Shown: in pieces, positions 1 to 64,000 of the stretch
Numbering within the stretch: the first letter of the stretch is position 1
How the letters are laid out: the number at the start of each line of letters is the position of its first letter
Source: Oceanimonas doudoroffii
Lineage (GTDB): Bacteria; Pseudomonadota; Gammaproteobacteria; Enterobacterales; Aeromonadaceae
Assembly: GCF_002242685.1 (NCBI RefSeq)
Contig: NZ_NBIM01000001.1
Span: forward strand, 1,798,001-1,862,000
Direction: 5' to 3'
Length of the DNA: 64,000 nt
Made by a program: the position numbers and the translations under genes
The notes under the pieces: generated by a model
What the model was told of the DNA's origin: nothing
What the model saw: only the letters and a program-made list of their open reading frames with translations
Database searches by the model: none

Positions 1-1
1 G

Positions 2-544
2 ACCATGGAGATCCATCACGGCCGTCACCATCAGACCTATGTGAACGGCCTGAACGCCGCGGTGCGGGATACTCCCTACGCCGATTGGCCGCTGGAGCGA
101 CTGCTGCGTGAAATAAACAGCCTGCCCGCGGCGCTGCAAACCGCGGTGCGCAACCACGGTGGCGGCCATGCCAACCACTCGCTGTTCTGGACGGTGATGT
201 CTCCACATGGCGGCGGCGAACCCGAGGGGCGACTGGCCGATGCCATGGGCAATGCCTTTGGCAGCCTTGAGGCGTTTCGCGAGCAGTTTGTGCAGGCCGC
301 CGTCAGCCGCTTCGGCAGTGGCTGGGCCTGGTTGTGCGTGGATGCTGACAAGCGCCTGCTGGTGACCAGCAGCGCCAACCAGGACAGCCCGCTGATGGAA
401 GGCCTGACCCCGATCCTGGGGCTGGATGTCTGGGAGCACGCCTATTACCTGAAATACCAGAACAAGCGCCCCGACTACATCGCCGCCTTCTTCCAGGTGG
501 TGAACTGGAATGAGGTGGCATCACGTTACGAGGCGCTGTGCTGA
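2..544 (+). CDS. sodA: Superoxide dismutase, Mn type (5' end outside window)
   Basis: Dismutates superoxide to hydrogen peroxide and oxygen in the cytoplasm. The reading frame is open to the left edge, so the first residues are missing. Visible are the H-H-x-x-Y-V stretch after the first helix, the NHSLFW motif with a metal-ligand histidine, the GSGWAWL segment, the ANQDSPLM stretch typical of the Mn-type enzyme, and the [13 protein letters not shown] motif holding the last Asp and His ligands. The C-terminus is complete. The stop overlaps the start of the next small reading frame by seven bases. Family assignment is firm; Mn rather than Fe preference is inferred from the ANQDSPLM motif. Confidence 0.93.
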
Positions 545-711
545 GGAAGCCGCTGCCGCGCCACAGGCGCGACTACCGTCGGCCCCGCACCCTGGTGGGG
601 CTGGCCATACTGGTGACCGGCGCCTGGCTGGTGCTCGGTCAAGGGGCTGAGGCATTGCTCGGGACCGATTCGGCTTTTTGGGCAGGCCTGCTCGGCGCCC
701 TGCCGGGCTGA
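538..711 (+). CDS. Small single-pass membrane protein downstream of sodA
   Basis: A 57-residue frame opening with GTG inside the last codons of sodA. It has a strongly basic N-terminus ([15 protein letters not shown]), then a hydrophobic segment (about residues 19-34, [16 protein letters not shown]) and a second mildly hydrophobic stretch at the C-terminus. This predicts an inner-membrane protein with its basic end in the cytoplasm. Overlap with sodA suggests translational coupling. I do not recognise a family. Codon use resembles the neighbours, so it is probably a real gene. Start codon choice is uncertain. Confidence 0.5.
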
Positions 712-727
712 ACAGGCAACTCTTAAC

Positions 728-760
728 AAAAAAGCCAGGGCCACTCTGTGACCCTGGCTT
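728..760 (-). terminator. Rho-independent terminator of the lipoprotein gene
   Basis: AAGCCAGGG and CCCTGGCTT pair around a short loop, with a run of six A on the + strand that is a U-run for leftward transcription. It also lies at the end of the rightward sodA unit and may act in both directions. Confidence 0.7.
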
Positions 761-777
761 GTGTCTCGGAGCCGCGG

Positions 778-1938
778 TTATTTAATCCAGATGGGGTTGG
801 AGTAGGCGCGCTTGCCGTTGCGGTCTTCCACCACCCACTGCATCCAGGTGTGGTTGGGCGGCACCGGCACGCCGGTCCTGAACCACTTGGCGCCGTTAAT
901 CTTCCAGCCGGCCACCTGCTTGCCATCCAGCCAGACCTCGGCCCGGGCCAGGCCCACCTCGGAGCGAAACTCCACCTGGCTTTCAGTGAAAGGCTGGGCG
1001 GTGCCGCCGAAGTTGGTGGTGATGGGATAGACCTGAGGCCCAAAGCTCAGAAAGCTGTGCCCCTTGCCGGCGGCGCTGGCATAGTCCGCGGTCAGCCGGC
1101 CATTGGGGGTGTAAGCATACAGCTTGCCGCTGTCTCCCCCCAGATACACCTTTTCACCCCGGCTCCAGCGCCGGCGCAGATCCTGCAGCCGAGCCTCAAA
1201 ACCGGATGACGCCGGCGCCAGCTCCAGCAGCGCCAGCTCGGCACGGCCCAGGCCGGCATAAAGCTGCTTGTCGGCACTGAGGGCCCCCAGCGAGCCGGCG
1301 CTGAGCCAGGCGCTGACCTTACTGCCCTTGCGGTTTTTACGCAGATCGTCGCTCTCGTAGAGAATGCCCAGCTCGTTCTGCAGGCTAGCGGCGGTCCAGT
1401 GGGCCTGCACCATGTTGGGCATGTCATTGTAGTCGGGGCGGGCGGCGACGCCCTCATTGCGCTCCAGCCGGTAGCCGGCGAACACTGACTCGGCGGACGG
1501 CAGCGTGGTGGACAGACGAATGCCGGCGGTGTCCCGGTTGACCTCGTAGCGGCTGGTCAGGGGGCGGCCCTGCCATTCCCGCCGCAGCTCAATCACCACC
1601 CGCTGGTCGCTTTGCTCCACCACCTGGAGCTCGCTCAGGCGTAGAGCCTGCTCACCCGGCACAAAGTCGAGGGAGCGCACCAGATCGGCGCCGTACCGGC
1701 CGTCACCGGCCAGCGCCAGATCCACCAAGGCGCCATTGTCGGCACTGATGGCAAAGGCGAAATACGGCGTACGCACCGTGATGTCCTGTTCGCCGGTGGC
1801 ATTGCCGCCCTCGATAAAGGTAGGCCCGTGCAACACCTCAAGGTTGACGGAAGCCGTGTTGGAATCACCGCCCTTGGAGGCGCAGGCGGAAAGCACCAGG
1901 GCCGCCAGCAGGGGCAGCCCGGTTTGAGAAAAGCGCAT
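778..1938 (-). CDS. Predicted outer-membrane lipoprotein of unknown function
   Basis: About 386 residues. The N-terminus is a lipoprotein signal with the lipobox L-S-A-C near residue 18 and no Asp at +2, which suggests outer-membrane sorting. The mature part is rich in beta-prone sequence with few cysteines. It contains a long central region (TVRTPYFAFAISADNGALVDLAL) and a C-terminal domain ending in NHTWMQWVVEDRN, which looks like an immunoglobulin-like fold. The central part is loosely reminiscent of the periplasmic domain of YidC, but the membrane insertase domain is absent. Start placed at ATG 1938; a GTG nine bases upstream is possible. Monocistronic with its own terminator. Function not assigned. 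Confidence 0.7.
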   Translation of the reverse strand: MRFSQTGLPLLAALVLSACASKGGDSNTASVNLEVLHGPTFIEGGNATGEQDITVRTPYFAFAISADNGALVDLALAGDGRYGADLVRSLDFVPGEQALRLSELQVVEQSDQRVVIELRREWQGRPLTSRYEVNRDTAGIRLSTTLPSAESVFAGYRLERNEGVAARPDYNDMPNMVQAHWTAASLQNELGILYESDDLRKNRKGSKVSAWLSAGSLGALSADKQLYAGLGRAELALLELAPASSGFEARLQDLRRRWSRGEKVYLGGDSGKLYAYTPNGRLTADYASAAGKGHSFLSFGPQVYPITTNFGGTAQPFTESQVEFRSEVGLARAEVWLDGKQVAGWKINGAKWFRTGVPVPPNHTWMQWVVEDRNGKRAYSNPIWIK

Positions 1939-2089
1939 GAATAACACCCCGAAACAATGAAAAATTCGCCATGGATTCTGACACTTTGGCGCCGAATCTC
2001 AATAGCCTGAATGCAGCGGCAGCGGCCAGCCCTTGCCTGGGCCCCCTGGACCACTCGGGCTTGCGCGTGGGCGCGACCAAAGCGGTCGT

Positions 2090-2482
2090 TCAGCCGGCCT
2101 TGTCGTCGAGCCAGGCCTCGGCTTCGCTCAGGCTTTCAAAGTATTGCACCTCGCTGCCCAGCATAAACCAGTCCATCAGGGTGGCCATCAGCTTTTCCTT
2201 GAAGTTACAGCCCACCACCGCCAGCTTGCTGAATTCGTCACCGTGCTTGCGGGTGAAACGAATGTCTTCCCAGAAGGCCCGAGCTTCCCAGCCATTAAAG
2301 CCGGTCAGATCCACCAGGGCGAGAATGCGCGGCCCCTTCATCGCGGCCAGCTCCTGCTCCAGGCGCTGCTCCATCTCCCTGAAGTCGTCATAGGCGATGT
2401 CGCCGAAAATGCGCAGATTCAGGCGCAGGGTATGGTTGTCCTGGCGCGCCATCTCCACTTCCATGCCGTGTGCTTCAAGCAT
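2090..2482 (-). CDS. SpoIIAA-like (STAS-fold) protein
   Basis: 130 residues. Hydrophobic strands alternate with helices, as in the SpoIIAA-like family (for example LRIFGDIAYDDF, RILALVDLTGF, KLAVVGCNFKEKLMATLMDWF, YFESLSEAEAWL), and the C-terminal helix pattern FESLSEAEAWL is typical. Members are small cytoplasmic proteins, often linked to stress or membrane association, without an established reaction. A good ribosome site (GGGAGG, six bases before ATG) supports the start. It lies just downstream of the MarR gene on the same strand. Confidence 0.75.
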   Translation of the reverse strand: MLEAHGMEVEMARQDNHTLRLNLRIFGDIAYDDFREMEQRLEQELAAMKGPRILALVDLTGFNGWEARAFWEDIRFTRKHGDEFSKLAVVGCNFKEKLMATLMDWFMLGSEVQYFESLSEAEAWLDDKAG

Positions 2483-2528
2483 GTGTCCTCCCGTCGAGCT
2501 GTGACTGTGGGAGTAAGTATAGAGCCGC

Positions 2529-2990
2529 TCAGCGGCGGGAGTCGCCCATGCGCTCCAACTGCGTCAGCAGCCGGTTCAGGGTGTCTACCAAAGGGCGGGT
2601 TTCGCCTTCTGCCAGACCCTGCGCCAGCCGGTGCTCCCACTCCAGCACACGGGGCACCATGCGCCGGTACAGGGCCCTGCCCGCAGGGGTAAGGGCAATG
2701 CGTGCCGCCCGCTGATCCCGCGGGCTGGGGCTGCGCCGAATCAGCCCTTTTACTTCCAGCCCCTGCAGTGCCCGCGACACCTTGACCTTGTCCATGCAGG
2801 TGAGTTCGGCCAGCTCCCGGGCAATCAAGGCTCGGCCCTGACCAGTGACCGCCAGCAACCGCCATTCGGGCCGGGTAATGCCAAACTCTTCACGGTAAAA
2901 GGCCGCCAGCTCGCTACTGACCCGTTCGGCCACCTGCATCAGCTTGTAGGGCAAAAAGCGTTCCAGCTCAAAATCACTGTGATCATCCAT
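2529..2990 (-). CDS. MarR-family transcriptional regulator (likely regulator of the homogentisate genes)
   Basis: 153 residues with the MarR winged helix. Helical dimerisation ends flank a central HTH (RALIARELAELTCMDKVKVSRALQGLEVKGLI) followed by the wing R-S-P-S-P-R-D-Q-R-A, close to the family's conserved D-x-R motif. It is transcribed divergently from hmgA across about 130 bp, the usual arrangement for a repressor of aromatic catabolism released by a pathway intermediate. Control of hmgA is inferred from position only. The spacer holds small palindromes such as GTGGCCGCCAC and GCATATGC that could be operator halves. Confidence 0.85.
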   Translation of the reverse strand: MDDHSDFELERFLPYKLMQVAERVSSELAAFYREEFGITRPEWRLLAVTGQGRALIARELAELTCMDKVKVSRALQGLEVKGLIRRSPSPRDQRAARIALTPAGRALYRRMVPRVLEWEHRLAQGLAEGETRPLVDTLNRLLTQLERMGDSRR

Positions 2991-3122
2991 GTAGGTCTTC
3001 CTGTCGGTCCGTTGAGGGGGCGCAGTGTAACCATTTTTGTGCCCGGCTTTGAAGTGGCCGCCACAACCGCGGGCGGACGGCTATAGTGTTTAGCATATGC
3101 ATTCAGCGCAGGAGGGCACAGC

Positions 3123-4262
3123 ATGAAAACGGAGTTCTCCTTTCCCCTGAGCGAAGGCGAGCATTCGCCTCAGGCTCACTGCGACCTGCCTGCCGGCAGT
3201 GTCGAACGGGAAATTGGCCGGGACGGCTTTTTCGGCCCGGCCAGCCACATGTATCACCGCCACCCGCCCACCGGCTGGAGCCACTGGGAAGGGCCGCTAC
3301 GGCCCCGCGCCCTTGATACCAACAAACTGCCCAAGCTCGGCCCGTCGCCCTGGGATGCGGCCCCGCTGCTGCACAATGAGCGCCTGAGCATTCGGCTATG
3401 GCGTTGCCAGGCCGCCATGGATCACCTGGTGCGCAACGGTGACGGCGACGACTGCCTGTTTGTGCACCAGGGCAGTGGCGTGCTGTTTTGCGATTATGGC
3501 CGGTTGCCCTTTGGCGAAGGAGACTACCTGGTGCTGCCCCGGTCCACCAGCTGGCGAATAGAGCCGGAACAGCCGGTCACCCTGCTGATGATAGAGGCCA
3601 CGCAAGGGCGCTATCGGCTGGCGGACCGGGGAGCGGCCGGGCGCCACGCCATTTTTGACCCCGGCGTGCTGGCACACCCGCGTATTGACGAGGCCTTTAC
3701 TCGCCAGGCCGAAGCACCGGGAGAATGGCAGGTACGGCTCAAGGCCAGAGGCGGCCTCAACACCATCACCTATCCCTTTAATCCCCTCGACGCCATTGGC
3801 TGGAAAGGGGATCTCACCGCCCTGCGCCTCAACTGGCGAGACATAAGGCCACTGATGAGCCACCGTTATCACCTGCCGCCCTCGGCCCACAGCACCTGGG
3901 TGGCCGACGATTTCGTGATCTGCACCTTTGTGCCCAGACCCATGGAGTCGGATCCCGGCGCGCTCAAGGTGCCCTTTTTTCACAATAACGACGACTACGA
4001 TGAGGTGCTCTTCTATCACCGGGGCAACTTTTTCAGCCGGGATAATATCGACGCCGGCATGCTCACCTGGCATCCCTGCGGTTTCAGCCACGGCCCCCAC
4101 CCCAAGGCCCTGGCCGCCGGTCGCCAACCCGGCCGCAGCGACACCGACGAGGTGGCGGTGATGATTGACAGCCGCCGCCCCCTGGAGCTGGCCCCCCTGC
4201 CCGCCGGGGTGGAGAACCCCGATTATGTGAATTCCTGGCAAGGCAAGGCCCGAGCCGAATAA
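3123..4262 (+). CDS. hmgA: Homogentisate 1,2-dioxygenase
   Basis: Opens the ring of homogentisate to maleylacetoacetate with an iron(II) centre, the committed step of tyrosine and phenylalanine breakdown. 379 residues, shorter than the roughly 430-residue Pseudomonas enzyme but with the C-terminal cupin intact. HNNDDYDEVLFYH and FSHGPHP carry the candidate iron ligands H287, E294 and H323. MYHRHPPTGW is near the N-terminus. A strong AGGAGG site precedes ATG 3123. First gene of a three-gene rightward set with a fumarylacetoacetase and an acetoacetyl-CoA synthetase. A maleylacetoacetate isomerase is not in the window, so either it lies elsewhere or isomerisation uses another route. Confidence 0.9.
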   Translation: MKTEFSFPLSEGEHSPQAHCDLPAGSVEREIGRDGFFGPASHMYHRHPPTGWSHWEGPLRPRALDTNKLPKLGPSPWDAAPLLHNERLSIRLWRCQAAMDHLVRNGDGDDCLFVHQGSGVLFCDYGRLPFGEGDYLVLPRSTSWRIEPEQPVTLLMIEATQGRYRLADRGAAGRHAIFDPGVLAHPRIDEAFTRQAEAPGEWQVRLKARGGLNTITYPFNPLDAIGWKGDLTALRLNWRDIRPLMSHRYHLPPSAHSTWVADDFVICTFVPRPMESDPGALKVPFFHNNDDYDEVLFYHRGNFFSRDNIDAGMLTWHPCGFSHGPHPKALAAGRQPGRSDTDEVAVMIDSRRPLELAPLPAGVENPDYVNSWQGKARAE

Positions 4263-4278
4263 TGCGACCAAGGAGGAA

Positions 4279-5270
4279 ATGGTGAAACTGGCCTCTCTCA
4301 AACACGGACGCGATGGACGTCTGCTGGTGGTATCCCGGGATCTGCGCCGAGTCTGCATTGCCGAAGGCGTGGCCCCCACCCTGCAGGCCGCCCTGGATAA
4401 CTGGGATGAATGCGAGCCGGCTCTGCGTCGCCTCTACCAGCGCCTGAACCGGGGCGAACATCAGGCTGCCTTTGCCTTTAATCCCGTCGAGTGCGCCGCG
4501 CCCCTGCCCCGGGCCTATCAGTGGGCCGACGGCAGCGCCTATGTCAGCCATATCGAGCTGGTGCGCAAGGCCCGGGGCGCCGAGATGCCGCCCAGTTTCT
4601 GGAGCGATCCCCTGATGTACCAGGGCATGTCGGACGGCTTTCTCGGGCCTCATGACGACATTGAACTGGCCGATGAAGCCTGGGGCATCGACTTTGAAGG
4701 AGAGGTGGCGGTGATCACCGGTGATGTGCCCATGGGAGTGAATGAACACCGGACACTGGACCATGTGCGATTGCTGATGCTGGTCAACGACGTGTCGCTG
4801 CGCCACCTGATCCCGGCGGAGCTGGCCAAGGGCTTTGGCTTTTTTCAGTCCAAGCCCGCCACCGCCTGCTCGCCGGTGGCCGTGACTCCCGACGAACTCG
4901 GCCGCCACTGGCACAATGGCCGGGTACACCATCGCCTGCGGGTAACACTGAACGGCGTCCTGTTCGGCGAGCCCCACGCCGGCACCGACATGACCTTTGG
5001 CTTTGACCGCCTCATCGCCCACGCCAGCCTGAGCCGCTGCCTGGGGGCCGGTACCATTATCGGCTCGGGCACCGTTTCCAACCGGGACCCAAATGCGGGC
5101 GCCTGCTGCATTGCCGAGCGCCGCACTCGCGAACTGCTCGACACTGGCGAAGCCAGCACCCCCTTTATGCGCTTTGGCGACACCGTGCGCATGGAGATGT
5201 GTGATGCCGGCGGCCACTCCATTTTCGGCGCCATTGAGCAGCGGCTGACGCCCTACTCCGGGCCGGACCA

Positions 5271-5274
<4 letters not shown>
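4279..5274 (+). CDS. Fumarylacetoacetate hydrolase family protein
   Basis: 331 residues of the FAH family. It would split fumarylacetoacetate to fumarate and acetoacetate. The catalytic core shows E-x-E metal-binding spacing in the segment WGIDFEGEVAVITGD, then LMLVNDVSLR, the GFGFFQSKPATACSPVAVTPDEL stretch and GSGTVSNRDP, typical of this fold. It starts 16 bases after hmgA with an AAGGAGG site close to the ATG. It ends by overlapping the next start (ATGA), so the three genes are probably one operon. Substrate inferred from position after hmgA. Confidence 0.9.
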
Positions 5275-7220
<1,946 letters not shown>

Positions 7221-7245
7221 AGACAGCGGGAAGCCATCAGTACGA

Positions 7246-7329
7246 GTAGGTTGTGATGAGCGAAGCGAGTCCCAACCAATATAGACGACTGCGGCATGTT
7301 GGAATTCGCCGAAGCTCATTCCAACCTAC
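7246..7329. repeat. Dispersed palindromic repeat, copy 1
   Basis: 84 bp bounded by GTAGGTTG and CAACCTAC, with inner inverted parts GATGAGCGAA and TTCGCCGAAGCTCATT. A second copy with the same ends and a different middle lies at 42407-42484. Both are between genes. This is the pattern of a small REP- or MITE-like element. Confidence 0.6.
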
Positions 7330-7355
7330 AGACCATATCGGGCTGCTTATCGCTG

Positions 7356-7568
7356 TCAGCTGTCGAGGTAGCGTCCCTGATTCAGTTCGCGCTCACGCTG
7401 ACATTCGGCCAGGTAAATCGCCGCCACCACCGAGGATTCCCGATGATGGTCGTCTATGGCCCGGGACACCATGCGTTCCAGGGTCTTGTCGTTTTTAGCC
7501 ATGCGAAACTTGCGCAGCCAGTAGTGTTTATCCTGCAGGTCTTGCTTCGACTCTGTGTGTGTGTTCAT
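7356..7568 (-). CDS. Small conserved-looking hypothetical protein
   Basis: 70 residues, highly charged and predicted helical (MNTHTESKQDLQDKHYWLRKFRMAKN..., then ESSVVAAIYLAECQRERELNQGRYLD). No signal peptide, membrane segment or motif that I recognise. Start placed at ATG 7568 because upstream in-frame codons read into unlikely sequence; there is no strong ribosome site. It lies downstream of trpS beyond that gene's terminator. Confidence 0.5.
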   Translation of the reverse strand: MNTHTESKQDLQDKHYWLRKFRMAKNDKTLERMVSRAIDDHHRESSVVAAIYLAECQRERELNQGRYLDS

Positions 7569-7641
7569 TAACGGTGTGAATTCCGGTGAGGAAACAAAAA
7601 ACGGCCAAAGCCTGAAAATAAGACGGTAAAAACAGCAAAAT

Positions 7642-7668
7642 GGTTCCCGCACTCCGAGCGCGGGAACC
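7642..7668 (-). terminator. Terminator after trpS
   Basis: GGTTCCCGC and GCGGGAACC form a perfect 9-bp stem with a 9-base loop. On the leftward transcript it is followed by AUUUUGC. It starts six bases past the trpS stop. Confidence 0.75.
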
Positions 7669-7674
7669 ACCGGC

Positions 7675-8682
7675 TCAGCGTGCCCGTGGCACGAAGCCGA
7701 CGACATCATACACTTTGTCGAGGGTCTGCACCGCCTTGGCCCGGGCCTTGTCGGCGCCCAGCGTCAGCACACGACGCAGCTCGGTTTCATCTTCCCGCAG
7801 CTCGTGAAAGCGCTGCTGAATGGGCGTGAGCATGTCCAGCACCGCTTCGGCGGTTTCGGTCTTGAGGTGACCGTACATTTTGCCCTCAAAATGCTGCTCC
7901 AGCTCGGCAATGGAGCGGCCGCTGACGCCGGACATCAGGGTCAGCAGGTTGGACACGCCGGGCTTGTTTTCGGTGTCGAAACGCACCACGGGCGGATCGT
8001 CCGAATCGGTGACGGCCCGTTTCAGCTTCTTGCTGATCTTCTTGGGATCTTCCAGCAGGCCGATGAAGTTGTTGGCGTTGTCGTCCGACTTCGACATCTT
8101 CTTGGTAGGCTCCTGCAGGCTCATGATGCGGGCGCCGTCCTTGGGAATAAAGGGCTCGGGTACGGTAAAGACGTCACCGTAAAGCTGGTTAAAGCGATAG
8201 GCGATATCCCGAGTCAGCTCCAGGTGCTGCTTCTGATCGTTGCCCACCGGCACCTGATTGGCCTGATAGAGCAGAATGTCGGCGGCCATCAGCGCCGGAT
8301 AGGTAAACAGGCCGGCGTTGATGTTTTCGGCGTAGCGGCTGGACTTGTCCTTGAACTGGGTCATGCGCGACAGTTCACCGAACTGGGTGTAGCAGTTGAG
8401 CACCCAGGCCAGCTCGGCGTGCTCGGGCACGTGGGACTGAATAAAAATGGTGCTCTGCTCAGGCGTGAGGCCAATGGCCAGGTACAGGGCGGCGGCGTCC
8501 AGACAGGCGGAGCGCAGGGCTTGCGGATCCTGGCGCACGGTAATGGCGTGCATGTCCACGATGCAATACAGGCAGTCGTAGTCCTGCTGCATTTTCACCC
8601 ACTGGCGCAGGGCGCCCATGTAGTTGCCTATGGTCAGCTGGCCCGAGGGCTGGGCACCGCTGAGTACGATGGGTTTAGCCAT
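7675..8682 (-). CDS. trpS: Tryptophan--tRNA ligase
   Basis: 335-residue class I aminoacyl-tRNA synthetase that charges tRNA-Trp in the cytoplasm. The N-terminal [13 protein letters not shown] carries the HIGH-equivalent T-I-G-N (residues 17-20), and KKMSKSDDN near residue 196 is the KMSKS loop. [10 protein letters not shown] and [18 protein letters not shown] are characteristic of bacterial TrpRS. Length is normal. Last gene of the leftward rpe-gph-trpS run, an order shared with enterobacteria and aeromonads. Confidence 0.97.
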
Positions 8683-8705
8683 GTTGTTCCTTGTGATGTA
8701 TTTGA

Positions 8706-9374
8706 TTAAAGCTTAAGCAGTGCGGCGAGCCCGGCAAAATCGTCCAGCACCCAGTCGGGCTGGCTGTCGGCAATGGGCCGGCCGTAGTTGTAGCCGTAGG
8801 TCAGCGCCGCCACCGCCATGCCAGCCGCCTTTGCCGCCAGCACGTCGTTCTCCGAATCGCCCACCATCAGGCTACGGGCCGGGCTCACATCCAGCCGCTC
8901 GCACACATGCAGCAGAGGCGCCGGGCTGGGCTTTTTCTCGGCCAGGCTGTCGCCGCCCAGAGCCAGCTCAAAGTGGCTGCTCAGTCCCGCCGCCGCCAGA
9001 ATGCCGGGCACGAAACGATAGGGCTTGTTGGTGACCAGGGCCAGGCGCTTGCCGGCACTGCGCAACCGCTCAAGGGTGTCGAGCACGCCGGGATAAAACA
9101 CTAGGGCACCGTCGGCATGGCCGGCGTAGGCCTCATCGAACAGGCCACGGGCGTGGCGATGCAGCTCGGCGTCAGGGGCTTCTCCCCGAGCGGCGGTGAG
9201 TGCACGCTGTACCAGCATGTCGGCACCATTGCCCACCCAGTGACGCACCGCGTCCACCGTCTGAGTCGCGTGACCGAGACTTGCCAGCATGTCGTTGATG
9301 GCTTCGGCCAGCTGGGGCACGCTGTCGATCAGGGTGCCGTCGAGGTCGAACTGAACAAGATCAAAGTCAGCCAT
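8706..9374 (-). CDS. gph: Phosphoglycolate phosphatase
   Basis: 222-residue HAD-superfamily hydrolase that removes phosphate from 2-phosphoglycolate. Motif I is [10 protein letters not shown] with nucleophile D10 and D12, motif II is ALVTNKP, motif III includes the lysine in AEKKPSPAP, and motif IV is MVGDSENDV. The helical cap between motifs I and II has the expected size. The start overlaps the end of rpe by eight bases, so translation is probably coupled. Other HAD substrates are possible, but position beside rpe and trpS makes Gph the best call. Confidence 0.93.
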
Positions 9375-10041
9375 GGGCGGCAGCCAGCTCGCGGCGCATG
9401 TCGTCGATCACCGCCTTGTAGTCGGGCTTGCCGAAAATGGCGGAGCCGGCCACGAACATGTCGGCGCCCGCCTCGGCGATGTCACGAATGTTGTCGGGCT
9501 TGACGCCGCCGTCGATTTCCAGGCGAATGTTGCGACCGCTTTCGTTGATGCGGCGGCGGGCCTCACGCAGCTTGTCGAGGGTGCCGGCGATAAAGGACTG
9601 GCCACCAAAACCCGGGTTGACCGACATCAGCAGGATCACATCCACCTTGTCCATGACGTAGTCCAGGTAACTGAGCGGCGTGGCCGGGTTGAACACCAGG
9701 CCGGCCTGGCAGCCGTGCTCGCGAATCAGGCCCAGGGTACGGTCGATATGCTCGGAGGCTTCCGGATGAAAGGTAATGATGGAGGCACCGGCCTTGGCGA
9801 ACTGGGGCACCAGGCTGTCCACCGGCTTGACCATCAAATGCACGTCGATGGGCGCGGTAATGCCGTAGTCGCGCAGGGCCTGACACACCATGGGGCCAAT
9901 GGTCAGGTTGGGCACATAGTGGTTGTCCATCACATCGAAGTGCACGACATCGGCACCGGCTTCCAGCACTTTCGCCACGTCTTCTCCCAGGCGGGCGAAG
10001 TCGGCAGAAAGAATGGAAGGAGCTATCAAAAAGTCTTTCAT
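9367..10041 (-). CDS. rpe: Ribulose-phosphate 3-epimerase
   Basis: 224-residue TIM-barrel enzyme interconverting D-ribulose 5-phosphate and D-xylulose 5-phosphate in the pentose phosphate pathway. Seen are [14 protein letters not shown] at the N-terminus, [14 protein letters not shown] with metal-binding His and Asp, LMVKP, the phosphate loop [12 protein letters not shown], and [10 protein letters not shown] with the second catalytic Asp. First gene of the leftward unit with gph and trpS. Confidence 0.97.
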
Positions 10042-10249
10042 GGGGTTACCTTGAGCGCAAAAAACGCACCGATTCTACCCCAGCAACCGGGGATTCTCTA
10101 GCGTCCATCCCCCATGAGTAGCCGGAAGATGTAAGCTTGAAGCGGTAAGTAAAACACGGGAGCCTGAAATCGGGATGCCCTGCCCGCTGGCGACCTCGGG
10201 CAGCTTACCGCTAATCGCTTACGTCTTACAGACTGTCACGGAGTGCGCA

Positions 10250-10429
10250 ATGAACTGGAAATACAGATTGCAGGGGGTGCTGGCGGCGATGTTCGGAGTA
10301 CAGTCGGAGCAACATCGCCGGGCCCAGTTCAGCGGCAGCCCCTGGCCTTATGTGGCGATGGGGGTGGTGGTGATTGTGTTGTTTGTGCTGGCGCTACTGG
10401 GCGTGGTGCAGCTGGTGCTTGGAGCCTGA
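10250..10429 (+). CDS. DUF2970-type small membrane protein
   Basis: 59 residues: MNWKYRLQGVLAAMFGVQSE, then H-R-R-A-Q-F, PWPYVAMG and one transmembrane helix (about residues 35-57). The A-A-x-F-G-V-Q-S motif followed by a single C-terminal helix is the DUF2970 pattern. Function unknown; inner membrane predicted. It is alone on the + strand between rpe and dam, and its stop is about 75 bp before the convergent dam stop. Confidence 0.75.
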   Translation: MNWKYRLQGVLAAMFGVQSEQHRRAQFSGSPWPYVAMGVVVIVLFVLALLGVVQLVLGA

Positions 10430-10504
10430 AACGGAAGAAGGAAGACATAATTAAGCATACTTACTCACTTTATGTCTTATCTCTTGTGTCTTGCCTTTTA
10501 CTTC

Positions 10505-11335
10505 TTACATTTTGCCCGGAGCAAACAGCGCCAGCAGCTCGTCGACCTTCTGGCGATTATGACCATGACGGCTGATGGTGCGCTTGACCGCCACCACATC
10601 TAGGCTGGCGTCCCGGTATAACTCCCGGGTCAGCGGAATGTCGTGGTTGCTGATCAGCACCGGCACGCCTCTGGCGGCCGTTTCCCGGGCCAGCCGCGCC
10701 AGAATGGCCTGATCGTCCAGGGTGAAACCGTTGGCGGCATAGGTGGTGAAACTGGCGGTACTCGACAGCGGCGCATAGGGCGGATCACAGTAAAACACCT
10801 GCTCCGGCCGGGCACCGGCGAATACCTCGGCGTAACCCTGGCAGACAAAGGTGGCCTTTTGCGCCTTTTCGGCAAAAAACCACAGCTCCTTCTCGGGAAA
10901 ATAGGGCTTCTTGTAGGCGCCGAAGGGTACGTTAAAACCGCCCTTGCGGTTGTAGCGGCACAGGCCGTTGTAACCATGGCGGTTCAGGTACAGAAACAGC
11001 AGCGCCCGACGCCAGGCATCCTGCTCCTGGTTAAATTCGGTACGCAGGCCGTAATACACTGCCTTGTCATTATTGGCGGACACAAAAAGCCCGGCAGCCT
11101 CACGAACAAAGGCCTCGGGCCGGTTTTTCAGTAGCTGATAAAGGTTGATCAGATCGGCATTGATATCGGCCAGTACATAGGCATCGAAGTCGGAATTGAG
11201 AAACACCGAGCCGGCCCCCACAAAGGGCTCGACCAGGGTGCGCCCTTCGGGCAGGCGGCGGTTGATGTTGTCCACCAGGCCGTATTTTCCACCAGCCCAT
11301 TTCAGGAAGGCGCGGGTTTTCATCATTGTTGCCAT
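10505..11335 (-). CDS. dam: DNA adenine methyltransferase (GATC)
   Basis: 276-residue adenine-N6 methyltransferase, expected to methylate GATC and mark strands for mismatch repair (mutS is also in this window). FLKWAGGK near the N-terminus is the AdoMet-binding motif, VEPFVGAGSVFLN is motif I, and D184-P-P-Y187 is the catalytic motif. C-terminal ISNHD and RTISRHGHNRQKVDELLA fit Dam rather than a restriction-linked enzyme. Start ATG 11335 chosen; in-frame ATGs at 11326 and 11323 would give the usual MKTRAF beginning. Downstream of damX as in enterobacteria. Confidence 0.95.
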   Translation of the reverse strand: MATMMKTRAFLKWAGGKYGLVDNINRRLPEGRTLVEPFVGAGSVFLNSDFDAYVLADINADLINLYQLLKNRPEAFVREAAGLFVSANNDKAVYYGLRTEFNQEQDAWRRALLFLYLNRHGYNGLCRYNRKGGFNVPFGAYKKPYFPEKELWFFAEKAQKATFVCQGYAEVFAGARPEQVFYCDPPYAPLSSTASFTTYAANGFTLDDQAILARLARETAARGVPVLISNHDIPLTRELYRDASLDVVAVKRTISRHGHNRQKVDELLALFAPGKM

Positions 11336-11388
11336 GCTTGCCGAACGGTGTGAGGGGCGCGCATTGTACCCCCATGCCACGCCCATGG

Positions 11389-12747
11389 CTATGGGCTGGC
11401 CTCTTTCTGCACCTGGCCAAAGGGCTTGGGCCAGGGCTTGGCGGCACGCAATTCGGCAGGCAGCCGTTCGATCGCCCGCCTGGCCAGCTCCGCCGAAGCG
11501 AAGTCACCGAAGATAAGCACAAACCAGGGCTGGTCATTCAGCTGTCGGGCATATACCCAGGCCGGCTGCAGGGTGTGGCGGCTGGCCAGCTGCTGCAGGG
11601 CCTGCCGATCCTTGCTCGCCATCAACTGCAGGGTATAGTGACCAGCCGGCTTTTGGAACAAGGACGATGCAGGCGTAGCGGCTGGCACCGGTTGCGCCGC
11701 CGGCGTGGCATCTGCCGGCACCCTGGCCGCGGCCAGGGCCTCGCCAGACTTGCGCTGCAGCAGCTGGCTGACCACCTCGTCCTCAATCACTACCCGCTCC
11801 TTGCTGCTGTCATCGGGTGACTCCACGACCTGAGTAGTCACTCGAGGCTCCTCGGGCAGCGGCTGAGCCGGCCACTCCCCCGCCAGCCGTTCGGCCGAGG
11901 GCTCGGCGGCGGATAACGGCGCACCGCTCCCTTCGGGCGTCAGGGTCAGGGGTTGGGCCGGCGCCTCGGGCAACGACTCTGCCTGGAACGGCTGAGCCAC
12001 CTCGGGCTGCGGTGGCTCCCTGTCCAGCAGCAAACTAACCAGCAGCAACAGGCCAAGCAGGATCAACCCGGTCAGCAGAATTTTCACCGGTTTTTGTTCC
12101 AGCCATTGCCGGTAGGTAGGTGTTCTCATGCTTGGCTCCGAAGTCGCGACCAGATCGCCGGGATAACGCAGCGTCGCCGGCTGGTCGGACGCCGTCACCC
12201 CGAGGTGTGTACATAACTGCCGTTTATCTTCCTCGCTCAGCTCGGGAACTTCAAGCTCCAGCACCGGCAGATCAGGCTGGTTGCGCAGCAGGCTGCGCAC
12301 GCCACCGGCCCAGGCCGGCGAGCCCAGCAACAGTACAAAGGGACGTTGCGCCTCCGGCAGCCCCAGGCACAGCTCTGCCAGCTCCTGCAACTGGGGATCG
12401 GTCAGCCACTGACCGTTCTCCACCACCAGCAGCCGTCGGCCCGGGGCCGCAGGCAGCAGCCGGGTCACCGACTCCAGCAGGTGATCATCAGGGTCGAAAA
12501 TGGCATCGCTGAACCAGTCACTCAGCAGGGCATCGCGAAAGGCGGCCTGGCTGGTAAGCAGGCGGGCGTCCAGGGTGGCAGCAGCGGGCAGCCCGGCCTG
12601 CTGCACCAACAGGCCGGCCAGGGTACGTTTGCCGGCTCCGGGCGGACCACTGAGCAACACCAGCCCCTGTTCAAGACGGGAGAGGTGCAGCAGCCGCTCC
12701 AGCAACTGCTGCTGGGATGACAGGGTCAGCACCATTTCGGCAGCCAC
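11389..12747 (-). CDS. damX: DamX-like cell-division protein (AAA plus SPOR)
   Basis: 452 residues. N-terminal AAA/ATPase-like domain with Walker A SGPPGAGKRTLAG (about residues 33-45) and Walker-B-like RRLLVVENG, a membrane helix at about 221-239, a Pro/Glu-rich periplasmic linker, and a C-terminal SPOR domain (HYTLQLMASKDRQALQQLA ... WFVLIFGDFAS) that binds denuded septal peptidoglycan. This architecture is that of gammaproteobacterial DamX. It sits between aroB and dam and is co-oriented with both. Confidence 0.9.
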   Translation of the reverse strand: MAAEMVLTLSSQQQLLERLLHLSRLEQGLVLLSGPPGAGKRTLAGLLVQQAGLPAAATLDARLLTSQAAFRDALLSDWFSDAIFDPDDHLLESVTRLLPAAPGRRLLVVENGQWLTDPQLQELAELCLGLPEAQRPFVLLLGSPAWAGGVRSLLRNQPDLPVLELEVPELSEEDKRQLCTHLGVTASDQPATLRYPGDLVATSEPSMRTPTYRQWLEQKPVKILLTGLILLGLLLLVSLLLDREPPQPEVAQPFQAESLPEAPAQPLTLTPEGSGAPLSAAEPSAERLAGEWPAQPLPEEPRVTTQVVESPDDSSKERVVIEDEVVSQLLQRKSGEALAAARVPADATPAAQPVPAATPASSLFQKPAGHYTLQLMASKDRQALQQLASRHTLQPAWVYARQLNDQPWFVLIFGDFASAELARRAIERLPAELRAAKPWPKPFGQVQKEASP

Positions 12748-12758
12748 GCTCGTCGCCC

Positions 12759-13826
12759 TTACGCCAGCACTTGTGCCAGCTGGGCTTCGGTTACATCACT
12801 CACCACCTGAGCCCGGCCTATCCCCACCGGCAGCACCAGCCGCAGCTTGCCGGCCAGTACCTTTTTGTCGCGCATCATGTGCGGCAGATACTGGGCCAGG
12901 GACATATTGCCGGGGCCGGTTACCGGCAGTCCGGCCGCGGCCAGCAGCGCCTCGACCCGAACCACCTCGGCATCACTCATGTCGCCGCGCAGCCGGGCGG
13001 TATGGCAGGCTTGAACGGTGCCGGCGGCCACCGCCTCACCGTGCAACCAGTTACCGTAGCCCATCTCCGCCTCGATGGCGTGACCAAAGGTGTGGCCCAG
13101 GTTGAGCAGGGCGCGCACGCCATGTTCGCGCTCGTCACAGGCCACCATTTCCGCCTTGATTTCACAACAGCGACGAATGGCGTAAGACAGTGCCTCGGTC
13201 TCGAGTTGCTGCAGCCGGTGCAGGTTGACCTCCAGCCAGGCAAAGAAGTTGGCGTCCCAGATAATGCCGTACTTGATCACCTCCGCCATGCCGGCGGCAA
13301 ACTCCCGCGCCGGCAGGGTCTGCAGGCAGGCGGTGTCGATCAGTACCAACTCGGGCTGGTAAAAGGCACCTATCATGTTCTTGCCGAGCGGGTGGTTGAC
13401 CGCGGTTTTGCCGCCCACCGAGGAGTCGACCTGGGCCAGCAGCGTGGTAGGCACCTGAATAAAGGGCACCCCCCGCTGATAGCAGGCAGCGGCAAAACCG
13501 GTCAGGTCGCCAATCACACCGCCCCCCAGGGCTACCAGGGTAGTGTCACGGCCATGACCACTTTCCAGCAGCCGGCCCATCACCTGGTTGAAGGTATCCA
13601 GGCTCTTGTACTGCTCGCCGTCGGGCAGCACCAGGCTGTCTACCTTCAGCGGCGCCAGGGCCGCCAACAGTGCATCCAGGTACAGCGGCGCCACCACCTC
13701 GTTGGTGATCACCAGTACCTTGTTGCCCTTGATGGCACCTTTCAGCAGGCTGCCGTCGGCCATCAGGCCATCGGCGATCAGGATGGGGTAGCTGCGCTCA
13801 CCCAGGTTGACGGTTAACCTTTCCAT
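12759..13826 (-). CDS. aroB: 3-dehydroquinate synthase
   Basis: 355 residues. Converts DAHP to 3-dehydroquinate, the second shikimate step, with NAD and a divalent metal. [20 protein letters not shown] is the NAD-binding glycine-rich loop, [20 protein letters not shown] the substrate loop, and [13 protein letters not shown] the metal-binding histidine helix. Length is normal. 14 bases after aroK, so likely one operon. Confidence 0.97.
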
Positions 13827-13840
13827 GGAGCTCCCGAGGC

Positions 13841-14359
13841 TTAAAGGCCGATAAGTTCGACGATCTGGTTGGCCACCAGCTTGGCACTCTGCTCGTCGGT
13901 GCGCACCACGTAATCGGCCACTTCCAGATAGAGTTCGTTGCGCTCGTCGGCAAGGCGCTCCAGCACATTCCGCGGCGCCTCTTCGGTTTGCAGCAGCGGA
14001 CGGCGCTTGTCTTTCTGCACTCGGGCCAGCTGCTTGTCTACCGTGGTCTCCAGGTACACCACTATGCCCCGGGCCGACAGCCGGTTGCGGCTTTCACGGC
14101 TCTTGATGGAGCCACCGCCGGTGGCGAGCACGATGCCCTGCATCTCGCTCAGCTCGTTGATTACCTTTTCTTCGCGTTGGCGGAAGCCTTCTTCGCCTTC
14201 TACATCAAACACCCAGCTGATGTCGGCACCGGTGCGGCGCTCGATTTCCTGATCAGAGTCATAAAACTCCATATGCAGTTGTTGCGCCAGGTATTTGCCA
14301 ATGGTGCTCTTGCCCGCACCCATAGGTCCCACTAGGAAGATATTGCGTTTCTCAGCCAT
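13841..14359 (-). CDS. aroK: Shikimate kinase
   Basis: 172 residues. Phosphorylates shikimate at O3. P-loop G-P-M-G-A-G-K-S-T at residues 11-19; the shikimate-binding segment [29 protein letters not shown] follows, then GGGS and the lid RRPLLQT. ATG 14359 gives the usual [11 protein letters not shown] start; the nine upstream codons lack family similarity. Heads aroK-aroB-damX-dam. Confidence 0.97.
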
Positions 14360-14487
14360 GTTGCACGAAATTCTCACAAACAAATGCGCCCCACGAACAC
14401 CGCGGGGTCGACGATGAACCTAACCTTGATTTTCTGAAACTGGACGCCGGATTATCGCAACTGCGCCGCCGGCTGGCAAGGTGTACG

Positions 14488-14509
14488 CCGCCGGCCCGTA
14501 AACCGGCGG
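14488..14509 (-). terminator. GC-rich hairpin after pilQ
   Basis: CCGCCGG and CCGGCGG pair over an 8-base loop just past the pilQ stop. There is no U-run, so it may attenuate or protect the 3' end rather than terminate fully. Confidence 0.4.
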
Positions 14510-14516
14510 TCAATCC

Positions 14517-16541
14517 TTATATGCTGTCGTGCACGATACGGGGGGTGACAAAGATAATCAATTCCCGTTTGCTGTTGTTGTCCCGAGTGGTCTTGAACAG
14601 GTTGCCCACCACAGGAATGTCACCCAACAGCGGCACCTTGGTGACGTTGCGAGTGATATTTTGCTGAAAAATCCCCCCCAGCACCAGGGTTTCGCCGTCG
14701 TTAACCAGCACCTGGGTGGTGATCGACTGGGTGTTGATGGCCACCGCCTCGCCGCCGGTGGCCTGGGGAATGCGCTCGCCGATGGCGTCCTGAGTCACGG
14801 TAAGATCCAGTACCACCCGGTTATCGGGCGTGATCTGGGGCGTCACCTTGAGACTCAGCACCGCGTCCTGAAACTGTACCTCGGTGCCACCTTCTCCCGA
14901 CGAACTGGAATAGGGAACTTGAGTGCCCTGCTCGATCAGCGCCGGTTTCTGATTGGAGGTGGTGACCCTGGGGCTTGCAATGATCTCGGCGCGGTTTTCC
15001 CGCTCCAGCGCCGACAGCTCCAGATCGAGAATACGCCCGCCATTTAGCTTGGCTATCTGAAAGGCCACGTTGCCGGCGGCGCCGGCCACCGGCAGGTTAA
15101 CGTTAAGCGAGGTGTCATTGTCGGATCTGAGCCCCTCTAGGGTGCCACTGACCGACTGGGTGTTACTGCCGCTGGTGTTGTCGTTGCTGTAACCCCAACG
15201 CACCCCGAATGCCTCTTCAAAGCCGTCGTCTATGGTCACCATGCGGGCTTCGATCACTACCTGCTTGATGGGAATGTCCAGCAACGACAGCATACGGCGA
15301 ATGCTTTCTATGCTGGCCCGAGTGTCCTTGATCACCAGCATATTGGTCCTGTCATCCACCGCAATAGCACCTCGCTCGGTCAGCAGGCCGGTGCTTTCAT
15401 TGGTGAGCAGGGCCACCACGTCGGCGGCTTTGGCGTAGTTGACCTGCAGAAATTCGGTCTCCAGTGGTGCCAGTACTTCCTGGGCCTGCTGATGTTCCAG
15501 CTGGCGCTGCTCCTGCTGGGCCAGCTCCGCCGCCGGTGCTACCAGCAGAATGTTGCCGTCCAGCCGCTTGCCGAGGCCACGCACCTGCAAAATGGTATCC
15601 AGCGCTTGCTCCCAGGGCACGCCGTCCAGGCGCAGGGTCAGGTTACCCTGCACCGAGTCGGTGGTCACCAGGTTGAAATTATTGAAATCGGCGATCAACT
15701 GAAGCACGGTACGCACCGGAATATCCTGAAAATTCATGGAAATGGGCTTGCCGTCATAGCGCTTTTGGGTGACCGAAACGGCCTTGGCCCGCGTCGCCGG
15801 CACCAGCTCCAGCACGAACAGGCGCCGGGACTGATCATAGTGATAATCATAGGCTTCGGTGGTGGACACGGTAATCAGTGCCTTGTTGCGTTCGCGTCGT
15901 ACTTCGATACGTTCCACCAGGGTAGCGAAGTCACCGACCCGGTAGCTCTTGAGCTGAGCCTCCGGCACATGGGTGTTGTGAAAGCTGACGATCAGCTGAT
16001 TGCCCCGCTCCTGCATATCGACCGCCGCACTGGGGTTGTCGAGGCTTATCAGCACCTGGCCCTGGCCCTCGCGACCACGGCGAAAATCGATGCCGCCGAT
16101 GGCGTTGGTGGCGCCCGGCGGCAGCGCCGTACCAGTGCTGGTGGTACCGGCCAAATCCTTGCCCAGTAACAATCGCACCCGATTGCCCTCCGGCTGCAAG
16201 CGATAAGGCAGGGGCTGCGCCATGGAAATCACCACCTCCAGGGCACCACTCACACTGCGCGCTTCTACGGCTTCGATACCAAGGCGCTCAACGGGAATAC
16301 GGTTTTCCAGCAGCGCCGAGGTCGCGCCTGGCATGCGCAACACCAGCCGGTTAGGCGCACCCAGCATGCTGTCGGTAACGACGGGAGGCTCGTCGAATTC
16401 CAGCTCCAGCGCCAGCTGTTCGCCCGCCAGGGGATTGATCCGTATCTGCTCCAGGCTGGCCGCCAGCGTCGGCGCTGGGGCCGCCCATATCAATGCCAAC
16501 GCCATGCCGGTTACCAGCCTCAGGGCCGTTGTTTTCAACAT
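14517..16541 (-). CDS. pilQ: Type IV pilus secretin
   Basis: 674 residues. Forms the outer-membrane ring through which the pilus exits. Signal peptide at residues 1-27, AMIN-type beta domains (two, residues about 30-230), an STN/N0 domain (ISMNFQDIPVRTVLQLIADFNNFNLV), an N1 KH-like domain (TRASIESIRRMLSLLDIPIKQVVIEARM), and the C-terminal secretin channel ending in LLGDIPVVGNLFKTTRDNNSKRELIIFVTPRIV. ATG 16541 has AGGGAG eight bases upstream. Last gene of the leftward pilMNOPQ operon. The hofQ-like competence role is an alternative, but the full pilM-P set supports the pilus. Confidence 0.95.
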   Translation of the reverse strand: MLKTTALRLVTGMALALIWAAPAPTLAASLEQIRINPLAGEQLALELEFDEPPVVTDSMLGAPNRLVLRMPGATSALLENRIPVERLGIEAVEARSVSGALEVVISMAQPLPYRLQPEGNRVRLLLGKDLAGTTSTGTALPPGATNAIGGIDFRRGREGQGQVLISLDNPSAAVDMQERGNQLIVSFHNTHVPEAQLKSYRVGDFATLVERIEVRRERNKALITVSTTEAYDYHYDQSRRLFVLELVPATRAKAVSVTQKRYDGKPISMNFQDIPVRTVLQLIADFNNFNLVTTDSVQGNLTLRLDGVPWEQALDTILQVRGLGKRLDGNILLVAPAAELAQQEQRQLEHQQAQEVLAPLETEFLQVNYAKAADVVALLTNESTGLLTERGAIAVDDRTNMLVIKDTRASIESIRRMLSLLDIPIKQVVIEARMVTIDDGFEEAFGVRWGYSNDNTSGSNTQSVSGTLEGLRSDNDTSLNVNLPVAGAAGNVAFQIAKLNGGRILDLELSALERENRAEIIASPRVTTSNQKPALIEQGTQVPYSSSSGEGGTEVQFQDAVLSLKVTPQITPDNRVVLDLTVTQDAIGERIPQATGGEAVAINTQSITTQVLVNDGETLVLGGIFQQNITRNVTKVPLLGDIPVVGNLFKTTRDNNSKRELIIFVTPRIVHDSI

Positions 16542-16573
16542 AATGCGCACTCCCTGCAATCATTGTTATGTCG

Positions 16574-17092
16574 TTATGGCTGGCCCAGGGCCAGCTCCAG
16601 CGCGGTCTCTCTCTTGTTCCAGCACCCCCGCCCATCGGGCACAAATTCCTGCAGGGTCACACCGTCGCGCTCGATGCGAATCACCCGGCCATGGTTCAGA
16701 CCCATATGATGACCAATGTCGATGATGTGGGTTTCTCCGTCCTGGGCACTGATCAAGGCCTTGATGCCGCCGGCGTTTTGCAGGGTGCCCCTGAGATAAA
16801 GGTTGCTAAGGGAGTACTGCTCCAGCGGCTCACGGGCGCGCTGCAGGTTCGGCTGTTCGCAGTTCACCGGTCCTTGTTTCTCCTGGACCACGCCTTCCGG
16901 CTTCGGACTCACAAAGGGGCTACGGCGCTCATCCGGCCGGTAGTCTTCGGGCACATACTGGTTGACCTCCGGCACCGGCTCGGGCGGAACCGCCGGGCGG
17001 GAACGCACCTGGGCCACATACTGGCGCAGATCGTCCTGCTCCGAACAGGCCGTCAGCATCAGCAGCAGGCTCAGGAGCAATACCCTGTTCAT
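16574..17092 (-). CDS. pilP: Type IV pilus inner-membrane lipoprotein
   Basis: 172 residues with lipobox LMLTAC (Cys at 16), a flexible Pro-rich region (PAVPPEPVPEVNQYVPEDYRPDERRSPF), then a beta-sandwich core with LSNLYLRGTL and HIIDIGHHMGLNHGRVIRI. PilP bridges the PilN/PilO pair to the PilQ secretin. It overlaps pilO by four bases (ATGA type). Confidence 0.95.
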   Translation of the reverse strand: MNRVLLLSLLLMLTACSEQDDLRQYVAQVRSRPAVPPEPVPEVNQYVPEDYRPDERRSPFVSPKPEGVVQEKQGPVNCEQPNLQRAREPLEQYSLSNLYLRGTLQNAGGIKALISAQDGETHIIDIGHHMGLNHGRVIRIERDGVTLQEFVPDGRGCWNKRETALELALGQP

Positions 17093-17673
17093 GGCGCCTC
17101 CCGTTCATTGTATTTGTAGGTCTTGGCCAGCATGCTCATGCTCAGTTGCTCATCCTCAAGCCGCACCAGGCTGAAGCTGTCGAGGATTACGATACGCGGC
17201 AGCCCGGCCACATCCGCCACGAAACGGCCCAGCTGATGATAGTTTCCTCGCACTATGATACGCATGGGCAGCTCGGTGGAGAATTCGCCGGGCTGCTCCG
17301 CCTCCCAGTTGATGCGCTCAATGCGCAGGCCATTGTCGGTGGCGATATAGCTGATATCGTCCAGCAGGCCGGCAATTTCCAGGTTGCTGGGCAACTTGCG
17401 CAGCTCGTCCTCCAGCTGTTTCCCAAGCATCAGCAGTTGCGCTTCATAGGACGGCAGCAGGGCGGCCTGGGCGGCCTTTTGCTCAAAGGTGGTTTTCAGC
17501 CCAGTCTCCTGGGCCTGCGTGCGTTCCAGCAGCGCCAGGCTGTCGCGAATGAAGAAATAACCAATCAGCACCATTAGCAGCACAGAGATCACCACCACCG
17601 TCAGCACCTTGGCCGACCTGGGCCACTGGCCGATATTCTCAAAGTCCAGTTCGTTGAGTTCCTGCCAGTTCAT
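17089..17673 (-). CDS. pilO: Type IV pilus alignment protein PilO
   Basis: 194 residues. Short cytoplasmic N-terminus, one transmembrane helix (about 24-46, VLTVVVISVLLMVLIGYFFI), a coiled coil (SLALLERTQAQETGLKTTFEQKAAQAALLPSYEAQLLMLGKQLEDELRKLP), and a ferredoxin-like periplasmic domain ending in LLAKTYKYNE. It dimerises with PilN. Overlaps pilN and pilP by four bases each, which points to coupled translation. Confidence 0.95.
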   Translation of the reverse strand: MNWQELNELDFENIGQWPRSAKVLTVVVISVLLMVLIGYFFIRDSLALLERTQAQETGLKTTFEQKAAQAALLPSYEAQLLMLGKQLEDELRKLPSNLEIAGLLDDISYIATDNGLRIERINWEAEQPGEFSTELPMRIIVRGNYHQLGRFVADVAGLPRIVILDSFSLVRLEDEQLSMSMLAKTYKYNEREAP

Positions 17674-18224
17674 GGCTGACTTCCTTCTGTGACCACCTTG
17701 ATGCGCATGGAAAACTGGCTGAGGGCGATGGGCTGGGTATCGCTGGCATAGATAGAGCCCAGCCGGGGCTCGGTCAGCCAGCGCGACGCCTCAATACCGC
17801 GCAGCATGCTGGCTACCCGCGGGTAGGCCTCGGTCTTGCCCACCAGTTCAATGCGATCGCGGGCCACGTCCATTGAGCTCAGGTACACGCCCGGCGGCAC
17901 CAGGGCCGGCATTTGATTGAACAGCCGCACCGAAAAGGCGCGACGTTGCTGCAGGCCTTCGATCAGCTGCATGCGCTCCAGCAACCGATCCCGCTGTTTA
18001 ATGATGTCGCCGATACGCCCCAGCACCTGATCCAACCTGGCGGTTTCCACCTGCAGGTAACGATTACGCTCCTGCTGATGAGCCACCAGCTGGTGAATAC
18101 GCAGGTTGACCAGCAGCATCAACGCCACGGTCAGGGTGGCGGCCACGCCCAGCAGCACCATGAAGTGTTTTTTCTGTCTGGCCTTGAGCGCTTCCCGCCA
18201 GGGCAGCAGGTTTATTCTGGACAT
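17670..18224 (-). CDS. pilN: Type IV pilus assembly protein PilN
   Basis: 184 residues. The N-terminal INLLPWREALK is the conserved motif that docks in the groove of PilM. It is followed by a transmembrane helix (about 22-43), a coiled coil and a ferredoxin-like periplasmic domain (GVYLSSMDVARDRIELVGKTE). Overlaps pilM by 13 bases. Confidence 0.96.
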   Translation of the reverse strand: MSRINLLPWREALKARQKKHFMVLLGVAATLTVALMLLVNLRIHQLVAHQQERNRYLQVETARLDQVLGRIGDIIKQRDRLLERMQLIEGLQQRRAFSVRLFNQMPALVPPGVYLSSMDVARDRIELVGKTEAYPRVASMLRGIEASRWLTEPRLGSIYASDTQPIALSQFSMRIKVVTEGSQP

Positions 18225-19264
18225 GGCGTGAAGCTCCTCAGTGCCAGCCCCAGAGCCGTAGTATAAGCGGCGGTATTGGTATACTGCCCCTCCCCCAGCA
18301 GGTGCTCGAAATGGGGTTGAAGTACCGGCATGCCCAGCTCCTGCTCCAGTATCGACGCCAATCCCGGCAACTGGCTGCCGCCTCCGCTCAGAAACAGGGC
18401 CTTTGGCGTCTGCCCGCCGGAGCTGCTGGAAAACAGCTGAAGATTACGACGTATATGCTGCAGTATGTCGGTGATGTGTTGCTGCTCCACTTCTTCCCGC
18501 AGCGGCACCGCCTGAGCCGGATCCAGCTTGGCGCGCTCCGCCTGCTCTTCGGGAATATTGTTCATCTGGCTCAGGTCGCGGGTAAAATGAGCCCCGCCGA
18601 AGTTCTGCAGCCGGCCGTAGATCACTTCTCCCTGATCCAGCACCGCAAAACTCAGGCATTCCGCCCCCAGATCGACCAGCGCCATCACCTCCGTGTGTAC
18701 TCCCTGAGCCTGAAGCAGTGCCTGAGCGGCCCGGGCCAGGGCATGTACGCCAATGTCCACCACCTTTGCCTCCCAGCCCGCCTGGTTCAGCGCTGCCAGA
18801 CGGGTGGAAATGCTGTCGGTGCGAGCGGCGCTCAGCAGAATGCTGTCCCGATCCGGACGAGTGCGGCTGGGGCCGAGGTTTTCGTAGTCCAGGCTGATTT
18901 CTTCCAGCGGAAAGGGAATATGCTGCTCCGCTTCCAGCAGCACCTGGTTTTCCAGATCATCGGCAGACAGGCCGCGGGGCAACAGAATGATTTTGGTGGC
19001 GACATTGCTGCCGGTGACCACGGTCGCCACCTGGCTGATACGAGTATCAAGCCGCAGCCGCAGGCGCTTGAGCGCTTCGCCGACCACCTCCACATCCTGC
19101 AACTGGTGATCAACAATGCTGTTTTTGGGCAAGGGGACCGAGGCCATGGCTTCCAGCCGAATGTGTTCCGGCGTGCCCCGCAGGGCCACCGCCTTGAGGC
19201 AGTTGGAGCCGAAATCGATTCCCACCATCCACTGCGCATCCTTTTTTTTGAAAAGGTTCCACAT
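18212..19264 (-). CDS. pilM: Type IV pilus assembly ATPase-like protein PilM
   Basis: 350 residues of actin/FtsA fold. Phosphate 1 motif VGIDFGSNCLKAVAL near residue 14, VDLGAECLSFAVLD (phosphate 2), and the adenosine motif LFLSGGGSQLPGLAS are visible. Cytoplasmic; binds the N-terminus of PilN. First gene of pilMNOPQ, divergent from mrcA, the arrangement common in Pseudomonas, Vibrio and Aeromonas. Confidence 0.96.
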   Translation of the reverse strand: MWNLFKKKDAQWMVGIDFGSNCLKAVALRGTPEHIRLEAMASVPLPKNSIVDHQLQDVEVVGEALKRLRLRLDTRISQVATVVTGSNVATKIILLPRGLSADDLENQVLLEAEQHIPFPLEEISLDYENLGPSRTRPDRDSILLSAARTDSISTRLAALNQAGWEAKVVDIGVHALARAAQALLQAQGVHTEVMALVDLGAECLSFAVLDQGEVIYGRLQNFGGAHFTRDLSQMNNIPEEQAERAKLDPAQAVPLREEVEQQHITDILQHIRRNLQLFSSSSGGQTPKALFLSGGGSQLPGLASILEQELGMPVLQPHFEHLLGEGQYTNTAAYTTALGLALRSFTPCPE

Positions 19265-19331
19265 AAGGCATCCATGCTGTTGTTTTTGTTGGCCCGATTT
19301 AGCTTAGCCTAGTTCAGGAAGACTCAAATGT

Positions 19332-19360
19332 ACTTATTCATGATTTGGTACAGGTCTCAA
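19332..19360 (-). promoter_or_regulatory. Candidate sigma-70 promoter of pilMNOPQ
   Basis: On the - strand TTGAGA (19360-19355), 17-base spacer, ATAAGT (19337-19332). It lies 68-96 bases upstream of the pilM start. Inferred from consensus match only. Confidence 0.4.
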
Positions 19361-19438
19361 CAAAGCACTCGAATCCGACAAGGGGCACAGGATATACTTG
19401 CCGATTGTTGGTTAAAAAATGATATGTGAGTTTCTTCC

Positions 19439-21820
19439 ATGTTGAAATGGCTCGTGCGCCTGATTGTTCTGGCGCTCTTTCTTGGTCTCTCAGGCGTGAT
19501 TGCCGTGGTGGTGTTTTATCAGCAGCTCAGCAGCGATCTGCCCGATGTTTCCACCCTCAAGGACGTGCGCCTGGAAACCCCGATGCGCATCTACAGCCAG
19601 GACGGCGAGCTGATCTCCCAATACGGGGAGCAACGGCGCACCCCGGTATCGGTCGGACAAATGCCGCCACTGTTGATCGATGCCTTTCTCGCGACCGAAG
19701 ACGCCCGCTTTTACGAACACCCGGGCATCGATCCGGTGGGTATTGCCCGCGCCGCCCTGGTCTGGCTGACCACAGGCGAAAAACGCCAGGGCGCCAGCAC
19801 CATTACCCAGCAGGTGGCGCGCAACTTTTTCCTCAGCCGGGAAAAAACCGTGGTGCGCAAGGTCAAGGAAATCTTTCTGGCGCTGCACATTGAGAGTCAG
19901 CTGAGCAAGGACGAAATTCTGGAGCTCTACCTCAATAAAATCCCCCTCGGCCATCGCGCCCACGGTGTGGGGGCCGCCGCACAGGTGTATTACGGCAAGG
20001 AGCTGGCCGACCTGACCCTGGCGGAAATGGCCATGATCGCCGGCTTGCCCAAGGCCCCGTCCACCCTTAACCCCATCAGCAACCCGCTGCGCGCCGGCGA
20101 GCGCAGAGCGGTGGTGCTGGGGCGCATGCTGGAGACCGGCAAAATCACCCAGGCCCAGTATGATGAGGCCATGGCCGCCCCGGTGGCGGCCCGCTATCAC
20201 GGTGCCGAAATCAGCCTGAACGCTCCCTACCTGGCAGAGATGGCACACCAGTTCGCCCTGTCCATGTTTGGTGAGGAAGCCTACACCCGCGGCCTCAACA
20301 TCTACACCACGGTGCAGGCCGACGAGCAGCAGGCGGCCAACCAGGCCCTGATCAACGGCCTGCTCGCCTACGACCTGCGTCACGGCTACCGGGGGCCCGC
20401 CGCCACCCTGTGGCAGGGCGGTCAGCCCTGGAGCACCGAGCGCATTGCCGAGCACCTGCACGAGCTGCCCGCTTACTGGCCCTTGAAGCCGGCGGTGGTA
20501 ACCGCGGTCGGTGAGCGCAGTGCGGTCTTGATGATCAAGGACAAGGGCGAAGCCACGCTGGACTGGGACGGTCTCAAGTGGGCACGCCCCTACATCGCCG
20601 ACAATCGTCAGGGCCGCGCCCCTCGCCAGGCCAAAGAGATTCTCAAGGCCGGCGAGCAGGTTTGGGTGCGCCCTCAGGGTGAAGGCTGGATGCTGGCCCA
20701 GGTGCCCGAGATCAACGGTGCCCTGGTGGCGCTGGAGCCGGGCAGCGGCGCCGTAACCGCCCTGGTGGGCGGCTTCAATTTTACCCTCAACAAGTTCAAC
20801 CGGGTGGAGCAGGCAGAACGCCAGATGGGCTCCAATATCAAGCCCTTTATCTACTCCACCGCGCTGGATCACGGCTTTACCCTGGCCAGCCTGGTGAACG
20901 ATGCCCCCATCAACCATTGGGACGTCGGCAGCGGCAGTGCCTGGAAACCGCGCAACTCACCCAACGTGTATGATGGCCCCATTCGTGTGCGCGAGGCCCT
21001 AGCCCGCTCCAAGAACGTGGTGTCCATTCGCCTATTGCGGGATAGCGGCATCGCCAACGCCATGCAGCGGCTCAACGCCTTTGGCTTTGACACCGACAGT
21101 ATTCCGGCCACCGAGAGCCTGGCGCTGGGCTCCCCCTCGGCCACACCGTTGCAAATGGCCACCGGCTACGCCGCCTTTGCCAATGGCGGCTACAAGGTCA
21201 CCCCCTTTGTGGTGGAACGCATAGAAGATGCCCAGGGTGTGGTGCTGTATCAGTCCGAGCCGTCACGGGAGCGCATTATCAGTGAGGAAAACGCCTTTCT
21301 GGTGAGCTCGGCACTGAGCTCGGCGATTCAGGGTGGGGCCAGCGGCGACCGACGCTGGAACGGTACCGGCTGGCGAGCGGGGCGTGCCCTGGGTCGCGGC
21401 GACATCGCCGGCAAGACCGGAACCACCAACGACTCCCGTGATGCCTGGTTCTCGGGCTTCAGCACGGCCCGGGTAGCCACCGCCTGGATCGGTTTTGACG
21501 ACTTCGGCCGCCCATTGGGCCGTACCGCCTACAACCCAAACCTGGGTCGGAATCAGGTAGCCGGCGGTGAATTTGGCGGCAGCACCGCCTTGCCGGTATG
21601 GGCCGATTACATGAAGGTAGCGCTGTCGCACTTTCCCGAACAGGCCAGGCCTCAACCCGAAGGCCTGGTGACCGCCACCATAGACACCAGCACCGGGCTG
21701 CTCAGCAACGGCAAGGGACGTACCGAGTATTTTGTAAAAGGCAGCGAACCCAACCGCTACAGCCGCCCCGACAGCCATCAGCGCTTCGGCGGCACCAGCG
21801 TGACCGACGAGCTGTTTTAA
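19439..21820 (+). CDS. mrcA: Penicillin-binding protein 1A (bifunctional)
   Basis: 793 residues. Polymerises and cross-links peptidoglycan at the outer face of the inner membrane. N-terminal membrane anchor (residues 3-28); glycosyltransferase GT51 domain with catalytic E87 in ATEDARFYEHPG, then GASTITQQVARNFFL and KIPLGHRAHGVGAAAQVYYGK; an OB-like insert; transpeptidase domain with S465-x-x-K (SNIKPF), a later SxN-type motif (SKN in ALARSKNVVSIRL), and K659-T-G. Length matches class A PBPs. Divergent from pilM as in related genera. Confidence 0.96.
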   Translation: MLKWLVRLIVLALFLGLSGVIAVVVFYQQLSSDLPDVSTLKDVRLETPMRIYSQDGELISQYGEQRRTPVSVGQMPPLLIDAFLATEDARFYEHPGIDPVGIARAALVWLTTGEKRQGASTITQQVARNFFLSREKTVVRKVKEIFLALHIESQLSKDEILELYLNKIPLGHRAHGVGAAAQVYYGKELADLTLAEMAMIAGLPKAPSTLNPISNPLRAGERRAVVLGRMLETGKITQAQYDEAMAAPVAARYHGAEISLNAPYLAEMAHQFALSMFGEEAYTRGLNIYTTVQADEQQAANQALINGLLAYDLRHGYRGPAATLWQGGQPWSTERIAEHLHELPAYWPLKPAVVTAVGERSAVLMIKDKGEATLDWDGLKWARPYIADNRQGRAPRQAKEILKAGEQVWVRPQGEGWMLAQVPEINGALVALEPGSGAVTALVGGFNFTLNKFNRVEQAERQMGSNIKPFIYSTALDHGFTLASLVNDAPINHWDVGSGSAWKPRNSPNVYDGPIRVREALARSKNVVSIRLLRDSGIANAMQRLNAFGFDTDSIPATESLALGSPSATPLQMATGYAAFANGGYKVTPFVVERIEDAQGVVLYQSEPSRERIISEENAFLVSSALSSAIQGGASGDRRWNGTGWRAGRALGRGDIAGKTGTTNDSRDAWFSGFSTARVATAWIGFDDFGRPLGRTAYNPNLGRNQVAGGEFGGSTALPVWADYMKVALSHFPEQARPQPEGLVTATIDTSTGLLSNGKGRTEYFVKGSEPNRYSRPDSHQRFGGTSVTDELF

Positions 21821-21835
21821 CACCGTTGATGATCC

Positions 21836-21866
21836 AAAAGGGCGCTGCCTATGCAGCGCCCTTTTT
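21836..21866. terminator. Bidirectional terminator between mrcA and oxyR
   Basis: GGGCGCTGC / GCAGCGCCC stem with a 4-base loop, preceded by AAAA and followed by TTTTTT. It serves the convergent mrcA and oxyR genes. Confidence 0.85.
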
Positions 21867-21868
21867 TA

Positions 21869-22762
21869 TTACATCAATTCCTTCAGCAACTTGCTGATCA
21901 CTCGGGCCATTTCATTGAAACAGGGCCGACGCACCGAATGGGCCCGATGCAACAGGGCAATGGTGCGGCTGGGCTCGGGGTCGGTTACCTTGAGGTAGCT
22001 CACTCCGCTTTCCCCATTGTGCTCCCCCACCGCCAGCTGCGGGATCAGGGTCAGCCCCGAGCCCGCCGCCACCATGTTGCGCAGGGTTTCCAGGCTGGTG
22101 GCCTTGAAATGATTGTCTTCACCGATGCCGGCGGCAAAGCAGAAGCCCATGGCCTGTTCCCGCAGGCAGTGGCCGTCTTCCAGCATCAGCAGTTTTTCCC
22201 CCTTGAGCTCGTCGAGCCGAATCTGCTCCCGTCCAGCCCAGGCATGCTCCGCCGGCAGCGCCAGCAACATGGGCTCATCGTAAAGGGCAAGTGACCCAAA
22301 CTGGTCCATATTGTCGAGCTGCGCCAGGATAAGGCAGTCCAGTTCGCCATCCGCCAGCTGCTTGAGCAACACCTGGGTCTGGGCTTCGTAGAGAAAGATA
22401 TGCAGCTCGGGAAAATGCCGTTTCAGCGCCGGAATGATATGGGGCAGCAAATAGGGGCCAACGGTGGGGATCAGGCCGATATGCAGCTCCCCCGACATGG
22501 GCTCGGTAAAGGTGCGGGCAATGTCGCGCAGATCCTTGGTTGCGGCCAGCACGCGCCGGGCCTGCGCGGTGATGGCATCCCCCGCCGGGGTGAACAGCAC
22601 CTTGCGGGACGTGCGCTCCATCAGCAAAACCCCGAGCTCATCCTCCAGCTTGCGCAACTGGCCGCTCAGGGTAGGCTGGCTGACGAAGCACTTTTCCGCC
22701 GCCTTGCGAAAGTGGCGTTCTTCGGCAAGCGCCACCAGGTATTCAAGATCCCGTAAATTCAC
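21869..22762 (-). CDS. oxyR: Hydrogen-peroxide sensor OxyR (LysR family)
   Basis: 297 residues. N-terminal winged HTH (MNLRDLEYLVALAEERHFRKAAEKCFVSQPTLSGQLRKLE). The redox pair is present as C199 and C208 in GHCLREQAMGFC, the same numbering as the E. coli protein, which forms a disulfide on peroxide exposure and then activates antioxidant genes. The peroxiredoxin gene directly upstream on the same strand is a likely target. Convergent with mrcA. Confidence 0.96.
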   Translation of the reverse strand: MNLRDLEYLVALAEERHFRKAAEKCFVSQPTLSGQLRKLEDELGVLLMERTSRKVLFTPAGDAITAQARRVLAATKDLRDIARTFTEPMSGELHIGLIPTVGPYLLPHIIPALKRHFPELHIFLYEAQTQVLLKQLADGELDCLILAQLDNMDQFGSLALYDEPMLLALPAEHAWAGREQIRLDELKGEKLLMLEDGHCLREQAMGFCFAAGIGEDNHFKATSLETLRNMVAAGSGLTLIPQLAVGEHNGESGVSYLKVTDPEPSRTIALLHRAHSVRRPCFNEMARVISKLLKELM

Positions 22763-22945
22763 CGTTTCACCATGGTTATCAATTCCTTTAACGGCATGAT
22801 CCCCGATTTGGGTGAGAATGGGAAGGCAGGAGAAGCGGCCATAGGGTTAGCTATAGCTTCAATGCCGCTCTGCTCACTGCCATCCATGGCATGTGAACAG
22901 AGCGGCTCAGGTAATTCCTGTTACTGCTTTTCGCGTCATCCGTAG

Positions 22946-23674
22946 TCAGCCCAGGTGGGCGGCCAGTTCATCGCTGCCGCCGATATGACGACCGTCAATA
23001 AATACCTGAGGCACGGTACTGCGACCGGACACCGCCTTCAGGCTGATGCTGGTGGCGTCCTGACCGATAATCACCTCTTCGTAACGCAGGTTGCGATCCA
23101 GCAGCATTTGCTTGGCACGGGCACAATAGGGGCAACCCGGCTTGGTAAACAGGGTGATGGCAGACGGCTTGGCCGCATTGGGGTTGATCCAGGCCAGCAT
23201 GGTGTCGGCATCGGAAACCTCAAAGGGATCACCAGGCTTTTGCGGCTCGATGAACATTTTTTCAATCACGCCGTCCTTCACCAGCATGGAGTAACGCCAG
23301 GAGCGCTTGCCAAAGCCCAGCTCCCGCTTGTCCACCAGCATGCCCATGCCCTCGGTGAACTCACCATTACCATCGGGGATCACACGAATGTGCTCGGCCT
23401 CCTGGTCCGCCAACCAGGCGTTCATCACAAAGGTATCGTTCACACTCAGACAGATAATGTCGTCGACGCCGTTTTCAAACAATGCCGGTGCCAGCTCGTT
23501 AAAGCGGGGCAAGTGAGTGGAAGAACAGGTGGGTGTAAAGGCGCCGGGCAGCGAAAATACCACCACGGTTTTACCGCTGAACAGCTCGTCGGTGGTCACA
23601 TCGCTCCACTGATCCTGAATGCGGGTACGAAAGATCACCAGGGGCACACGCTGGCCGGTTTTGTCTGTCATCAT
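22946..23674 (-). CDS. Peroxiredoxin-glutaredoxin fusion
   Basis: 242 residues. The N-terminal Prx5-type domain has peroxidatic C50 in PGAFTPTC. The C-terminal glutaredoxin domain has C181-P-Y-C184 and a [18 protein letters not shown] glutathione-binding end. This hybrid, known from Haemophilus and Vibrio, reduces hydroperoxides with glutathione as electron donor without a separate glutaredoxin. Position just upstream of oxyR suggests peroxide induction. Both domains look complete. Confidence 0.95.
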
Positions 23675-23781
23675 GTTCGAGTCCTTGTGTTAGCTGCTTG
23701 CTGTTGGACTCAGTATTACCCGACGAGAGAGAAAGATTAAATCGTTTAATTGCATCAAGTTGATAGCTTTTAGCAATCAAA

Positions 23782-23808
23782 ACGGGCAATGGCCTCGCCA
23801 CTGCCCGT
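23782..23808 (-). terminator. Hairpin after the YdcH-like gene
   Basis: ACGGGCA and TGCCCGT pair with an inner GGC/GCC, followed on the leftward strand by UUUUG. Confidence 0.55.
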
Positions 23809-23821
23809 CTGTTGTTGTTCG

Positions 23822-24058
23822 TCAGCCCCGGCCGTTGAACCATCCCTTGTAAATCTGCTCCTTGAGTTGATGCCGGCGCAGTTTCAATCCCTCAAACTCG
23901 GCATCGGAAATGGGCAGGTTGCAGGCCTCCAGGCCTTCAATCTCGTGGTTCACCTTGTGATACTCCCGGGCCAGTTGTGCGAACTCTTCGTCGTTCAGCT
24001 TGAGCTCGCTGATGCGCTCGGCATGCTCGGGAAACTCTTCGGCAAGCGTGTGTGTCAT
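23822..24058 (-). CDS. YdcH-like small protein (DUF465)
   Basis: 78 residues, two predicted helices forming a hairpin (ELKLNDEEFAQLAREYHKVNHEIEGLE and DAEFEGLKLRRHQLKEQIYKG). This is the DUF465/YdcH pattern of small cytoplasmic alpha-helical proteins of unknown role. An AGGAGG site is close to the ATG. Lies between dusA and prx-grx on the same strand. Confidence 0.8.
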   Translation of the reverse strand: MTHTLAEEFPEHAERISELKLNDEEFAQLAREYHKVNHEIEGLEACNLPISDAEFEGLKLRRHQLKEQIYKGWFNGRG

Positions 24059-24088
24059 GAATCAACCTCCTCGGCAACAGGGGATGAT

Positions 24089-25135
24089 TTAACTATAGAC
24101 GACAGACTCCTCGGGTACTCGCGCCATGGCGGCCTCCACCACTTCCGGGCCGGCCCCACGCTTGTGGGCATTTTCACTGAGGTGGCGGCGCCAGGCCCGG
24201 GCTCCGGGCATGCCCTGAAAAATGCCGAGGGTATGGCGGGTAATGTTGCCCAGATAGGTACCCTGGGTCAGCTCCCGCTCGATATAAGGCAGCAGGTTGC
24301 GAATCACCTGATGGCGGCTCGGCACCTCGCGCGTATCCTCAAACAGCTCGGCGTCCACCCGGGCCAGCAGATAGGGGTTCTGATAGGCTTCCCGCCCCAG
24401 CATGACGCCGTCCAGATGCTGCAGGTGGATGTGAGCCTCTTCCAGGGTCTTGATGCCGCCATTAATGGCCACGGTCAGCCCGGGGTAATCCCGCTTGAGC
24501 CGGTATACCCGCTCATAGTCCAGCGGCGGAATTTCGCGGTTTTCCTTGGGACTCAGCCCCTGCAGCCAGGCCTTGCGAGCGTGCACGACAAGGGCATCGG
24601 CACCGGCCTCGGCCACCCCGTCCACCAGCGCGCAGAGAAATTCGTAGCTGTCCTGCTCATCGATGCCGATACGGGTTTTGACCGTCACCGGTATGGACAC
24701 CGCCGCCTTCATCGCCGCCACCCCCTCGGCCACGGTTTTCGGCTGGGCCATCAGGCAGGCGCCGAACAGGCCATTCTGAACTCGATCGGACGGGCACCCC
24801 ACATTCAGGTTGATTTCGTCATAGCCGCGCTGCTCCGCCAGACGGGCGCAGTGTGCGAGCGCCTGCGGGTCATTGCCACCCAGCTGCAGCACCAGGGGAT
24901 GCTCCTCGTCGTTATACGCCAGGTAGTCACCCTTGCCGTGAATAATGGCGCCGGTGGTCACCATTTCGGTATAGAGCTGGGCATGACGGCTCATCAGCCG
25001 ATGAAAATAACGACAGTGTCGATCGGTCCAATCGAGCATGGGAGCTACAGAAAACCTGCCAGAGCTGAAACCGCCAGCTGTAGCGGCTTCGCTCTGGTTT
25101 TTCCTTGCATTTGAATCTCTTACAATCTCAGTCAT
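24089..25135 (-). CDS. dusA: tRNA-dihydrouridine(20/20a) synthase with an element-supplied N-terminus
   Basis: 348 residues. FMN enzyme that reduces U20/U20a in t[43 protein letters not shown] with the catalytic Cys loop, [17 protein letters not shown] and NGGI are family motifs. The first 31 codons are not the original ones: an element has integrated at the codons for P-M-L-D, and codons upstream of that come from the element. The native 12-residue beginning (MSHYPSARFSVA) survives at 37814-37849. DusA is therefore about 19 residues longer than before insertion and must use an element-borne promoter and ribosome site; the latter looks weak. Confidence 0.95.
25031..25054. other. attL of the dusA-integrated element
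   Basis: ATCGAGCATGGG at 25031-25042 is identical to 37802-37813. The next 12 bases match the right copy at 9 positions and end with GAAAA in both. The core lies inside dusA, 20-odd codons from the present start. Confidence 0.9.
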
Positions 25136-25167
25136 TTCGCATTGTTCTCAGGTATTTTTCAGGCTAC

Positions 25168-25203
25168 GGTATCCCATACAGTATCCCGCATAAATGGGAT
25201 ACC
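25168..25203. promoter_or_regulatory. Inverted repeat before the element integrase
   Basis: GGTATCCCAT and ATGGGATACC are perfect 10-bp inverted arms separated by 16 bases, with another TATCCC between them. They sit between the divergent integrase and dusA starts, where an integrase or excisionase operator would be expected. Confidence 0.5.
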
Positions 25204-25216
25204 CGATGGAGGAAGC

Positions 25217-26293
25217 ATGGCCAGCTTTACAGTGGAGAAGCGCAAAACGGCGGCGGGCGTCATACGTTACCGCTGCATTGTGCGCGTCAAAAAAGATAAG
25301 GCGATAGTGTATCAGGAGTCCCGCACCTTCGGGAAATTGGCCGATGCCCGCACCTGGGGTAAGGCTATGGTGTCCCATATCGAGACCCAGGGGATACCCG
25401 GTCAGACACCCGAGATACCAACCATTCGGGAGCTGATCACCATGTATCAGCAAGACCCTGACATATCGAAGAAGATAGGCCGCACCAAGGGGTATGTTCT
25501 CAACCTGCTGGTCGACAGCGACATATCAAAGCTACAAGCCGACAAGCTGACCACCATGGCCATTATCAACCACTGCCGGGACCGCAACGCCGCCGGCGCC
25601 AAACCGCAGACCGTCGCCCAAGACATCAGCTACCTAAAATCGGTCTACACATCTGCCAAGCCGGTGTTTGGGATACCGGTCACCGACGAAGTGATCCGCG
25701 AGGTGATCCCCGTTCTGCACAGCATGGGCCTGATCGGCCGTTCGGAACGGCGCAGCCGGCGACCGACCAGCGATGAGATCGGCAGGCTCCGCGAAGGCCT
25801 GGCCAAGCGCATGAGCCACCGAGGCAGCAAAATCCCCCTGACCGACATTCTGGATTTTTCCATACTCAGTTGCATGCGCATCAGCGAGGTTTGCGCTATC
25901 CGCTGGGGCGACATTGACGAAGAAGCTAGGGCAGTGATGGTGCGCAACCGCAAGGATCCCCGTAAAAAGGCAGGCAATCATATGTGGGTGCCACTGCTGG
26001 GCGAGGCCTGGAACATAGTGCAACGGCAGCCCAGGGAGAACGAGCTGATATTCCCCTACGAGTCACGCAGCGTGACTGCGGCCTTCCAGCGGGTGCGCAA
26101 TGCGCTGGGCATTGAAGACTTGCGTTACCATGACCTGCGCCGCGAAGGCGCCAGCCGCCTTTTTGAAGCCGGGTTCGGCATTGAAGAGGTGGCGCAGGTG
26201 ACCGGTCACAGAAGCCTGAACCTGCTCTGGCAGGTTTACACCGAACTGTTTCCAGGCAGACTGCATGCCAAGATGAAGGCAGAAAAACATTAG
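25217..26293 (+). CDS. Tyrosine integrase of the dusA-associated type
   Basis: 358 residues. Core- and arm-binding parts precede a tyrosine recombinase domain with the first Arg in SCMRISEVCAIRW, a Lys in RNRKDPRKKAGNH, HDLRREG, GHRS and the nucleophile Tyr in LLWQVYTELFP. It lies beside the interrupted 5' end of dusA and reads into the element, as described for dusA-associated integrases. ATG 25217 chosen for its GGAGG site; an upstream frame opening exists. Presumed to recombine the P-M-L-D codon core. Confidence 0.93.
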   Translation: MASFTVEKRKTAAGVIRYRCIVRVKKDKAIVYQESRTFGKLADARTWGKAMVSHIETQGIPGQTPEIPTIRELITMYQQDPDISKKIGRTKGYVLNLLVDSDISKLQADKLTTMAIINHCRDRNAAGAKPQTVAQDISYLKSVYTSAKPVFGIPVTDEVIREVIPVLHSMGLIGRSERRSRRPTSDEIGRLREGLAKRMSHRGSKIPLTDILDFSILSCMRISEVCAIRWGDIDEEARAVMVRNRKDPRKKAGNHMWVPLLGEAWNIVQRQPRENELIFPYESRSVTAAFQRVRNALGIEDLRYHDLRREGASRLFEAGFGIEEVAQVTGHRSLNLLWQVYTELFPGRLHAKMKAEKH

Positions 26294-26344
26294 AAAAGAG
26301 TAGATCTTAGCGCCTGTTTAGATCGGCGTGAGAGGCCACTAACG

Positions 26345-26372
26345 TTGACATTCTTGTTGACGTACGCATAAT
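26345..26372 (+). promoter_or_regulatory. Promoter of the Panacea gene pair
   Basis: TTGACA (26345-26350), 16-base spacer, CATAAT (26367-26372). A 21-bp motif at 26365-26385 overlaps the -10 and recurs with two changes at 37076-37096, so it may be an operator. Confidence 0.5.
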
Positions 26373-26430
26373 GCTGCGCCAATTTATGCGGTAAGGTATA
26401 CGAATGAATACATCAAAGGAGGGGGGTAGC

Positions 26431-26934
26431 ATGCGAACACTGTCAAGCGAGTCTGTGGCCAACTACTTCATACAACGGTCCTTTGATGAGGGTGTACCAC
26501 TGACGCCGATGAAGCTGCTTAAACTCGTTTACATTGCCCACGGTTGGCACCTTGGCTACTTCGATAAGCCATTGATCAACGATGCTGTTCAGGCATGGCA
26601 ATACGGACCAGTGATCCCCGACCTCTACCGCAAAATAAAGCGATTTGGCCGCATGACCATAGACGCTCCCGTTGAAGGCTATGGTGTGGTTGGTGACGGT
26701 AATTTGATAAACACCCCACCGGACGAGCAGACAATCGCTCTTCTCGATAGTGTTTGGAATTCTTATTCCAAATTCGACGGCATTCAATTGTCTTCCATGA
26801 CCCACCAGCGTGGCACGCCGTGGGATCTGGCATGGCATGAGAACCATGGCAGTCAGTATCAGGGCGCCATTATTTCCAACGACCTGATAAAATCTCACTA
26901 TCAGTCAAAAATTCAACAGAATCAGCCTCGGTAA
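26431..26934 (+). CDS. Panacea-domain (SocA/GepA-like) protein, probable antitoxin
   Basis: 167 residues. LTPMKLLKLVYIAHGWHLGYFDKPLINDAVQAWQYGPVIPDLYRKIKRFG is the characteristic Panacea/DUF4065 core, followed by LLDSVWNSYSKFDGIQLSSMTHQ and GTPWDLAW. The domain is known as a promiscuous antitoxin fold that neutralises unrelated toxins encoded next to it. The start at ATG 26431 has a strong AAAGGAGGGG site; an ATG at 26404 lacks one. A membrane protein gene follows three bases after the stop, which fits a two-gene toxin-antitoxin unit. Antitoxin role is inference from family and context. Confidence 0.85.
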   Translation: MRTLSSESVANYFIQRSFDEGVPLTPMKLLKLVYIAHGWHLGYFDKPLINDAVQAWQYGPVIPDLYRKIKRFGRMTIDAPVEGYGVVGDGNLINTPPDEQTIALLDSVWNSYSKFDGIQLSSMTHQRGTPWDLAWHENHGSQYQGAIISNDLIKSHYQSKIQQNQPR

Positions 26935-26937
26935 ATC

Positions 26938-27285
26938 ATGGCCGCTGAAGATATATTTGCCGCAATTGAGGTTGAGGCTGCAAAACCATTAACAGCTCAA
27001 AACGACACGCTGGCAAAAAAAGAGCAGGAGGCTCTTGAGAACGGACGAACACAAGTACAGACAGAACTTCACAAGCTCGTTCGCTACTCCCTCCGATTTG
27101 GAGCTGTGTTGATAGGCGCGTTGATTTGCGTGAGGTTCTGGCATCTTGGATCGCCTGAAGCATGGCGCTGGTTAAGCGATGAAGATGTTCAAGGTATCGA
27201 CAAAATGCTATTCAGCAGCGCCTTCGGTGGCGTTGTAATTACTTACCTTAAAGACGTTCTATCTCCCCAGCAGCAAAAATCATAA
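26938..27285 (+). CDS. Small membrane protein, candidate toxin of the Panacea pair
   Basis: 115 residues. Charged helical N-terminus (about 1-62), one clear transmembrane helix (about 66-84, LRFGAVLIGALICVRFW) and a weaker hydrophobic helix near the end (FGGVVITYLKDVL). Starts three bases after the Panacea gene. Membrane-active toxins are one known class of Panacea partners, so toxicity through the membrane is a reasonable guess. No other family recognised. Confidence 0.6.
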   Translation: MAAEDIFAAIEVEAAKPLTAQNDTLAKKEQEALENGRTQVQTELHKLVRYSLRFGAVLIGALICVRFWHLGSPEAWRWLSDEDVQGIDKMLFSSAFGGVVITYLKDVLSPQQQKS

Positions 27286-27919
27286 AAAGATTCCCCGCCC
27301 CTTCATTCAGAATACTCATGAAAGCCGGCAGCGTTTTCATGCCCACTACCCCACCGAAAAATCAATTATCTCATTAGTTGTCACTTAGGCCTCCCCAGTA
27401 GTCATTCTAGCGTGGCTGCACCTGCCTGAATGGCATTCCCCAGAAACCTACCAGAAAACAGATAAACCACACGTCCAGGTGCACATTGTTGTGACCGTGG
27501 CAGCCAGGTCATGCAGCTCCCCCCTTCTCCGGCCCGCCCAACACAGCCCGCACCAGGTAAACAAGATGGGAAAGGCCCTCATCATCCCTGGTGGCTCAGC
27601 GATTAGCATGAAATTTTCGATGATTATACCATTGATTGCTTTTTAACCGCCCTGCCAATAAGCGCCACTGACCGCCAATAACTACCAAGTAAAAAAATCA
27701 ACCCCCAAAGCCAATGTTTATTCCGAGGGTGATTCAACATTCACCAAATCCAGCCTGTTTGATACTGTCCATCCATACAGTAAGCTGTGAAAAGTTCCGA
27801 GACATTCCGGGCTTTGAAAGATCGGAATTTTGCAGAACTCGGAAAGCTGCCAACGCAAGCGATTAAAGGAAAATGCAGGCGATATAAGAACAAAGAAAGG
27901 ATCCGAAAGGAGGTGGAAA
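27286..27919. other. 634-base intergenic region upstream of the scaffold operon
   Basis: No convincing coding frame on either strand. It contains the LexA-type box at 27763-27782 inside a plausible promoter (TTCACC at 27740-27745, 17-base spacer, TACTGT at 27763-27768) and an untranslated leader of about 145 bases up to ATG 27920. Nothing else recognised. Confidence 0.5.
27763..27782 (+). promoter_or_regulatory. LexA (SOS) box over the scaffold-operon promoter
   Basis: TACTGTCCATCCATACAGTA, with perfect TACTG-N10-CAGTA arms. The arms are the same as those of the recA box at 51359-51378 in this window. It overlaps the -10 hexamer of the promoter reading into the HTH / scaffold operon, so LexA should repress and DNA damage should induce these genes. 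Confidence 0.75.
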
Positions 27920-28117
27920 ATGCAGATGTTAAACACCAATGAGGCTGCAAAAATCCTGAACGTGCATGCAGTCACCCTGAGTAAGTGGGTACGCAATAAA
28001 AAGCCAGGTCTGGTGTGCTACCGGGTAGGGCGAGAGCTGAAATTCAAGCGTGAAGACGTGGAAGCGTTTCTTCAAAGCTGCAAAACCGGCTGCAGGCCAG
28101 AAGAGGTGAAGGCGTGA
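27920..28117 (+). CDS. Excisionase/AlpA-like HTH protein
   Basis: 65 residues. LNTNEAAKILNVHAVTLSKWVRNKKPGLVCYRVGRELKFKREDVEAFLQS is a MerR-type helix-turn-helix of the excisionase (helix_turn_helix_17) family. AAGGAGG five bases before ATG 27920 fixes the start. First gene after the LexA-type promoter. Likely a recombination directionality factor or transcription activator of the element. The next gene's GTG overlaps its stop. Confidence 0.8.
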   Translation: MQMLNTNEAAKILNVHAVTLSKWVRNKKPGLVCYRVGRELKFKREDVEAFLQSCKTGCRPEEVKA

Positions 28118-28329
28118 CATTCCATACCAGTGTGAACGGGCTAGTAGAACGCCAGGTGGCCGAACTCAAGCAGGAGCTTACCGAGCTGAGACGAGCAGCA
28201 GAGCTTTTCAGCACTCTGCCGGACAGTCCAGGACAAAGCCTGATGGCCGCCGTTGAGCGCCTGGAACGCAAGCAACAAGCACTGTTCTCAGAACTCGGGT
28301 TCCATGCCGGTGGTTTTCATCTGGTGTAG
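28114..28329 (+). CDS. 71-residue coiled-coil protein sharing its C-terminal tail with the scaffold protein
   Basis: GTG start overlapping the previous stop (GTGA). Residues 8-30 are a predicted coiled coil (VERQVAELKQELTELRRAAEL). The last 31 residues (AAVERLERKQQALFSEL ... GGFHLV) align with the C-terminus of the next gene product (GAVERIAQQQQEFENKL ... RGFYLV), including the identical AVER, spaced QQ, GF and terminal LV. In P2 GpO the C-terminus binds the capsid protein, so this small protein could act as a competing or size-altering scaffold. That role is inference. Confidence 0.65.
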   Translation: MTFHTSVNGLVERQVAELKQELTELRRAAELFSTLPDSPGQSLMAAVERLERKQQALFSELGFHAGGFHLV

Positions 28330-28367
28330 CCAGTTGGGGTCAGTGAGGCGGCGTGGAGGCAGCATCA

Positions 28368-28970
28368 ATGACCAAATCAGGAAAACACCAAATGTCAGAA
28401 TCAAACATCCGTACCGGCTGGATTTGCATTGCCACCGAAGGCAACACCGCTGATGGCCGCATTATTCCCGCCCATTGGCTGAAGCAAATGGCCGAGACCT
28501 ACAGCCCCGATTTTTACACCGCCCTGTTGTGGCCAGACCATAACCGCAAAGCGGATGTAATGGGCCAGGTGATCGCGCTCAAAGCCGAGCAGGTGATCGG
28601 CAAAATGAAGCTGTTCGCCATTCTCAAACCAACCCGTGAGCTGCAGTCGCTCAACGCCAGAGGCCAGAAGCGGTTCTGCAGCATTGAGCCAGCTGAAGAC
28701 TTCGCCGGCACCAGTAAAACCTACCTGATGGGAGTGGGTGTGACCGACCAGCCGGCCAGCACCGGCACCACCCAGATGCAGTTCAGTCAGGGCAAACGAC
28801 TTATTTCCAAGTCTGAGCCCCTGCACTTCTCCGCAAAGGCCGAAAAGGTCAGCGATGCCGAGTTCCAGAAGTTGATCGGTGCAGTGGAAAGGATTGCCCA
28901 GCAACAGCAGGAGTTTGAAAACAAACTGTACACCGCCGCCAGTGAAGCTCGGGGCTTCTACCTGGTGTAA
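28368..28970 (+). CDS. P2 GpO-like capsid scaffold/protease
   Basis: 200 residues. The N-terminal part aligns along its length with the P2 scaffold protein: RTGWICIATEGNTADGR, QMAETYSPDFY, HNRKADVMGQVIALKAE, KLFAILKPT, NARGQKRFCSIEP, YLMGVGVTDQPASTGT. Residues D29, H58 and S105 fall where P2 GpO has its catalytic Asp19, His48 and Ser107, so the maturation protease looks intact. The C-terminal scaffolding part is much shorter than in P2 (200 against 284 residues). ATG 28368 chosen for GGAGG eight bases upstream; GTG 28353 and ATG 28392 are alternatives. No capsid, portal or terminase gene is nearby, so it must act on a helper's capsid. Confidence 0.85.
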   Translation: MTKSGKHQMSESNIRTGWICIATEGNTADGRIIPAHWLKQMAETYSPDFYTALLWPDHNRKADVMGQVIALKAEQVIGKMKLFAILKPTRELQSLNARGQKRFCSIEPAEDFAGTSKTYLMGVGVTDQPASTGTTQMQFSQGKRLISKSEPLHFSAKAEKVSDAEFQKLIGAVERIAQQQQEFENKLYTAASEARGFYLV

Positions 28971-29119
28971 AGGTCAGCCATGCCAGGTGGCATATCAAAA
29001 AAGCAGAGCTCCCCAAGAAATAAACCAAACGACCCAGACTCATTCACAAGGTGATCCGGACGGCCATTATGGTTGGGGACTAAACAAAAAATCATGAAGA
29101 AAAAACGAAGGAATAACCC

Positions 29120-29782
29120 ATGAATAACGAAATTAACGCCGCCTTTAAAGCATTCGGTCAAGCCAAGCAACATCAGGACGAGATTGATCAACAGATGGTT
29201 TCTCTGAACCAGTTGAAATCAAAGCTGCTCAAGGAGAAAGCCGAAAAAGAGCAGCAACTTGAAGCGCAATCATCCGTTGAATCTGACGGCCTAATCTACG
29301 GCGAAAGTAAGACGCTGAAAAGTATTGCACAACTGAAAGGTGCCGTGCTGGTACTGGATGACAGAATGAAAGCCATTAACACCAAAGTCGGGGAAATGAA
29401 AGGGCAGCTTTCCGACGCTTACTTAGCCACCCAGGAAGCCAGGAGGAAATTCAATTCTCTTTATATCTACTGGCTTGAAAACGAAGCGATAAATGCTATT
29501 CAGAGTGGCCTAACAGAGGCTCTGAAGCCGGCGGCAGGTTTTATAAAAATGAAACGAAAGCTTGTTGGAGGCAAGGTCGAGTCAGGGATTGAAAAACTAA
29601 TCAGCGATACCTTGTCAGAACTTTCCAGAAGTGAGAACACCAGTGAGGTGGTGCTTTTGCCTGGTGCGGAAGAGGTTGTATTCCAGCGTTATCAGCCGGC
29701 TTCGTTAAGCCATGAAGAACTTCAATTACTGAGTACCCCCGCCGGCCGCCACAAGCTGAAGGTACTGGCCAAAGCCCAGTAA
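29120..29782 (+). CDS. Coiled-coil protein of the satellite, possibly Psu-like
   Basis: 220 residues. A long N-terminal antiparallel coiled coil (about 1-100) leads to a helical segment (RKFNSLYIYWLENEAINAIQSGLTEALKPAAGFIK) and a C-terminal part with LLPGAEEVVFQRYQPASLSHEELQLLSTPAGR. The order coiled coil then helical body resembles P4 Psu, which decorates capsids and blocks Rho, but I see no clear sequence match and it is longer. It follows the scaffold gene by 150 bp and is closed by a terminator, so it belongs to the same unit. Confidence 0.5.
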   Translation: MNNEINAAFKAFGQAKQHQDEIDQQMVSLNQLKSKLLKEKAEKEQQLEAQSSVESDGLIYGESKTLKSIAQLKGAVLVLDDRMKAINTKVGEMKGQLSDAYLATQEARRKFNSLYIYWLENEAINAIQSGLTEALKPAAGFIKMKRKLVGGKVESGIEKLISDTLSELSRSENTSEVVLLPGAEEVVFQRYQPASLSHEELQLLSTPAGRHKLKVLAKAQ

Positions 29783-29786
29783 AGCA

Positions 29787-29811
29787 AAAGCCGGGTAGTA
29801 GACCCGGCTTT
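29787..29811 (+). terminator. Terminator ending the scaffold operon
   Basis: AAAGCCGGG and CCCGGCTTT, a perfect 9-bp stem with a 7-base loop, directly after the coiled-coil gene. Confidence 0.75.
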
Positions 29812-29964
29812 GAACAGAGATCACCCACGCCAATGGAATCTCATTATTTAATATTCAAGCCATAGGTAAAAACAGTGATGACTATTCACCCTAAAAGCAA
29901 GAACACTGTTGATTATGCAATCGCCGATCCTGTGTGTAAAGCGCCTGCTGAAAAAATCACCCTG

Positions 29965-29993
29965 TTGCGCTTTGCTGACACCCTGCGTATTAT
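29965..29993 (+). promoter_or_regulatory. Promoter of the C4-like leader
   Basis: TTGCGC (29965-29970), 17-base spacer, TATTAT (29988-29993). Start expected near 30000, about 90 bases before the structured leader. Confidence 0.45.
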
Positions 29994-30090
29994 CGTACTC
30001 GCTGGCCTAGACACCCAGCCAAACCGGTGGATTAGACACCCACAGGACGAAAACCAAGCAGGAAAATTTGTACGCCACATTCAATATGGA

Positions 30091-30240
30091 CCTGAAGCCA
30101 CTTCAGGTTCATTATCACTTTGTGGTGCAAGGATTGGAGCCAAGCGGCTTGACCGCAAAGCACCATCGCGCGTTCCTGCTTGGGCGCACGTCTTGAGGCT
30201 GCCAATCCACCCTGTTTTGAACTTCAAGCAGGGTATCAAC
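30091..30240 (+). ncRNA. Structured leader, candidate C4/CI-type antisense immunity RNA
   Basis: Several exact pairings are visible: hairpin CCTGAAG/CTTCAGG (30091-30107); CTTTGTGGT/ACCGCAAAG (30118-30126 with 30152-30160, one G-U); AGCC/GGCT (30138-30149); long-range GGATTGG/CCAATCC (30131-30137 with 30202-30208), which competes with the previous stem; and ACCCTG/CAGGGT (30209-30234), hiding the only weak Shine-Dalgarno before ATG 30241. Such a leader upstream of an Icd/Ash-type gene is what P1/P7 C4 and P4 CI antisense RNAs look like. Identity rests on structure and position, not on an alignment. Confidence 0.55.
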
Positions 30241-30411
30241 ATGCTCTATCAATTTCTTATCTGCTCCCCAGGCCGCAAGCTGGCCGAGCTTTCCCGTGTC
30301 CGTATTGTTTCCGCCTTCGGTCGGTCCGAGGCCGAGGCTCGCGCCCATCTGGCCGGCCCGAATCTGGTGTTTCTGAGCCGTACCCCGGCCCGTAAAGGGG
30401 GGGCAGCATGA
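30241..30411 (+). CDS. Icd/Ash-like small phage protein
   Basis: 56 residues: MLYQFLICSPGRKLAELSRV, RIVSAFGRSEAEARAHLAGP, then LVFLSRTPARKG. The S-E-x-E-A-R-x-x-L-A motif followed by a short beta strand and a basic end is the pattern of the P4-type cell-division-inhibitor (Icd) / Ash small proteins. The frame is open upstream to 29875, but that part overlaps the structured leader, so I start at 30241. The stop overlaps the next ATG (ATGA). Possible toxicity to cell division is inference. Confidence 0.55.
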   Translation: MLYQFLICSPGRKLAELSRVRIVSAFGRSEAEARAHLAGPNLVFLSRTPARKGGAA

Positions 30412-30689
30412 GCCAGGTATTATCTCCCACCGTCTTTATGTTGATGGCCACCTACGGTGGCGTGACCACCGTTCGCCTGGACGACGTGGCCGATCTTTAT
30501 TTCGGCATGGCCCCCCAAACCGCCAAGGCCAAGGCCACTGCCGGCCAGCTCCCCGTGCCGGCCTTTCGTGCTTCCCAAAAATCACCCTATCTCATTCACC
30601 TGGTTGACCTGGCCGCATACATCGATACGCAGCGCCAGGCCGCCGCCGAGCGGATCCAGCGCCTCAGTGTGGGAGGTAAACCAGCATGA
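30408..30689 (+). CDS. PrtN-family (pyocin activator-like) protein
   Basis: 93 residues. VFMLMATYGGVTTVRLDDVADLYFGMAPQTAKAKATAGQLPVPAFRASQKSPYLIHLVDLAAYID matches the PrtN pattern (LMAxYGG, L-D-x-V-x-x-Y-F, L-P-V-P, S-Q-K, HLxDLAAYID). PrtN proteins are DNA-binding activators of pyocin or phage genes. Starts and stops overlap both neighbours by four bases, so translation is coupled from the Icd-like gene to gpA. Confidence 0.8.
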   Translation: MSQVLSPTVFMLMATYGGVTTVRLDDVADLYFGMAPQTAKAKATAGQLPVPAFRASQKSPYLIHLVDLAAYIDTQRQAAAERIQRLSVGGKPA

Positions 30690-30937
30690 CCACTCCCATC
30701 AAACAGCGCATCGCCGAAAACGAAGACAGCGTTCATAGCCTGGCCCTGGGCGTGACGGCTCTGGGTGATCTGCTTTCCAGTCTCGACCCGGCCTCCGGCA
30801 TGTCGGACAAAACCTTAAGAAGCCTGGGTTACCTGATCCAAGAAGTTGGCAAAAGCATGACCCAAAAGCTGGATGAAAATAACCGGCTCGACCTTGAGGA
30901 AGGCATGAAAAAACTGAGGGGGTCACGTGAGCACTAA
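30686..30937 (+). CDS. Small helical phage protein of unknown function
   Basis: 83 residues, predicted helical and acidic overall (RIAENEDSVHSLALGVTALGDLLSSLDPAS ... LGYLIQEVGKSMTQKLDENNRLDLEEGMKKLRG). No motif recognised. Overlaps the preceding stop by four bases and the gpA-like start by eleven, so it is part of the replication operon. Small proteins of this kind commonly precede gene A in P2-like phages. Confidence 0.6.
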   Translation: MTTPIKQRIAENEDSVHSLALGVTALGDLLSSLDPASGMSDKTLRSLGYLIQEVGKSMTQKLDENNRLDLEEGMKKLRGSREH

Positions 30938-33128
30938 GCTGTCCCCTACTTTGGATCGTCAGCCTCTTCCCGTCACCATCCCCGACTATGTAGCCGGGGT
31001 GAAAGTGATTCAGGCACTCTTCTCCGGGCCCACGGGCCCGGAGGACCTGGCATTCATTGAGTACGCGCTCAAAGGTCTGGAACTCAAGGCCGCCGGTAAG
31101 CTGTTCGGTGAATACCAGCGCCGCCGGAAACAATACAAGGCGAAATCGGCAAACATATGGCTACGAATGGCGGCCGGCACTGCCCGGGCGCAACAAGAAC
31201 GTTTTCCCGTTCCGTTGAAACGCATCAACGAGGAAAAACGGCGTGAAGAAGTAGCCCGCGAGTGGGCCAGTCAGGTAGCCGCCATTATTGATAACTCAAC
31301 CAAGGGGTTTACCTCTCCCCAGCCGGCCGATGAGCTGCTGGCGGCCGCCATGACCCCGGCCCGCCAATGGGGCTTTTCTCCGGTACTGCCCGACCTGAGC
31401 GGTGAAGTTACCGATAAGCACCTGAACCATGCAGCCAGTGCCTTGGCCAGGCTGCAGGATGACGGCTGGTGGCTGAGGCAGATCCGCCGCGCCTACCAGC
31501 GACACCAAGAGCTGATTGCCATTATGTCCGGCGAGGTACGCCGGGGCGTGAGCCCTTATGTATCGCATCGGGCCTTTATGGAATACCGGGCCAATAAAAC
31601 CGCCCAAGCTCGCTGGCTGGCGGAAATGCTGGTGGTGAATGAGGAAGAAGGGCTGGAACTATCACTGGCCGAGGCCCACGCTGCCAGCGTTTCTAATCCG
31701 GAAGTCCGCCGGGTGGAGCTGATGGTAAGAATGCGGGGGTTTGAAGATCTGGCTTGGGAGCAGGGCCACGCCGCCGAGTTCTACACCTGGACCACGCCCA
31801 GCCGGTTTCATGCCTGGAATACGGTCAAAGCAGACCGGGGCCGCTCGGTGCGTAACAAGCGATACCGCGGCACCAGCCCAAAAGACGCCCAGGCTTATCT
31901 GTGCAAGCAGTGGGCCAAGGCCCGTGCCGCCATGGCCCGGGCCGGCATTACCGTATACGGCTTTCGGGTGGTGGAGCCGCACCACGACGGCACGCCCCAC
32001 TGGCATATGCTGCTTTTCGTCGCGCCGGGCCAGCGTGATCAACTGCGGGACATTCTTGGCTATTACGCATGTGAACACGACCAGGGCGAAATAAAGAACA
32101 ACCGCTCTGCCCGCTTTGACGTGCTGGCCATCGATCCAGAGTACGGCAGCGCCACGGGCTACATTGCCAAGTACATTGCCAAGAACATCGATGGCCACCG
32201 GGTAGGTGATGACTACGAGGCCGAAGCCCGGTCCAGCGATACCGCTACCAACGTGGCCGCCTGGGCTAGCCTGTGGGGCATCCGTCAGTTTCAGCAGATA
32301 GGCGGCCCGGCCGTGACCGTGTGGCGGGAGCTGCGGAGGCTACGGGAAGCGGTCAAGGATCCTTTGATTGAGTCGGCTAGAGTTGCCGCCGACGCCGGCA
32401 ACTGGGCGGAGTTTATTGGTTCCATGGGCGGGGTCTCGCTGCCCCGGCAAGACAGGCCTGTAAAGCTGGCTCACCTAGTCACCCCCTGTGCCAGCAAATA
32501 CGGCGAAGACCTGCGCCGCCTGGTGGGTGTTACGTCGGCCGGGGGCTGCTCGATGCGGACCCGCCTGGATGGTTGGGCCGTGATCAGAAAGTCACAGGCG
32601 CGGGGTTGTGGCGAGCGCAGCGAGTTGCCTTTAAGCGGCGGCAGCCGCGCCCCTTGGAGCTCTGACAATAACTGTACGGGGCAGATAGAACTCCCTCCCC
32701 TGGCCACCGAACTGGCCCGCGCCGGGCTCGATAACGTGGACCGGGCACGAATGGAAGCCGGTGCCGTGGTGGTAGTGGACGGGCTCTATCACTGGATCCG
32801 TGACGGCCGGCTTTACCAGTCCCGGCACCGTCCCCAGTTTGGCCGGTCGCCGGCGCCGAACGGCAGGAACGCATGGGAAGAAGACCGGGATCTGGAGCAG
32901 CTGCAGCAATACCAACTGAAACGCCAGGCCATGGCCGTGCTGGCTGGCGATCTGCAGCTTGATGAGTACATCAAAAACGCGATGGATACCTTCCGGGCAG
33001 TGCACACTCTGGAAACCCTGCTGGACAAGGAACGCCTGGAAGCGCCGGCATCCTTTCACCAAAGTGAGCACCTGGCCAGGCTGTCCGGGTTTGTAACCTC
33101 ATGCCCGAGCCAGGGAGGTGCACTGTGA
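30927..33128 (+). CDS. P2 gpA-type rolling-circle replication initiator
   Basis: 733 residues, close to P2 gpA in size. HUH motif H358-W-H360 within HHDGTPHWHMLLFV, and the paired catalytic tyrosines Y412 and Y416 in GYIAKYIAKNIDG, as in gpA superfamily nickases. The N-terminal half includes the helical region typical of gpA. GTG start with GAGGGGG just upstream. It would nick its own origin (in P2 the origin lies inside gene A) and start rolling-circle replication using host helicase. Followed without gap by an integrase. Confidence 0.9.
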   Translation: MSTKLSPTLDRQPLPVTIPDYVAGVKVIQALFSGPTGPEDLAFIEYALKGLELKAAGKLFGEYQRRRKQYKAKSANIWLRMAAGTARAQQERFPVPLKRINEEKRREEVAREWASQVAAIIDNSTKGFTSPQPADELLAAAMTPARQWGFSPVLPDLSGEVTDKHLNHAASALARLQDDGWWLRQIRRAYQRHQELIAIMSGEVRRGVSPYVSHRAFMEYRANKTAQARWLAEMLVVNEEEGLELSLAEAHAASVSNPEVRRVELMVRMRGFEDLAWEQGHAAEFYTWTTPSRFHAWNTVKADRGRSVRNKRYRGTSPKDAQAYLCKQWAKARAAMARAGITVYGFRVVEPHHDGTPHWHMLLFVAPGQRDQLRDILGYYACEHDQGEIKNNRSARFDVLAIDPEYGSATGYIAKYIAKNIDGHRVGDDYEAEARSSDTATNVAAWASLWGIRQFQQIGGPAVTVWRELRRLREAVKDPLIESARVAADAGNWAEFIGSMGGVSLPRQDRPVKLAHLVTPCASKYGEDLRRLVGVTSAGGCSMRTRLDGWAVIRKSQARGCGERSELPLSGGSRAPWSSDNNCTGQIELPPLATELARAGLDNVDRARMEAGAVVVVDGLYHWIRDGRLYQSRHRPQFGRSPAPNGRNAWEEDRDLEQLQQYQLKRQAMAVLAGDLQLDEYIKNAMDTFRAVHTLETLLDKERLEAPASFHQSEHLARLSGFVTSCPSQGGAL

Positions 33129-34162
33129 CGGTACGCAAGCTCCCCACCGGCAAGTGGCTGGCTGAAGTGTTTCCAGAAGGAAGGGCCGGCCGGCGGGTGC
33201 GCCGCCAGTTCACCACCAAAGGCGAGGCCATGGCTTTCGAGCGGTTTCTACTGGAGCCAAACCAAGATCGCCCATGGATGGATGACGGGCACAATGATGG
33301 CGACACTCGCCGCCTGCAGGACTTGGTAGAGACCTGGTTTAACCTGCACGGGCAAAGTCTGAGCGATGGAGGCCGGCGAAGAACCAAGCTGCTCAACCTG
33401 TGCGAGGCTCTGGGAAATCCGGTGGCCACCGATTTCACCGCTCGGGATTTTGCAGCATACCGCGAAGCTAGGCTTTCCGGCCAACTGCCCAACCTTCGCG
33501 CTACCCAGCAGGAAGGGAAAGGAGTCAGCCCGACCACTGTCAACCGTGAGCATTCTTACCTGCGGGCGCTATTCAATGAGCTGAAGCGTCTGGGCGAATG
33601 GCAGGAAGGCAACCCGCTGGACGGCGTGCGGGCCTTCAAGGTCTCTGAAAGTGAGCTGGCGTTTCTGTACGAGATTGAGCTCAAGCGCCTGCTGTGTAGC
33701 TGTGCCGAAAGCAGTAACCCGGATCTGCTGATGGTGGTCAAGCTGTGCCTGGCCACAGGTGCCCGCTGGTCTGAAATCGAGAAGCTGCAGCAGTCCCAAG
33801 TATCCCCGCACCGGATCACCTTCACCCGCACCAAGAGCAACAAGAACCGCACCATTCCGATCAGCCGGGAGCTGTTCGCCCAGCTCCCCAGGCGAAGGGG
33901 CCGGCTGTTCGGTGACTGTTACCGGGCATTTGAAGTCGCCCTGGACAAGGCAGAGATCACCTTGCCCGAAGGCCAGTGTACCCACGTTCTGCGCCACACC
34001 TTTGCCAGCCACTTCATGATGAACGGCGGCAATATTCTGGTGCTGCAGAAGATACTGGGGCACTCCACCATCAATATGACCATGCGCTATGCCCACTTCG
34101 CCCCTGACCACCTGGAAGACGCGGTGAAGATGAACCCATTGGCGGCGGCCGGGCTGCTGTGA
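33125..34162 (+). CDS. Second tyrosine integrase, phage type
   Basis: 345 residues. N-terminal arm-binding beta domain (MTVRKLPTGKWLAEVFPEGRAGRRVRRQF), SAM-like domain, and catalytic domain with ATGARWSEIEKL (Arg), RTKSNKNRTIPI (Lys), HVLRHTFASHF (His-x-x-Arg) and GHSTINMTMRYAHFAP (His and nucleophile Tyr). GTG 33125 overlaps the gpA stop (GTGA) and has GGGAGG five bases upstream. All catalytic residues are present, so it is a second complete recombinase in one element. Integrase downstream of gene A is seen in some P2-like phages. It may be the ancestral integrase, now redundant with the dusA type. Confidence 0.92.
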   Translation: MTVRKLPTGKWLAEVFPEGRAGRRVRRQFTTKGEAMAFERFLLEPNQDRPWMDDGHNDGDTRRLQDLVETWFNLHGQSLSDGGRRRTKLLNLCEALGNPVATDFTARDFAAYREARLSGQLPNLRATQQEGKGVSPTTVNREHSYLRALFNELKRLGEWQEGNPLDGVRAFKVSESELAFLYEIELKRLLCSCAESSNPDLLMVVKLCLATGARWSEIEKLQQSQVSPHRITFTRTKSNKNRTIPISRELFAQLPRRRGRLFGDCYRAFEVALDKAEITLPEGQCTHVLRHTFASHFMMNGGNILVLQKILGHSTINMTMRYAHFAPDHLEDAVKMNPLAAAGLL

Positions 34163-34574
34163 TGGCGGAGAGGGACACCAGGAGGCAGCCACGGCGTAAA
34201 CAAACACGCCACGAAAACCGCGCTCCTCCGCGCCCGCCTCCGCTCTTTACGTCATAAAAAATATGAAATTCTGCGGGAGTGCAATGCAGCCCGCCAATCC
34301 GCGCCATGACTGGGCTCATGGCCGGGAAAGCGGAATTTCAACGAATGATCTTTTTTGAAGAAAAATGAAATTACGGCGGGGTGGCGCAAGATCCGGCAAG
34401 GATCGCAAAACCCCGCCGGCTCTGCCTCTCAGGCCGTTTACGTGGGTGTATTTCACATTCCAATGTTTTATCTGGCCAGAAATAAACATTGCATAAAGCC
34501 AGGCAGGGCAAGGAGTTGGCCCGTTTTTATGCCGGGCTGAAAAATTTCACTTTTGAAATTCTTGGGGGGAAAAG
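34163..34574. other. 412-base intergenic region with possible cos-like sequence
   Basis: No coding frame of note. GGCCGGGAAAGCGG at 34320-34333 and GGCGGGGTGGCGCAAG at 34375-34390 each resemble the P2/186 cohesive-end sequence (G-rich run then GGGAAAGC). The second lies in an inverted repeat (GGCGGGGT / ACCCCGCC, 34375-34382 and 34410-34417) with an inner GATCC/GGATC. The heptamer TGAAATT or its complement occurs four times across the region. A packaging site fits the position but is not proven. Confidence 0.35.
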
Positions 34575-34880
34575 ATGCGCTTTACCTGCCGAGCCTGTGG
34601 GGCAAAGGCTACCGTCACGAAAAACAACCGGATTTCCGCCGATTACGCCGAGCTTTATATCAGCTGCACGGAGGTTTTGTGCGGGCACCGCTGGGTTGAA
34701 TCAGTGGGGTATTCCCACGAACTGGCACCCTCACAGCTGCCCATACGGGATAGCGAAGTGTTCAGGATGATCAGCAGGATGCCGCCGGCAGAACGGGAAG
34801 AGCTGGTGGAGCAACTGAGAAAAGAGCTACCGCCTGCTATGGAAGCCGAACCAAGCGGCCCCAGGATCGTCAGGCGGTAA
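34575..34880 (+). CDS. Ogr/Delta-type zinc-finger transcription activator
   Basis: 101 residues with C5-x2-C8 and C31-x4-C36, the exact C-x2-C-x22-C-x4-C spacing of P2 Ogr and P4 Delta, followed by W40 and a charged C-terminal tail. These proteins switch on late promoters of P2-type phages. In P4, Delta lets the satellite turn on helper genes and respond to helper Ogr. Preceded by a G-rich ribosome site. It is the only late regulator in the element, while the structural genes it would act on are absent, so a helper's late genes are the likely targets. Confidence 0.9.
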   Translation: MRFTCRACGAKATVTKNNRISADYAELYISCTEVLCGHRWVESVGYSHELAPSQLPIRDSEVFRMISRMPPAEREELVEQLRKELPPAMEAEPSGPRIVRR

Positions 34881-35124
34881 AAGTGAGTATTCTTCAAGTT
34901 GGTGGCGGCTGGCCACCACCAGGAGGTGGCTGCAGTCCCGGTTCTGGCCTTGTGATGCCTTTACCTGGGTATCAATCAGCTGAATAAGACCATCCAGCAG
35001 GCTAACGTTAATCCGCTTTGGCTTGCAGGTGAATTCGGTTAAATCCACATCCAGTAGTAACCAGCCATCACAGTGGTTATAACCTCCAATCTGCCAGCAA
35101 TGACGTGGCCCTACTCCTTGATGC
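34827..35124 (-). pseudogene. hicB antitoxin remnant (truncated cassette)
   Basis: The leftward frame reads GWLLLDVDLTEFTCKPKRINVSLLDGLIQLID ... SHLLVVASRHQLEE, matching the end of the HicB partially degraded RNase H fold (DVDL) and its C-terminal ribbon-helix-helix. The N-terminal half is missing, a stop lies about 25 codons upstream of this stretch, and no hicA is present. A GTG at 35048 could start a 73-residue piece, but the fold would be incomplete. It lies directly behind the attC at 35125-35211, so it is probably the last, decayed cassette. Its 3' end runs into ogr. Confidence 0.55.
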
Positions 35125-35211
35125 CGTCAACGTTTTGCACACCGGGCGATATAAGCGTAGCTTATCTAAGCCCGAGCCGAGTAACGGCTGAAGTGCTGCA
35201 ACTTGTTAACT
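35125..35211 (-). repeat. Integron attC site A (well formed)
   Basis: Read leftward: R'' AGTTAAC (35211-35205), five-base spacer, L'' GCAGCAC within TTGCAGCAC (35201-35193), a variable hairpin (GGGC..ATAAGC TAC GCTTAT..GCCC), L' GTGTGC(AA) (35142-35135), spacer, R' GTTGACG (35131-35125). L'' and L' are complementary apart from one extra base, the extrahelical base that is a mark of genuine attC sites. R'' begins in the stop codon of the 112-residue gene, as in cassettes. Confidence 0.7.
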
Positions 35212-35544
35212 TTTTGTGGCAGCAAGGTAAGTCTCATTAGAAGAAAAAAGTTCAGAGATACATTTTTGCAAGCTAATAAAATTTGGAATTAACACAAGAT
35301 TGACATCAACCTCATCAGATACTGACAGGAGGTACGGGAATTTTGAATCAAAACTTCCCTTATAGTGCTCAATTATTAATGAAGGCTTGTTCACTTTCTC
35401 GAGCTGGTTCTCAGTGTATCCAGCGAATTTGATAGCTTCGGCATGGTCTGATGAGTAATCTTGTCCTAGAACCTCTTCAAATACAGCCTCAGAATATACC
35501 CATCCTTCTGAAATGTCATATATGTAATCCATCTTTCGGTTCAC
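35206..35544 (-). CDS. Cassette gene A: acidic protein of unknown function
   Basis: 112 residues from GTG 35544 with AAAGGAG six bases upstream. Sequence includes DYIYDISEGWVYSEAVFEEVLGQDYSSDHAEAIKFAGY and HYKGSFDSKFPYLLSVSDEVDVNLVLIPNF. No signal peptide, membrane helix or motif recognised. Much more AT-rich than the phage-type genes next to it. It is flanked by R' GTTAATT upstream (35568-35562) and R'' AGTTAAC at its stop (six of seven bases complementary), which defines a single-gene integron cassette. Expressed leftward with genes B and C. Confidence 0.6.
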   Translation of the reverse strand: MNRKMDYIYDISEGWVYSEAVFEEVLGQDYSSDHAEAIKFAGYTENQLEKVNKPSLIIEHYKGSFDSKFPYLLSVSDEVDVNLVLIPNFISLQKCISELFSSNETYLAATKS

Positions 35545-35561
35545 TCGAAACTCCTTTGTGA

Positions 35562-35664
35562 AATTAACGTTTCAATAACGAACCAAAAAGCGAAGGCTTT
35601 TGAAGGTCCGAGCCCGAAGGGCTTTCGTTGATTGATTTGCTATATTCACAAATCACCGTTATAT
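35562..35664 (-). repeat. Integron attC site B (probable)
   Basis: R'' ATATAAC (35664-35658) overlaps the end of gene B; R' GTTAATT (35568-35562) opens the next cassette. Between them are two strong hairpins (AGCCC-TTC-GGGCT and AAAAGC-CTTC-GCTTTT) and an alternative pairing CAAT(C)AACGAA with TTCGTTATTG. L boxes are less clear than in site A. Confidence 0.5.
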
Positions 35665-36197
35665 ACTATTGATCTCTTATCTATTCCAATATCTTTCCGG
35701 GCTTCATTCAACATATTAAGTGCTAACTCTCGAACATCACTCCATACGTACTTTTCGGTTCCATTAGATATTTTTAATAGATGATCCATGAGCTTATCCT
35801 GCGCATCCATTACTGATTGTGGCGCAAGCATCGCAAGATAGCCATACACCCTCATTCTTTGCTCGTTAAACTCATCAAAGCGACTGCCTGCTTCATGCGG
35901 CTGAAGCCGTCCCATTTCATGGGAATCAAAAGAAGAGAGTATTCGAGAAACAACATCAATAGTTGCACGATATGTAAGAATTTTATCGTTCTGAAATCGG
36001 AGGGTAGTTTCTTTAATCAGGTCTAATTCTCGCTTTGTTTTTTCGAGAGCAGATGCTAACTCATGTGTTTGGTCAGCAAGAATTCGATTTGCCCAGACCT
36101 TGCCCAGCCACGACGACAGGGCGAAAATGGCTGCTCCTCCAATGCCAATAGAGGCAGTTGAGGCCGTTATGAATTTAAATACAGTTTCCCAGTCCAT
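35646..36197 (-). CDS. Cassette gene B: membrane-anchored coiled-coil protein
   Basis: 183 residues. One transmembrane helix near the N-terminus (about residues 10-32, TASTASIGIGGAAIFALSSWLG), then a coiled coil (about 40-68, THELASALEKTKRELDLIKETTLRFQ) and a helical C-terminal domain. Predicted to expose its bulk to the cytoplasm. No family recognised. AT-rich. The stop is followed at once by R'' ATATAAC, complementary to the R' GTTATAT at 36223-36217 just upstream of its start, so the cassette boundaries match each other exactly. Defence or stress function is only a guess from context. Confidence 0.65.
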   Translation of the reverse strand: MDWETVFKFITASTASIGIGGAAIFALSSWLGKVWANRILADQTHELASALEKTKRELDLIKETTLRFQNDKILTYRATIDVVSRILSSFDSHEMGRLQPHEAGSRFDEFNEQRMRVYGYLAMLAPQSVMDAQDKLMDHLLKISNGTEKYVWSDVRELALNMLNEARKDIGIDKRSIVYNGDL

Positions 36198-36216
36198 ATG
36201 TCGTCACGCTCCGTGA

Positions 36217-36271
36217 ATATAACGAGTCAATCAGTCATTAAGCCACATGCGACTACAGCAGTTTGTTATGC
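36217..36271 (-). repeat. Integron attC site C (short)
   Basis: R'' GCATAAC (36271-36265) overlaps the stop of gene C; R' GTTATAT (36223-36217) opens cassette B. R'' is the exact complement of GTTATGC at 36857-36851, which opens cassette C. The internal L boxes are weak (AGTC/GACT only). At 55 bp it is at the short end for attC. Confidence 0.55.
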
Positions 36272-36835
36272 TTTGACTTCAACATATTCAGTCAACAAAG
36301 CTTCAAACCCTCTAACCGCAGAAATTACAGTAATTACTTCACTAGGTTCAATGTCAAGATCTTCAGGACTACGAGGATGCATTAACCGATCACGAATTTT
36401 GATTGCTTTTTTAAAATCGCCCCACCAAGCACCCCCCGCATGAAATGCTTTATTTAACTGATGAGCTTTTGAATATAGGTTAAAAGCAAATTTTATATTC
36501 TTAGTTAGGTTGATATGAGCACTAACTGCAACAATTTCACCTTTATCATTTAACTGGTGAGAAACTTCAAACGCTAAGTCTATTTCGGCTTGGGTTAGTT
36601 CAATGCCATTATCAATAGCATCATCAATTGCAGCAACTTTCAGAGAAAAGCTGACTCCCTCGATATAAGCGAAACCAGCTCTAACGAGCTGACGTGCATT
36701 AAACTCATGATCAGCGAGAGTTGTACCGTCTTCTTGCTTTTCACCCTCCTCAATATCTTTTAAGACATTGGTGTAACAGCGTTGAAAGTCTTCACCTAGT
36801 GTTAAAATAAGTTCGCCTGTACCTCTTTCGCTCAT
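36266..36835 (-). CDS. Cassette gene C: HEPN-like protein
   Basis: 189 residues, mostly helical. R148-D-R-L-M-H153 within IKIRDRLMHPRSP is an R-x4-H motif as found at the active site of HEPN ribonucleases, preceded by long helices (NARQLVRAGFAYIEGVSFSLKVAAIDDAI, NIKFAFNLYSKAHQLNKAF). HEPN proteins are common in anti-phage and toxin-antitoxin systems. ATG 36835 chosen for AGAGGA six bases upstream. First cassette of the array, flanked by GTTATGC and its complement GCATAAC. Nuclease activity is inferred from the motif. Confidence 0.65.
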   Translation of the reverse strand: MSERGTGELILTLGEDFQRCYTNVLKDIEEGEKQEDGTTLADHEFNARQLVRAGFAYIEGVSFSLKVAAIDDAIDNGIELTQAEIDLAFEVSHQLNDKGEIVAVSAHINLTKNIKFAFNLYSKAHQLNKAFHAGGAWWGDFKKAIKIRDRLMHPRSPEDLDIEPSEVITVISAVRGFEALLTEYVEVKA

Positions 36836-36850
36836 GCTTTCCTCTTTAAA

Positions 36851-36935
36851 GCATAACATTTTTAATACTGCATATGCACATACACACTCATGCACGCTAT
36901 CTTAAAATATAACTTAAGATGATTATTAAATTGAA
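36851..36935 (-). promoter_or_regulatory. Cassette-array junction and promoter
   Basis: R' box GTTATGC at 36857-36851 marks the upstream edge of cassette C. Leftward promoter candidate TTCAAT (36935-36930), 18-base spacer, TATATT (36911-36906) lies just outside it, in the place of an integron Pc promoter. No attI or integron integrase is recognised beyond it. Confidence 0.45.
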
Positions 36936-37071
36936 CTTTTCTATTAAATAAGGAATTCCACACCGGCAAAAACGCGCATGCGCATATTGATGCATGGCCA
37001 TGCGCAGTATCTACTTTGTTTACACGTCAACTTATTGATAATTAATGATTTCATCAAATTTGTTGGTTGTA

Positions 37072-37096
37072 TACGCGCATCATGCTGCGACAATTT
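37072..37096. promoter_or_regulatory. Copy of the 26365 motif near the right end
   Basis: 37076-37096 matches 26365-26385 at 19 of 21 bases (CGCAT, ATGCTGCG, CAATTT shared). The left copy overlaps the -10 of the Panacea promoter; this one is downstream of the second LexA-type promoter. A shared operator or recombination-protein site is likely. Confidence 0.4.
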
Positions 37097-37124
37097 GAGC
37101 ATCCGAACCGAGAAACGCAAAATA

Positions 37125-37144
37125 TACTGTATATGAAAACAGTA
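37125..37144 (-). promoter_or_regulatory. Second LexA (SOS) box, right end of the element
   Basis: TACTGTATATGAAAACAGTA, perfect TACTG-N10-CAGTA. Leftward hexamers TTAAAA (37150-37145) and TATATT (37126-37121) flank it with an 18-base spacer that the box fills. A transcript would run toward the cassette array (gene C starts about 280 bases on). No well-supported gene lies between. Confidence 0.65.
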
Positions 37145-37801
37145 TTTTAATAGGCTTCTCATACAACCAAAACCAGCATAATTTCCTGCAATGGGCACGC
37201 TACCGCCCGGGTCTTGCGGGCGACCTTGCCTCTCCTCGTCCCTGCTGAGGTTGCTCTCTGCCAGTAGATTGGCATCGTATGAAGCTTTTGCATTATGACG
37301 CTACAGACCGCCGAATGGAAGACGGGCCCCGGTGTGCGGCATAAAGCCCCGGCCGCTACTGAGCCCGGCTGGAGTTAATGCGCTTGGATCACCGAGGGCC
37401 CCTTCAGCTCGACGTGATATTGCCGGCTACCAAGCCCGGGATTTAATGTGAGGGTCCAGGGCTCCGCCCTGGCGGGTATGGGCGGAGCCCATGAAGACCC
37501 TGCGAAACTGCAGGCCAGGACAAGTCCGCTACGCGATCACTGATGCATAAGGCGATACAAGGCGTTATCGCGCCCTGCCAAACCGAGCTTTTGCCGAAAG
37601 GTGCCGAGTAGAATGCTCTTGGCTGTGGGGAGGTATGTCACAAGTCCAGTTCAGCCTGCGGCAGGAAGCCCGGGAACGGGCGGAGAGTCTGGCGATGGCA
37701 GGGGCCAGAAAGTGCGCTTAATCAGATCCTTGGTGATCTATAAGTATCCCAATGAGTTTATCACTCTAATAAAAACAATGATTTATTTAAAAGTCTGCCC
37801 C
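37145..37801. other. Non-coding right end of the element
   Basis: Together with 36836-37124 this makes over 900 bases without a supported gene. Strong hairpins: CGCCCG/CGGGCG (37204-37222), the three-way junction at 37451-37501, and GCCCG-GGAA-CGGGC near 37667. A 28-codon frame from an ATG directly after GGGGAGGT (MSQVQFSLRQEARERAESLA...) ends in AGARKCA; it has coding-like composition but is too short to call. Confidence 0.4.
37451..37501. ncRNA. Compact three-way-junction structure (unassigned)
   Basis: AGGGTC (37451-37456) pairs with GACCCT (37496-37501), enclosing two perfect hairpins: CCAGGGC-TCC-GCCCTGG (37456-37472) and ATGGGC-GGA-GCCCAT (37478-37492). CTCCGCCC and GGGCGGAG in the two loops are also mutually complementary. 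Could be an RNA or a single-stranded DNA structure; strand and function unknown. Confidence 0.4.
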
Positions 37802-37825
37802 ATCGAGCATGGGGGCAACGGAAAA
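37802..37825. other. attR of the dusA-integrated element
   Basis: ATCGAGCATGGG at 37802-37813 repeats the attL core; the following GGCAACGGAAAA corresponds to AGCTACAGAAAA at the left. Confidence 0.9.
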
Positions 37826-37849
37826 GCGGGCGCTGGGGTAATGACTCAT
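37802..37849 (-). pseudogene. dusA: Displaced native 5' end of dusA
   Basis: Leftward from ATG 37849 the codons read [16 protein letters not shown] and then enter the element. RFSVAPMLD is identical to the present DusA. These are the original first 16 codons, cut from the gene by integration. Transcription from its promoter now runs into the element's right end. Confidence 0.9.
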
Positions 37850-37882
37850 GTGTATGACGACTTTTTGAACAACAGGGCGCGC

Positions 37883-37911
37883 ATTATACCCAAGCAGGCT
37901 CACAGACCCAA
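37883..37911 (-). promoter_or_regulatory. Original dusA promoter, now orphaned
   Basis: Leftward TTGGGT (37911-37906), 17-base spacer, perfect -10 TATAAT (37888-37883), about 34 bases before the displaced ATG. Confidence 0.6.
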
Positions 37912-37980
37912 CCTTGAACGCAGGACGGGCATCCCAGCTGTGCTAAGATGCGCCCAGAAGCCTTAGCGTGAGCCTGATTT

Positions 37981-38430
37981 ATGTCCATTCAACAACAACT
38001 TGAACGTGCCGAGCGATTGTGCGAGCAGCGTGGGGTTCGTTTTACCCCCACCCGGCGCCACGTGTTTTCGCTGCTGGCGGGCCAGAAGGGCGCGGTCAGC
38101 GCCTATGAGCTGCTGGACCGGCTCAGGGAGCTGGAGCCCAATGCCAAGCCGCCCACCGTGTACCGGGCGCTGGATTTTCTGCTGGCCCAGGGCTTTGTGC
38201 ACAAGGTAGAGTCCCTCAATGCCTTTCTGTTCTGCGACCACTTCGCCGAGCACCACCCCATGCAGTTGCTGATCTGCACCCAGTGCGGCGACGTCATCGA
38301 GTTGCACGATCAGGCCATCAACCGGGCTTTTGAACATCAGGCCGAGCAGCACGGCTTTGCCATCACCAGCCAGTCTATCGAGGCCCATGGCCGCTGCCGC
38401 CGATGCCGGAGCGAAACCGCCGACAGCTGA
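37981..38430 (+). CDS. zur: Fur-family zinc uptake regulator
   Basis: 149 residues. N-terminal winged helix (RGVRFTPTRRHVFSLLAGQKGAVSAYELLDRLREL, PPTVYRALDFLLAQGFVHKVES), then the H-F-A-E-H-H metal site, and two CxxC zinc motifs, C-T-Q-C and C-R-R-C, at the C-terminal domain. The A-P-T-V-Y-R-A-L-D-F-L-like recognition helix and N-A-F-L-F-C-D resemble Zur rather than Fur. It stood divergent from dusA before the element inserted. Confidence 0.88.
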   Translation: MSIQQQLERAERLCEQRGVRFTPTRRHVFSLLAGQKGAVSAYELLDRLRELEPNAKPPTVYRALDFLLAQGFVHKVESLNAFLFCDHFAEHHPMQLLICTQCGDVIELHDQAINRAFEHQAEQHGFAITSQSIEAHGRCRRCRSETADS

Positions 38431-38468
38431 TATAGTTAGGTAACCACCAGCCACAAGGAATGCTGAGG

Positions 38469-38681
38469 ATGGGCGCCTTTTTCAAGCTGTTTCTGCTGCT
38501 GGCCGTGTTTTACCTGGCCAGCGAGGTGAAACTGAGTACCTCGCTGTATCACTACGAAGAAAACGAGATTGAGCTGACCTTTCCGGTCTGGCAGACCGAC
38601 AACCCCTGGTATTACATGAAGTGGAACCCGGCAAAGCAGGAATTTGAGCAGAAACTGGGAATACTTGAGCGTGAAGCGTGA
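38469..38681 (+). CDS. Small membrane-anchored hypothetical protein
   Basis: 70 residues. One hydrophobic N-terminal helix (FFKLFLLLAVFYLASEV) that could be an uncleaved anchor, then a short periplasmic part with HYEENEIELTFPVWQTDNPWYYMKWNPAKQEFEQ. No family recognised. ATG 38469 chosen; ATG 38460 is too close to AAGGA. Its last codons and stop lie in the tandem GTGAAGC repeat. Follows zur by 38 bases and may be co-transcribed. Confidence 0.6.
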   Translation: MGAFFKLFLLLAVFYLASEVKLSTSLYHYEENEIELTFPVWQTDNPWYYMKWNPAKQEFEQKLGILEREA

Positions 38682-38698
38682 AGCGTGAAGCGTGAAGC
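38671..38698. repeat. Four tandem GTGAAGC units
   Basis: Perfect 7-bp repeats at 38671, 38678, 38685 and 38692. The stop codon of the preceding gene is inside the second unit. Confidence 0.9.
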
Positions 38699-38750
38699 AG
38701 TATAAGGCAACCCGATGGCTGATCACCGGGTTGCCTGAGGAATATCCTCG

Positions 38751-39839
38751 TTAATCCACGTATTCCAGTCTCGGGCGGGCGGTCATGCGGGTCACCAGCT
38801 CATAGGCAATGGTGCCCACATGGCGGGCCACTTCTTCCGCCGCCAGCCCCTCACCCCACAGTAGCACTTCATCTCCCACCTGATCGGTGGCGTCCGGCCC
38901 CAGATCCACCGTGGCCATGTCCATCGAAACCCGGCCAGCCAGGGTGGCCCGGCGGCCGTTGACCAGCACCGGGGTGCCTGCCGGCGCCATGCGCGGATAG
39001 CCATCACCGTAGCCCACGGCAATGACGCCAATGCGAGTGTCACGAGGACTGACCCAGCTGCCGGCATAACCCACCGGCTCGCCGGCCTTGTGCTCACGTA
39101 CCGCGATCAGGGTGGTGGTAAAATTCATCGCCGGGCGCAGGCCAAAGTCGGTGCCCTGCCGATCGCCAAAGGGGGTGATGCCATAGAGCATGATGCCGGG
39201 CCGAATATAGTCGGCATGGGCCTCGGGAAAGGCCATTACGCCGGCGGAGTTGCACAGGGCGGTGGCCGCCACTTTGCCATCGGTGACGGCCTTGAAACGG
39301 GCAATCTGGGCCTCGGTCACGGTGCGCTGCTCGGGCTCGTCGGCCCGGGCGAAGTGGGTCATGGCGTTCACCGGCTGCACCACCTGAGGCAGTTTCGCCA
39401 AGCGGGCAAACACCCCTTCGGCCTCTTCCGGGGCAAAGCCCACTCGATGCATGCCCGAGTCGATTTTGACCCAGACGGTCACCGAGGCGGCCAGCGGCGT
39501 ACGCTCCAGTGCATCGAGCTGGGCGTGACCGTGAATGCACAGGTGAAAGTCGTGGCGCGCGGCATAGTGCAGCTGCTCGAGATTGAAAAAACCTTCCAGC
39601 AACAGGATGGGAAGGCGAATGCCGCCGGCACGCAGACGCTGCGCCTCTTCAAAGCGGGCTACCGCAAACAGATCCGCTTCCGCCTCCAGCGCCGCCGCTA
39701 CCCGCAGGTCACCGTGCCCATAGGCATTGGCCTTGACCACCGCCACGGCCTTGGCATTGGGTGCCTGTTGTTTGGCCACCTTCAGGTTGTGCCGAATCGC
39801 CGCCAGACTGATGCGGGCCACCGCTCCCCGTGCATCCAT
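38751..39839 (-). CDS. alr: Alanine racemase
   Basis: 362 residues, PLP fold III enzyme making D-alanine for peptidoglycan. K36 in VVKANAYGHG is the PLP lysine. The catalytic Tyr of the second subunit is in the VGYAGSWV region, and S-M-D-M-A-T-V-D-L follows. MHRVGF and NSAG are conserved. Nine bases downstream of dnaB, the usual dnaB-alr pair. Confidence 0.96.
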   Translation of the reverse strand: MDARGAVARISLAAIRHNLKVAKQQAPNAKAVAVVKANAYGHGDLRVAAALEAEADLFAVARFEEAQRLRAGGIRLPILLLEGFFNLEQLHYAARHDFHLCIHGHAQLDALERTPLAASVTVWVKIDSGMHRVGFAPEEAEGVFARLAKLPQVVQPVNAMTHFARADEPEQRTVTEAQIARFKAVTDGKVAATALCNSAGVMAFPEAHADYIRPGIMLYGITPFGDRQGTDFGLRPAMNFTTTLIAVREHKAGEPVGYAGSWVSPRDTRIGVIAVGYGDGYPRMAPAGTPVLVNGRRATLAGRVSMDMATVDLGPDATDQVGDEVLLWGEGLAAEEVARHVGTIAYELVTRMTARPRLEYVD

Positions 39840-39848
39840 GTTCGCTCC

Positions 39849-41243
39849 TCAATAATCATCATCGAAATCCGGTCCGGCGTAGTTGTCGAAGCGGGAAAAC
39901 TGCCCCTGGAACGTCAGCCGCACCTTGCCTATGGGTCCGTTACGTTGCTTGCCGATGATGATTTCGGCGATACCCTTGTCGGGGCTGTCGTCGTGATAGA
40001 CCTCGTCCCGATAGATAAACATGATGAGGTCGGCGTCCTGCTCGATGGATCCCGATTCCCGCAGATCCGAGTTTACCGGCCGCTTGTCGGCCCGTTGTTC
40101 CAGGCTTCGGTTCAGCTGGGACAGCGCCACCACGGGCACTTCCAGCTCCTTGGCCAGGGCCTTGAGCGAGCGGGATATCTCAGCGATCTCCAGGGTCCGG
40201 TTATCGGCCAGACTCGGCACCGTCATCAGCTGCAGATAGTCGATCATGATCATGCTGACGCCGCCGTGCTCGCGGGCCACACGCCGGGCCCGGGAGCGTA
40301 CTTCGGTGGGAGTCAGACCGGAGGAGTCGTCAATATAGAGCTGACCCTTTTCCAGCAGCATGCCCATGGTGGAAGACAACCTGCCCCAGTCTTCATCATC
40401 CAGTTGCCCGGTACGAATGCGGGTTTGATCGATTCGTCCCAGGGATGCAAGCATCCGCATAATAATCTGCTCAGATGGCATTTCCAAGGAGAATATGAGC
40501 ACAGGTTTGTCATTTGTTAGTGCAGCATGCTCGCAAAGATTCATTGCAAAAGTGGTTTTACCCATAGAGGGTCGGGCCGCCACTATAATTAGATCGGAAG
40601 GCTGTAGTCCGGCAGTTTTTTTATCTAGATCATTGTATCCCGTCGAGACTCCGGTTATGCCCTGATGGGGATTTTTGAATAGATCTTCTATGCGATCGAT
40701 CGTCTTTTCGAGCAGATTACGCAGGGGTTGCGGGCCTTCATTGGCGCTGGTGCGGCTTTCGGCTATCTTGAACACCTTGCTTTCGGCCAGATCCAGCAGG
40801 TCGGACGAATTGCGCCCCTGAGGGTCAAAGCCGGCCTCGGCAATCTCGTTGGCCACGGAAATCATCTCGCGCACCACCGCCCGCTCCCGCACGATATCGG
40901 CATAGGCACCGATATTGGCGGCACTGGGAGTATTCTTGGCGATTTCCACCAGATAAGAGAAACCGCCCACGGTTTCCAGCGCCTCGTGCCGCTCCAGCTC
41001 TTCCTGCACCGTGATCAAATCGATGGGATTACCGGTCTGGCTGAGGCGTTGCATCGCCTGAAAAATCAGCCGGTGCGGCCGGCTGTAAAAGTCGGTATCC
41101 GAGACCTTTTCCGCCACCCGATCCCAGGCGTTGTTGTCCAGCAACAAGCCGCCCAGCACGGACTGCTCCGCTTCAAAGGAATGGGGCGGCATCTTCAGCT
41201 GGGCCACGGCCTGATCGGGCCTGGCGGCGGATTTGTCTGTCAT
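39849..41243 (-). CDS. dnaB: Replicative DNA helicase DnaB, with an AT-rich P-loop patch
   Basis: 464 residues. N-terminal hairpin domain (PPHSFEAEQSVLGGLLLDNNAWDRV) and RecA-like C-terminal motor with Walker A (ARPSMGKTTF, K229), Walker B (MIMIDYLQLM), and VVALSQLNRSLEQR. ATG 41243 gives the usual MTDKSA-type start. About 40441-40680, centred on the P-loop, is near 46% GC by count, while flanking parts of the gene are about 58-77%. The protein is normal; only codon choice changes. Operon with alr. Confidence 0.96.
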   Translation of the reverse strand: MTDKSAARPDQAVAQLKMPPHSFEAEQSVLGGLLLDNNAWDRVAEKVSDTDFYSRPHRLIFQAMQRLSQTGNPIDLITVQEELERHEALETVGGFSYLVEIAKNTPSAANIGAYADIVRERAVVREMISVANEIAEAGFDPQGRNSSDLLDLAESKVFKIAESRTSANEGPQPLRNLLEKTIDRIEDLFKNPHQGITGVSTGYNDLDKKTAGLQPSDLIIVAARPSMGKTTFAMNLCEHAALTNDKPVLIFSLEMPSEQIIMRMLASLGRIDQTRIRTGQLDDEDWGRLSSTMGMLLEKGQLYIDDSSGLTPTEVRSRARRVAREHGGVSMIMIDYLQLMTVPSLADNRTLEIAEISRSLKALAKELEVPVVALSQLNRSLEQRADKRPVNSDLRESGSIEQDADLIMFIYRDEVYHDDSPDKGIAEIIIGKQRNGPIGKVRLTFQGQFSRFDNYAGPDFDDDY

Positions 41244-41411
41244 CGGAACTCTCACTGCGTGACCAAAACGCCATTATCGGAATTTTTGCCCGCCACTGAA
41301 AGGTTCAATCTTGCCCTAACCGTAAAAGTCGATGGCGAATGATTAAACAGCAGTTGACATAACATGTCCCTGCTTTACGATGTTGCCAGTCTGTAACCCA
41401 AGGAAATCACC

Positions 41412-42263
41412 ATGCGCAAATTGCTTGCCCTGTTTACCCTCGTCTTTGCGGTGGGCCTGACCGCCACCGCCTTTGACGCCGAAGCCCGCAAGATGGGCGG
41501 CGGCAGCCGCTCTGTCGGCAAGTCCTACAAGACCGCGCCGGCGCAACCGGCCCAGCAGAACATCAACAACACCGCCGGCAGCCAGGCCCAGCCCAAGGCC
41601 AAGAAGTCCGGCCTGATGGGCGGCATTCTCGGCGGCCTGCTGGCCGGCGGCCTGTTCGCCTGGCTGCTGGGCTCCGGCGCTTTTGAAGGTTTCCAGTTTA
41701 TGGACTTTCTGCTGATCGCCGGCCTGGCCATCGGTGCCGTGTTCCTGCTGCGCGCCCTCAAGGGCAGCAAGGCACGGCAACAATCGCAGCAGCCGGCCTA
41801 CAATGGCCCCCAGCGCTTTGAAGCGCCACAGTCCGCCCCGGCCACCGGTGCCACCGGCGGTTTTGGCCAGACCGATGTGCCCTTCAGCCTGCCCCCAGGC
41901 TTTGACATGCAGGCCTTCCTGCAGGGCTCCCGCGAGCACTATCGCACCCTGCAGCAGGCCTGGAACCAGAACGACCTGGAAAAAATGCGGGAATACATGT
42001 CTCCCGAGCTGTTTGCCGAGCTGAGCCGCGAGCGGGCCAGCCTGAGCGGCGATCAGCACACCGAGGTAATGTTCGTGGATGCCGAGCTGGTGCGTGCCGA
42101 CCATACTTCCTACCAGGCTCAGGTCAGCCTGAAGTTCAGTGGCCGCTACCGCGACAGCGTGGAAAACGTGGAGCAGGACATCAATGAAATCTGGCACCTG
42201 GAGCGGGACCTGACCCAGGCCAACGCCCCCTGGCTGATTGTCGGCCTGGAAGATCTGGCCTGA
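41412..42263 (+). CDS. Tim44-like domain membrane protein
   Basis: 283 residues. Signal-like N-terminus (residues 1-24), low-complexity spacer, a Gly-rich transmembrane helix (GLMGGILGGLLAGGLFAWLLGSG), a second helix (FMDFLLIAGLAIGAVFLLRAL), then a soluble C-terminal Tim44/MBA1-like domain (MREYMSPELFAEL ... EVMFVDAELVRADHTSYQAQVSLKFSGRYRD ... EIWHLERDL). Function in bacteria is not established. Single gene with its own terminator. Confidence 0.8.
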   Translation: MRKLLALFTLVFAVGLTATAFDAEARKMGGGSRSVGKSYKTAPAQPAQQNINNTAGSQAQPKAKKSGLMGGILGGLLAGGLFAWLLGSGAFEGFQFMDFLLIAGLAIGAVFLLRALKGSKARQQSQQPAYNGPQRFEAPQSAPATGATGGFGQTDVPFSLPPGFDMQAFLQGSREHYRTLQQAWNQNDLEKMREYMSPELFAELSRERASLSGDQHTEVMFVDAELVRADHTSYQAQVSLKFSGRYRDSVENVEQDINEIWHLERDLTQANAPWLIVGLEDLA

Positions 42264-42284
42264 TAACTTCCTGTTTGCCAAATC

Positions 42285-42314
42285 AAAGGGCTGCCATGGG
42301 CAGCCCTTTTTATT
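42285..42314 (+). terminator. Terminator after the Tim44-like gene
   Basis: AAGGGCTGCC and GGCAGCCCTT pair with a 3-base loop, then TTTTATTT. Confidence 0.85.
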
Positions 42315-42610
42315 TACGCCCCCCTTTCGCGCGCGGATCTTGTCCCTGATGAATAGGGGCGGCCTGCCCACAACGTACTCACACTGCGAAGGAACGACAG
42401 CACGCTGTAGGTTGTGATGAGCGAAATCGCAACAAGGCAGGCGACGGTGAAATGTGGTAATTCGCTGCGCTCATTTCAACCTACCGAACCGAGCAAAGTA
42501 CTGAACCGCAGCCCCCGACTGACCATCCGATATACACTCCCACGCAGGAGCGTGGGAGCGAGAAACCCCGTATCCCCATTCCCAGCTCCCTCCTATTCCC
42601 CAAAATAAAA
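42315..42610. other. Intergenic region with dispersed repeat
   Basis: About 300 bases without a supported gene between two converging units. The main content is the palindromic repeat at 42407-42484. A short inverted pair CACTCCCACGC / GCGTGGGAGCG is visible near 42536-42561. Confidence 0.4.
42407..42484. repeat. Dispersed palindromic repeat, copy 2
   Basis: 78 bp with the same first 19 bases (GTAGGTTGTGATGAGCGAA) as copy 1 at 7246 and the same closing GCTCATT-CAACCTAC; the middle differs. Confidence 0.6.
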
Positions 42611-42630
42611 AAGGCGCCCGCAGGCGCCTT
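42611..42630 (-). terminator. Terminator after oadB
   Basis: AAGGCGCC-CGCA-GGCGCCTT, with AAAATAAAA on the far side giving a U-rich run leftward. Confidence 0.8.
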
Positions 42631-42650
42631 GTCATCCAGTTTGACAGTCG

Positions 42651-43781
42651 TCAGCCCACCAGGGCCAGCAGCACACCGGCAGCCACCGCCGAGCCGAGCA
42701 CACCGGCCACGTTGGGGCCCATGGCATGCATCAGCAGGAAGTTCTGATGGTTGGCTTCCAGTCCCACCTTGTTCACTACCCGGGCCGCCATGGGCACCGC
42801 CGATACGCCGGCGGCGCCGATCAGCGGGTTAACCTTGCCACCGGTGAGCCGGCTCATCAGCTTGGCCATGAGCACACCCGCTGCGGTGCCGATGGAGAAG
42901 GCCACCGCACCCAGGCCGAGGATCCCAAGCGTATCCAGGGTCAGGAACTGTTCAGCCGACAGCTTGGAGCCCACCGCCAGTCCCAGGAAGATGGTGACCA
43001 CGTTGATCAGCTCGTTCTGGGCGGTCTTTGACAGCCGGTCCACCACGCCCGATTCCTTCATCAGGTTACCCAGGCAGAACATGCCCACCAGGGGCACCGC
43101 CGACGGCAGGAACAGCAGGGTCAGGGTGAGGATCATCAGCGGAAAGATCACCTTCTCGCGCTTGCTCACATGACGCAGCTGATCCATCTTGATGGCCCGC
43201 TCTTCCGGGGTAGTCAGCAGCTTCATGATGGGCGGTTGAATGATCGGCACCAGCGCCATGTAGGAATAGGCCGCCACGGCAATGGCCCCCAGCAAATCCG
43301 GTGCCAGCCGGGAGGCCAGGAAGATGGCGGTGGGGCCGTCGGCACCGCCGATGATGGCGATAGCCGAGGCGTCCGCCAGGGTAAAATCAAAACCGGGCAG
43401 TGCATTGAGGGCAATGGCACCGAACAGGGTAGCGAAAATACCAAACTGGGCCGCCGCCCCCAGCAACAGGGTTTTGGGGTTGGCAATCAGCGCCCCAAAG
43501 TCGGTCATGGCTCCGACCCCCATGAAGATCAGCAGCGGAAACACCCCGCTGCCGATGCCTACTTCATAGACGTAATAGAGCAGACCGCCGGGCTCGGCCA
43601 TGCCGGCATTGGGAATATTGGCCAGCACGCCGCCAAAGCCGATGGGCAGCAGCAGCAAGGGCTCAAAGCCCCGGGCGATGGCCAGATACAGCAACAGCAG
43701 GCCGACCGCGATCATTACCAGCTGTTTCCAGTGGAAGTTGGCGATGCCGGTTTCCTGCCACAGGGTCAACAAAGAGTCCAT
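42651..43781 (-). CDS. oadB: Oxaloacetate decarboxylase beta subunit (Na+ pump)
   Basis: 376 residues, highly hydrophobic. It decarboxylates carboxybiotin and couples this to sodium export across the inner membrane. [26 protein letters not shown], the [10 protein letters not shown] motif with its ion-binding Asp, and NAGGVAxx-like end regions ([19 protein letters not shown]) fit OadB. AAGGAG precedes ATG 43781. Third gene of oadG-oadA-oadB. Confidence 0.95.
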
Positions 43782-43791
43782 TCCGTGCTCC

Positions 43792-45579
43792 TTATGCCAG
43801 GGTGACCAGGACATCGCCCACAGACACGGCGTCGCCTTCCTTGACCAGCACGTCCACCACCTGGCCGTCCCGGGAGGCGCGCACCTCGGTTTCCATCTTC
43901 ATGGCTTCCATGATCAGCAGCACGTCACCGGCGGCGACCTGGGTGCCTTGCTTGGCCAGGATCTTGAAGATATTGCCCGCCAGCGGCGCAGCCACCGGCT
44001 CACCTGCACCCGCGGGTGCAGGTGCCGGCGCGGCGACAGGAGCCGAAGCCGGCGCACTGGCATCACGCACGGCGCTGATGCTGCCCGCCGGGCCCACTTC
44101 CACCTCATAGACACGACCGTCCACCTTGACCGCATAAGTCTCGGGAGCGCCCGCAGGGACGGCTACAGGCGAGGCGGCCGGAGCCGGCTCCGTGCCCGGC
44201 GCCGGCTCAAAGGCACCCGGGTTGTCGCGGTTGCGCAGGAACTTGAGGCCGATTTGCGGGAACAAGGCGTAGGTGAGCACGTCGTCCACCTCATCGCTCG
44301 CCACCCGCAGCTGCTCATCTTTGGCCAGCGTCTTGAACTCGCCGGTGAGCCGCTCCAGTTCATCGGAGAGCAGATCCGCCGGCCGGCAGGTGATGGCCTC
44401 GCCACCATCCAGCACCCGCTGTTGCAGCTCGGCATTAACCGGCGCCGGGGCCGCACCGTATTCCCCCTTGAGAATACCGGCGGTTTCCTTGGTGATGCTC
44501 TTGTAGCGCTCGCCGGTGAGCACGTTGATCACCGCCTGGGTGCCCACTATCTGAGAGGTGGGGGTCACCAGCGGAATAAAGCCCAGATCTTCCCGTACGC
44601 GCGGAATCTCTTCCAGCACCTCGTCCATGCGATCCGCGGCATTCTGCTCCTTGAGCTGGCTTTCCATGTTGGTGAGCATGCCACCGGGCACCTGGGCCAG
44701 CAGAATACGGGAGTCCACGCCCTTGAGGCTGCCCTCGAACTTGGCGTATTTCTTGCGCACCTCACGGAAGTAGGCGGCAATCTCTTCCAGCTTGGTCAGA
44801 TCCAGGCCGGTGTCACGCTCACTGTTCTGCACCATGGCCACCAGGGTCTCGGTGGGCGAATGACCGTAGGTCATGCTCATGGAGGAAATGGCGGTGTCGA
44901 GAATATCGATGCCGGCGTCGATGGCCTTCATGTGGGTTGCCAGACTCAGGCCGGTGGTGGCGTGGCAGTGCAGCGCCAGCGGCAGCGAGACTTCGGCCTT
45001 GATACGCTTGATCAGCGTCTCGGCCTCGTAGGGCTTGAGCAGCCCCGCCATGTCCTTGATGCAGATGGAGTGACAGCCGAGATCCTGCAGCCGCTTGGCC
45101 ATGTCTACCCAGGTATCCAGGGTATGAACCGGCGAGGTGGTGTAGGAAATGGTGCCCTGGGCATGGCCGTCCATTTCCACCGTGGCCTGAATGGCACTTT
45201 GCAGGTTGCGTACGTCATTCATGGCATCAAAGATGCGGAATACGTCCATGCCGTTGGCCCGGGCTCGCTCCACAAACTTGAATACCAGATCGTCGGCATA
45301 ATGGCGGTAGCCCAGCAGGTTTTGACCCCGCAGCAGCATTTGCTGACGGGTGTTGGGCATGGCCTTTTTCAGGGCACGCAGGCGTTCCCAGGGGTCTTCG
45401 CCCAGATAACGAATACAGGCGTCAAAGGTGGCACCGCCCCAGGTTTCCAGGGACCAGTAACCGATGGCATCGAGCTTTTCGGCGATGGGCAGCATGTCTT
45501 CCAGGCGCAGGCGGGTTGCCAGCAGGGATTGGTGCGCGTCGCGCAGCACGACGTCAGTGATGGCCAGAGATTTGGTCAT
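43792..45579 (-). CDS. oadA: Oxaloacetate decarboxylase alpha subunit, biotin-containing
   Basis: 595 residues. Carboxyltransferase domain ([21 protein letters not shown] ... [15 protein letters not shown] with metal-binding His), a linker rich in Ala/Pro, and a C-terminal biotinyl domain with the biotin lysine K561 in EAMKMET. Transfers carboxyl from oxaloacetate to biotin. Works with OadB and OadG in the membrane complex that gives a Na+ gradient during citrate, tartrate or oxaloacetate use. Confidence 0.96.
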
Positions 45580-45632
45580 GAGTAAGAGCTCCGTTCATGT
45601 TTCCGTTTAAGGGAGTTTCCGTTATGTGCCGC

Positions 45633-45878
45633 TCAGGGCTTGTGGTTTTTTTTATATTGGGCAATGGCCGCAGAGATGGCGGCAAGTGTTTGCGGACCCG
45701 GTCCCTGGTCGGCGGTTGCAGGCGCAACCGGGACCGCAGGCGCGGGCGCCGCTTCACCCGCCAGGCGGGCCAACAGCTTGACGGCCACAATGGCCAGAGA
45801 AAGAAAGGCAAAAACGAAGGCCATGCCCAGCCCCATCAGGCTGGCGGCCTCCAGCAGTTGTGCAGAGAGGTTATTCAT
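45633..45878 (-). CDS. oadG: Oxaloacetate decarboxylase gamma subunit
   Basis: 81 residues. One N-terminal membrane helix (LMGLGMAFVFAFLSLAIVAVKLLARL), then an Ala/Pro-rich cytoplasmic tail. It assembles the alpha and beta subunits. First gene of the operon, 53 bases before oadA. Confidence 0.9.
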   Translation of the reverse strand: MNNLSAQLLEAASLMGLGMAFVFAFLSLAIVAVKLLARLAGEAAPAPAVPVAPATADQGPGPQTLAAISAAIAQYKKNHKP

Positions 45879-46050
45879 ATCAGCGTTGTCCTTGCTGTGG
45901 TTTGTCCAGGGCCACGAGCATACTGAGCCAACCCGGGTAATGACAACGCCGCATTGTCAAAAGTGTCGTAAAGATTAAAAAAAAGTCATCACAAGGTGAG
46001 TGGGGTCACAGGACCCGAAGAAAGCAGGAAGTGAAAAACACAAAAGAAAA

Positions 46051-46069
46051 AAGCCGGCACAAGGCCGGC
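46051..46069 (-). terminator. Terminator of the tRNA cluster
   Basis: AAGCCGGC and GCCGGCTT stem followed leftward by a U-run; located 10 bases past the last tRNA. Confidence 0.8.
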
Positions 46070-46078
46070 TTTTTTAGA

Positions 46079-46155
46079 TGGCGCATCCGGGAGGATTCGA
46101 ACCTCCGACCGCTCGGTTCGTAGCCGAGTACTCTATCCAGCTGAGCTACGGATGC
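46079..46155 (-). tRNA. tRNA-Arg (ACG), copy 3 of the cluster
   Basis: 77 bases including encoded CCA. Acceptor GCATCCG / CGGATGC, anticodon stem CTCGG / CCGAG with loop containing ACG, T-arm GGTTCGAATC. ACG is read as ICG after deamination. Identical body to the other two copies. Confidence 0.96.
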
Positions 46156-46180
46156 ATGTTATGTTGCGTTTATTTTCAGA

Positions 46181-46257
46181 TGGCGCATCCGGGAGGATTC
46201 GAACCTCCGACCGCTCGGTTCGTAGCCGAGTACTCTATCCAGCTGAGCTACGGATGC
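46181..46257 (-). tRNA. tRNA-Arg (ACG), copy 2
   Basis: Same 77-base sequence including CCA. 25 bases separate it from copy 3. Confidence 0.96.
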
Positions 46258-46282
46258 TTTTCTGAAAAACGCTTTTTAAAAG

Positions 46283-46359
46283 TGGCGCATCCGGGAGGAT
46301 TCGAACCTCCGACCGCTCGGTTCGTAGCCGAGTACTCTATCCAGCTGAGCTACGGATGC
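46283..46359 (-). tRNA. tRNA-Arg (ACG), copy 1
   Basis: Same 77-base sequence including CCA, next to tRNA-Ser. Cluster of Ser then three Arg downstream of csrA, probably one transcript. Confidence 0.96.
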
Positions 46360-46368
46360 GCTGTAAAA

Positions 46369-46461
46369 TGGCGGTGAAGGAGGGATTCGAACCCTCGATG
46401 CGGGTATAAGCCGCATACTCCCTTAGCAGGGGAGCGCCTTCAGCCTCTCGGCCACCTCACC
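46369..46461 (-). tRNA. tRNA-Ser (GCT)
   Basis: 93 bases with CCA. Long variable arm (GCGGCTTATAAGCCGC), anticodon loop CTGCTAA, acceptor GGTGAGG paired with CCTTCACC. Reads AGC/AGU. Confidence 0.95.
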
Positions 46462-46601
46462 GTGTTTGCGGGGCGTATATTACCGCCGGGCCAAAATAAG
46501 TCAAACACTTTTCCAACCCGATTTTTTCGTTCGAACAGACTTTAAGCATTTCGCTGCCAAAGCCACCAAAAAGAATAAAAAACGCCCCAGGAACCCGTTA
46601 A

Positions 46602-46793
46602 TTAATACTGGCTGTCTTCGCCGGTGCCCTTCTCGGCCTGTATACGCATGTAGATTTCTTCACGGTGAACGGACACTTCTTTCGGTGCATTCACACCAAT
46701 ACGCACCTGGTTACCCTTCACACCCAGCACGGTCACGGTTACTTCGTCACCGATCATCAGGGTTTCCCCTACTCGACGAGTCAAAATCAGCAT
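46602..46793 (-). CDS. csrA: Carbon storage regulator CsrA
   Basis: 63 residues. [48 protein letters not shown] is the canonical RNA-binding beta protein that blocks or stabilises GGA-containing mRNAs. Between alaS and the tRNA-Ser/Arg cluster as in many gammaproteobacteria. Confidence 0.97.
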
Positions 46794-46907
46794 ATGGCTG
46801 CTCCTGTAATTGCAATGATTAGAAAATATGTTGGTTATTATCCGATAAAGGCGACGAAAAACCCAGCCTTCCCATGGCCTGAAATGGGGTGAGCCGATGC
46901 CAAAATC

Positions 46908-46934
46908 AAGAGGCCTGTCGATGACAGGCCTCTT
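46908..46934. terminator. Terminator between alaS and csrA
   Basis: AAGAGGCCTGTC-GAT-GACAGGCCTCTT, a perfect 12-bp stem, in the 200-base gap after alaS. Confidence 0.8.
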
Positions 46935-46995
46935 TATACCACTCGGCTTAACGCTGCCGAATCAAATTATAGACGGCTTGCCTTGGACTGCGGCC

Positions 46996-49623
46996 TCAGA
47001 GGCGCTCGCTGAGCCAGGACGTGACCGAGTCCAGCGCCGCCGGCAGGGCCGCCGGCTCGCTGCCACCGGCCTGAGCCATGTCGGGACGGCCACCGCCCTT
47101 GCCGCCCACCTGCTGGGCCACCATGTTGACCAGCTCGCCGGCCTTGACCTTGCCGGTAAGATCCTTGGTGACACCGGCAATCAGGCTGACCTTGTCACCG
47201 CTGACGGTGCCCAACACCACCACGCCGGACTGCAGCTTGGACTTGAGATCGTCCAGGGTGCCACGCAGAGACTTGGCATCCACCCCTTCCAGGTTGGCCA
47301 CCAGCACCTTGTTGCCGTTGATGTCACGCACCTGCTCCAGCAGAGAGGCACCGGCCTGGGCCGCCAGCTTGCCCTTGAGCTGTTCGATTTCCTTTTCCAG
47401 CTGGCGGCTGCGGTCCAGCACCTGGCGCACCTTGGCCGACACCGAGAAGGTGTCGCCCTTGACCAGGCTGGCGGCCTGGGCAATTTCATGGTCAAGCTGG
47501 TGCAGATAGGCCAGCGCGGCCTCGCCGGTCACCGCCTCAATACGGCGCACACCGGCGGCAATGCCGCTTTCCGAGAGGATCTTGAACAGACCGATGTCGC
47601 CGGTACGGCCGACGTGAGTACCGCCACACAGCTCGGTAGACACCTCGCCCATGGCCACCACCCGCACTTCGTTTTCATCGTACTTCTCGCCGAACAGGGC
47701 GGTGGCGCCGGCCTGCTTGGCGCCTTCCAGATCCATCAACCGAGTGGAGACCGGCAGGTTGGCGCGAATGTCACGGTTGACCATGTCTTCCACTTCCCGC
47801 AGTTCCTGGGCGCTCATGGCCTCCAGGTGGGAGAAGTCAAAGCGCAGCCGCTCGGGCTCGACCAGCGAGCCTTTCTGAGTCACGTGCTCGCCCAGCAGCT
47901 TGCGCAGGCTGGCGTGCAGCAGGTGGGTCACCGAGTGGTTGAGGGCGGTGGCCTGACGACGAGCGCCATCGACCGCGGCGGAAACCTCCTCGCCCACTTC
48001 GAGGGTACCCAGCTCCATGAAACCCAGGTGCAGAATGCCACTGCCGGCCTTCTGGGTGTCTTTCACCACGAACAGGCCGTCATCCATGCGGATCACACCC
48101 GCATCGCCCACCTGACCGCCGGACTCGGCATAGAAAGGCGTGGTGTCGAGCACCACGGCGCCCTCTTCGCCGGCGATCAGCGCGTTCACCGGCTCACCGT
48201 CCTTGAACAGCGCGGTCACCTTGCCCGGCTGGGCCAGGTGCTCATAGCCGGTAAAGGCGGTTGCGCCGTCCACTTTGATGGTTTTGGAGTAATCCACACC
48301 AAAGTTGGAGGCTTCCTTGGCCCGTTCCCGCTGCTGCTGCATCAAGGTCTCAAAGCCGGCCTCATCAATGCTGATATCCCGATCCCGCAGCACGTCGGCG
48401 GTGAGATCCGCCGGAAAGCCGTAAGTGTCGTACAGCTTGAACACCACCTCGCCGGGCAGCACAGTGCCCTCGCCCAGTTCGGCAATGGCGTCTTCCAGCA
48501 GCTGCAGGCCCCGGTCCAGGGTGCGGGCAAACTGTTCTTCTTCCAGCCGCAGCACCTTCTCGATGATCGGGCGCTGAGTGTTGAGTTCGGGATAGGCTTC
48601 ACCCATCTGCTCGCACAAGGCAGCCACCAGGGTGTGGAAGAAGGTCTTGTCGGCGCCCAGCTTGCGGCCATGGCGCACGGCGCGACGAATAATACGACGC
48701 AGTACGTAACCCCGGCCTTCGTTGGACGGCATGACACCATCGGCAATGAGGAAGGAGCAGGAGCGAATATGGTCGGCAATCACCCGCAGTGACTTGTTGT
48801 CGAGATCGCTGGTGCCCACCGCGTCGGCGGCGGCCTTGATCAGCGCCTGGAACAGATCGATTTCGTAGTTGGAATGCACGCCCTGCAAAATGGTGGCGAT
48901 ACGTTCCAGGCCCATGCCGGTGTCTACCGAAGGCTTGGGCAGCGGCTCCATGGTGCCGTCGGCATGACGGTTGAACTGCATGAATACCAGGTTCCAGATT
49001 TCGATGTAGCGATCACCGTCCTCTTCCGGACTGCCGGGAGGCCCACCCCAGATATGCTCGCCGTGATCGTAAAAGATCTCGGTACAGGGGCCACAGGGGC
49101 CGGTGTCGCCCATGGTCCAGAAGTTGTCGGAGGCGTACTGGGCGCCCTTGTTGTCGCCGATACGTACAATGCGATCCACCGGTACGCCGATTTCCTGGGA
49201 CCAGATATCAAAGGCCTCGTCGTCGGTTTCATACACGGTGACCCAGAGTTTTTCCTTGGGCAGCTTGACCACACCGGTCAGGAATTCCCAGGCGAAGCGA
49301 ATGGCATCCTGCTTGAAGTAGTCACCAAAGCTGAAGTTGCCGAGCATTTCAAAGAAGGTATGGTGACGGGCGGTGTAACCCACGTTTTCCAGATCGTTGT
49401 GCTTGCCACCGGCACGCACGCAACGCTGGGAGCTGACGGCCCGGTTATAGGCCCGCTGTTCCAGACCCAGGAACAGATCCTTGAACTGGTTCATGCCGGC
49501 ATTGGTAAACAGCAGGGTCGGGTCGTTGTGAGGCACCAGCGAGCTGGACGCCACCACCTGGTGTCCTTGCTGGCGGAAATACTCGAGAAACGCATTGCGT
49601 AACTCAGACGTGGTCATTCGCAT
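46996..49623 (-). CDS. alaS: Alanine--tRNA ligase
   Basis: 875 residues. N-terminal class II catalytic domain ([45 protein letters not shown]), editing domain with zinc-binding HxxxH-type and CGGTH motifs ([28 protein letters not shown]), and C-terminal DHHA1 region ([15 protein letters not shown]). ATG 49623 has AGGA nearby; ATG 49617 (MTTSEL) is the alternative. Confidence 0.97.
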
Positions 49624-49725
49624 GGAAAATCCTGTTGATAGCTTGGTAGGCGTTTACACGCATAATTTAAAAGGAATGGGCGGCAATGTAAAACGCGCCA
49701 TCGGGCGGGTGCAGGCGGAAAGGAG

Positions 49726-50190
49726 CTATTCGTCGTCGCTTTCCAGGGCATAACGAATGTGATCCGGGCCAAAGCCCCGCGCCTGCAGGTAGCGCATGCG
49801 TCTGGCGCGTTCCTTGAAATCGGCGATGGGTGCGTCGCCGAAGCGGGCCCGGTGGCATTCCCGGGCCAGCTCGAACCAGTCGGTGTCCTGCTCATCCAGC
49901 GCCGCGGCAATCTCGTCTGCGCTTACCCCCTTACGCTGCAGCTCGGCACGAATGCGCGAGGGGCCATGCTTTTTATACACGTGCTGGCGCACCTGAGTAT
50001 GGGCAAAGCGCGCATCCTGCAGCCATTGCTGCTGCTCCAGCCGATCGAGCGTACGCGTAATCTCGTCTTCGCCAAACTGACGCTGGCGCAGCTTTTGCTC
50101 CAGCTCCCGCCGGCTGTGATCCCGCCGCGACAACAACCGCAAGGCGCAATCCCATACCGCCTGATCCGGATTGGATGACTCAAATAACAT
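49726..50190 (-). CDS. recX: Regulatory protein RecX
   Basis: 154 residues, tandem three-helix repeats (VWDCALRLLSRRDHSRRELEQKLRQR, ITRTLDRLEQQQWLQDARFAHTQVRQH). It binds in the RecA filament groove and limits RecA activity. 46 bases after recA on the same strand and so co-expressed in the SOS response. Confidence 0.94.
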   Translation of the reverse strand: MLFESSNPDQAVWDCALRLLSRRDHSRRELEQKLRQRQFGEDEITRTLDRLEQQQWLQDARFAHTQVRQHVYKKHGPSRIRAELQRKGVSADEIAAALDEQDTDWFELARECHRARFGDAPIADFKERARRMRYLQARGFGPDHIRYALESDDE

Positions 50191-50236
50191 GCTCGTCCCT
50201 TAAAACACGAAGGCCGGGCATTGCCCGGCCTGTTTA

Positions 50237-51304
50237 TCAGAACTCCTGGTCGCCGTCGGGGCCATCCAGCTCGGCCAGTGCCTCGCCCTTGCCGTTGCCT
50301 TCGGTAGCCGCTCCCGGCGCCAGCAGCAGCATCTGACGCAGTTGTTGCTCGATTTCGTCGGAAATATTCTTGTGTTCCAGCAGATACTTGATGGAGTTGG
50401 CCTTGCCCTGGCCAATTTTGTCCCCCTTGTAGCTATACCAGGCTCCGGCCTTTTCAATCAGCTTGTTTTTCACGCCCAGCTCAATCAGCTCGCCTTCCTT
50501 GGAGATGCCGGCGCCGTACATAATCTGGAACTCGGCCTGCTTGAACGGCGGCGCCACCTTGTTCTTGACCACCTTGACCCGGGTTTCGTTGCCGACCACC
50601 TCGTCGCCTTCCTTGATGGAACCGATACGACGAATGTCGAGACGCACGGAGGCGTAGAACTTGAGGGCATTACCACCGGTAGTGGTTTCCGGGCTGCCGA
50701 ACATCACACCGATTTTCATGCGGATCTGGTTGATGAAAATGCACAGGCAGTTGGCGCTCTTGATGTTGGCGGTAAGCTTGCGCAGCGCCTGGGACATCAG
50801 ACGGGCCTGCAGGCCCACGTGGGAGTCACCCATCTCGCCTTCAATTTCGGCGCGGGGGGTCAGCGCCGCCACCGAGTCGACGATGATGACGTCCACCGCC
50901 CCGGAGCGCACCAGCATGTCGCAGATTTCCAGCGCCTGCTCACCAGTGTCGGGCTGGGAGACCAGCAGGTCGTCCACGTTAACGCCCAGTTTGCCGGCAT
51001 AGACGGGATCCAGGGCGTGTTCCGCATCCACAAAGGCACAGACCTTGCCGGCGCGCTGGGCTTCGGCAATGACCTGCAGGGTCAGGGTGGTTTTACCGGA
51101 TGACTCGGGACCATAGATTTCCACGATACGGCCGGTAGGCAAGCCACCGATGCCCAGGGCAATGTCCAGAGACAGGGAGCCGGTGGAAATGGCTTCAACA
51201 TTCAAAGCCTTGTTGTCGCCCAAACGCATGATGGAGCCCTTGCCAAACTGTTTTTCAATCTGGCCCAGGGCGGCGGCCAAGGCTTTTTCTTTGTTCTGAT
51301 CCAT
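50237..51304 (-). CDS. recA: Recombinase RecA
   Basis: 355 residues. Walker A GPESSGKT (residues about 66-73), Walker [14 protein letters not shown]-like and L1/L2 loops ([47 protein letters not shown]), and an acidic C-terminus. Central to homologous recombination and LexA cleavage; hence it would also control the LexA-type boxes in the satellite. Confidence 0.98.
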
Positions 51305-51358
51305 AAAATGCTCCGCTGAAATTGGCTGGTGCGTAATGCAGGAAACTGAGGATGAGTA

Positions 51359-51378
51359 TACTGTTTATTCGTACAGTA
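51359..51378 (-). promoter_or_regulatory. LexA box of recA
   Basis: TACTGTTTATTCGTACAGTA, perfect TACTG-N10-CAGTA arms, 55 bases upstream of recA. It gives the host LexA consensus against which the two satellite boxes can be compared. Confidence 0.9.
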
Positions 51379-51873
51379 TCAAGTGGGGTTTTGCTCAAGC
51401 AGTGTCAGGCAGGCCTGCAATGATTCCGTTACGGTCTGCCGACGTACGGCGGCCCGATCACCATCCAGCCGCAACAGCCGGCAGTCGAGCCGATCGCCGG
51501 CGGCCGCATAACAGGCCAGCCAAACGGTACCCACGGGTTTGTCCGGACTGCCGCCGCCGGGGCCGGCCACACCGGTGACCGCAACCCCGAGGCCGCAGCC
51601 CGACACGGCGCAAGCGCCGCGCACCATGGCTTCGGCCACTTCCCGGCTGACCGCGCCATGGCGCTCAATAATGGCGGCATCCACGCCCAACATGGTGGTT
51701 TTGGCGGCATTGGAATAGGTGACAAAGCCCCGGTCAAACCAGGCCGAACTGCCAGCGATATCGGTGAGCGCCGCGGCGATGCCACCGCCGGTGCAGGATT
51801 CGGCGGTGGTCATCATGATGTCACGGGCGAGCAAGGCTTCACCCAGTTGCCGCGCCAGTGTCTCCGTGTCCAT
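51379..51873 (-). CDS. pncC: Nicotinamide-nucleotide amidohydrolase (CinA C-terminal type)
   Basis: 164 residues. MTTAESCTGGGIAAALTDIAGSSAWFDRGFVTYSN, VAVTGVAGPGGGSPDKPVGTVWLA and RRQTVTESL are the CinA C-terminal deamidase motifs. Converts NMN to nicotinate mononucleotide. The common pncC-recA-recX order is kept, and its stop abuts the recA LexA box. ATG 51873 with GGGAAAG upstream. Confidence 0.93.
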   Translation of the reverse strand: MDTETLARQLGEALLARDIMMTTAESCTGGGIAAALTDIAGSSAWFDRGFVTYSNAAKTTMLGVDAAIIERHGAVSREVAEAMVRGACAVSGCGLGVAVTGVAGPGGGSPDKPVGTVWLACYAAAGDRLDCRLLRLDGDRAAVRRQTVTESLQACLTLLEQNPT

Positions 51874-51939
51874 CGCTTTCCCTCGTTCGCCAAATACTCG
51901 TATCGGTATTATGCCGGGGCAGAGGGGGAACGCCAATGG

Positions 51940-52680
51940 CTAACCGACAAGTCCTGCCCGAATGCCCTGCCACAATACTCCCAGCGCCGACAGCACGGAA
52001 ATCAGCAGAATGGCCGGCCGGACGCTGTCTCTATGGACCCTGCGTTCAAGCCACCGGGACAGCCAGAAGCCCAGCGCCACACCGGGAAGCAACTTCACCA
52101 CCAGCGGCAGGGCAAGCAAGGCCGGCCCCCCCTTGGCGAGCAGCATCAGCAGCGACAGCGGTGTGCCCACCAGAAAAAAGACGGCGAGCTCGTCACGGGT
52201 GGTCAGTCGGGGTTGATACTGATAAAGCAACGCCATGGGCGGACCGCCCACCGAGGTGGCGGTACCCAACAGGCCCGAACAAAAGCCGGCCACGGTCAGG
52301 CCCACCGGCGTAGGCGCAATCGGGTAACGGCGTCCACTCAGCCAGACCGCCAGCAACAGGGCGCCGCCAAACAGCAGGCTGAGCTGCCAGCCGGTCAGGG
52401 TGACCAGCAGCAGGGCACCGCACCAGGAGCCGGGCAAGCGAGCGAGTATGGCCGGCCACACTCGTCGCCAGTTCAGCCGGTGGCGCTGCTTCAGCACCAC
52501 CAGCAGCGACAGCCCCCAGCCCAGCACCAGCACCAGCACCGGTCCCGGAACATAGGCAGGATTGAGCAGATACAGCAGGGGCGCGGCCAGCAGTCCAAAA
52601 CCGATGCCCACCCAGGCCTGCACCAGAATGCCACCGGTCACAATCAGCAACGCCAGCAACTCGGGGGAGGAATACAGCAT
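51940..52680 (-). CDS. TSUP-family membrane permease (TauE/SafE type)
   Basis: 246 residues with about eight hydrophobic helices. Two repeated halves carry the TSUP glycine-rich pattern (GGILVQAWVGIGFGLLAAPLLYLLNP and AGFCSGLLGTATSVGGPPMALLYQY). Family members export or import sulfite, sulfoacetate or other organic acid anions; the substrate here is unknown. ATG 52680 chosen to begin near the first helix; ATG 52713 is possible. Confidence 0.8.
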   Translation of the reverse strand: MLYSSPELLALLIVTGGILVQAWVGIGFGLLAAPLLYLLNPAYVPGPVLVLVLGWGLSLLVVLKQRHRLNWRRVWPAILARLPGSWCGALLLVTLTGWQLSLLFGGALLLAVWLSGRRYPIAPTPVGLTVAGFCSGLLGTATSVGGPPMALLYQYQPRLTTRDELAVFFLVGTPLSLLMLLAKGGPALLALPLVVKLLPGVALGFWLSRWLERRVHRDSVRPAILLISVLSALGVLWQGIRAGLVG

Positions 52681-52758
52681 GAATGTTGTTGGCAAGAAGT
52701 CGATGGCAAGCAAAGGGGATAGTCACCTATCGGAAAACCGACAGGTGACCAGTGTGCG

Positions 52759-53508
52759 TTATTGTGCCCCCGCCCCCAGGCGGGAACGTTCGCTGTTTTC
52801 CACCAGAATACCGGCGCCGATACGGTTGATCTCGGCCCACAGGGCTTCGTCGATCTCGATGCCGTTATCGATCACGTATTCCTTGTTCTCCGCCAGATCC
52901 TCCGGGCTCAAATAGCGCGCATGGCGGTTTCCCTTGGAGCGCTGCAGTGACCCGGCCAGATCCACCCGGGAGCTGCAGACAATGGTCAGCGCCTGTTGCT
53001 CTTCCGGCGTGGTCACCAGATTGGTGGAAGCCTGGCTGAAACTGGGGTAGCGCTCTCCCGCCTTGATGGCTGCGGCATATTCCTTCACCGTGCGGCTGCC
53101 ATTCTGCCAGTAGGCGGTCACACTGATGCCGCGCCGGCCGCAATCGGTCAGCGCCTTGAGGGCAAACATGCGGTTGTGGCAGTTGTGTACGGTAATGGTG
53201 GCAATGCCGCTTTCCAGCGCCTTGGCATGGGCCAAATCCACCGAGGCGGCAATGCAGTTCAGGGCACTGCGGCCGTTGCTGTCGATAATGGCCGAGGTGC
53301 TGTCTTCATACACGACCGTGCTCAACGGCTTGTCGGCGTCCAGGGTCAGATAGGGCAACGCCCGCTCCAGCTCCGCCAGCCCGCCCAGGCCGTGCTTTTC
53401 CAGCCACAGCACCATGTTGGCAGCATCTTCATAGTTGCCCACAAAGTATCCGCATGCTTCAAAGCAGCGGCGCAGAGCCGCCTTCAGCTCATTCATTGAA
53501 ACCTGCAT
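52759..53508 (-). CDS. DUF3726 protein
   Basis: 249 residues. NELKAALRRCFEACGYFVGNYEDAANMVLWLEKHGLGGLAELERALPYL, then TVHNCHNRMFALKALTDCGRRGISVTAYW, place it in DUF3726, distantly like the malate/lactate dehydrogenase-2 fold, with NCHNR near a substrate site. No reaction is established. The start shares one base with the stop of the 573-residue gene upstream, so the two are coupled. Members often lie near aldehyde dehydrogenase or betaine-related genes, as here. Confidence 0.7.
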   Translation of the reverse strand: MQVSMNELKAALRRCFEACGYFVGNYEDAANMVLWLEKHGLGGLAELERALPYLTLDADKPLSTVVYEDSTSAIIDSNGRSALNCIAASVDLAHAKALESGIATITVHNCHNRMFALKALTDCGRRGISVTAYWQNGSRTVKEYAAAIKAGERYPSFSQASTNLVTTPEEQQALTIVCSSRVDLAGSLQRSKGNRHARYLSPEDLAENKEYVIDNGIEIDEALWAEINRIGAGILVENSERSRLGAGAQ

Positions 53509-55229
53509 CAGTCGTTCCCTCCCACGGTCGGTGCCAGGGGCATAAACCAGTCATCGTTATAGGTTTTGCCGATGTCTTCCAGCAGCGGAGCCCCCTGATA
53601 CATGGTATTGCGCACCCACAGTCGGGAGCGCGGATCGAACTTGCTCACCCCAAAAAACGACAGCTTGCAGCGCAGCAGGTGCATGGGCAATATGTCATGG
53701 GCCAGCAGGTTGGCCTGAATGTCACCGTACACACAGCGATTCATGCTCTGAATGCGGCGGACTATGCCACGCAGTTTGGGCCGGGCCACCATAAAGCGGG
53801 CCGTGGTGTGCTCCGGGAACTCTTCAATATACTGGCACAGCAGCTGGTAACAGCGGAACACGGCATAGCCCACGCCCAAAGCCATTTGCTTTTCCCGGCC
53901 ATCATCCAGCTCGCATTTGCCCAGGCGGGGCTCCATTTTGTCTTCCGAGCGGTACCAGAAAATATCCCGGTTTTTCGGATCGCTGAAGTCGATTTTCAGC
54001 GTCCAGGCATAGCGTTGTTCAATCACTGCCTTAAGCTGCTGCAGCGGCATCAGTGGATCCAGGTCGAGAAACTCTTCCGCACAATAATATTCATCCAGGC
54101 CATCCACCAGTTGCGGGTAAAGCTCCAGCATGACCGACACCAGCAGCTCCTGTCCCTGCAACGAGCAGTGTTGTTCGCTCCAGGCCAGCAGGTCATTCCA
54201 GCTCTCCAACCCCACGCCCGCCTGCTCCCGCAACTTCGCGAGATCCTCGATCACTCGGCGATTGTTATTGCTCTGCCAGGCGTCTTCCGTCACGGTTTCG
54301 GCAATATGCTGTGAACAGCGGCCCAGCAATTCACCCAGGCGCCAGCGTACTCCTTCATCGATATGCCCGAGGGCACGAACCTGGGCCAGGGCCAGCTCGC
54401 GCATTTCGATCCATCGGTTGATCAAGATGGGGTGATTAATAAGGTAAGGCGCCATGCCCAGGCCGGTGGAATTGCCGATGCCGAAATAGCGCTTGAGCTC
54501 GAGCTTCATGGGCGTGAACTGCTGCGGGTCCCGCTGCCGGGCAATGTGCTCGACCTGCAGCAGACTAAAGTTGCGCAGCATAAAACAGGCAAACATCTCG
54601 GCCGCAAACGGGCGGGCAAAATCCGGGAAACGGCTGCAGACCTTGTCCCAATCGGCCATGCCCAGCTTGCCGCTGCCGTAGACCGCGGTGGTGCGATAGA
54701 GGTAACCGACTTCGGCAATACGGGCGACGTCGGGTTGCTCCCCCTTGCTCAGTTGCGCCACCACATAATCAAAGTTGCGGGCGCTGCGGTTGGCGCGGGA
54801 CAATACAAACACCCGGGAGTCGACCCGGCCGGCTTCCTGCAGGGGAACATTCTGGCGCAGGAAGGCCAGATATTCGTCTTCAATCCGCCCTTCCACCAGC
54901 GCCATGGTCAGATCCCACTTGCTGGCAATGACCCTGTCGTTGCGCTCTTCCGGGCTCAGATAATTGGAAAAAATAACAAAACTGAACAGGCCCTGGGGCG
55001 TGTTGATTTCGTAGATAAGGGTGCCGTAGCCTTCGGCACACAGCTCCTGACGAGCAATATTCACCTGCCAGCGTTCCAGCATAATGCGGCGTACCAGGGT
55101 ACGCATAAAGCTCAACCGGCTTTGATGCATGGCACCCAGCCGCTCCAGATCCATCACCTGCTCTGCCGGGCGCAGCGGTAATGCATTTGGCCCCCGCAGC
55201 GAGGCCTTGATCGCAGCCAACCTCATCAT
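53508..55229 (-). CDS. Conserved-looking protein of unknown function, partner of the DUF3726 protein
   Basis: 573 residues from ATG 55229 (GAGGG seven bases upstream). Soluble, no signal peptide or membrane helix. Notable stretches: LVRRIMLERWQVNIARQELCAEGYGTLIYEINTPQGLFSFVIFSNYL, FVLSRANRSARNFDYVVAQLSKGEQPDVARIAEVGYLYRTTAVYGSGKLGMADW, RYFGIGNSTGLGMAPYLINHP. The last, with a glycine-rich GIGNSTGLGMAP, suggests a ligand-binding loop. I do not recognise a family. One-base overlap with DUF3726 argues for a joint function. Confidence 0.7.
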   Translation of the reverse strand: MMRLAAIKASLRGPNALPLRPAEQVMDLERLGAMHQSRLSFMRTLVRRIMLERWQVNIARQELCAEGYGTLIYEINTPQGLFSFVIFSNYLSPEERNDRVIASKWDLTMALVEGRIEDEYLAFLRQNVPLQEAGRVDSRVFVLSRANRSARNFDYVVAQLSKGEQPDVARIAEVGYLYRTTAVYGSGKLGMADWDKVCSRFPDFARPFAAEMFACFMLRNFSLLQVEHIARQRDPQQFTPMKLELKRYFGIGNSTGLGMAPYLINHPILINRWIEMRELALAQVRALGHIDEGVRWRLGELLGRCSQHIAETVTEDAWQSNNNRRVIEDLAKLREQAGVGLESWNDLLAWSEQHCSLQGQELLVSVMLELYPQLVDGLDEYYCAEEFLDLDPLMPLQQLKAVIEQRYAWTLKIDFSDPKNRDIFWYRSEDKMEPRLGKCELDDGREKQMALGVGYAVFRCYQLLCQYIEEFPEHTTARFMVARPKLRGIVRRIQSMNRCVYGDIQANLLAHDILPMHLLRCKLSFFGVSKFDPRSRLWVRNTMYQGAPLLEDIGKTYNDDWFMPLAPTVGGND

Positions 55230-55577
55230 GTTTCTACCCTCGATTAATGATTCCATTCCTGTGCGCCTTGAACCGAAACAAACGTTCGGGACGGCGCAGT
55301 GCCTGAAAGCGCAACACAGCCCGTTACCGGTGTGCTTGCCCGCCTTCTTTCTGGCTCATGGTGTGCATCTTCAATCAGGGCAATAAAACCCGACAAGTTA
55401 AATGGCTATATCACTTGATAAGAAAAGTTTATCAGAATGCTGCAAACCCGCATAAATACTGTTTCCCATGTAAAAACAAACCCGGCAAAGAGAAACAAAA
55501 AAACAACAAAAAATGAGAGATCGCGCAGCTAGGTGGGATGGATCGGCTGCCGACTTCGGCCGGCAACCATCGACGGC
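55230..55577. other. Intergenic region between the LysR gene and the unknown gene
   Basis: 348 bases, AT-rich in the middle (55390-55525), no supported gene. It should hold the promoter of the 573-residue gene. A short TGCCG/CGGCA hairpin (55548-55564) lies after the LysR stop, without a U-run. Confidence 0.4.
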
Positions 55578-56468
55578 TCAGCCCTGGCGACTGGCCAGAA
55601 TAAAGTCAACCAGCGCCTGGGCCGGCGGAGTCAACGACTTGTTGTTGAGCTGAATAATGCCGACCTGGCGCGTGATCACCGGGGCATGCAGGGGAATAAA
55701 AGTCAGCCGGGTATTACCTTCGGGAAAGGCATACCAGGGCAGAGTGGTAATGCCAAACCCCGCTTCCAGCATGGCGACCAGGGAAATCATGTTGGAAATA
55801 TAGTACTGGGAGTGAGCCAGCAGTGACTCGGCCGCGCTGCCCTTCAGCAGGCTGGAGGTGCCATTACGGATCAACCGGTAGGGTTTCAGCTCGCGCCAGT
55901 GCAGCTCCTGGCTGACCGCCAGCGGATGTTCCTTGAGACACACCACGCCCAGCTTATCCTCCCACACCGGTATATAGCGTTTCTCGCTTTGGTCCTGATC
56001 ATCGAACAGGCTGGCGATGCCGAAATCCACCTGCTGGTTTTCCACCATCTTCAGCACGGCGCGGGAGTTGTCATCGAACACGCTCACATGCAGCTCGCTG
56101 TCACCGATAAAGTCGAGCAACAGGCCGGGCAGAAAGCGGCTGGCAATGGAGGGCACCGAGGCCAGCCGCAAATGGCCGGTTTTATGCTCGGCCAGCAGCG
56201 CCATGTCTTCGGCAATGCGATCATGATGGGACAACAGCTCCTTGGCCCGAGGCAGAAACGCCCGACCAAAGGGGGTCAGTTCGGTCTTGGCGGTGCGGCT
56301 GTTGCGCTTTTCAAACAGGGCCTCGCCCAGCTTGCTCTCCAGGTCACGAATCGACAGCGAAATGGCGGGCTGAGTGCGATGGGCCTTTTCCGCCGCCAGG
56401 TGAAAGCCCTTCAGTTCGGCCACCCAGACGAAATGACGCAGCTGCGCCACCTTGAACTCCGGCAACAT
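55578..56468 (-). CDS. LysR-family regulator of the adjacent catabolic genes
   Basis: 296 residues. N-terminal winged HTH (FKVAQLRHFVWVAELKGFHLAAEKAHRTQPAISLSIRDLESKLGEALFEKRNSRTAKTELTPFG) and a LysR substrate-binding domain. Divergent from the aldehyde dehydrogenase gene across 94 bases, the standard LysR arrangement; control of that operon, and perhaps of the DUF3726 pair, is inferred. The AT-rich spacer contains TTAATTAATTTTTATTATTAA-type dyads. Inducer unknown. Confidence 0.88.
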   Translation of the reverse strand: MLPEFKVAQLRHFVWVAELKGFHLAAEKAHRTQPAISLSIRDLESKLGEALFEKRNSRTAKTELTPFGRAFLPRAKELLSHHDRIAEDMALLAEHKTGHLRLASVPSIASRFLPGLLLDFIGDSELHVSVFDDNSRAVLKMVENQQVDFGIASLFDDQDQSEKRYIPVWEDKLGVVCLKEHPLAVSQELHWRELKPYRLIRNGTSSLLKGSAAESLLAHSQYYISNMISLVAMLEAGFGITTLPWYAFPEGNTRLTFIPLHAPVITRQVGIIQLNNKSLTPPAQALVDFILASRQG

Positions 56469-56562
56469 GATAAGTCTTCCTTATCAGCTAATATCATTAA
56501 TTAATTTTTATTATTAAAACACAGCTCCTATCATGACTCCAACCAAGTAAAGGAGGTCCCTC

Positions 56563-58005
56563 ATGTCTGATTCCGTATTTCGTAACTATATCGCCGGTGA
56601 GTGGGTTGAAGGCCCGAAGACCATTGCCAACATCAGCCCCGCCGATCTGAGCGACGTGATTGGTCATTACGCCCAGGCCGACGCCGCCCAGACCCAGGCC
56701 GCCATCGAAGCCGCCGAGCAGGGTCAGCAGGAGTGGGCCAAAAGCGGCCTGGAGCAGCGCTATGGCGTGCTGATGGCCATTGGTGACGAGCTGATCGCCC
56801 GCAAGGACGAGCTGGGCCGGCTGCTGGCCCGGGAAGAAGGCAAGACCCTGGCCGAAGGCGCCGGTGAAGTCTACCGCTCCGGTCAGTTCTTTCATTACTA
56901 CGCCGCCGAAGTGCTGCGCCAGATGGGCGAAACCGCCGACTCGGTGCGCCCCGGTATTGAAATTGAAACCCGCCGCGAGCCGGTGGGCGTCGTGGGCATC
57001 ATCACCCCCTGGAACTTCCCCACCGCCACCGGTGCCTGGAAAATCGCTCCGGCCCTGGCCTTTGGCAACGCCGTGGTGTGGAAACCCGCCAACCAGGTTC
57101 CCGCCTCCGCCTGGGCGCTGACCGAGATCATCTCCCGCCAGAACCTGCCCGCCGGCACCTTTAACCTGGTGATGGGCCCGGGCGCCGAAGTGGGCGACGT
57201 ACTGATCAACTCCCGTCAGGTCAATGCCCTGACCTTTACCGGCTCACTGGAAACCGGCCGTCGGGTAGCCGCCGCCACCGCCGGCAATCTGGTCAAGTGT
57301 CAGCTGGAAATGGGCAGCAAAAACGCCCTGGTGGTGCTGGATGACGCCGATCTGGACAACGCCGTGGAGTGTGCCGTGAACGGTGCCTTTGGCGGCACCG
57401 GCCAGAAGTGCACCGCCTCGTCACGGCTGATCGTGACCGAAGGCATTCACGATCGCTTTGTGGACGCCGTGGTCGAGCGCATGAAGAAACTGGTCATCGG
57501 TCACCCGCTGAAGGAAGGCGTACATATCGGTGCCGTCGCCGACGGCCGCCAGATGGAGTCCAACCTCAAGTACCTGGAGCTGGCCAAAAACGAAGGCGGC
57601 AAGCTGGTGTTCGGCGGTGAAGTGATTAACGAAGACACCGACGGCTACTACATGCAGCCCGCACTGTTTGTGAACACCACCAATGACATGACCATCAACC
57701 GGGAAGAAGCCTTTGCCCCCATCGCCTGTGTGATCAAGGTGAAGGATTACGCCGAGGCGCTGGCCACCCTGAACGACACCAACTTCGGCCTGACCGGCGG
57801 TATCTGCACCCAGTCGCTGAAATACGCCACCGACTTCAAGCGCAATGCCAAGACCGGTTGCGTGATGGTCAACCTGCCCACCGCGGGCACCGATTACCAT
57901 GTGCCGTTCGGCGGTCGCAAGGATTCCAGCTTTGGTCCCCGCGAGCAGGGTACCTACGCCCGGGAATTCTACACCGTCGTGAAAACCACCTACATCCGCG
58001 CATAA
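56563..58005 (+). CDS. Aldehyde dehydrogenase, ketoglutarate-semialdehyde dehydrogenase-like
   Basis: 480 residues, NAD(P)-dependent. Active-site C283 in GGTGQKCTASSR, general base E249 in QLEMGSKN, TPWNFP and the cofactor loop FTGS. The N-terminus (NYIAGEWVEG, NISPADLSDVIGHYAQADAAQ) and the overall pattern are closest, in my judgement, to alpha-ketoglutarate-semialdehyde dehydrogenases. AAAGGAGG precedes ATG. First gene of a rightward run with a dipeptidase-like protein (13 bases on) and a BCCT transporter. Confidence 0.88.
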   Translation: MSDSVFRNYIAGEWVEGPKTIANISPADLSDVIGHYAQADAAQTQAAIEAAEQGQQEWAKSGLEQRYGVLMAIGDELIARKDELGRLLAREEGKTLAEGAGEVYRSGQFFHYYAAEVLRQMGETADSVRPGIEIETRREPVGVVGIITPWNFPTATGAWKIAPALAFGNAVVWKPANQVPASAWALTEIISRQNLPAGTFNLVMGPGAEVGDVLINSRQVNALTFTGSLETGRRVAAATAGNLVKCQLEMGSKNALVVLDDADLDNAVECAVNGAFGGTGQKCTASSRLIVTEGIHDRFVDAVVERMKKLVIGHPLKEGVHIGAVADGRQMESNLKYLELAKNEGGKLVFGGEVINEDTDGYYMQPALFVNTTNDMTINREEAFAPIACVIKVKDYAEALATLNDTNFGLTGGICTQSLKYATDFKRNAKTGCVMVNLPTAGTDYHVPFGGRKDSSFGPREQGTYAREFYTVVKTTYIRA

Positions 58006-58018
58006 CGGAGGCGGAATC

Positions 58019-59029
58019 ATGAGCAGAGAGTTGCATAACGAAATGATCGTGATCGACGGACTGCAGTATTCCAACTGGAGCCGGGAGATCTTCGAACAGC
58101 TGCGCGAAGGCGGCGTGACCATGGTGCATGCCACCATTGTCTATCACGAGCAGATCCGTGAAACCCTGATGCGCATTGCCGAATGGAATCGTCAGTTCGA
58201 ACAACACGGTGACCTGATCATGCCGGTGCGCGGTGCCGATGACATTCGCCGCGCCAAGGCCGAGGGCAAGGTTGGCATCATGTTCGGTGCACAAAACTGC
58301 TCACCGATCGAGGACGACATCGGCATGGTGGAGGTGATGCGGAATCTGAACCTGATGATCATGCAGCTGACCTACAACAACCAGAGCCTGCTGGCCTGTG
58401 GTTGCTACGAGGCAGAAGACAGCGGTGTGACCCGCTTTGGCCGTCAGGTAATTCGGGAAATGAACCGGGTCGGCATGGTGGTGGACATGAGCCACAGCGC
58501 CGAGCGCAGCACCCTTGAAGCCATCGAGATCTCGGAACGTCCCATCGTGATCTCCCATGCCAACCCGCTGAGCTTTCACGCCGCCAAGCGCAACAAGTCG
58601 GACACCGTGCTCAAGGCGCTGGCCGAGTCGGGGGGCCTGCTGGGTTTCAGCGCCTACCCGTTCCACCTGAAAAACGGCCCGGACTGCACCCTGGAAGACT
58701 ACTGCGACATGATTGCCCGCACCGCCGATCTGATGGGGGTAGAGCGACTGGGCATCGGTACCGATCTGTGTCAGAACCAGCCGCTGTCGGTGCTGGAGTG
58801 GATGCGCAACGGCCGCTGGTCCAAAACCATGGATTACGGTGAAGGTTCCAAATCCAATGCCGACTGGCCCCGCCCGCTGTCCTGGTTCCGCGATAGCCGC
58901 GATTTCCCCAACCTGACTCAAGGGCTGCTGGCCCGGGGCTTTGGCAAGGAAGACGTGGCCAAAATCATGGGCCTGAACTGGCTCAACTTTCTGGACGAGG
59001 CCCTGCAACCGCAGGCCGCTGCTCGATAA
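58019..59029 (+). CDS. Membrane-dipeptidase-like (M19) hydrolase with altered metal site
   Basis: 336 residues of the renal dipeptidase family. Conserved: MVVDMSHSAERS and PIVISHANPLSF with metal histidines, and LGIGTDL. The usual first-site D-G-H-N-D is here D-G-L-Q-Y-S, and the bridging Glu motif reads M-F-G-A-Q-N, so ligands of one metal are missing. A subfamily with the same changes occurs beside glycine-betaine/choline catabolic genes in pseudomonads. No signal peptide, so probably cytoplasmic. Substrate unlikely to be an ordinary dipeptide. Confidence 0.8.
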   Translation: MSRELHNEMIVIDGLQYSNWSREIFEQLREGGVTMVHATIVYHEQIRETLMRIAEWNRQFEQHGDLIMPVRGADDIRRAKAEGKVGIMFGAQNCSPIEDDIGMVEVMRNLNLMIMQLTYNNQSLLACGCYEAEDSGVTRFGRQVIREMNRVGMVVDMSHSAERSTLEAIEISERPIVISHANPLSFHAAKRNKSDTVLKALAESGGLLGFSAYPFHLKNGPDCTLEDYCDMIARTADLMGVERLGIGTDLCQNQPLSVLEWMRNGRWSKTMDYGEGSKSNADWPRPLSWFRDSRDFPNLTQGLLARGFGKEDVAKIMGLNWLNFLDEALQPQAAAR

Positions 59030-59083
59030 GGATCTGGGGAGCCCCCGCTCCCCTTCGCATGATGTACCGCTATGGAGGCGAAC

Positions 59084-60646
59084 ATGAGCAACTCAACCGA
59101 GGCAACCCTGGCCATGAATAAGGATATCAACGGCAAGCCCACCCTGCTTTCCAGTCTCGATTTACCGGTGTTTCTGATCAGTGGCGGCGCCCTGCTGCTG
59201 TTCGTGGCCGCCGCCCTGTACGATATCGAGCTGGTTTCCCGACTGGTTAACAGCGCTTTTGCTACTTCCACCCGGCTGTTTGGTGCCTACTGGCAGGTGC
59301 TGCTGCTGCTGACCTTTCTGATCGGACTGGTCATGGCCGCAGGCCGTGGCGGTCGCGTGCGCCTTGGCAATCTGAGCACGCCCGAAATGTCCACCTTTCA
59401 GTGGATGTCGATCATCATGTGTACCCTGCTCGCCGGCGGCGGTGTGTTCTGGGCCGCCGCCGAGCCCATGGCTCACTTTATGTCGCCACCGCCGCTGTAT
59501 GCCGGTGAAACCGACAAAATGAACATGGCCATCAACGCACTGGCTCAAAGCTTTATGCACTGGGGCTTTCTGGCCTGGGCCATTCTCGGCAGCCTGACCG
59601 GCGTGGTGTTTATGCATCTGCACTACGACAAGGGCCTGCCGCTGAAACCCCGTACCCTGCTGTATCCGGTGTTTGGTGACAGAGTGATGAAAGGCTGGCT
59701 CGGCGCCCTGGTGGATGCCAGCTGCGTACTGGCAGTGGTGGCCGGCACCGTGGGCCCCATCGGCTTTCTCGGTCTGCAGGTCAGCTTTGGCCTGGAAAAA
59801 CTGTTCGGCATTCCCGATGTCTACAGCACCCAGGTCGCCATTCTGATAGGCCTGATTGTCATCTATACCCTGTCCGCCGTGAGCGGTGTGACCCGGGGCA
59901 TTCAGATTTTGAGCAATGCCAATGTGGTGCTGGCCGCCTTCCTGATGCTGTTTATCTTTCTGTTCGGCCCGACCTCTTTTATCGTCGATACCTTTCTGAA
60001 CGCCTTTGGTCTGTACCTGGACAACTTCATTCCCATGGCCACCTTCCGTGCCGATCCGGCCTGGCTGGACTGGTGGACGGTGTTCTTCTGGGGCTGGTTC
60101 CTGGGTTACGGGCCACTGATGGCGATGTTTGTGGCACGCATTTCCCGGGGCCGCACGGTGCGCCAGGTGATCATGCTGATTTCCATCATTGCGCCCATGA
60201 TCACCTGTTTCTGGTTCACCATCATGGGAGGCAGCGGCCTGGCCTTTGAACTGGCCACGCCCGGCAGCGTGTCCGAGCCCTTTACCGGCTTTAACCTGCC
60301 CGCCGCCCTGCTGGCGATCACCGAACAGCTGCCCCTGGGCTTTGTGATCTCGGTACTGTTCCTGGTGCTGACCACCATTTTCGTGGCCACCACCGGCGAC
60401 TCCATGACCTATGCGGTCTCCATGGTGATGACCGGCACCGATCACCCCCACGCCAGCGTGCGGGTGTTCTGGGGCATCATGATGGGGGTAGTGGCCGCCA
60501 TTCTGATCTCCATCGGCTCCGGCGGCATCAGTGCCCTGCAGTCCTTTATTGTGGTCACCGCCGTGCCGGTATCCCTGGTGTTACTGCCCACCCTGTGGAC
60601 GGCGCCACAAATCATTAAGCGCATGGCAGCTGAACAGGGGCTTTAA
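59084..60646 (+). CDS. BCCT-family transporter (quaternary-amine type)
   Basis: 520 residues, twelve predicted membrane helices. WWTVFFWGWFLGYGPLMAMFVARISRGRTVRQ is the BCCT signature. Members take up betaine, carnitine or choline with Na+ or H+. The usual tryptophan box is partly changed (aromatic run with F, W, Y), so the substrate may differ from betaine. ATG 59084 with GGAGG six bases upstream. Last gene before a strong terminator. Position suggests import of the compound oxidised by the ALDH. Confidence 0.9.
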   Translation: MSNSTEATLAMNKDINGKPTLLSSLDLPVFLISGGALLLFVAAALYDIELVSRLVNSAFATSTRLFGAYWQVLLLLTFLIGLVMAAGRGGRVRLGNLSTPEMSTFQWMSIIMCTLLAGGGVFWAAAEPMAHFMSPPPLYAGETDKMNMAINALAQSFMHWGFLAWAILGSLTGVVFMHLHYDKGLPLKPRTLLYPVFGDRVMKGWLGALVDASCVLAVVAGTVGPIGFLGLQVSFGLEKLFGIPDVYSTQVAILIGLIVIYTLSAVSGVTRGIQILSNANVVLAAFLMLFIFLFGPTSFIVDTFLNAFGLYLDNFIPMATFRADPAWLDWWTVFFWGWFLGYGPLMAMFVARISRGRTVRQVIMLISIIAPMITCFWFTIMGGSGLAFELATPGSVSEPFTGFNLPAALLAITEQLPLGFVISVLFLVLTTIFVATTGDSMTYAVSMVMTGTDHPHASVRVFWGIMMGVVAAILISIGSGGISALQSFIVVTAVPVSLVLLPTLWTAPQIIKRMAAEQGL

Positions 60647-60692
60647 GCCGCCATGGCACGCTCCCGGTCTGACTCGCCGGAGCACGACTTTT

Positions 60693-60716
60693 GAGCGGCG
60701 ACAGCCGCTCTTTTTT
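60693..60716 (+). terminator. Terminator after the BCCT gene
   Basis: GAGCGGC-GACA-GCCGCTC followed by six T. Confidence 0.9.
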
Positions 60717-60742
60717 CACTTTTGTCCATCAAGGAACCACTT

Positions 60743-61117
60743 ATGAAAACCGCCGTAAAAACCGACCTTTTCGCCTCCAAAGCGCCGCTGGAATGGGCCG
60801 TCATGGCCAACGGCCAGTTCTATACCGCCCAGATCCCCATCGATGCCGACGGTCAGGTAGTGGACGGTGGCATTGAGGCCCAGGCCCGCCAAACCATGGA
60901 CAACTTCAGGCACACGGTGGAAGCCGCCGGCCTGACCATGGCCGACGTCACCCAGGTGCTGATCTACGTCACCGCCCGGGATCAGCTGCCGGTGTTCAAC
61001 AAGGTCTATGCCGAGTACTTCGAGGCCCCCTACCCCAACCGCGCCGCCATGATCGTGGCCGGCCTGGCCCGGGAAGAGATGCTCTGCGAAATCGTGGCCT
61101 ACGCCGCCCAGCCCTGA
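60743..61117 (+). CDS. RidA-family enamine/imine deaminase
   Basis: 124 residues of the YjgF/YER057c/UK114 fold. G-Q-F-Y-T-A-Q-I-P, TMDNFRHTVEAAGLTMADVTQVLIYVTARDQLPVFNKVYAEYF, and P-N-R-A-A-M with the conserved substrate Arg, then CEIVAYA with the Glu. Hydrolyses reactive enamines and imines from amino-acid metabolism. AAGGA seven bases before ATG 60743. It lies past a terminator but close to the catabolic genes, and may deal with an imine made in that pathway. Confidence 0.9.
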   Translation: MKTAVKTDLFASKAPLEWAVMANGQFYTAQIPIDADGQVVDGGIEAQARQTMDNFRHTVEAAGLTMADVTQVLIYVTARDQLPVFNKVYAEYFEAPYPNRAAMIVAGLAREEMLCEIVAYAAQP

Positions 61118-61294
61118 CCCCGCCATGCTGTTCCGCTCACGATAACCCCGGCGGCCCGTGCGATTACAGGGGCCGCCGGTCTGCCTTCTTTGTTTGCGCT
61201 TTGCCCGCTTATCCTCGACTCCCCGATGCTGGTATCATGCTCGCCTGTTTTGTTTCGTCACGCTTCCACCAGACAAAAAGGCATTGATTTCATT

Positions 61295-63865
61295 ATGAAT
61301 CAGGAAAATTCCCCGCATACGCCCATGATGCAGCAATACCTGGCCCTGAAGGCCCAGCATCCGGACATTCTGCTGTTTTACCGCATGGGGGATTTTTACG
61401 AGCTGTTCTACGACGACGCCAAAAAGGCATCGCGGTTGCTGGACATCTCCCTGACCAAACGAGGCAAGTCGGCGGGCACCGCCATTCCCATGGCCGGGGT
61501 ACCCTATCACGCGGCGGAAAACTACCTGGCACGGCTGGTGCAGATGGGGGAATCGGTGGCCATCTGCGAGCAGATTGGCGACCCCGCCACCAGCAAGGGG
61601 CCGGTGGAGCGCCAGGTGGTGCGCATCGTCACCCCCGGCACCCTGTCCGACGAGGCCCTGCTGAATGAGCGCCAGGACAACTGCCTGGCGGCGGTATATC
61701 ACGACGGCGAGCGGTTCGGCTTTGGCATTCTGGATGTGAGCACCGGCCGCTTTGTAATCAACCAGTTCGAGCAGGAAGAAACCCTGATCGCCGAGCTGCA
61801 GCGCACCCAGCCCGCCGAGCTGCTGTATCCGGAAGGCTTTGCCTGGTTTGGGCTTATCGAGCAGCGCAAGGGCCTGCGCCGCCGGCCCGAGTGGGAGTTC
61901 GATCTGGGTACCGCCCGCCACCTGCTGTGCCAGCAGTTCGGCACCCGGGATTTGGTTGGCTTTGGCGTCGAGCAGTCCACCACCGCTCTGTGCGCCGCCG
62001 GCTGCCTGCTGCAATACGTGAAGGATACCCAGCGTACCGCCCTGCCCCATATCAACAGCGTCCGGCTGGAGCGCCGTCAGGACATGGTGATCATGGACGC
62101 CGCCACCCGCCGCAACCTGGAGCTGACCTTGAATCTCTCGGGCACGGTGGAAAACACCCTGGCCGAGGTGCTGGACGGCACCGCCACTCCCATGGGCAGC
62201 CGGCTGCTCAAGCGCTGGATCCATCAGCCCAGCCGCAACAAGAACGAGCTGAGCCAGCGTCAGGACATTATCGCCACCTTGATGGAGGGCGGCCACCATG
62301 AAGAGCTGCACCCGCTGCTGCGCCAGGTAGGCGACGTGGAGCGGGTGCTGGCGCGGCTGGCATTGCGCTCGGCCCGGCCAAGAGACTTAAGCCGGCTGCG
62401 CGCAGCACTGCAGGCCCAGCCGGACATTCAGGCGGTGCTGACTAACGCCCAGGCCGAGTGCCTGATGCCCCTGGCTCAACAAATCAGTGACTTTCCCGAG
62501 CTGGCCGAGTTGCTGGAAGCGGCGGTGGTCGACACCCCGCCGGTGGTCATTCGGGACGGCGGCGTCATCCGCGACGGCTACAACGCCGAACTGGACGAAC
62601 TACGCGAGCTGGCCGCCGGCGCCCACCGTTATCTGGAAGAGCTTGAAGCCCGGGAGCGGGCCGCCACCGGCATCAGCACCCTGAAGGTGGCCTACAACAA
62701 GGTGCACGGTTTTTATATCGACGTCAGCCGGGCCAACTCCCACCTGGTGCCGGTGCACTATGTGCGCCGTCAGACCCTGAAAAACAACGAACGCTACATT
62801 ATTCCCGAACTGAAGGAATACGAAGACAAGGTGCTCAACGCTCAGAGCAAGGGCCTGGCGCTGGAAAAGCGCCTGTACGAAGCACTGCTCGACCGCTTGC
62901 TGGAGCACCTTGCCCCCTTGCAGCAAAGCGCCGCCGCCCTGGCCCGGCTGGATGTGCTCGCCAACCTGGCGGAGCGGGCCGAAAGCCTGAATTACTGCCG
63001 GCCCGAGCTGACCGACGACGAGGTGATCGACATTGAGGAAGGCCGCCATCCGGTGGTGGAGCAGGTCATGACGGATCCCTTTATCGCCAACCCGCTATCG
63101 CTGTCTGATGAACGAAAAATGCTGGTGATCACCGGCCCCAACATGGGAGGTAAGTCCACCTATATGCGGCAAACGGCGCTGATCGTGCTGCTGGCCTACA
63201 TGGGCTCCTTTGTGCCGGCTCAATCGGCCCGCATCGGCCGGGTGGATCGCATCTTTACCCGTATCGGTGCGTCCGACGATCTGGCCTCGGGCCGCTCCAC
63301 CTTTATGGTGGAAATGACCGAAACCGCCAATATCCTCAACAACGCCAGCCGTCACAGCCTGGTGCTGATGGACGAAATCGGCCGGGGCACCAGCACTTAC
63401 GACGGCCTGGCCCTGGCCTGGGCCTGTGCCGACGCCCTGGCCAACCGGCTGCATGCCTATACCCTGTTTGCCACCCATTATTTTGAGCTGACCGGGCTGG
63501 CGGCGCTGTGGCCGGCGGTGGCCAACGTGCACCTGGATGCGGTGGAGCACGGCGACACCATTGCCTTTATGCATGCCGTTCAGGAAGGGGCCGCCAGCCG
63601 CTCCTACGGCCTGCAGGTGGCGGCACTGGCGGGCGTACCCAGACCGGTGCTGACCCTGGCCCGGCAAAAACTGGCAGAGCTGGAAAGCGGCCGGAATGTG
63701 AGTGCGCCCAAGCCCGCCGCCGAACCTCAGGGCTCGCTGCCGTTGTTTGATGAGCCGGTGAATCCGGCGCTGGAATTGCTGGACGGGCTGAACCCGGACG
63801 ACCTTACCCCACGCCAGGCACTGGAGCAGTTGTACCGGCTGAAACAGGCCAGAAGTGAAGGGTAA
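61295..63865 (+). CDS. mutS: DNA mismatch repair protein MutS
   Basis: 856 residues. Mismatch-binding F-Y-E motif in [12 protein letters not shown], connector, lever and clamp domains, and ATPase with Walker [14 protein letters not shown] (about residue 614), Walker [11 protein letters not shown] and THYFEL. C-terminal tetramerisation helix ([15 protein letters not shown]). ATG 61295 gives the usual short lead; its ribosome site is weak. Works with Dam, also in this window. Convergent with rpoS, as in many gammaproteobacteria. Confidence 0.97.
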
Positions 63866-63909
63866 ACGTAAGGAGTGAGGCAGTCCGAACATTCCCTACA
63901 AAGATGAAA

Positions 63910-63934
63910 AAGCCCCGCTTTACCGGGGCTTTTT
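63910..63934. terminator. Bidirectional terminator between mutS and rpoS
   Basis: AGCCCCG and CGGGGCT pair with a 6-base loop, flanked by AAAA and TTTT, so it can stop both convergent genes. Confidence 0.85.
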
Positions 63935-63952
63935 CATGAGGCCAGCTTAGTA

Positions 63953-64000
63953 TTACTCGCTGTGAAACAGGGTGTCGATATTCAGCCCCTGCTGGGTGAG
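63953..64000 (-). CDS. rpoS: RNA polymerase sigma factor RpoS (3' end only)
   Basis: The leftward frame at the window edge reads LTQQGLNIDTLFHSE then stop, matching the C-terminal end of RpoS (Q-x-Q-G-L-N-I-x-x-L-F). Position convergent with mutS supports it. Only the last 15 codons are present. Confidence 0.85.
   Translation of the reverse strand, partial: LTQQGLNIDTLFHSE

Follow-up and report, generated by a model that had tools for sequence, protein, structure and literature searches.

The window analysed here, a 64,000-nucleotide stretch from Oceanimonas doudoroffii, contains a 12.8-kb satellite-like element that is inserted in dusA in the bacterial chromosome and carries a P2-related gene set. 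The following features lie in and around it.

24089-25135, minus strand: dusA (gene name assigned by eye)
25023-25054, no strand: left attachment repeat, in the dusA 5′ end; direct repeat of 37794-37825 (81%)
25142-26293, plus strand: dusA-type tyrosine integrase of the element (Pfam Phage_integrase 7.7e-20; phrog_25190 3.5e-51)
28353-28970, plus strand: short GPO-like scaffold/protease protein (Pfam Phage_GPO 8e-42; profile residues 3-139 of 268)
30927-33128, plus strand: P2 gpA-type replication protein (Pfam Phage_GPA 3.5e-87; phrog_91 3e-182)
33101-34162, plus strand: second, P2-type tyrosine recombinase (Pfam Int_N 3e-37, Phage_integrase 3e-21; phrog_1 1e-80)
34575-34880, plus strand: Ogr/Delta-like late activator (Pfam Ogr_Delta 8e-8), left border of the cargo spot
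34891-35131, minus strand: C-terminal remnant of HicB, truncated where the R′ box of the last attC lies
35125-35211, minus strand: attC of cassette 3 (13.0 bits, third of nine matches)
35206-35544, minus strand: cassette 3 gene, 112 aa (open reading frame)
35562-35645, minus strand: attC of cassette 2, the best site (27.0 bits)
35646-36197, minus strand: cassette 2 gene, 183 aa, with an N-terminal membrane-like stretch (by eye)
36217-36271, minus strand: attC of cassette 1, degenerate (14.5 bits; R boxes kept, hardly any L pairing)
36266-36838, minus strand: cassette 1 gene, about 190 aa, inside a listed open reading frame of 36266-36895, with a weak HEPN-like RDRLMHP motif
36851-36946, minus strand: attI-type site at the head of the array (core 36854-36876; crossover point G^TT in the R′ box GTTATGC, 36851-36857)
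37794-37825, no strand: right attachment repeat, a displaced dusA 5′ end

Four related elements each carry the att core, TCGAGCATGGGGGCAACAGAAAA or a near copy, at either end, and the dusA-type integrase is 90-94% identical to those of the three relatives. As expected of a satellite, the element combines an integrase and att sites with phage regulatory and replication genes, without a full set of capsid, terminase and tail genes. In a PHROGs scan of 17 chosen open reading frames of the element, the truncated GPO was the only clear structural match; a small HTH protein had a weak terminase-small-subunit match (1.6e-4), ranking below its better ones. Gene content of this kind suggests that the carrier is a phage satellite. 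A phage collection matched the element in two records of one phage, over 59 bases and nothing more, a viral_contigs search with a 220-aa satellite gene found no relative, and no dyads of the Ogr-binding type were seen near the array in the window. A decayed P2-like prophage could likewise have left a P2-type gpA, integrase, Ogr and truncated GPO. However, elements in four genomes have the same dusA ends and largely the same gene region, at about 79-89% DNA identity, and the integrase, replication and ogr genes are open where compared, unlike the outcome of random decay; we consider decay the doubtful reading of the two, though one that retains some weight. The carrier resembles the dusA-specific genomic islands, for which the available text of PMC4482086 describes variable islands whose integrase lies at the 5′ end of dusA and whose att repeats, 21 bp long, are semiconserved. 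It shares with them the position of the integrase, the att repeats and the variable content, and differs from the islands described there in its integron cassette cargo and its P2-type replication and Ogr genes.

The first-pass annotation, made from the letters of the DNA, had described three AT-rich genes opposite to the satellite genes and bounded by complementary 7-base boxes. The genes are as described: all three lie on the minus strand, against the element's own genes, with a GC content of 0.40 versus 0.55 in the element body. The first and third box pairs also stand, namely GTTATGC (36851-36857) with GCATAAC (36265-36271; 7/7 complementary) and GTTAATT (35562-35568) with AGTTAAC (35205-35211; 6/7). 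The partner then proposed for GTTATAT (36217-36223), ATATAAC at about 35658-35664, falls inside gene 2; because a covariance model sets the site at 35562-35645, the true R″ box is ATATAGC at 35639-35645 (6/7). That model was trained on 41 attC sites taken from arrays next to IntI in other genomes (two of these, of the same genus, supplied 6 of the sites), because an earlier attC pairing scanner was too noisy and its strict version missed the sites in the window. Between 34800 and 37100 it gave nine matches, the best three of which (27.0, 14.5 and 13.0 bits) fall one per gene, each at the stop codon and on the coding strand. Within this 2.3-kb region, the chance of such a placement is about 2e-6, by a post hoc estimate that assumes independent uniform placement. 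In a 200-kb search only the middle site, 35562-35645, is significant (E 4e-4), with 36217-36271 at E 0.76 and 35125-35211 absent from the list. The L boxes of the cassette 2 attC, TCAAT-C-AACGAA and TTCGTTATTGA, are complementary save one extrahelical C. The cassette 3 attC, predicted earlier with one extrahelical base, is found where expected, with R″ AGTTAAC, R′ GTTGACG and L boxes TTGCA-G-CAC and GTGTGCAA.

As in a CALIN, then, attC sites lie at the 3′ ends of all three co-oriented genes, one of them strong and two degenerate, and R′ and R″ boxes match at both ends of each cassette. R boxes are short and the 200-kb search gives two of the sites low scores, as might be expected of chance matches in AT-rich DNA. 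Against chance stand the one-per-gene placement at stop codons and the control, 53 of 80 loci with related integrases (883 kb), which gave no attC match at E<=1. Moreover, around 49 of 69 attI-type places all 40 attC matches lie downstream on the same strand (attC is present at 33 of the 49, with none within 1.5 kb at the other 16). Chance boxes are an unlikely explanation, to which we give next to no weight.

Related cassettes occur in other arrays, again as in CALINs. The cassette 1 protein is 83% identical to one in L316, a VCR-like array, and the DNA match, 36262-36857, departs by at most 3 bases from the box-to-box limits of 36265-36857. The phage collection gave no record for cassette 1, and two plasmid records matched at 28-32% identity. 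Its HEPN candidate motif was judged against the Rx4H motif; in an alignment of four relatives the R is kept in three and the H in all. Pfam gave no support for HEPN, and the assignment is putative and unproven. Cassette 2 matches phrog_20584 (0.001), a family of unknown function; its relatives adjoin attC sites in L016, L020 and L021 and lie about 0.9 kb from one in L019, and loci bearing such relatives have attC matches in 4 of 11 cases from other genomes versus none of 6 viral ones. No relative of the cassette 3 protein was found in searches that included Pfam, PHROGs, PADLOC and plasmid records, and neither cassette 2 nor cassette 3 had a plasmid record at E<=1e-3. The suggested link to phage defence is an indirect one: the cargo of related elements includes TIR, HNH and Mrr-like proteins, but the three proteins of the window match no known defence family in PADLOC (E<=0.05) and no family in Pfam (E<=0.1).

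The attI-type site at the start of the array is alignable with one type (A) of chromosomal attI from the same genus. The attI of 11 genus integrons served as references for the sites of the window and of the related elements L078 and G275, with 300 shuffles per comparison. Against six type A attI, no shuffle reached the score in 16 of 18 comparisons, and 1 and 3 did so in the remaining two; against five attI of other types, between 7 and 297 of the 300 shuffles did so in 14 of 15 comparisons. A five-A core pattern, which tolerates 2 mismatches (both are needed for the window site) and was written, like the other attI core patterns, after these sequences had been seen, has a single copy in the 3.8-Mb own genome, at this junction. 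Of 23 genus genomes, 9 contain the pattern, as against none of 52 other family genomes, and a reversed control gave none. The site is homologous to intI-linked attI and ends at the G^TT of the first cassette; in an nhmmer attI profile it ranks low (6.9 bits, E 16; 8.0 bits, E 7.1 for G275). Scans for promoters (4 found versus 5.8 expected) and for terminators showed no excess. Since the array starts at an attI-type site, it reads as an integrase-less integron and not as a bare cassette cluster, and the annotated feature should extend to about 36946 to take in the site. The attI-type site was absent from the first-pass annotation; with it, what would otherwise be a plain cluster of attC becomes a platform for docking.

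The attI junction is common to three of the four elements (window, G275 and L078), in which three different first cassettes are joined at the same nucleotide; the crossover triplet of G275 is GTG, not GTT. L077 is without an attI-type region and has one weak attC only (7.6 bits). Insertion of cassettes at non-classical attG sites has reportedly been described, and dispersed attC sites are numerous in the genus (22 of 23 genomes). The cassettes might have landed once at such a site, its attI resemblance reflecting the sequence preference of IntI; attG sites are mentioned in the available text of PMC12901181. A single landing of this kind is quite improbable, given that the attI resemblance of the L078 element spans 87 columns (with the G025 attI), that the core pattern is confined to the genus among the family genomes searched, that the site has the form of a published attI and that three cassettes share one joining nucleotide.

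At the other end, the array stops at the hicB remnant, which has 78% DNA identity over 34891-35124 to the intact hicB of L077 and a Pfam HicB_lk_antitox match below cut-off (0.0011). In G275 the junction falls at the same place in hicB, within about one base as judged by eye. A simple insertion that split hicB was considered and rejected, as no N-terminal part is seen beyond the far end of the array.

All three relatives found belong to the same genus, and each has its own cargo at this spot (HNH plus Mrr-like; TIR plus weak HEPN; four unknowns); their cassette signatures range from strong to weak. The first-pass annotation had asked whether related satellites differ at this point; they do, and several of the genes there have attC. 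Collinear homology extends to 34886 with L077 and L078 and to 35112 with G275. Because close relatives carry different genes at the same spot, the array looks like a swappable cargo dock. Its position between the dusA-type att repeats, 25023-25054 and 37794-37825, supports the earlier claim that integron-type cassettes serve as satellite cargo, which holds so far as sequence evidence goes.

The absence of an integron integrase, stated in the first-pass annotation, is borne out: nothing in the element resembles IntI apart from a weak match to its P2-type integrase, and the intI next to attI of a complete integron is absent. The own genome has an IntI match split over two frames, with a stop, and because this IntI is broken the strain probably has a frozen array. 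Among 23 genus genomes, 13 have an apparently intact IntI, free of stops over almost the whole model, and the hosts of L077 and L078 are among these; the G275 match is partial. Cargo might instead have been exchanged by homologous recombination in the shared flanks, with integron parts as fossils of one old capture and IntI no longer involved. The flank identity of about 79-89% between elements, several degenerate attC and the broken IntI of this host would fit such exchange, yet in two elements both array ends coincide with the recombination point, the cargo genes bear their own, unrelated attC, and stop-free IntI occurs in more than half of the genus genomes. We regard homologous exchange as a minority possibility, one that still deserves attention.

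The comparisons above make it quite probable, in our view, that this P2-related, satellite-like dusA element carries an integrase-less integron whose cassettes were loaded by IntI in trans. The element would comprise, in order, the attI-type site, three cassettes with their attC, and an end at the truncated hicB. A host-chromosome IntI would recombine cassette attC with the element attI at G^TT, so that a single spot acquires and exchanges cassettes; they may be expressed from a promoter upstream of attI, the cargo may be defensive in role, and the element could ferry cassettes from cell to cell, given packaging by a helper phage.

Like a complete integron, the array has an attI and attC-flanked cassettes in one orientation, but the element has no integrase. 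The cryptic Shewanella prophage M16-3 has an attI-headed CALIN and also a complete integron with intI, according to the available text of PMC9892861. That phage-type element has a similar attI (AAACGCGCATGCGCACTAATAAAATGTT), of the same form, at the head of its array; unlike it as described there, the present element is without intI, has a small satellite-like carrier and has relatives with different cargo. CALINs are also reported from phages in that text (PMC9892861), as clusters of attC cassettes on phage DNA that lack intI; that text describes no exchange of cargo at a common attI among the members of an element family.

If a satellite owns an attI-type dock, cassettes would gain a cell-to-cell route by phage packaging, and satellites could change accessory genes singly. 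It is conceivable, at somewhat less than even confidence, that integrons of this genus are distributed, one chromosomal IntI serving scattered attI-type docks, one of them on a family of satellites that would use the host's IntI to change their defence cargo and so, as parasites of a phage, exploit an integron as well. Apparently intact IntI, attI-headed arrays at dispersed places and related elements that differ in cargo make the genus suitable for a direct test. The findings further suggest that arrays classed as bare CALINs may hold unrecognised attI sites.

The three cassette genes lie in a 12.8-kb element that is bounded by imperfect direct repeats (25023-25054 and 37794-37825) and has inserted into dusA (24089-25135) at its 5′ end. 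Past the element, at 37981, lies a Fur/Zur-like gene (both gene names assigned by eye). Its phage-type genes encode a dusA-type integrase, a P2-type integrase, gpA, a truncated GPO, and Ogr, and a PHROGs scan of 17 of its ORFs found no clear capsid, terminase or tail gene besides the truncated GPO; judged by sequence, we call the element satellite-like. Islands with dusA-specific integrases have been published (PMC4482086). Among 75 family genomes, the element's 220-aa marker gene had only three other carriers, all of the same genus, and their related elements (L077 in G278, also as locus L321; L078 in G287; and one in G275, loci L322 and L345) are bounded by similar repeats. Elsewhere in the window (G000:C1:1798001-1862000), 46079-46461 holds a tRNA-Ser and three tandem tRNA-Arg(acg) genes.

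Cassette genes and attC (cassette recombination site) matches, with covariance-model scores
36266-36838, minus strand, ORF of cassette 1
36217-36271, minus strand, second attC match (14.5 bits)
35646-36197, minus strand, ORF of cassette 2
35562-35645, minus strand, best attC match (27.0 bits)
35206-35544, minus strand, ORF of cassette 3
35129-35207, minus strand, third attC match (13.0 bits)

The first-pass annotation had proposed from box pairs that these genes end in attC sites, and a covariance-model search bears this out: the top three of nine matches (34800-37100, unfiltered) lie on the coding strand, one per gene, each at the stop codon. Its middle box, at 35658, falls inside gene 2, the R″ box being 35639-35645. 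The model was trained on 41 attC of arrays adjacent to the integron integrase (IntI) in other genomes; six belong to a pair of same-genus genomes (L058, L060), and neither the window nor its related elements contributed any. When 200 kb was searched, the best site had an E-value of 4e-4 and the second 0.76, and the third was absent from the list. The control consisted of 53 loci (883 kb), out of a set of 80 at related P2-type integrases, and none of the 53 had an attC match at E ≤ 1. If placement is taken as independent and uniform, the chance of the three positions comes to about 2e-6, an estimate made post hoc.

The related elements hold different genes at the same point. Collinear DNA homology with the window ends after ogr (34886) in L077 and L078 and inside a hicB remnant (35112) in G275, and restarts at 36854 (L078), 36974 (G275), and 37035 (L077). 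The G275 cargo comprises an HNH protein (Pfam, 2.7e-4) and a 477-aa protein (L322:6432-7865) that matches PADLOC PDC-M36A (2e-51), Mrr_cat (0.003, below cut-off), and phrog_27295 (1.5e-202), the last indicating that close relatives are present in phage or prophage records. L077 carries a TIR protein (Pfam TIR_2, 1e-10) and a second protein with a weak HEPN match, and L078 four proteins of no clear family. attC matches stand at the gene ends of 3/3 genes in the window, 2/2 in G275 (24.1 and 9.7 bits), 3/4 in L078 (13.7, 11.8, and 10.7 bits), and 1/2 in L077 (7.6 bits); only the 27.0-bit window and 24.1-bit G275 sites are strong, the rest being supported by position. The window and G275 agree, as judged by eye to within about a base, in the point of hicB at which the last attC abuts the HicB remnant, and the two attC sequences at this junction differ. 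L077 has a shorter hicB remnant at this spot, and its element also carries an intact hicAB at another place. A second variable spot, behind the dusA integrase, holds a SocA/Panacea-domain gene in the window (26404-27285) versus hicAB in L077 (1406-2073).

Ahead of the first cassette, the final bases are GTATTAAAAATG in the window, TTATTAAAGATG in L078, and GTATTAGAAATG in G275, and the three part company at most three bases past the terminal G; the crossover triplet in G275 is GTG, not GTT. The 100 bases up to the junction were compared with the attI (array-start site) of 11 genus integrons, sorted by eye into three types. Against six type-A attI, 0/300 shuffles reached the score in 16 of 18 comparisons (1/300 and 3/300 in the other two), versus 7 to 297 of 300 in 14 of 15 comparisons with five attI of other types. 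The window scored 57 against the G285 attI (null maximum 40) and 39 against its own chromosomal attI (1/300 shuffles), and the alignment of L078 with the G025 attI spans 87 columns. In the final 70 columns of the alignment, the window shares 82% identity with L078, and each of these two shares 59-68% with type-A attI; the G275 region, with an apparent upstream deletion, shares 57-58% with both. An nhmmer profile of six attI gave 24.6 bits for L078 and low ranks for the window (6.9 bits, E 16) and G275 (8.0 bits, E 7.1).

Two core patterns were drawn up after these sequences had been seen. The five-A pattern (≤2 mismatches) occurs 19 times in 9/23 genus genomes and in 0/52 other family genomes (reversed control 0), its one place in the O. 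doudoroffii genome being window 36854-36876, with two mismatches needed; the four-A pattern occurs 50 times in 20/23 genus genomes (control 0). By coordinate comparison, an intI match (E ≤ 1e-30) adjoins 10 of the 69 places. Loci were taken for 49 places, and all 40 attC matches around them (E ≤ 0.05; 33/49 loci) lie downstream on the same strand, with none within 1.5 kb at the other 16. A published Shewanella attI, AAACGCGCATGCGCACTAATAAAATGTT, has the same form as the sites here; in prophage M16-3 it stands at the head of an integron and also of a CALIN (PMC9892861). From these comparisons, pattern counts, downstream attC, and the Shewanella attI, we read 36851-36946 as an attI-type site. 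About 100 bases upstream, TATGCGCATGCGC (36974-36986) resembles the outer half of attI; in G275, the stretch between two copies like it is seemingly lost. Genus-wide, attI-type places distant from intI (e.g., G000:C1:590450, C7:61842, and C4:122905) head many cassette arrays; of 43 places with loci that lack an adjacent intI match, 28 (counted by eye) have an attC match within 1.5 kb. Short IntI fragments near dispersed arrays (L359:12993-13175, L357:5023-5088, and L361:6366-6434) look like integrase relics.

Cassette 1 shares 81% DNA identity with a cassette on a viral contig, L316, whose array looks VCR-like by eye and in which two attC were found (58 and 44 bits); the homology, 36262-36857, lies within three bases of the box-to-box limits. 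That contig combines a Zot-like, inovirus-type gene (by eye) with its VCR-like attC and this close relative. A distant relative of cassette 1 (28%) in G288 is flanked by attC matches, and another relative's locus, L013, has none. Among relatives of gene 2, attC matches were found at 4/11 loci in other genomes (L016, L019, L020, and L021, of L015-L025) and at 0/6 viral loci (L339-L344). Gene 3 had no relative in the searches made.

IntI exceeds the family cut-off in 15/23 genus genomes and is stop-free over nearly the full model in 13, among them the hosts of L077 and L078; the G275 match is partial. The O. doudoroffii match is broken between two frames and contains a stop, and thus this strain's array is probably frozen. 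The chromosomal integron there (G000:C1:732408-733344; L001, L002, L009) has a broken intI with attI and attC alongside. For later turnover of the cargo, homologous exchange of whole cargo blocks is a real rival to integrase-mediated insertion. Integrons are reportedly treated as anti-phage reservoirs in recent Science papers. Among the matches listed from the open-licence literature, satellite cargo consisting of integron cassettes is described in none of the titles or opening lines of abstracts. In the working that we propose, IntI acting in trans would insert cassettes at the element's attI, and the element would then spread the inserted cassettes.
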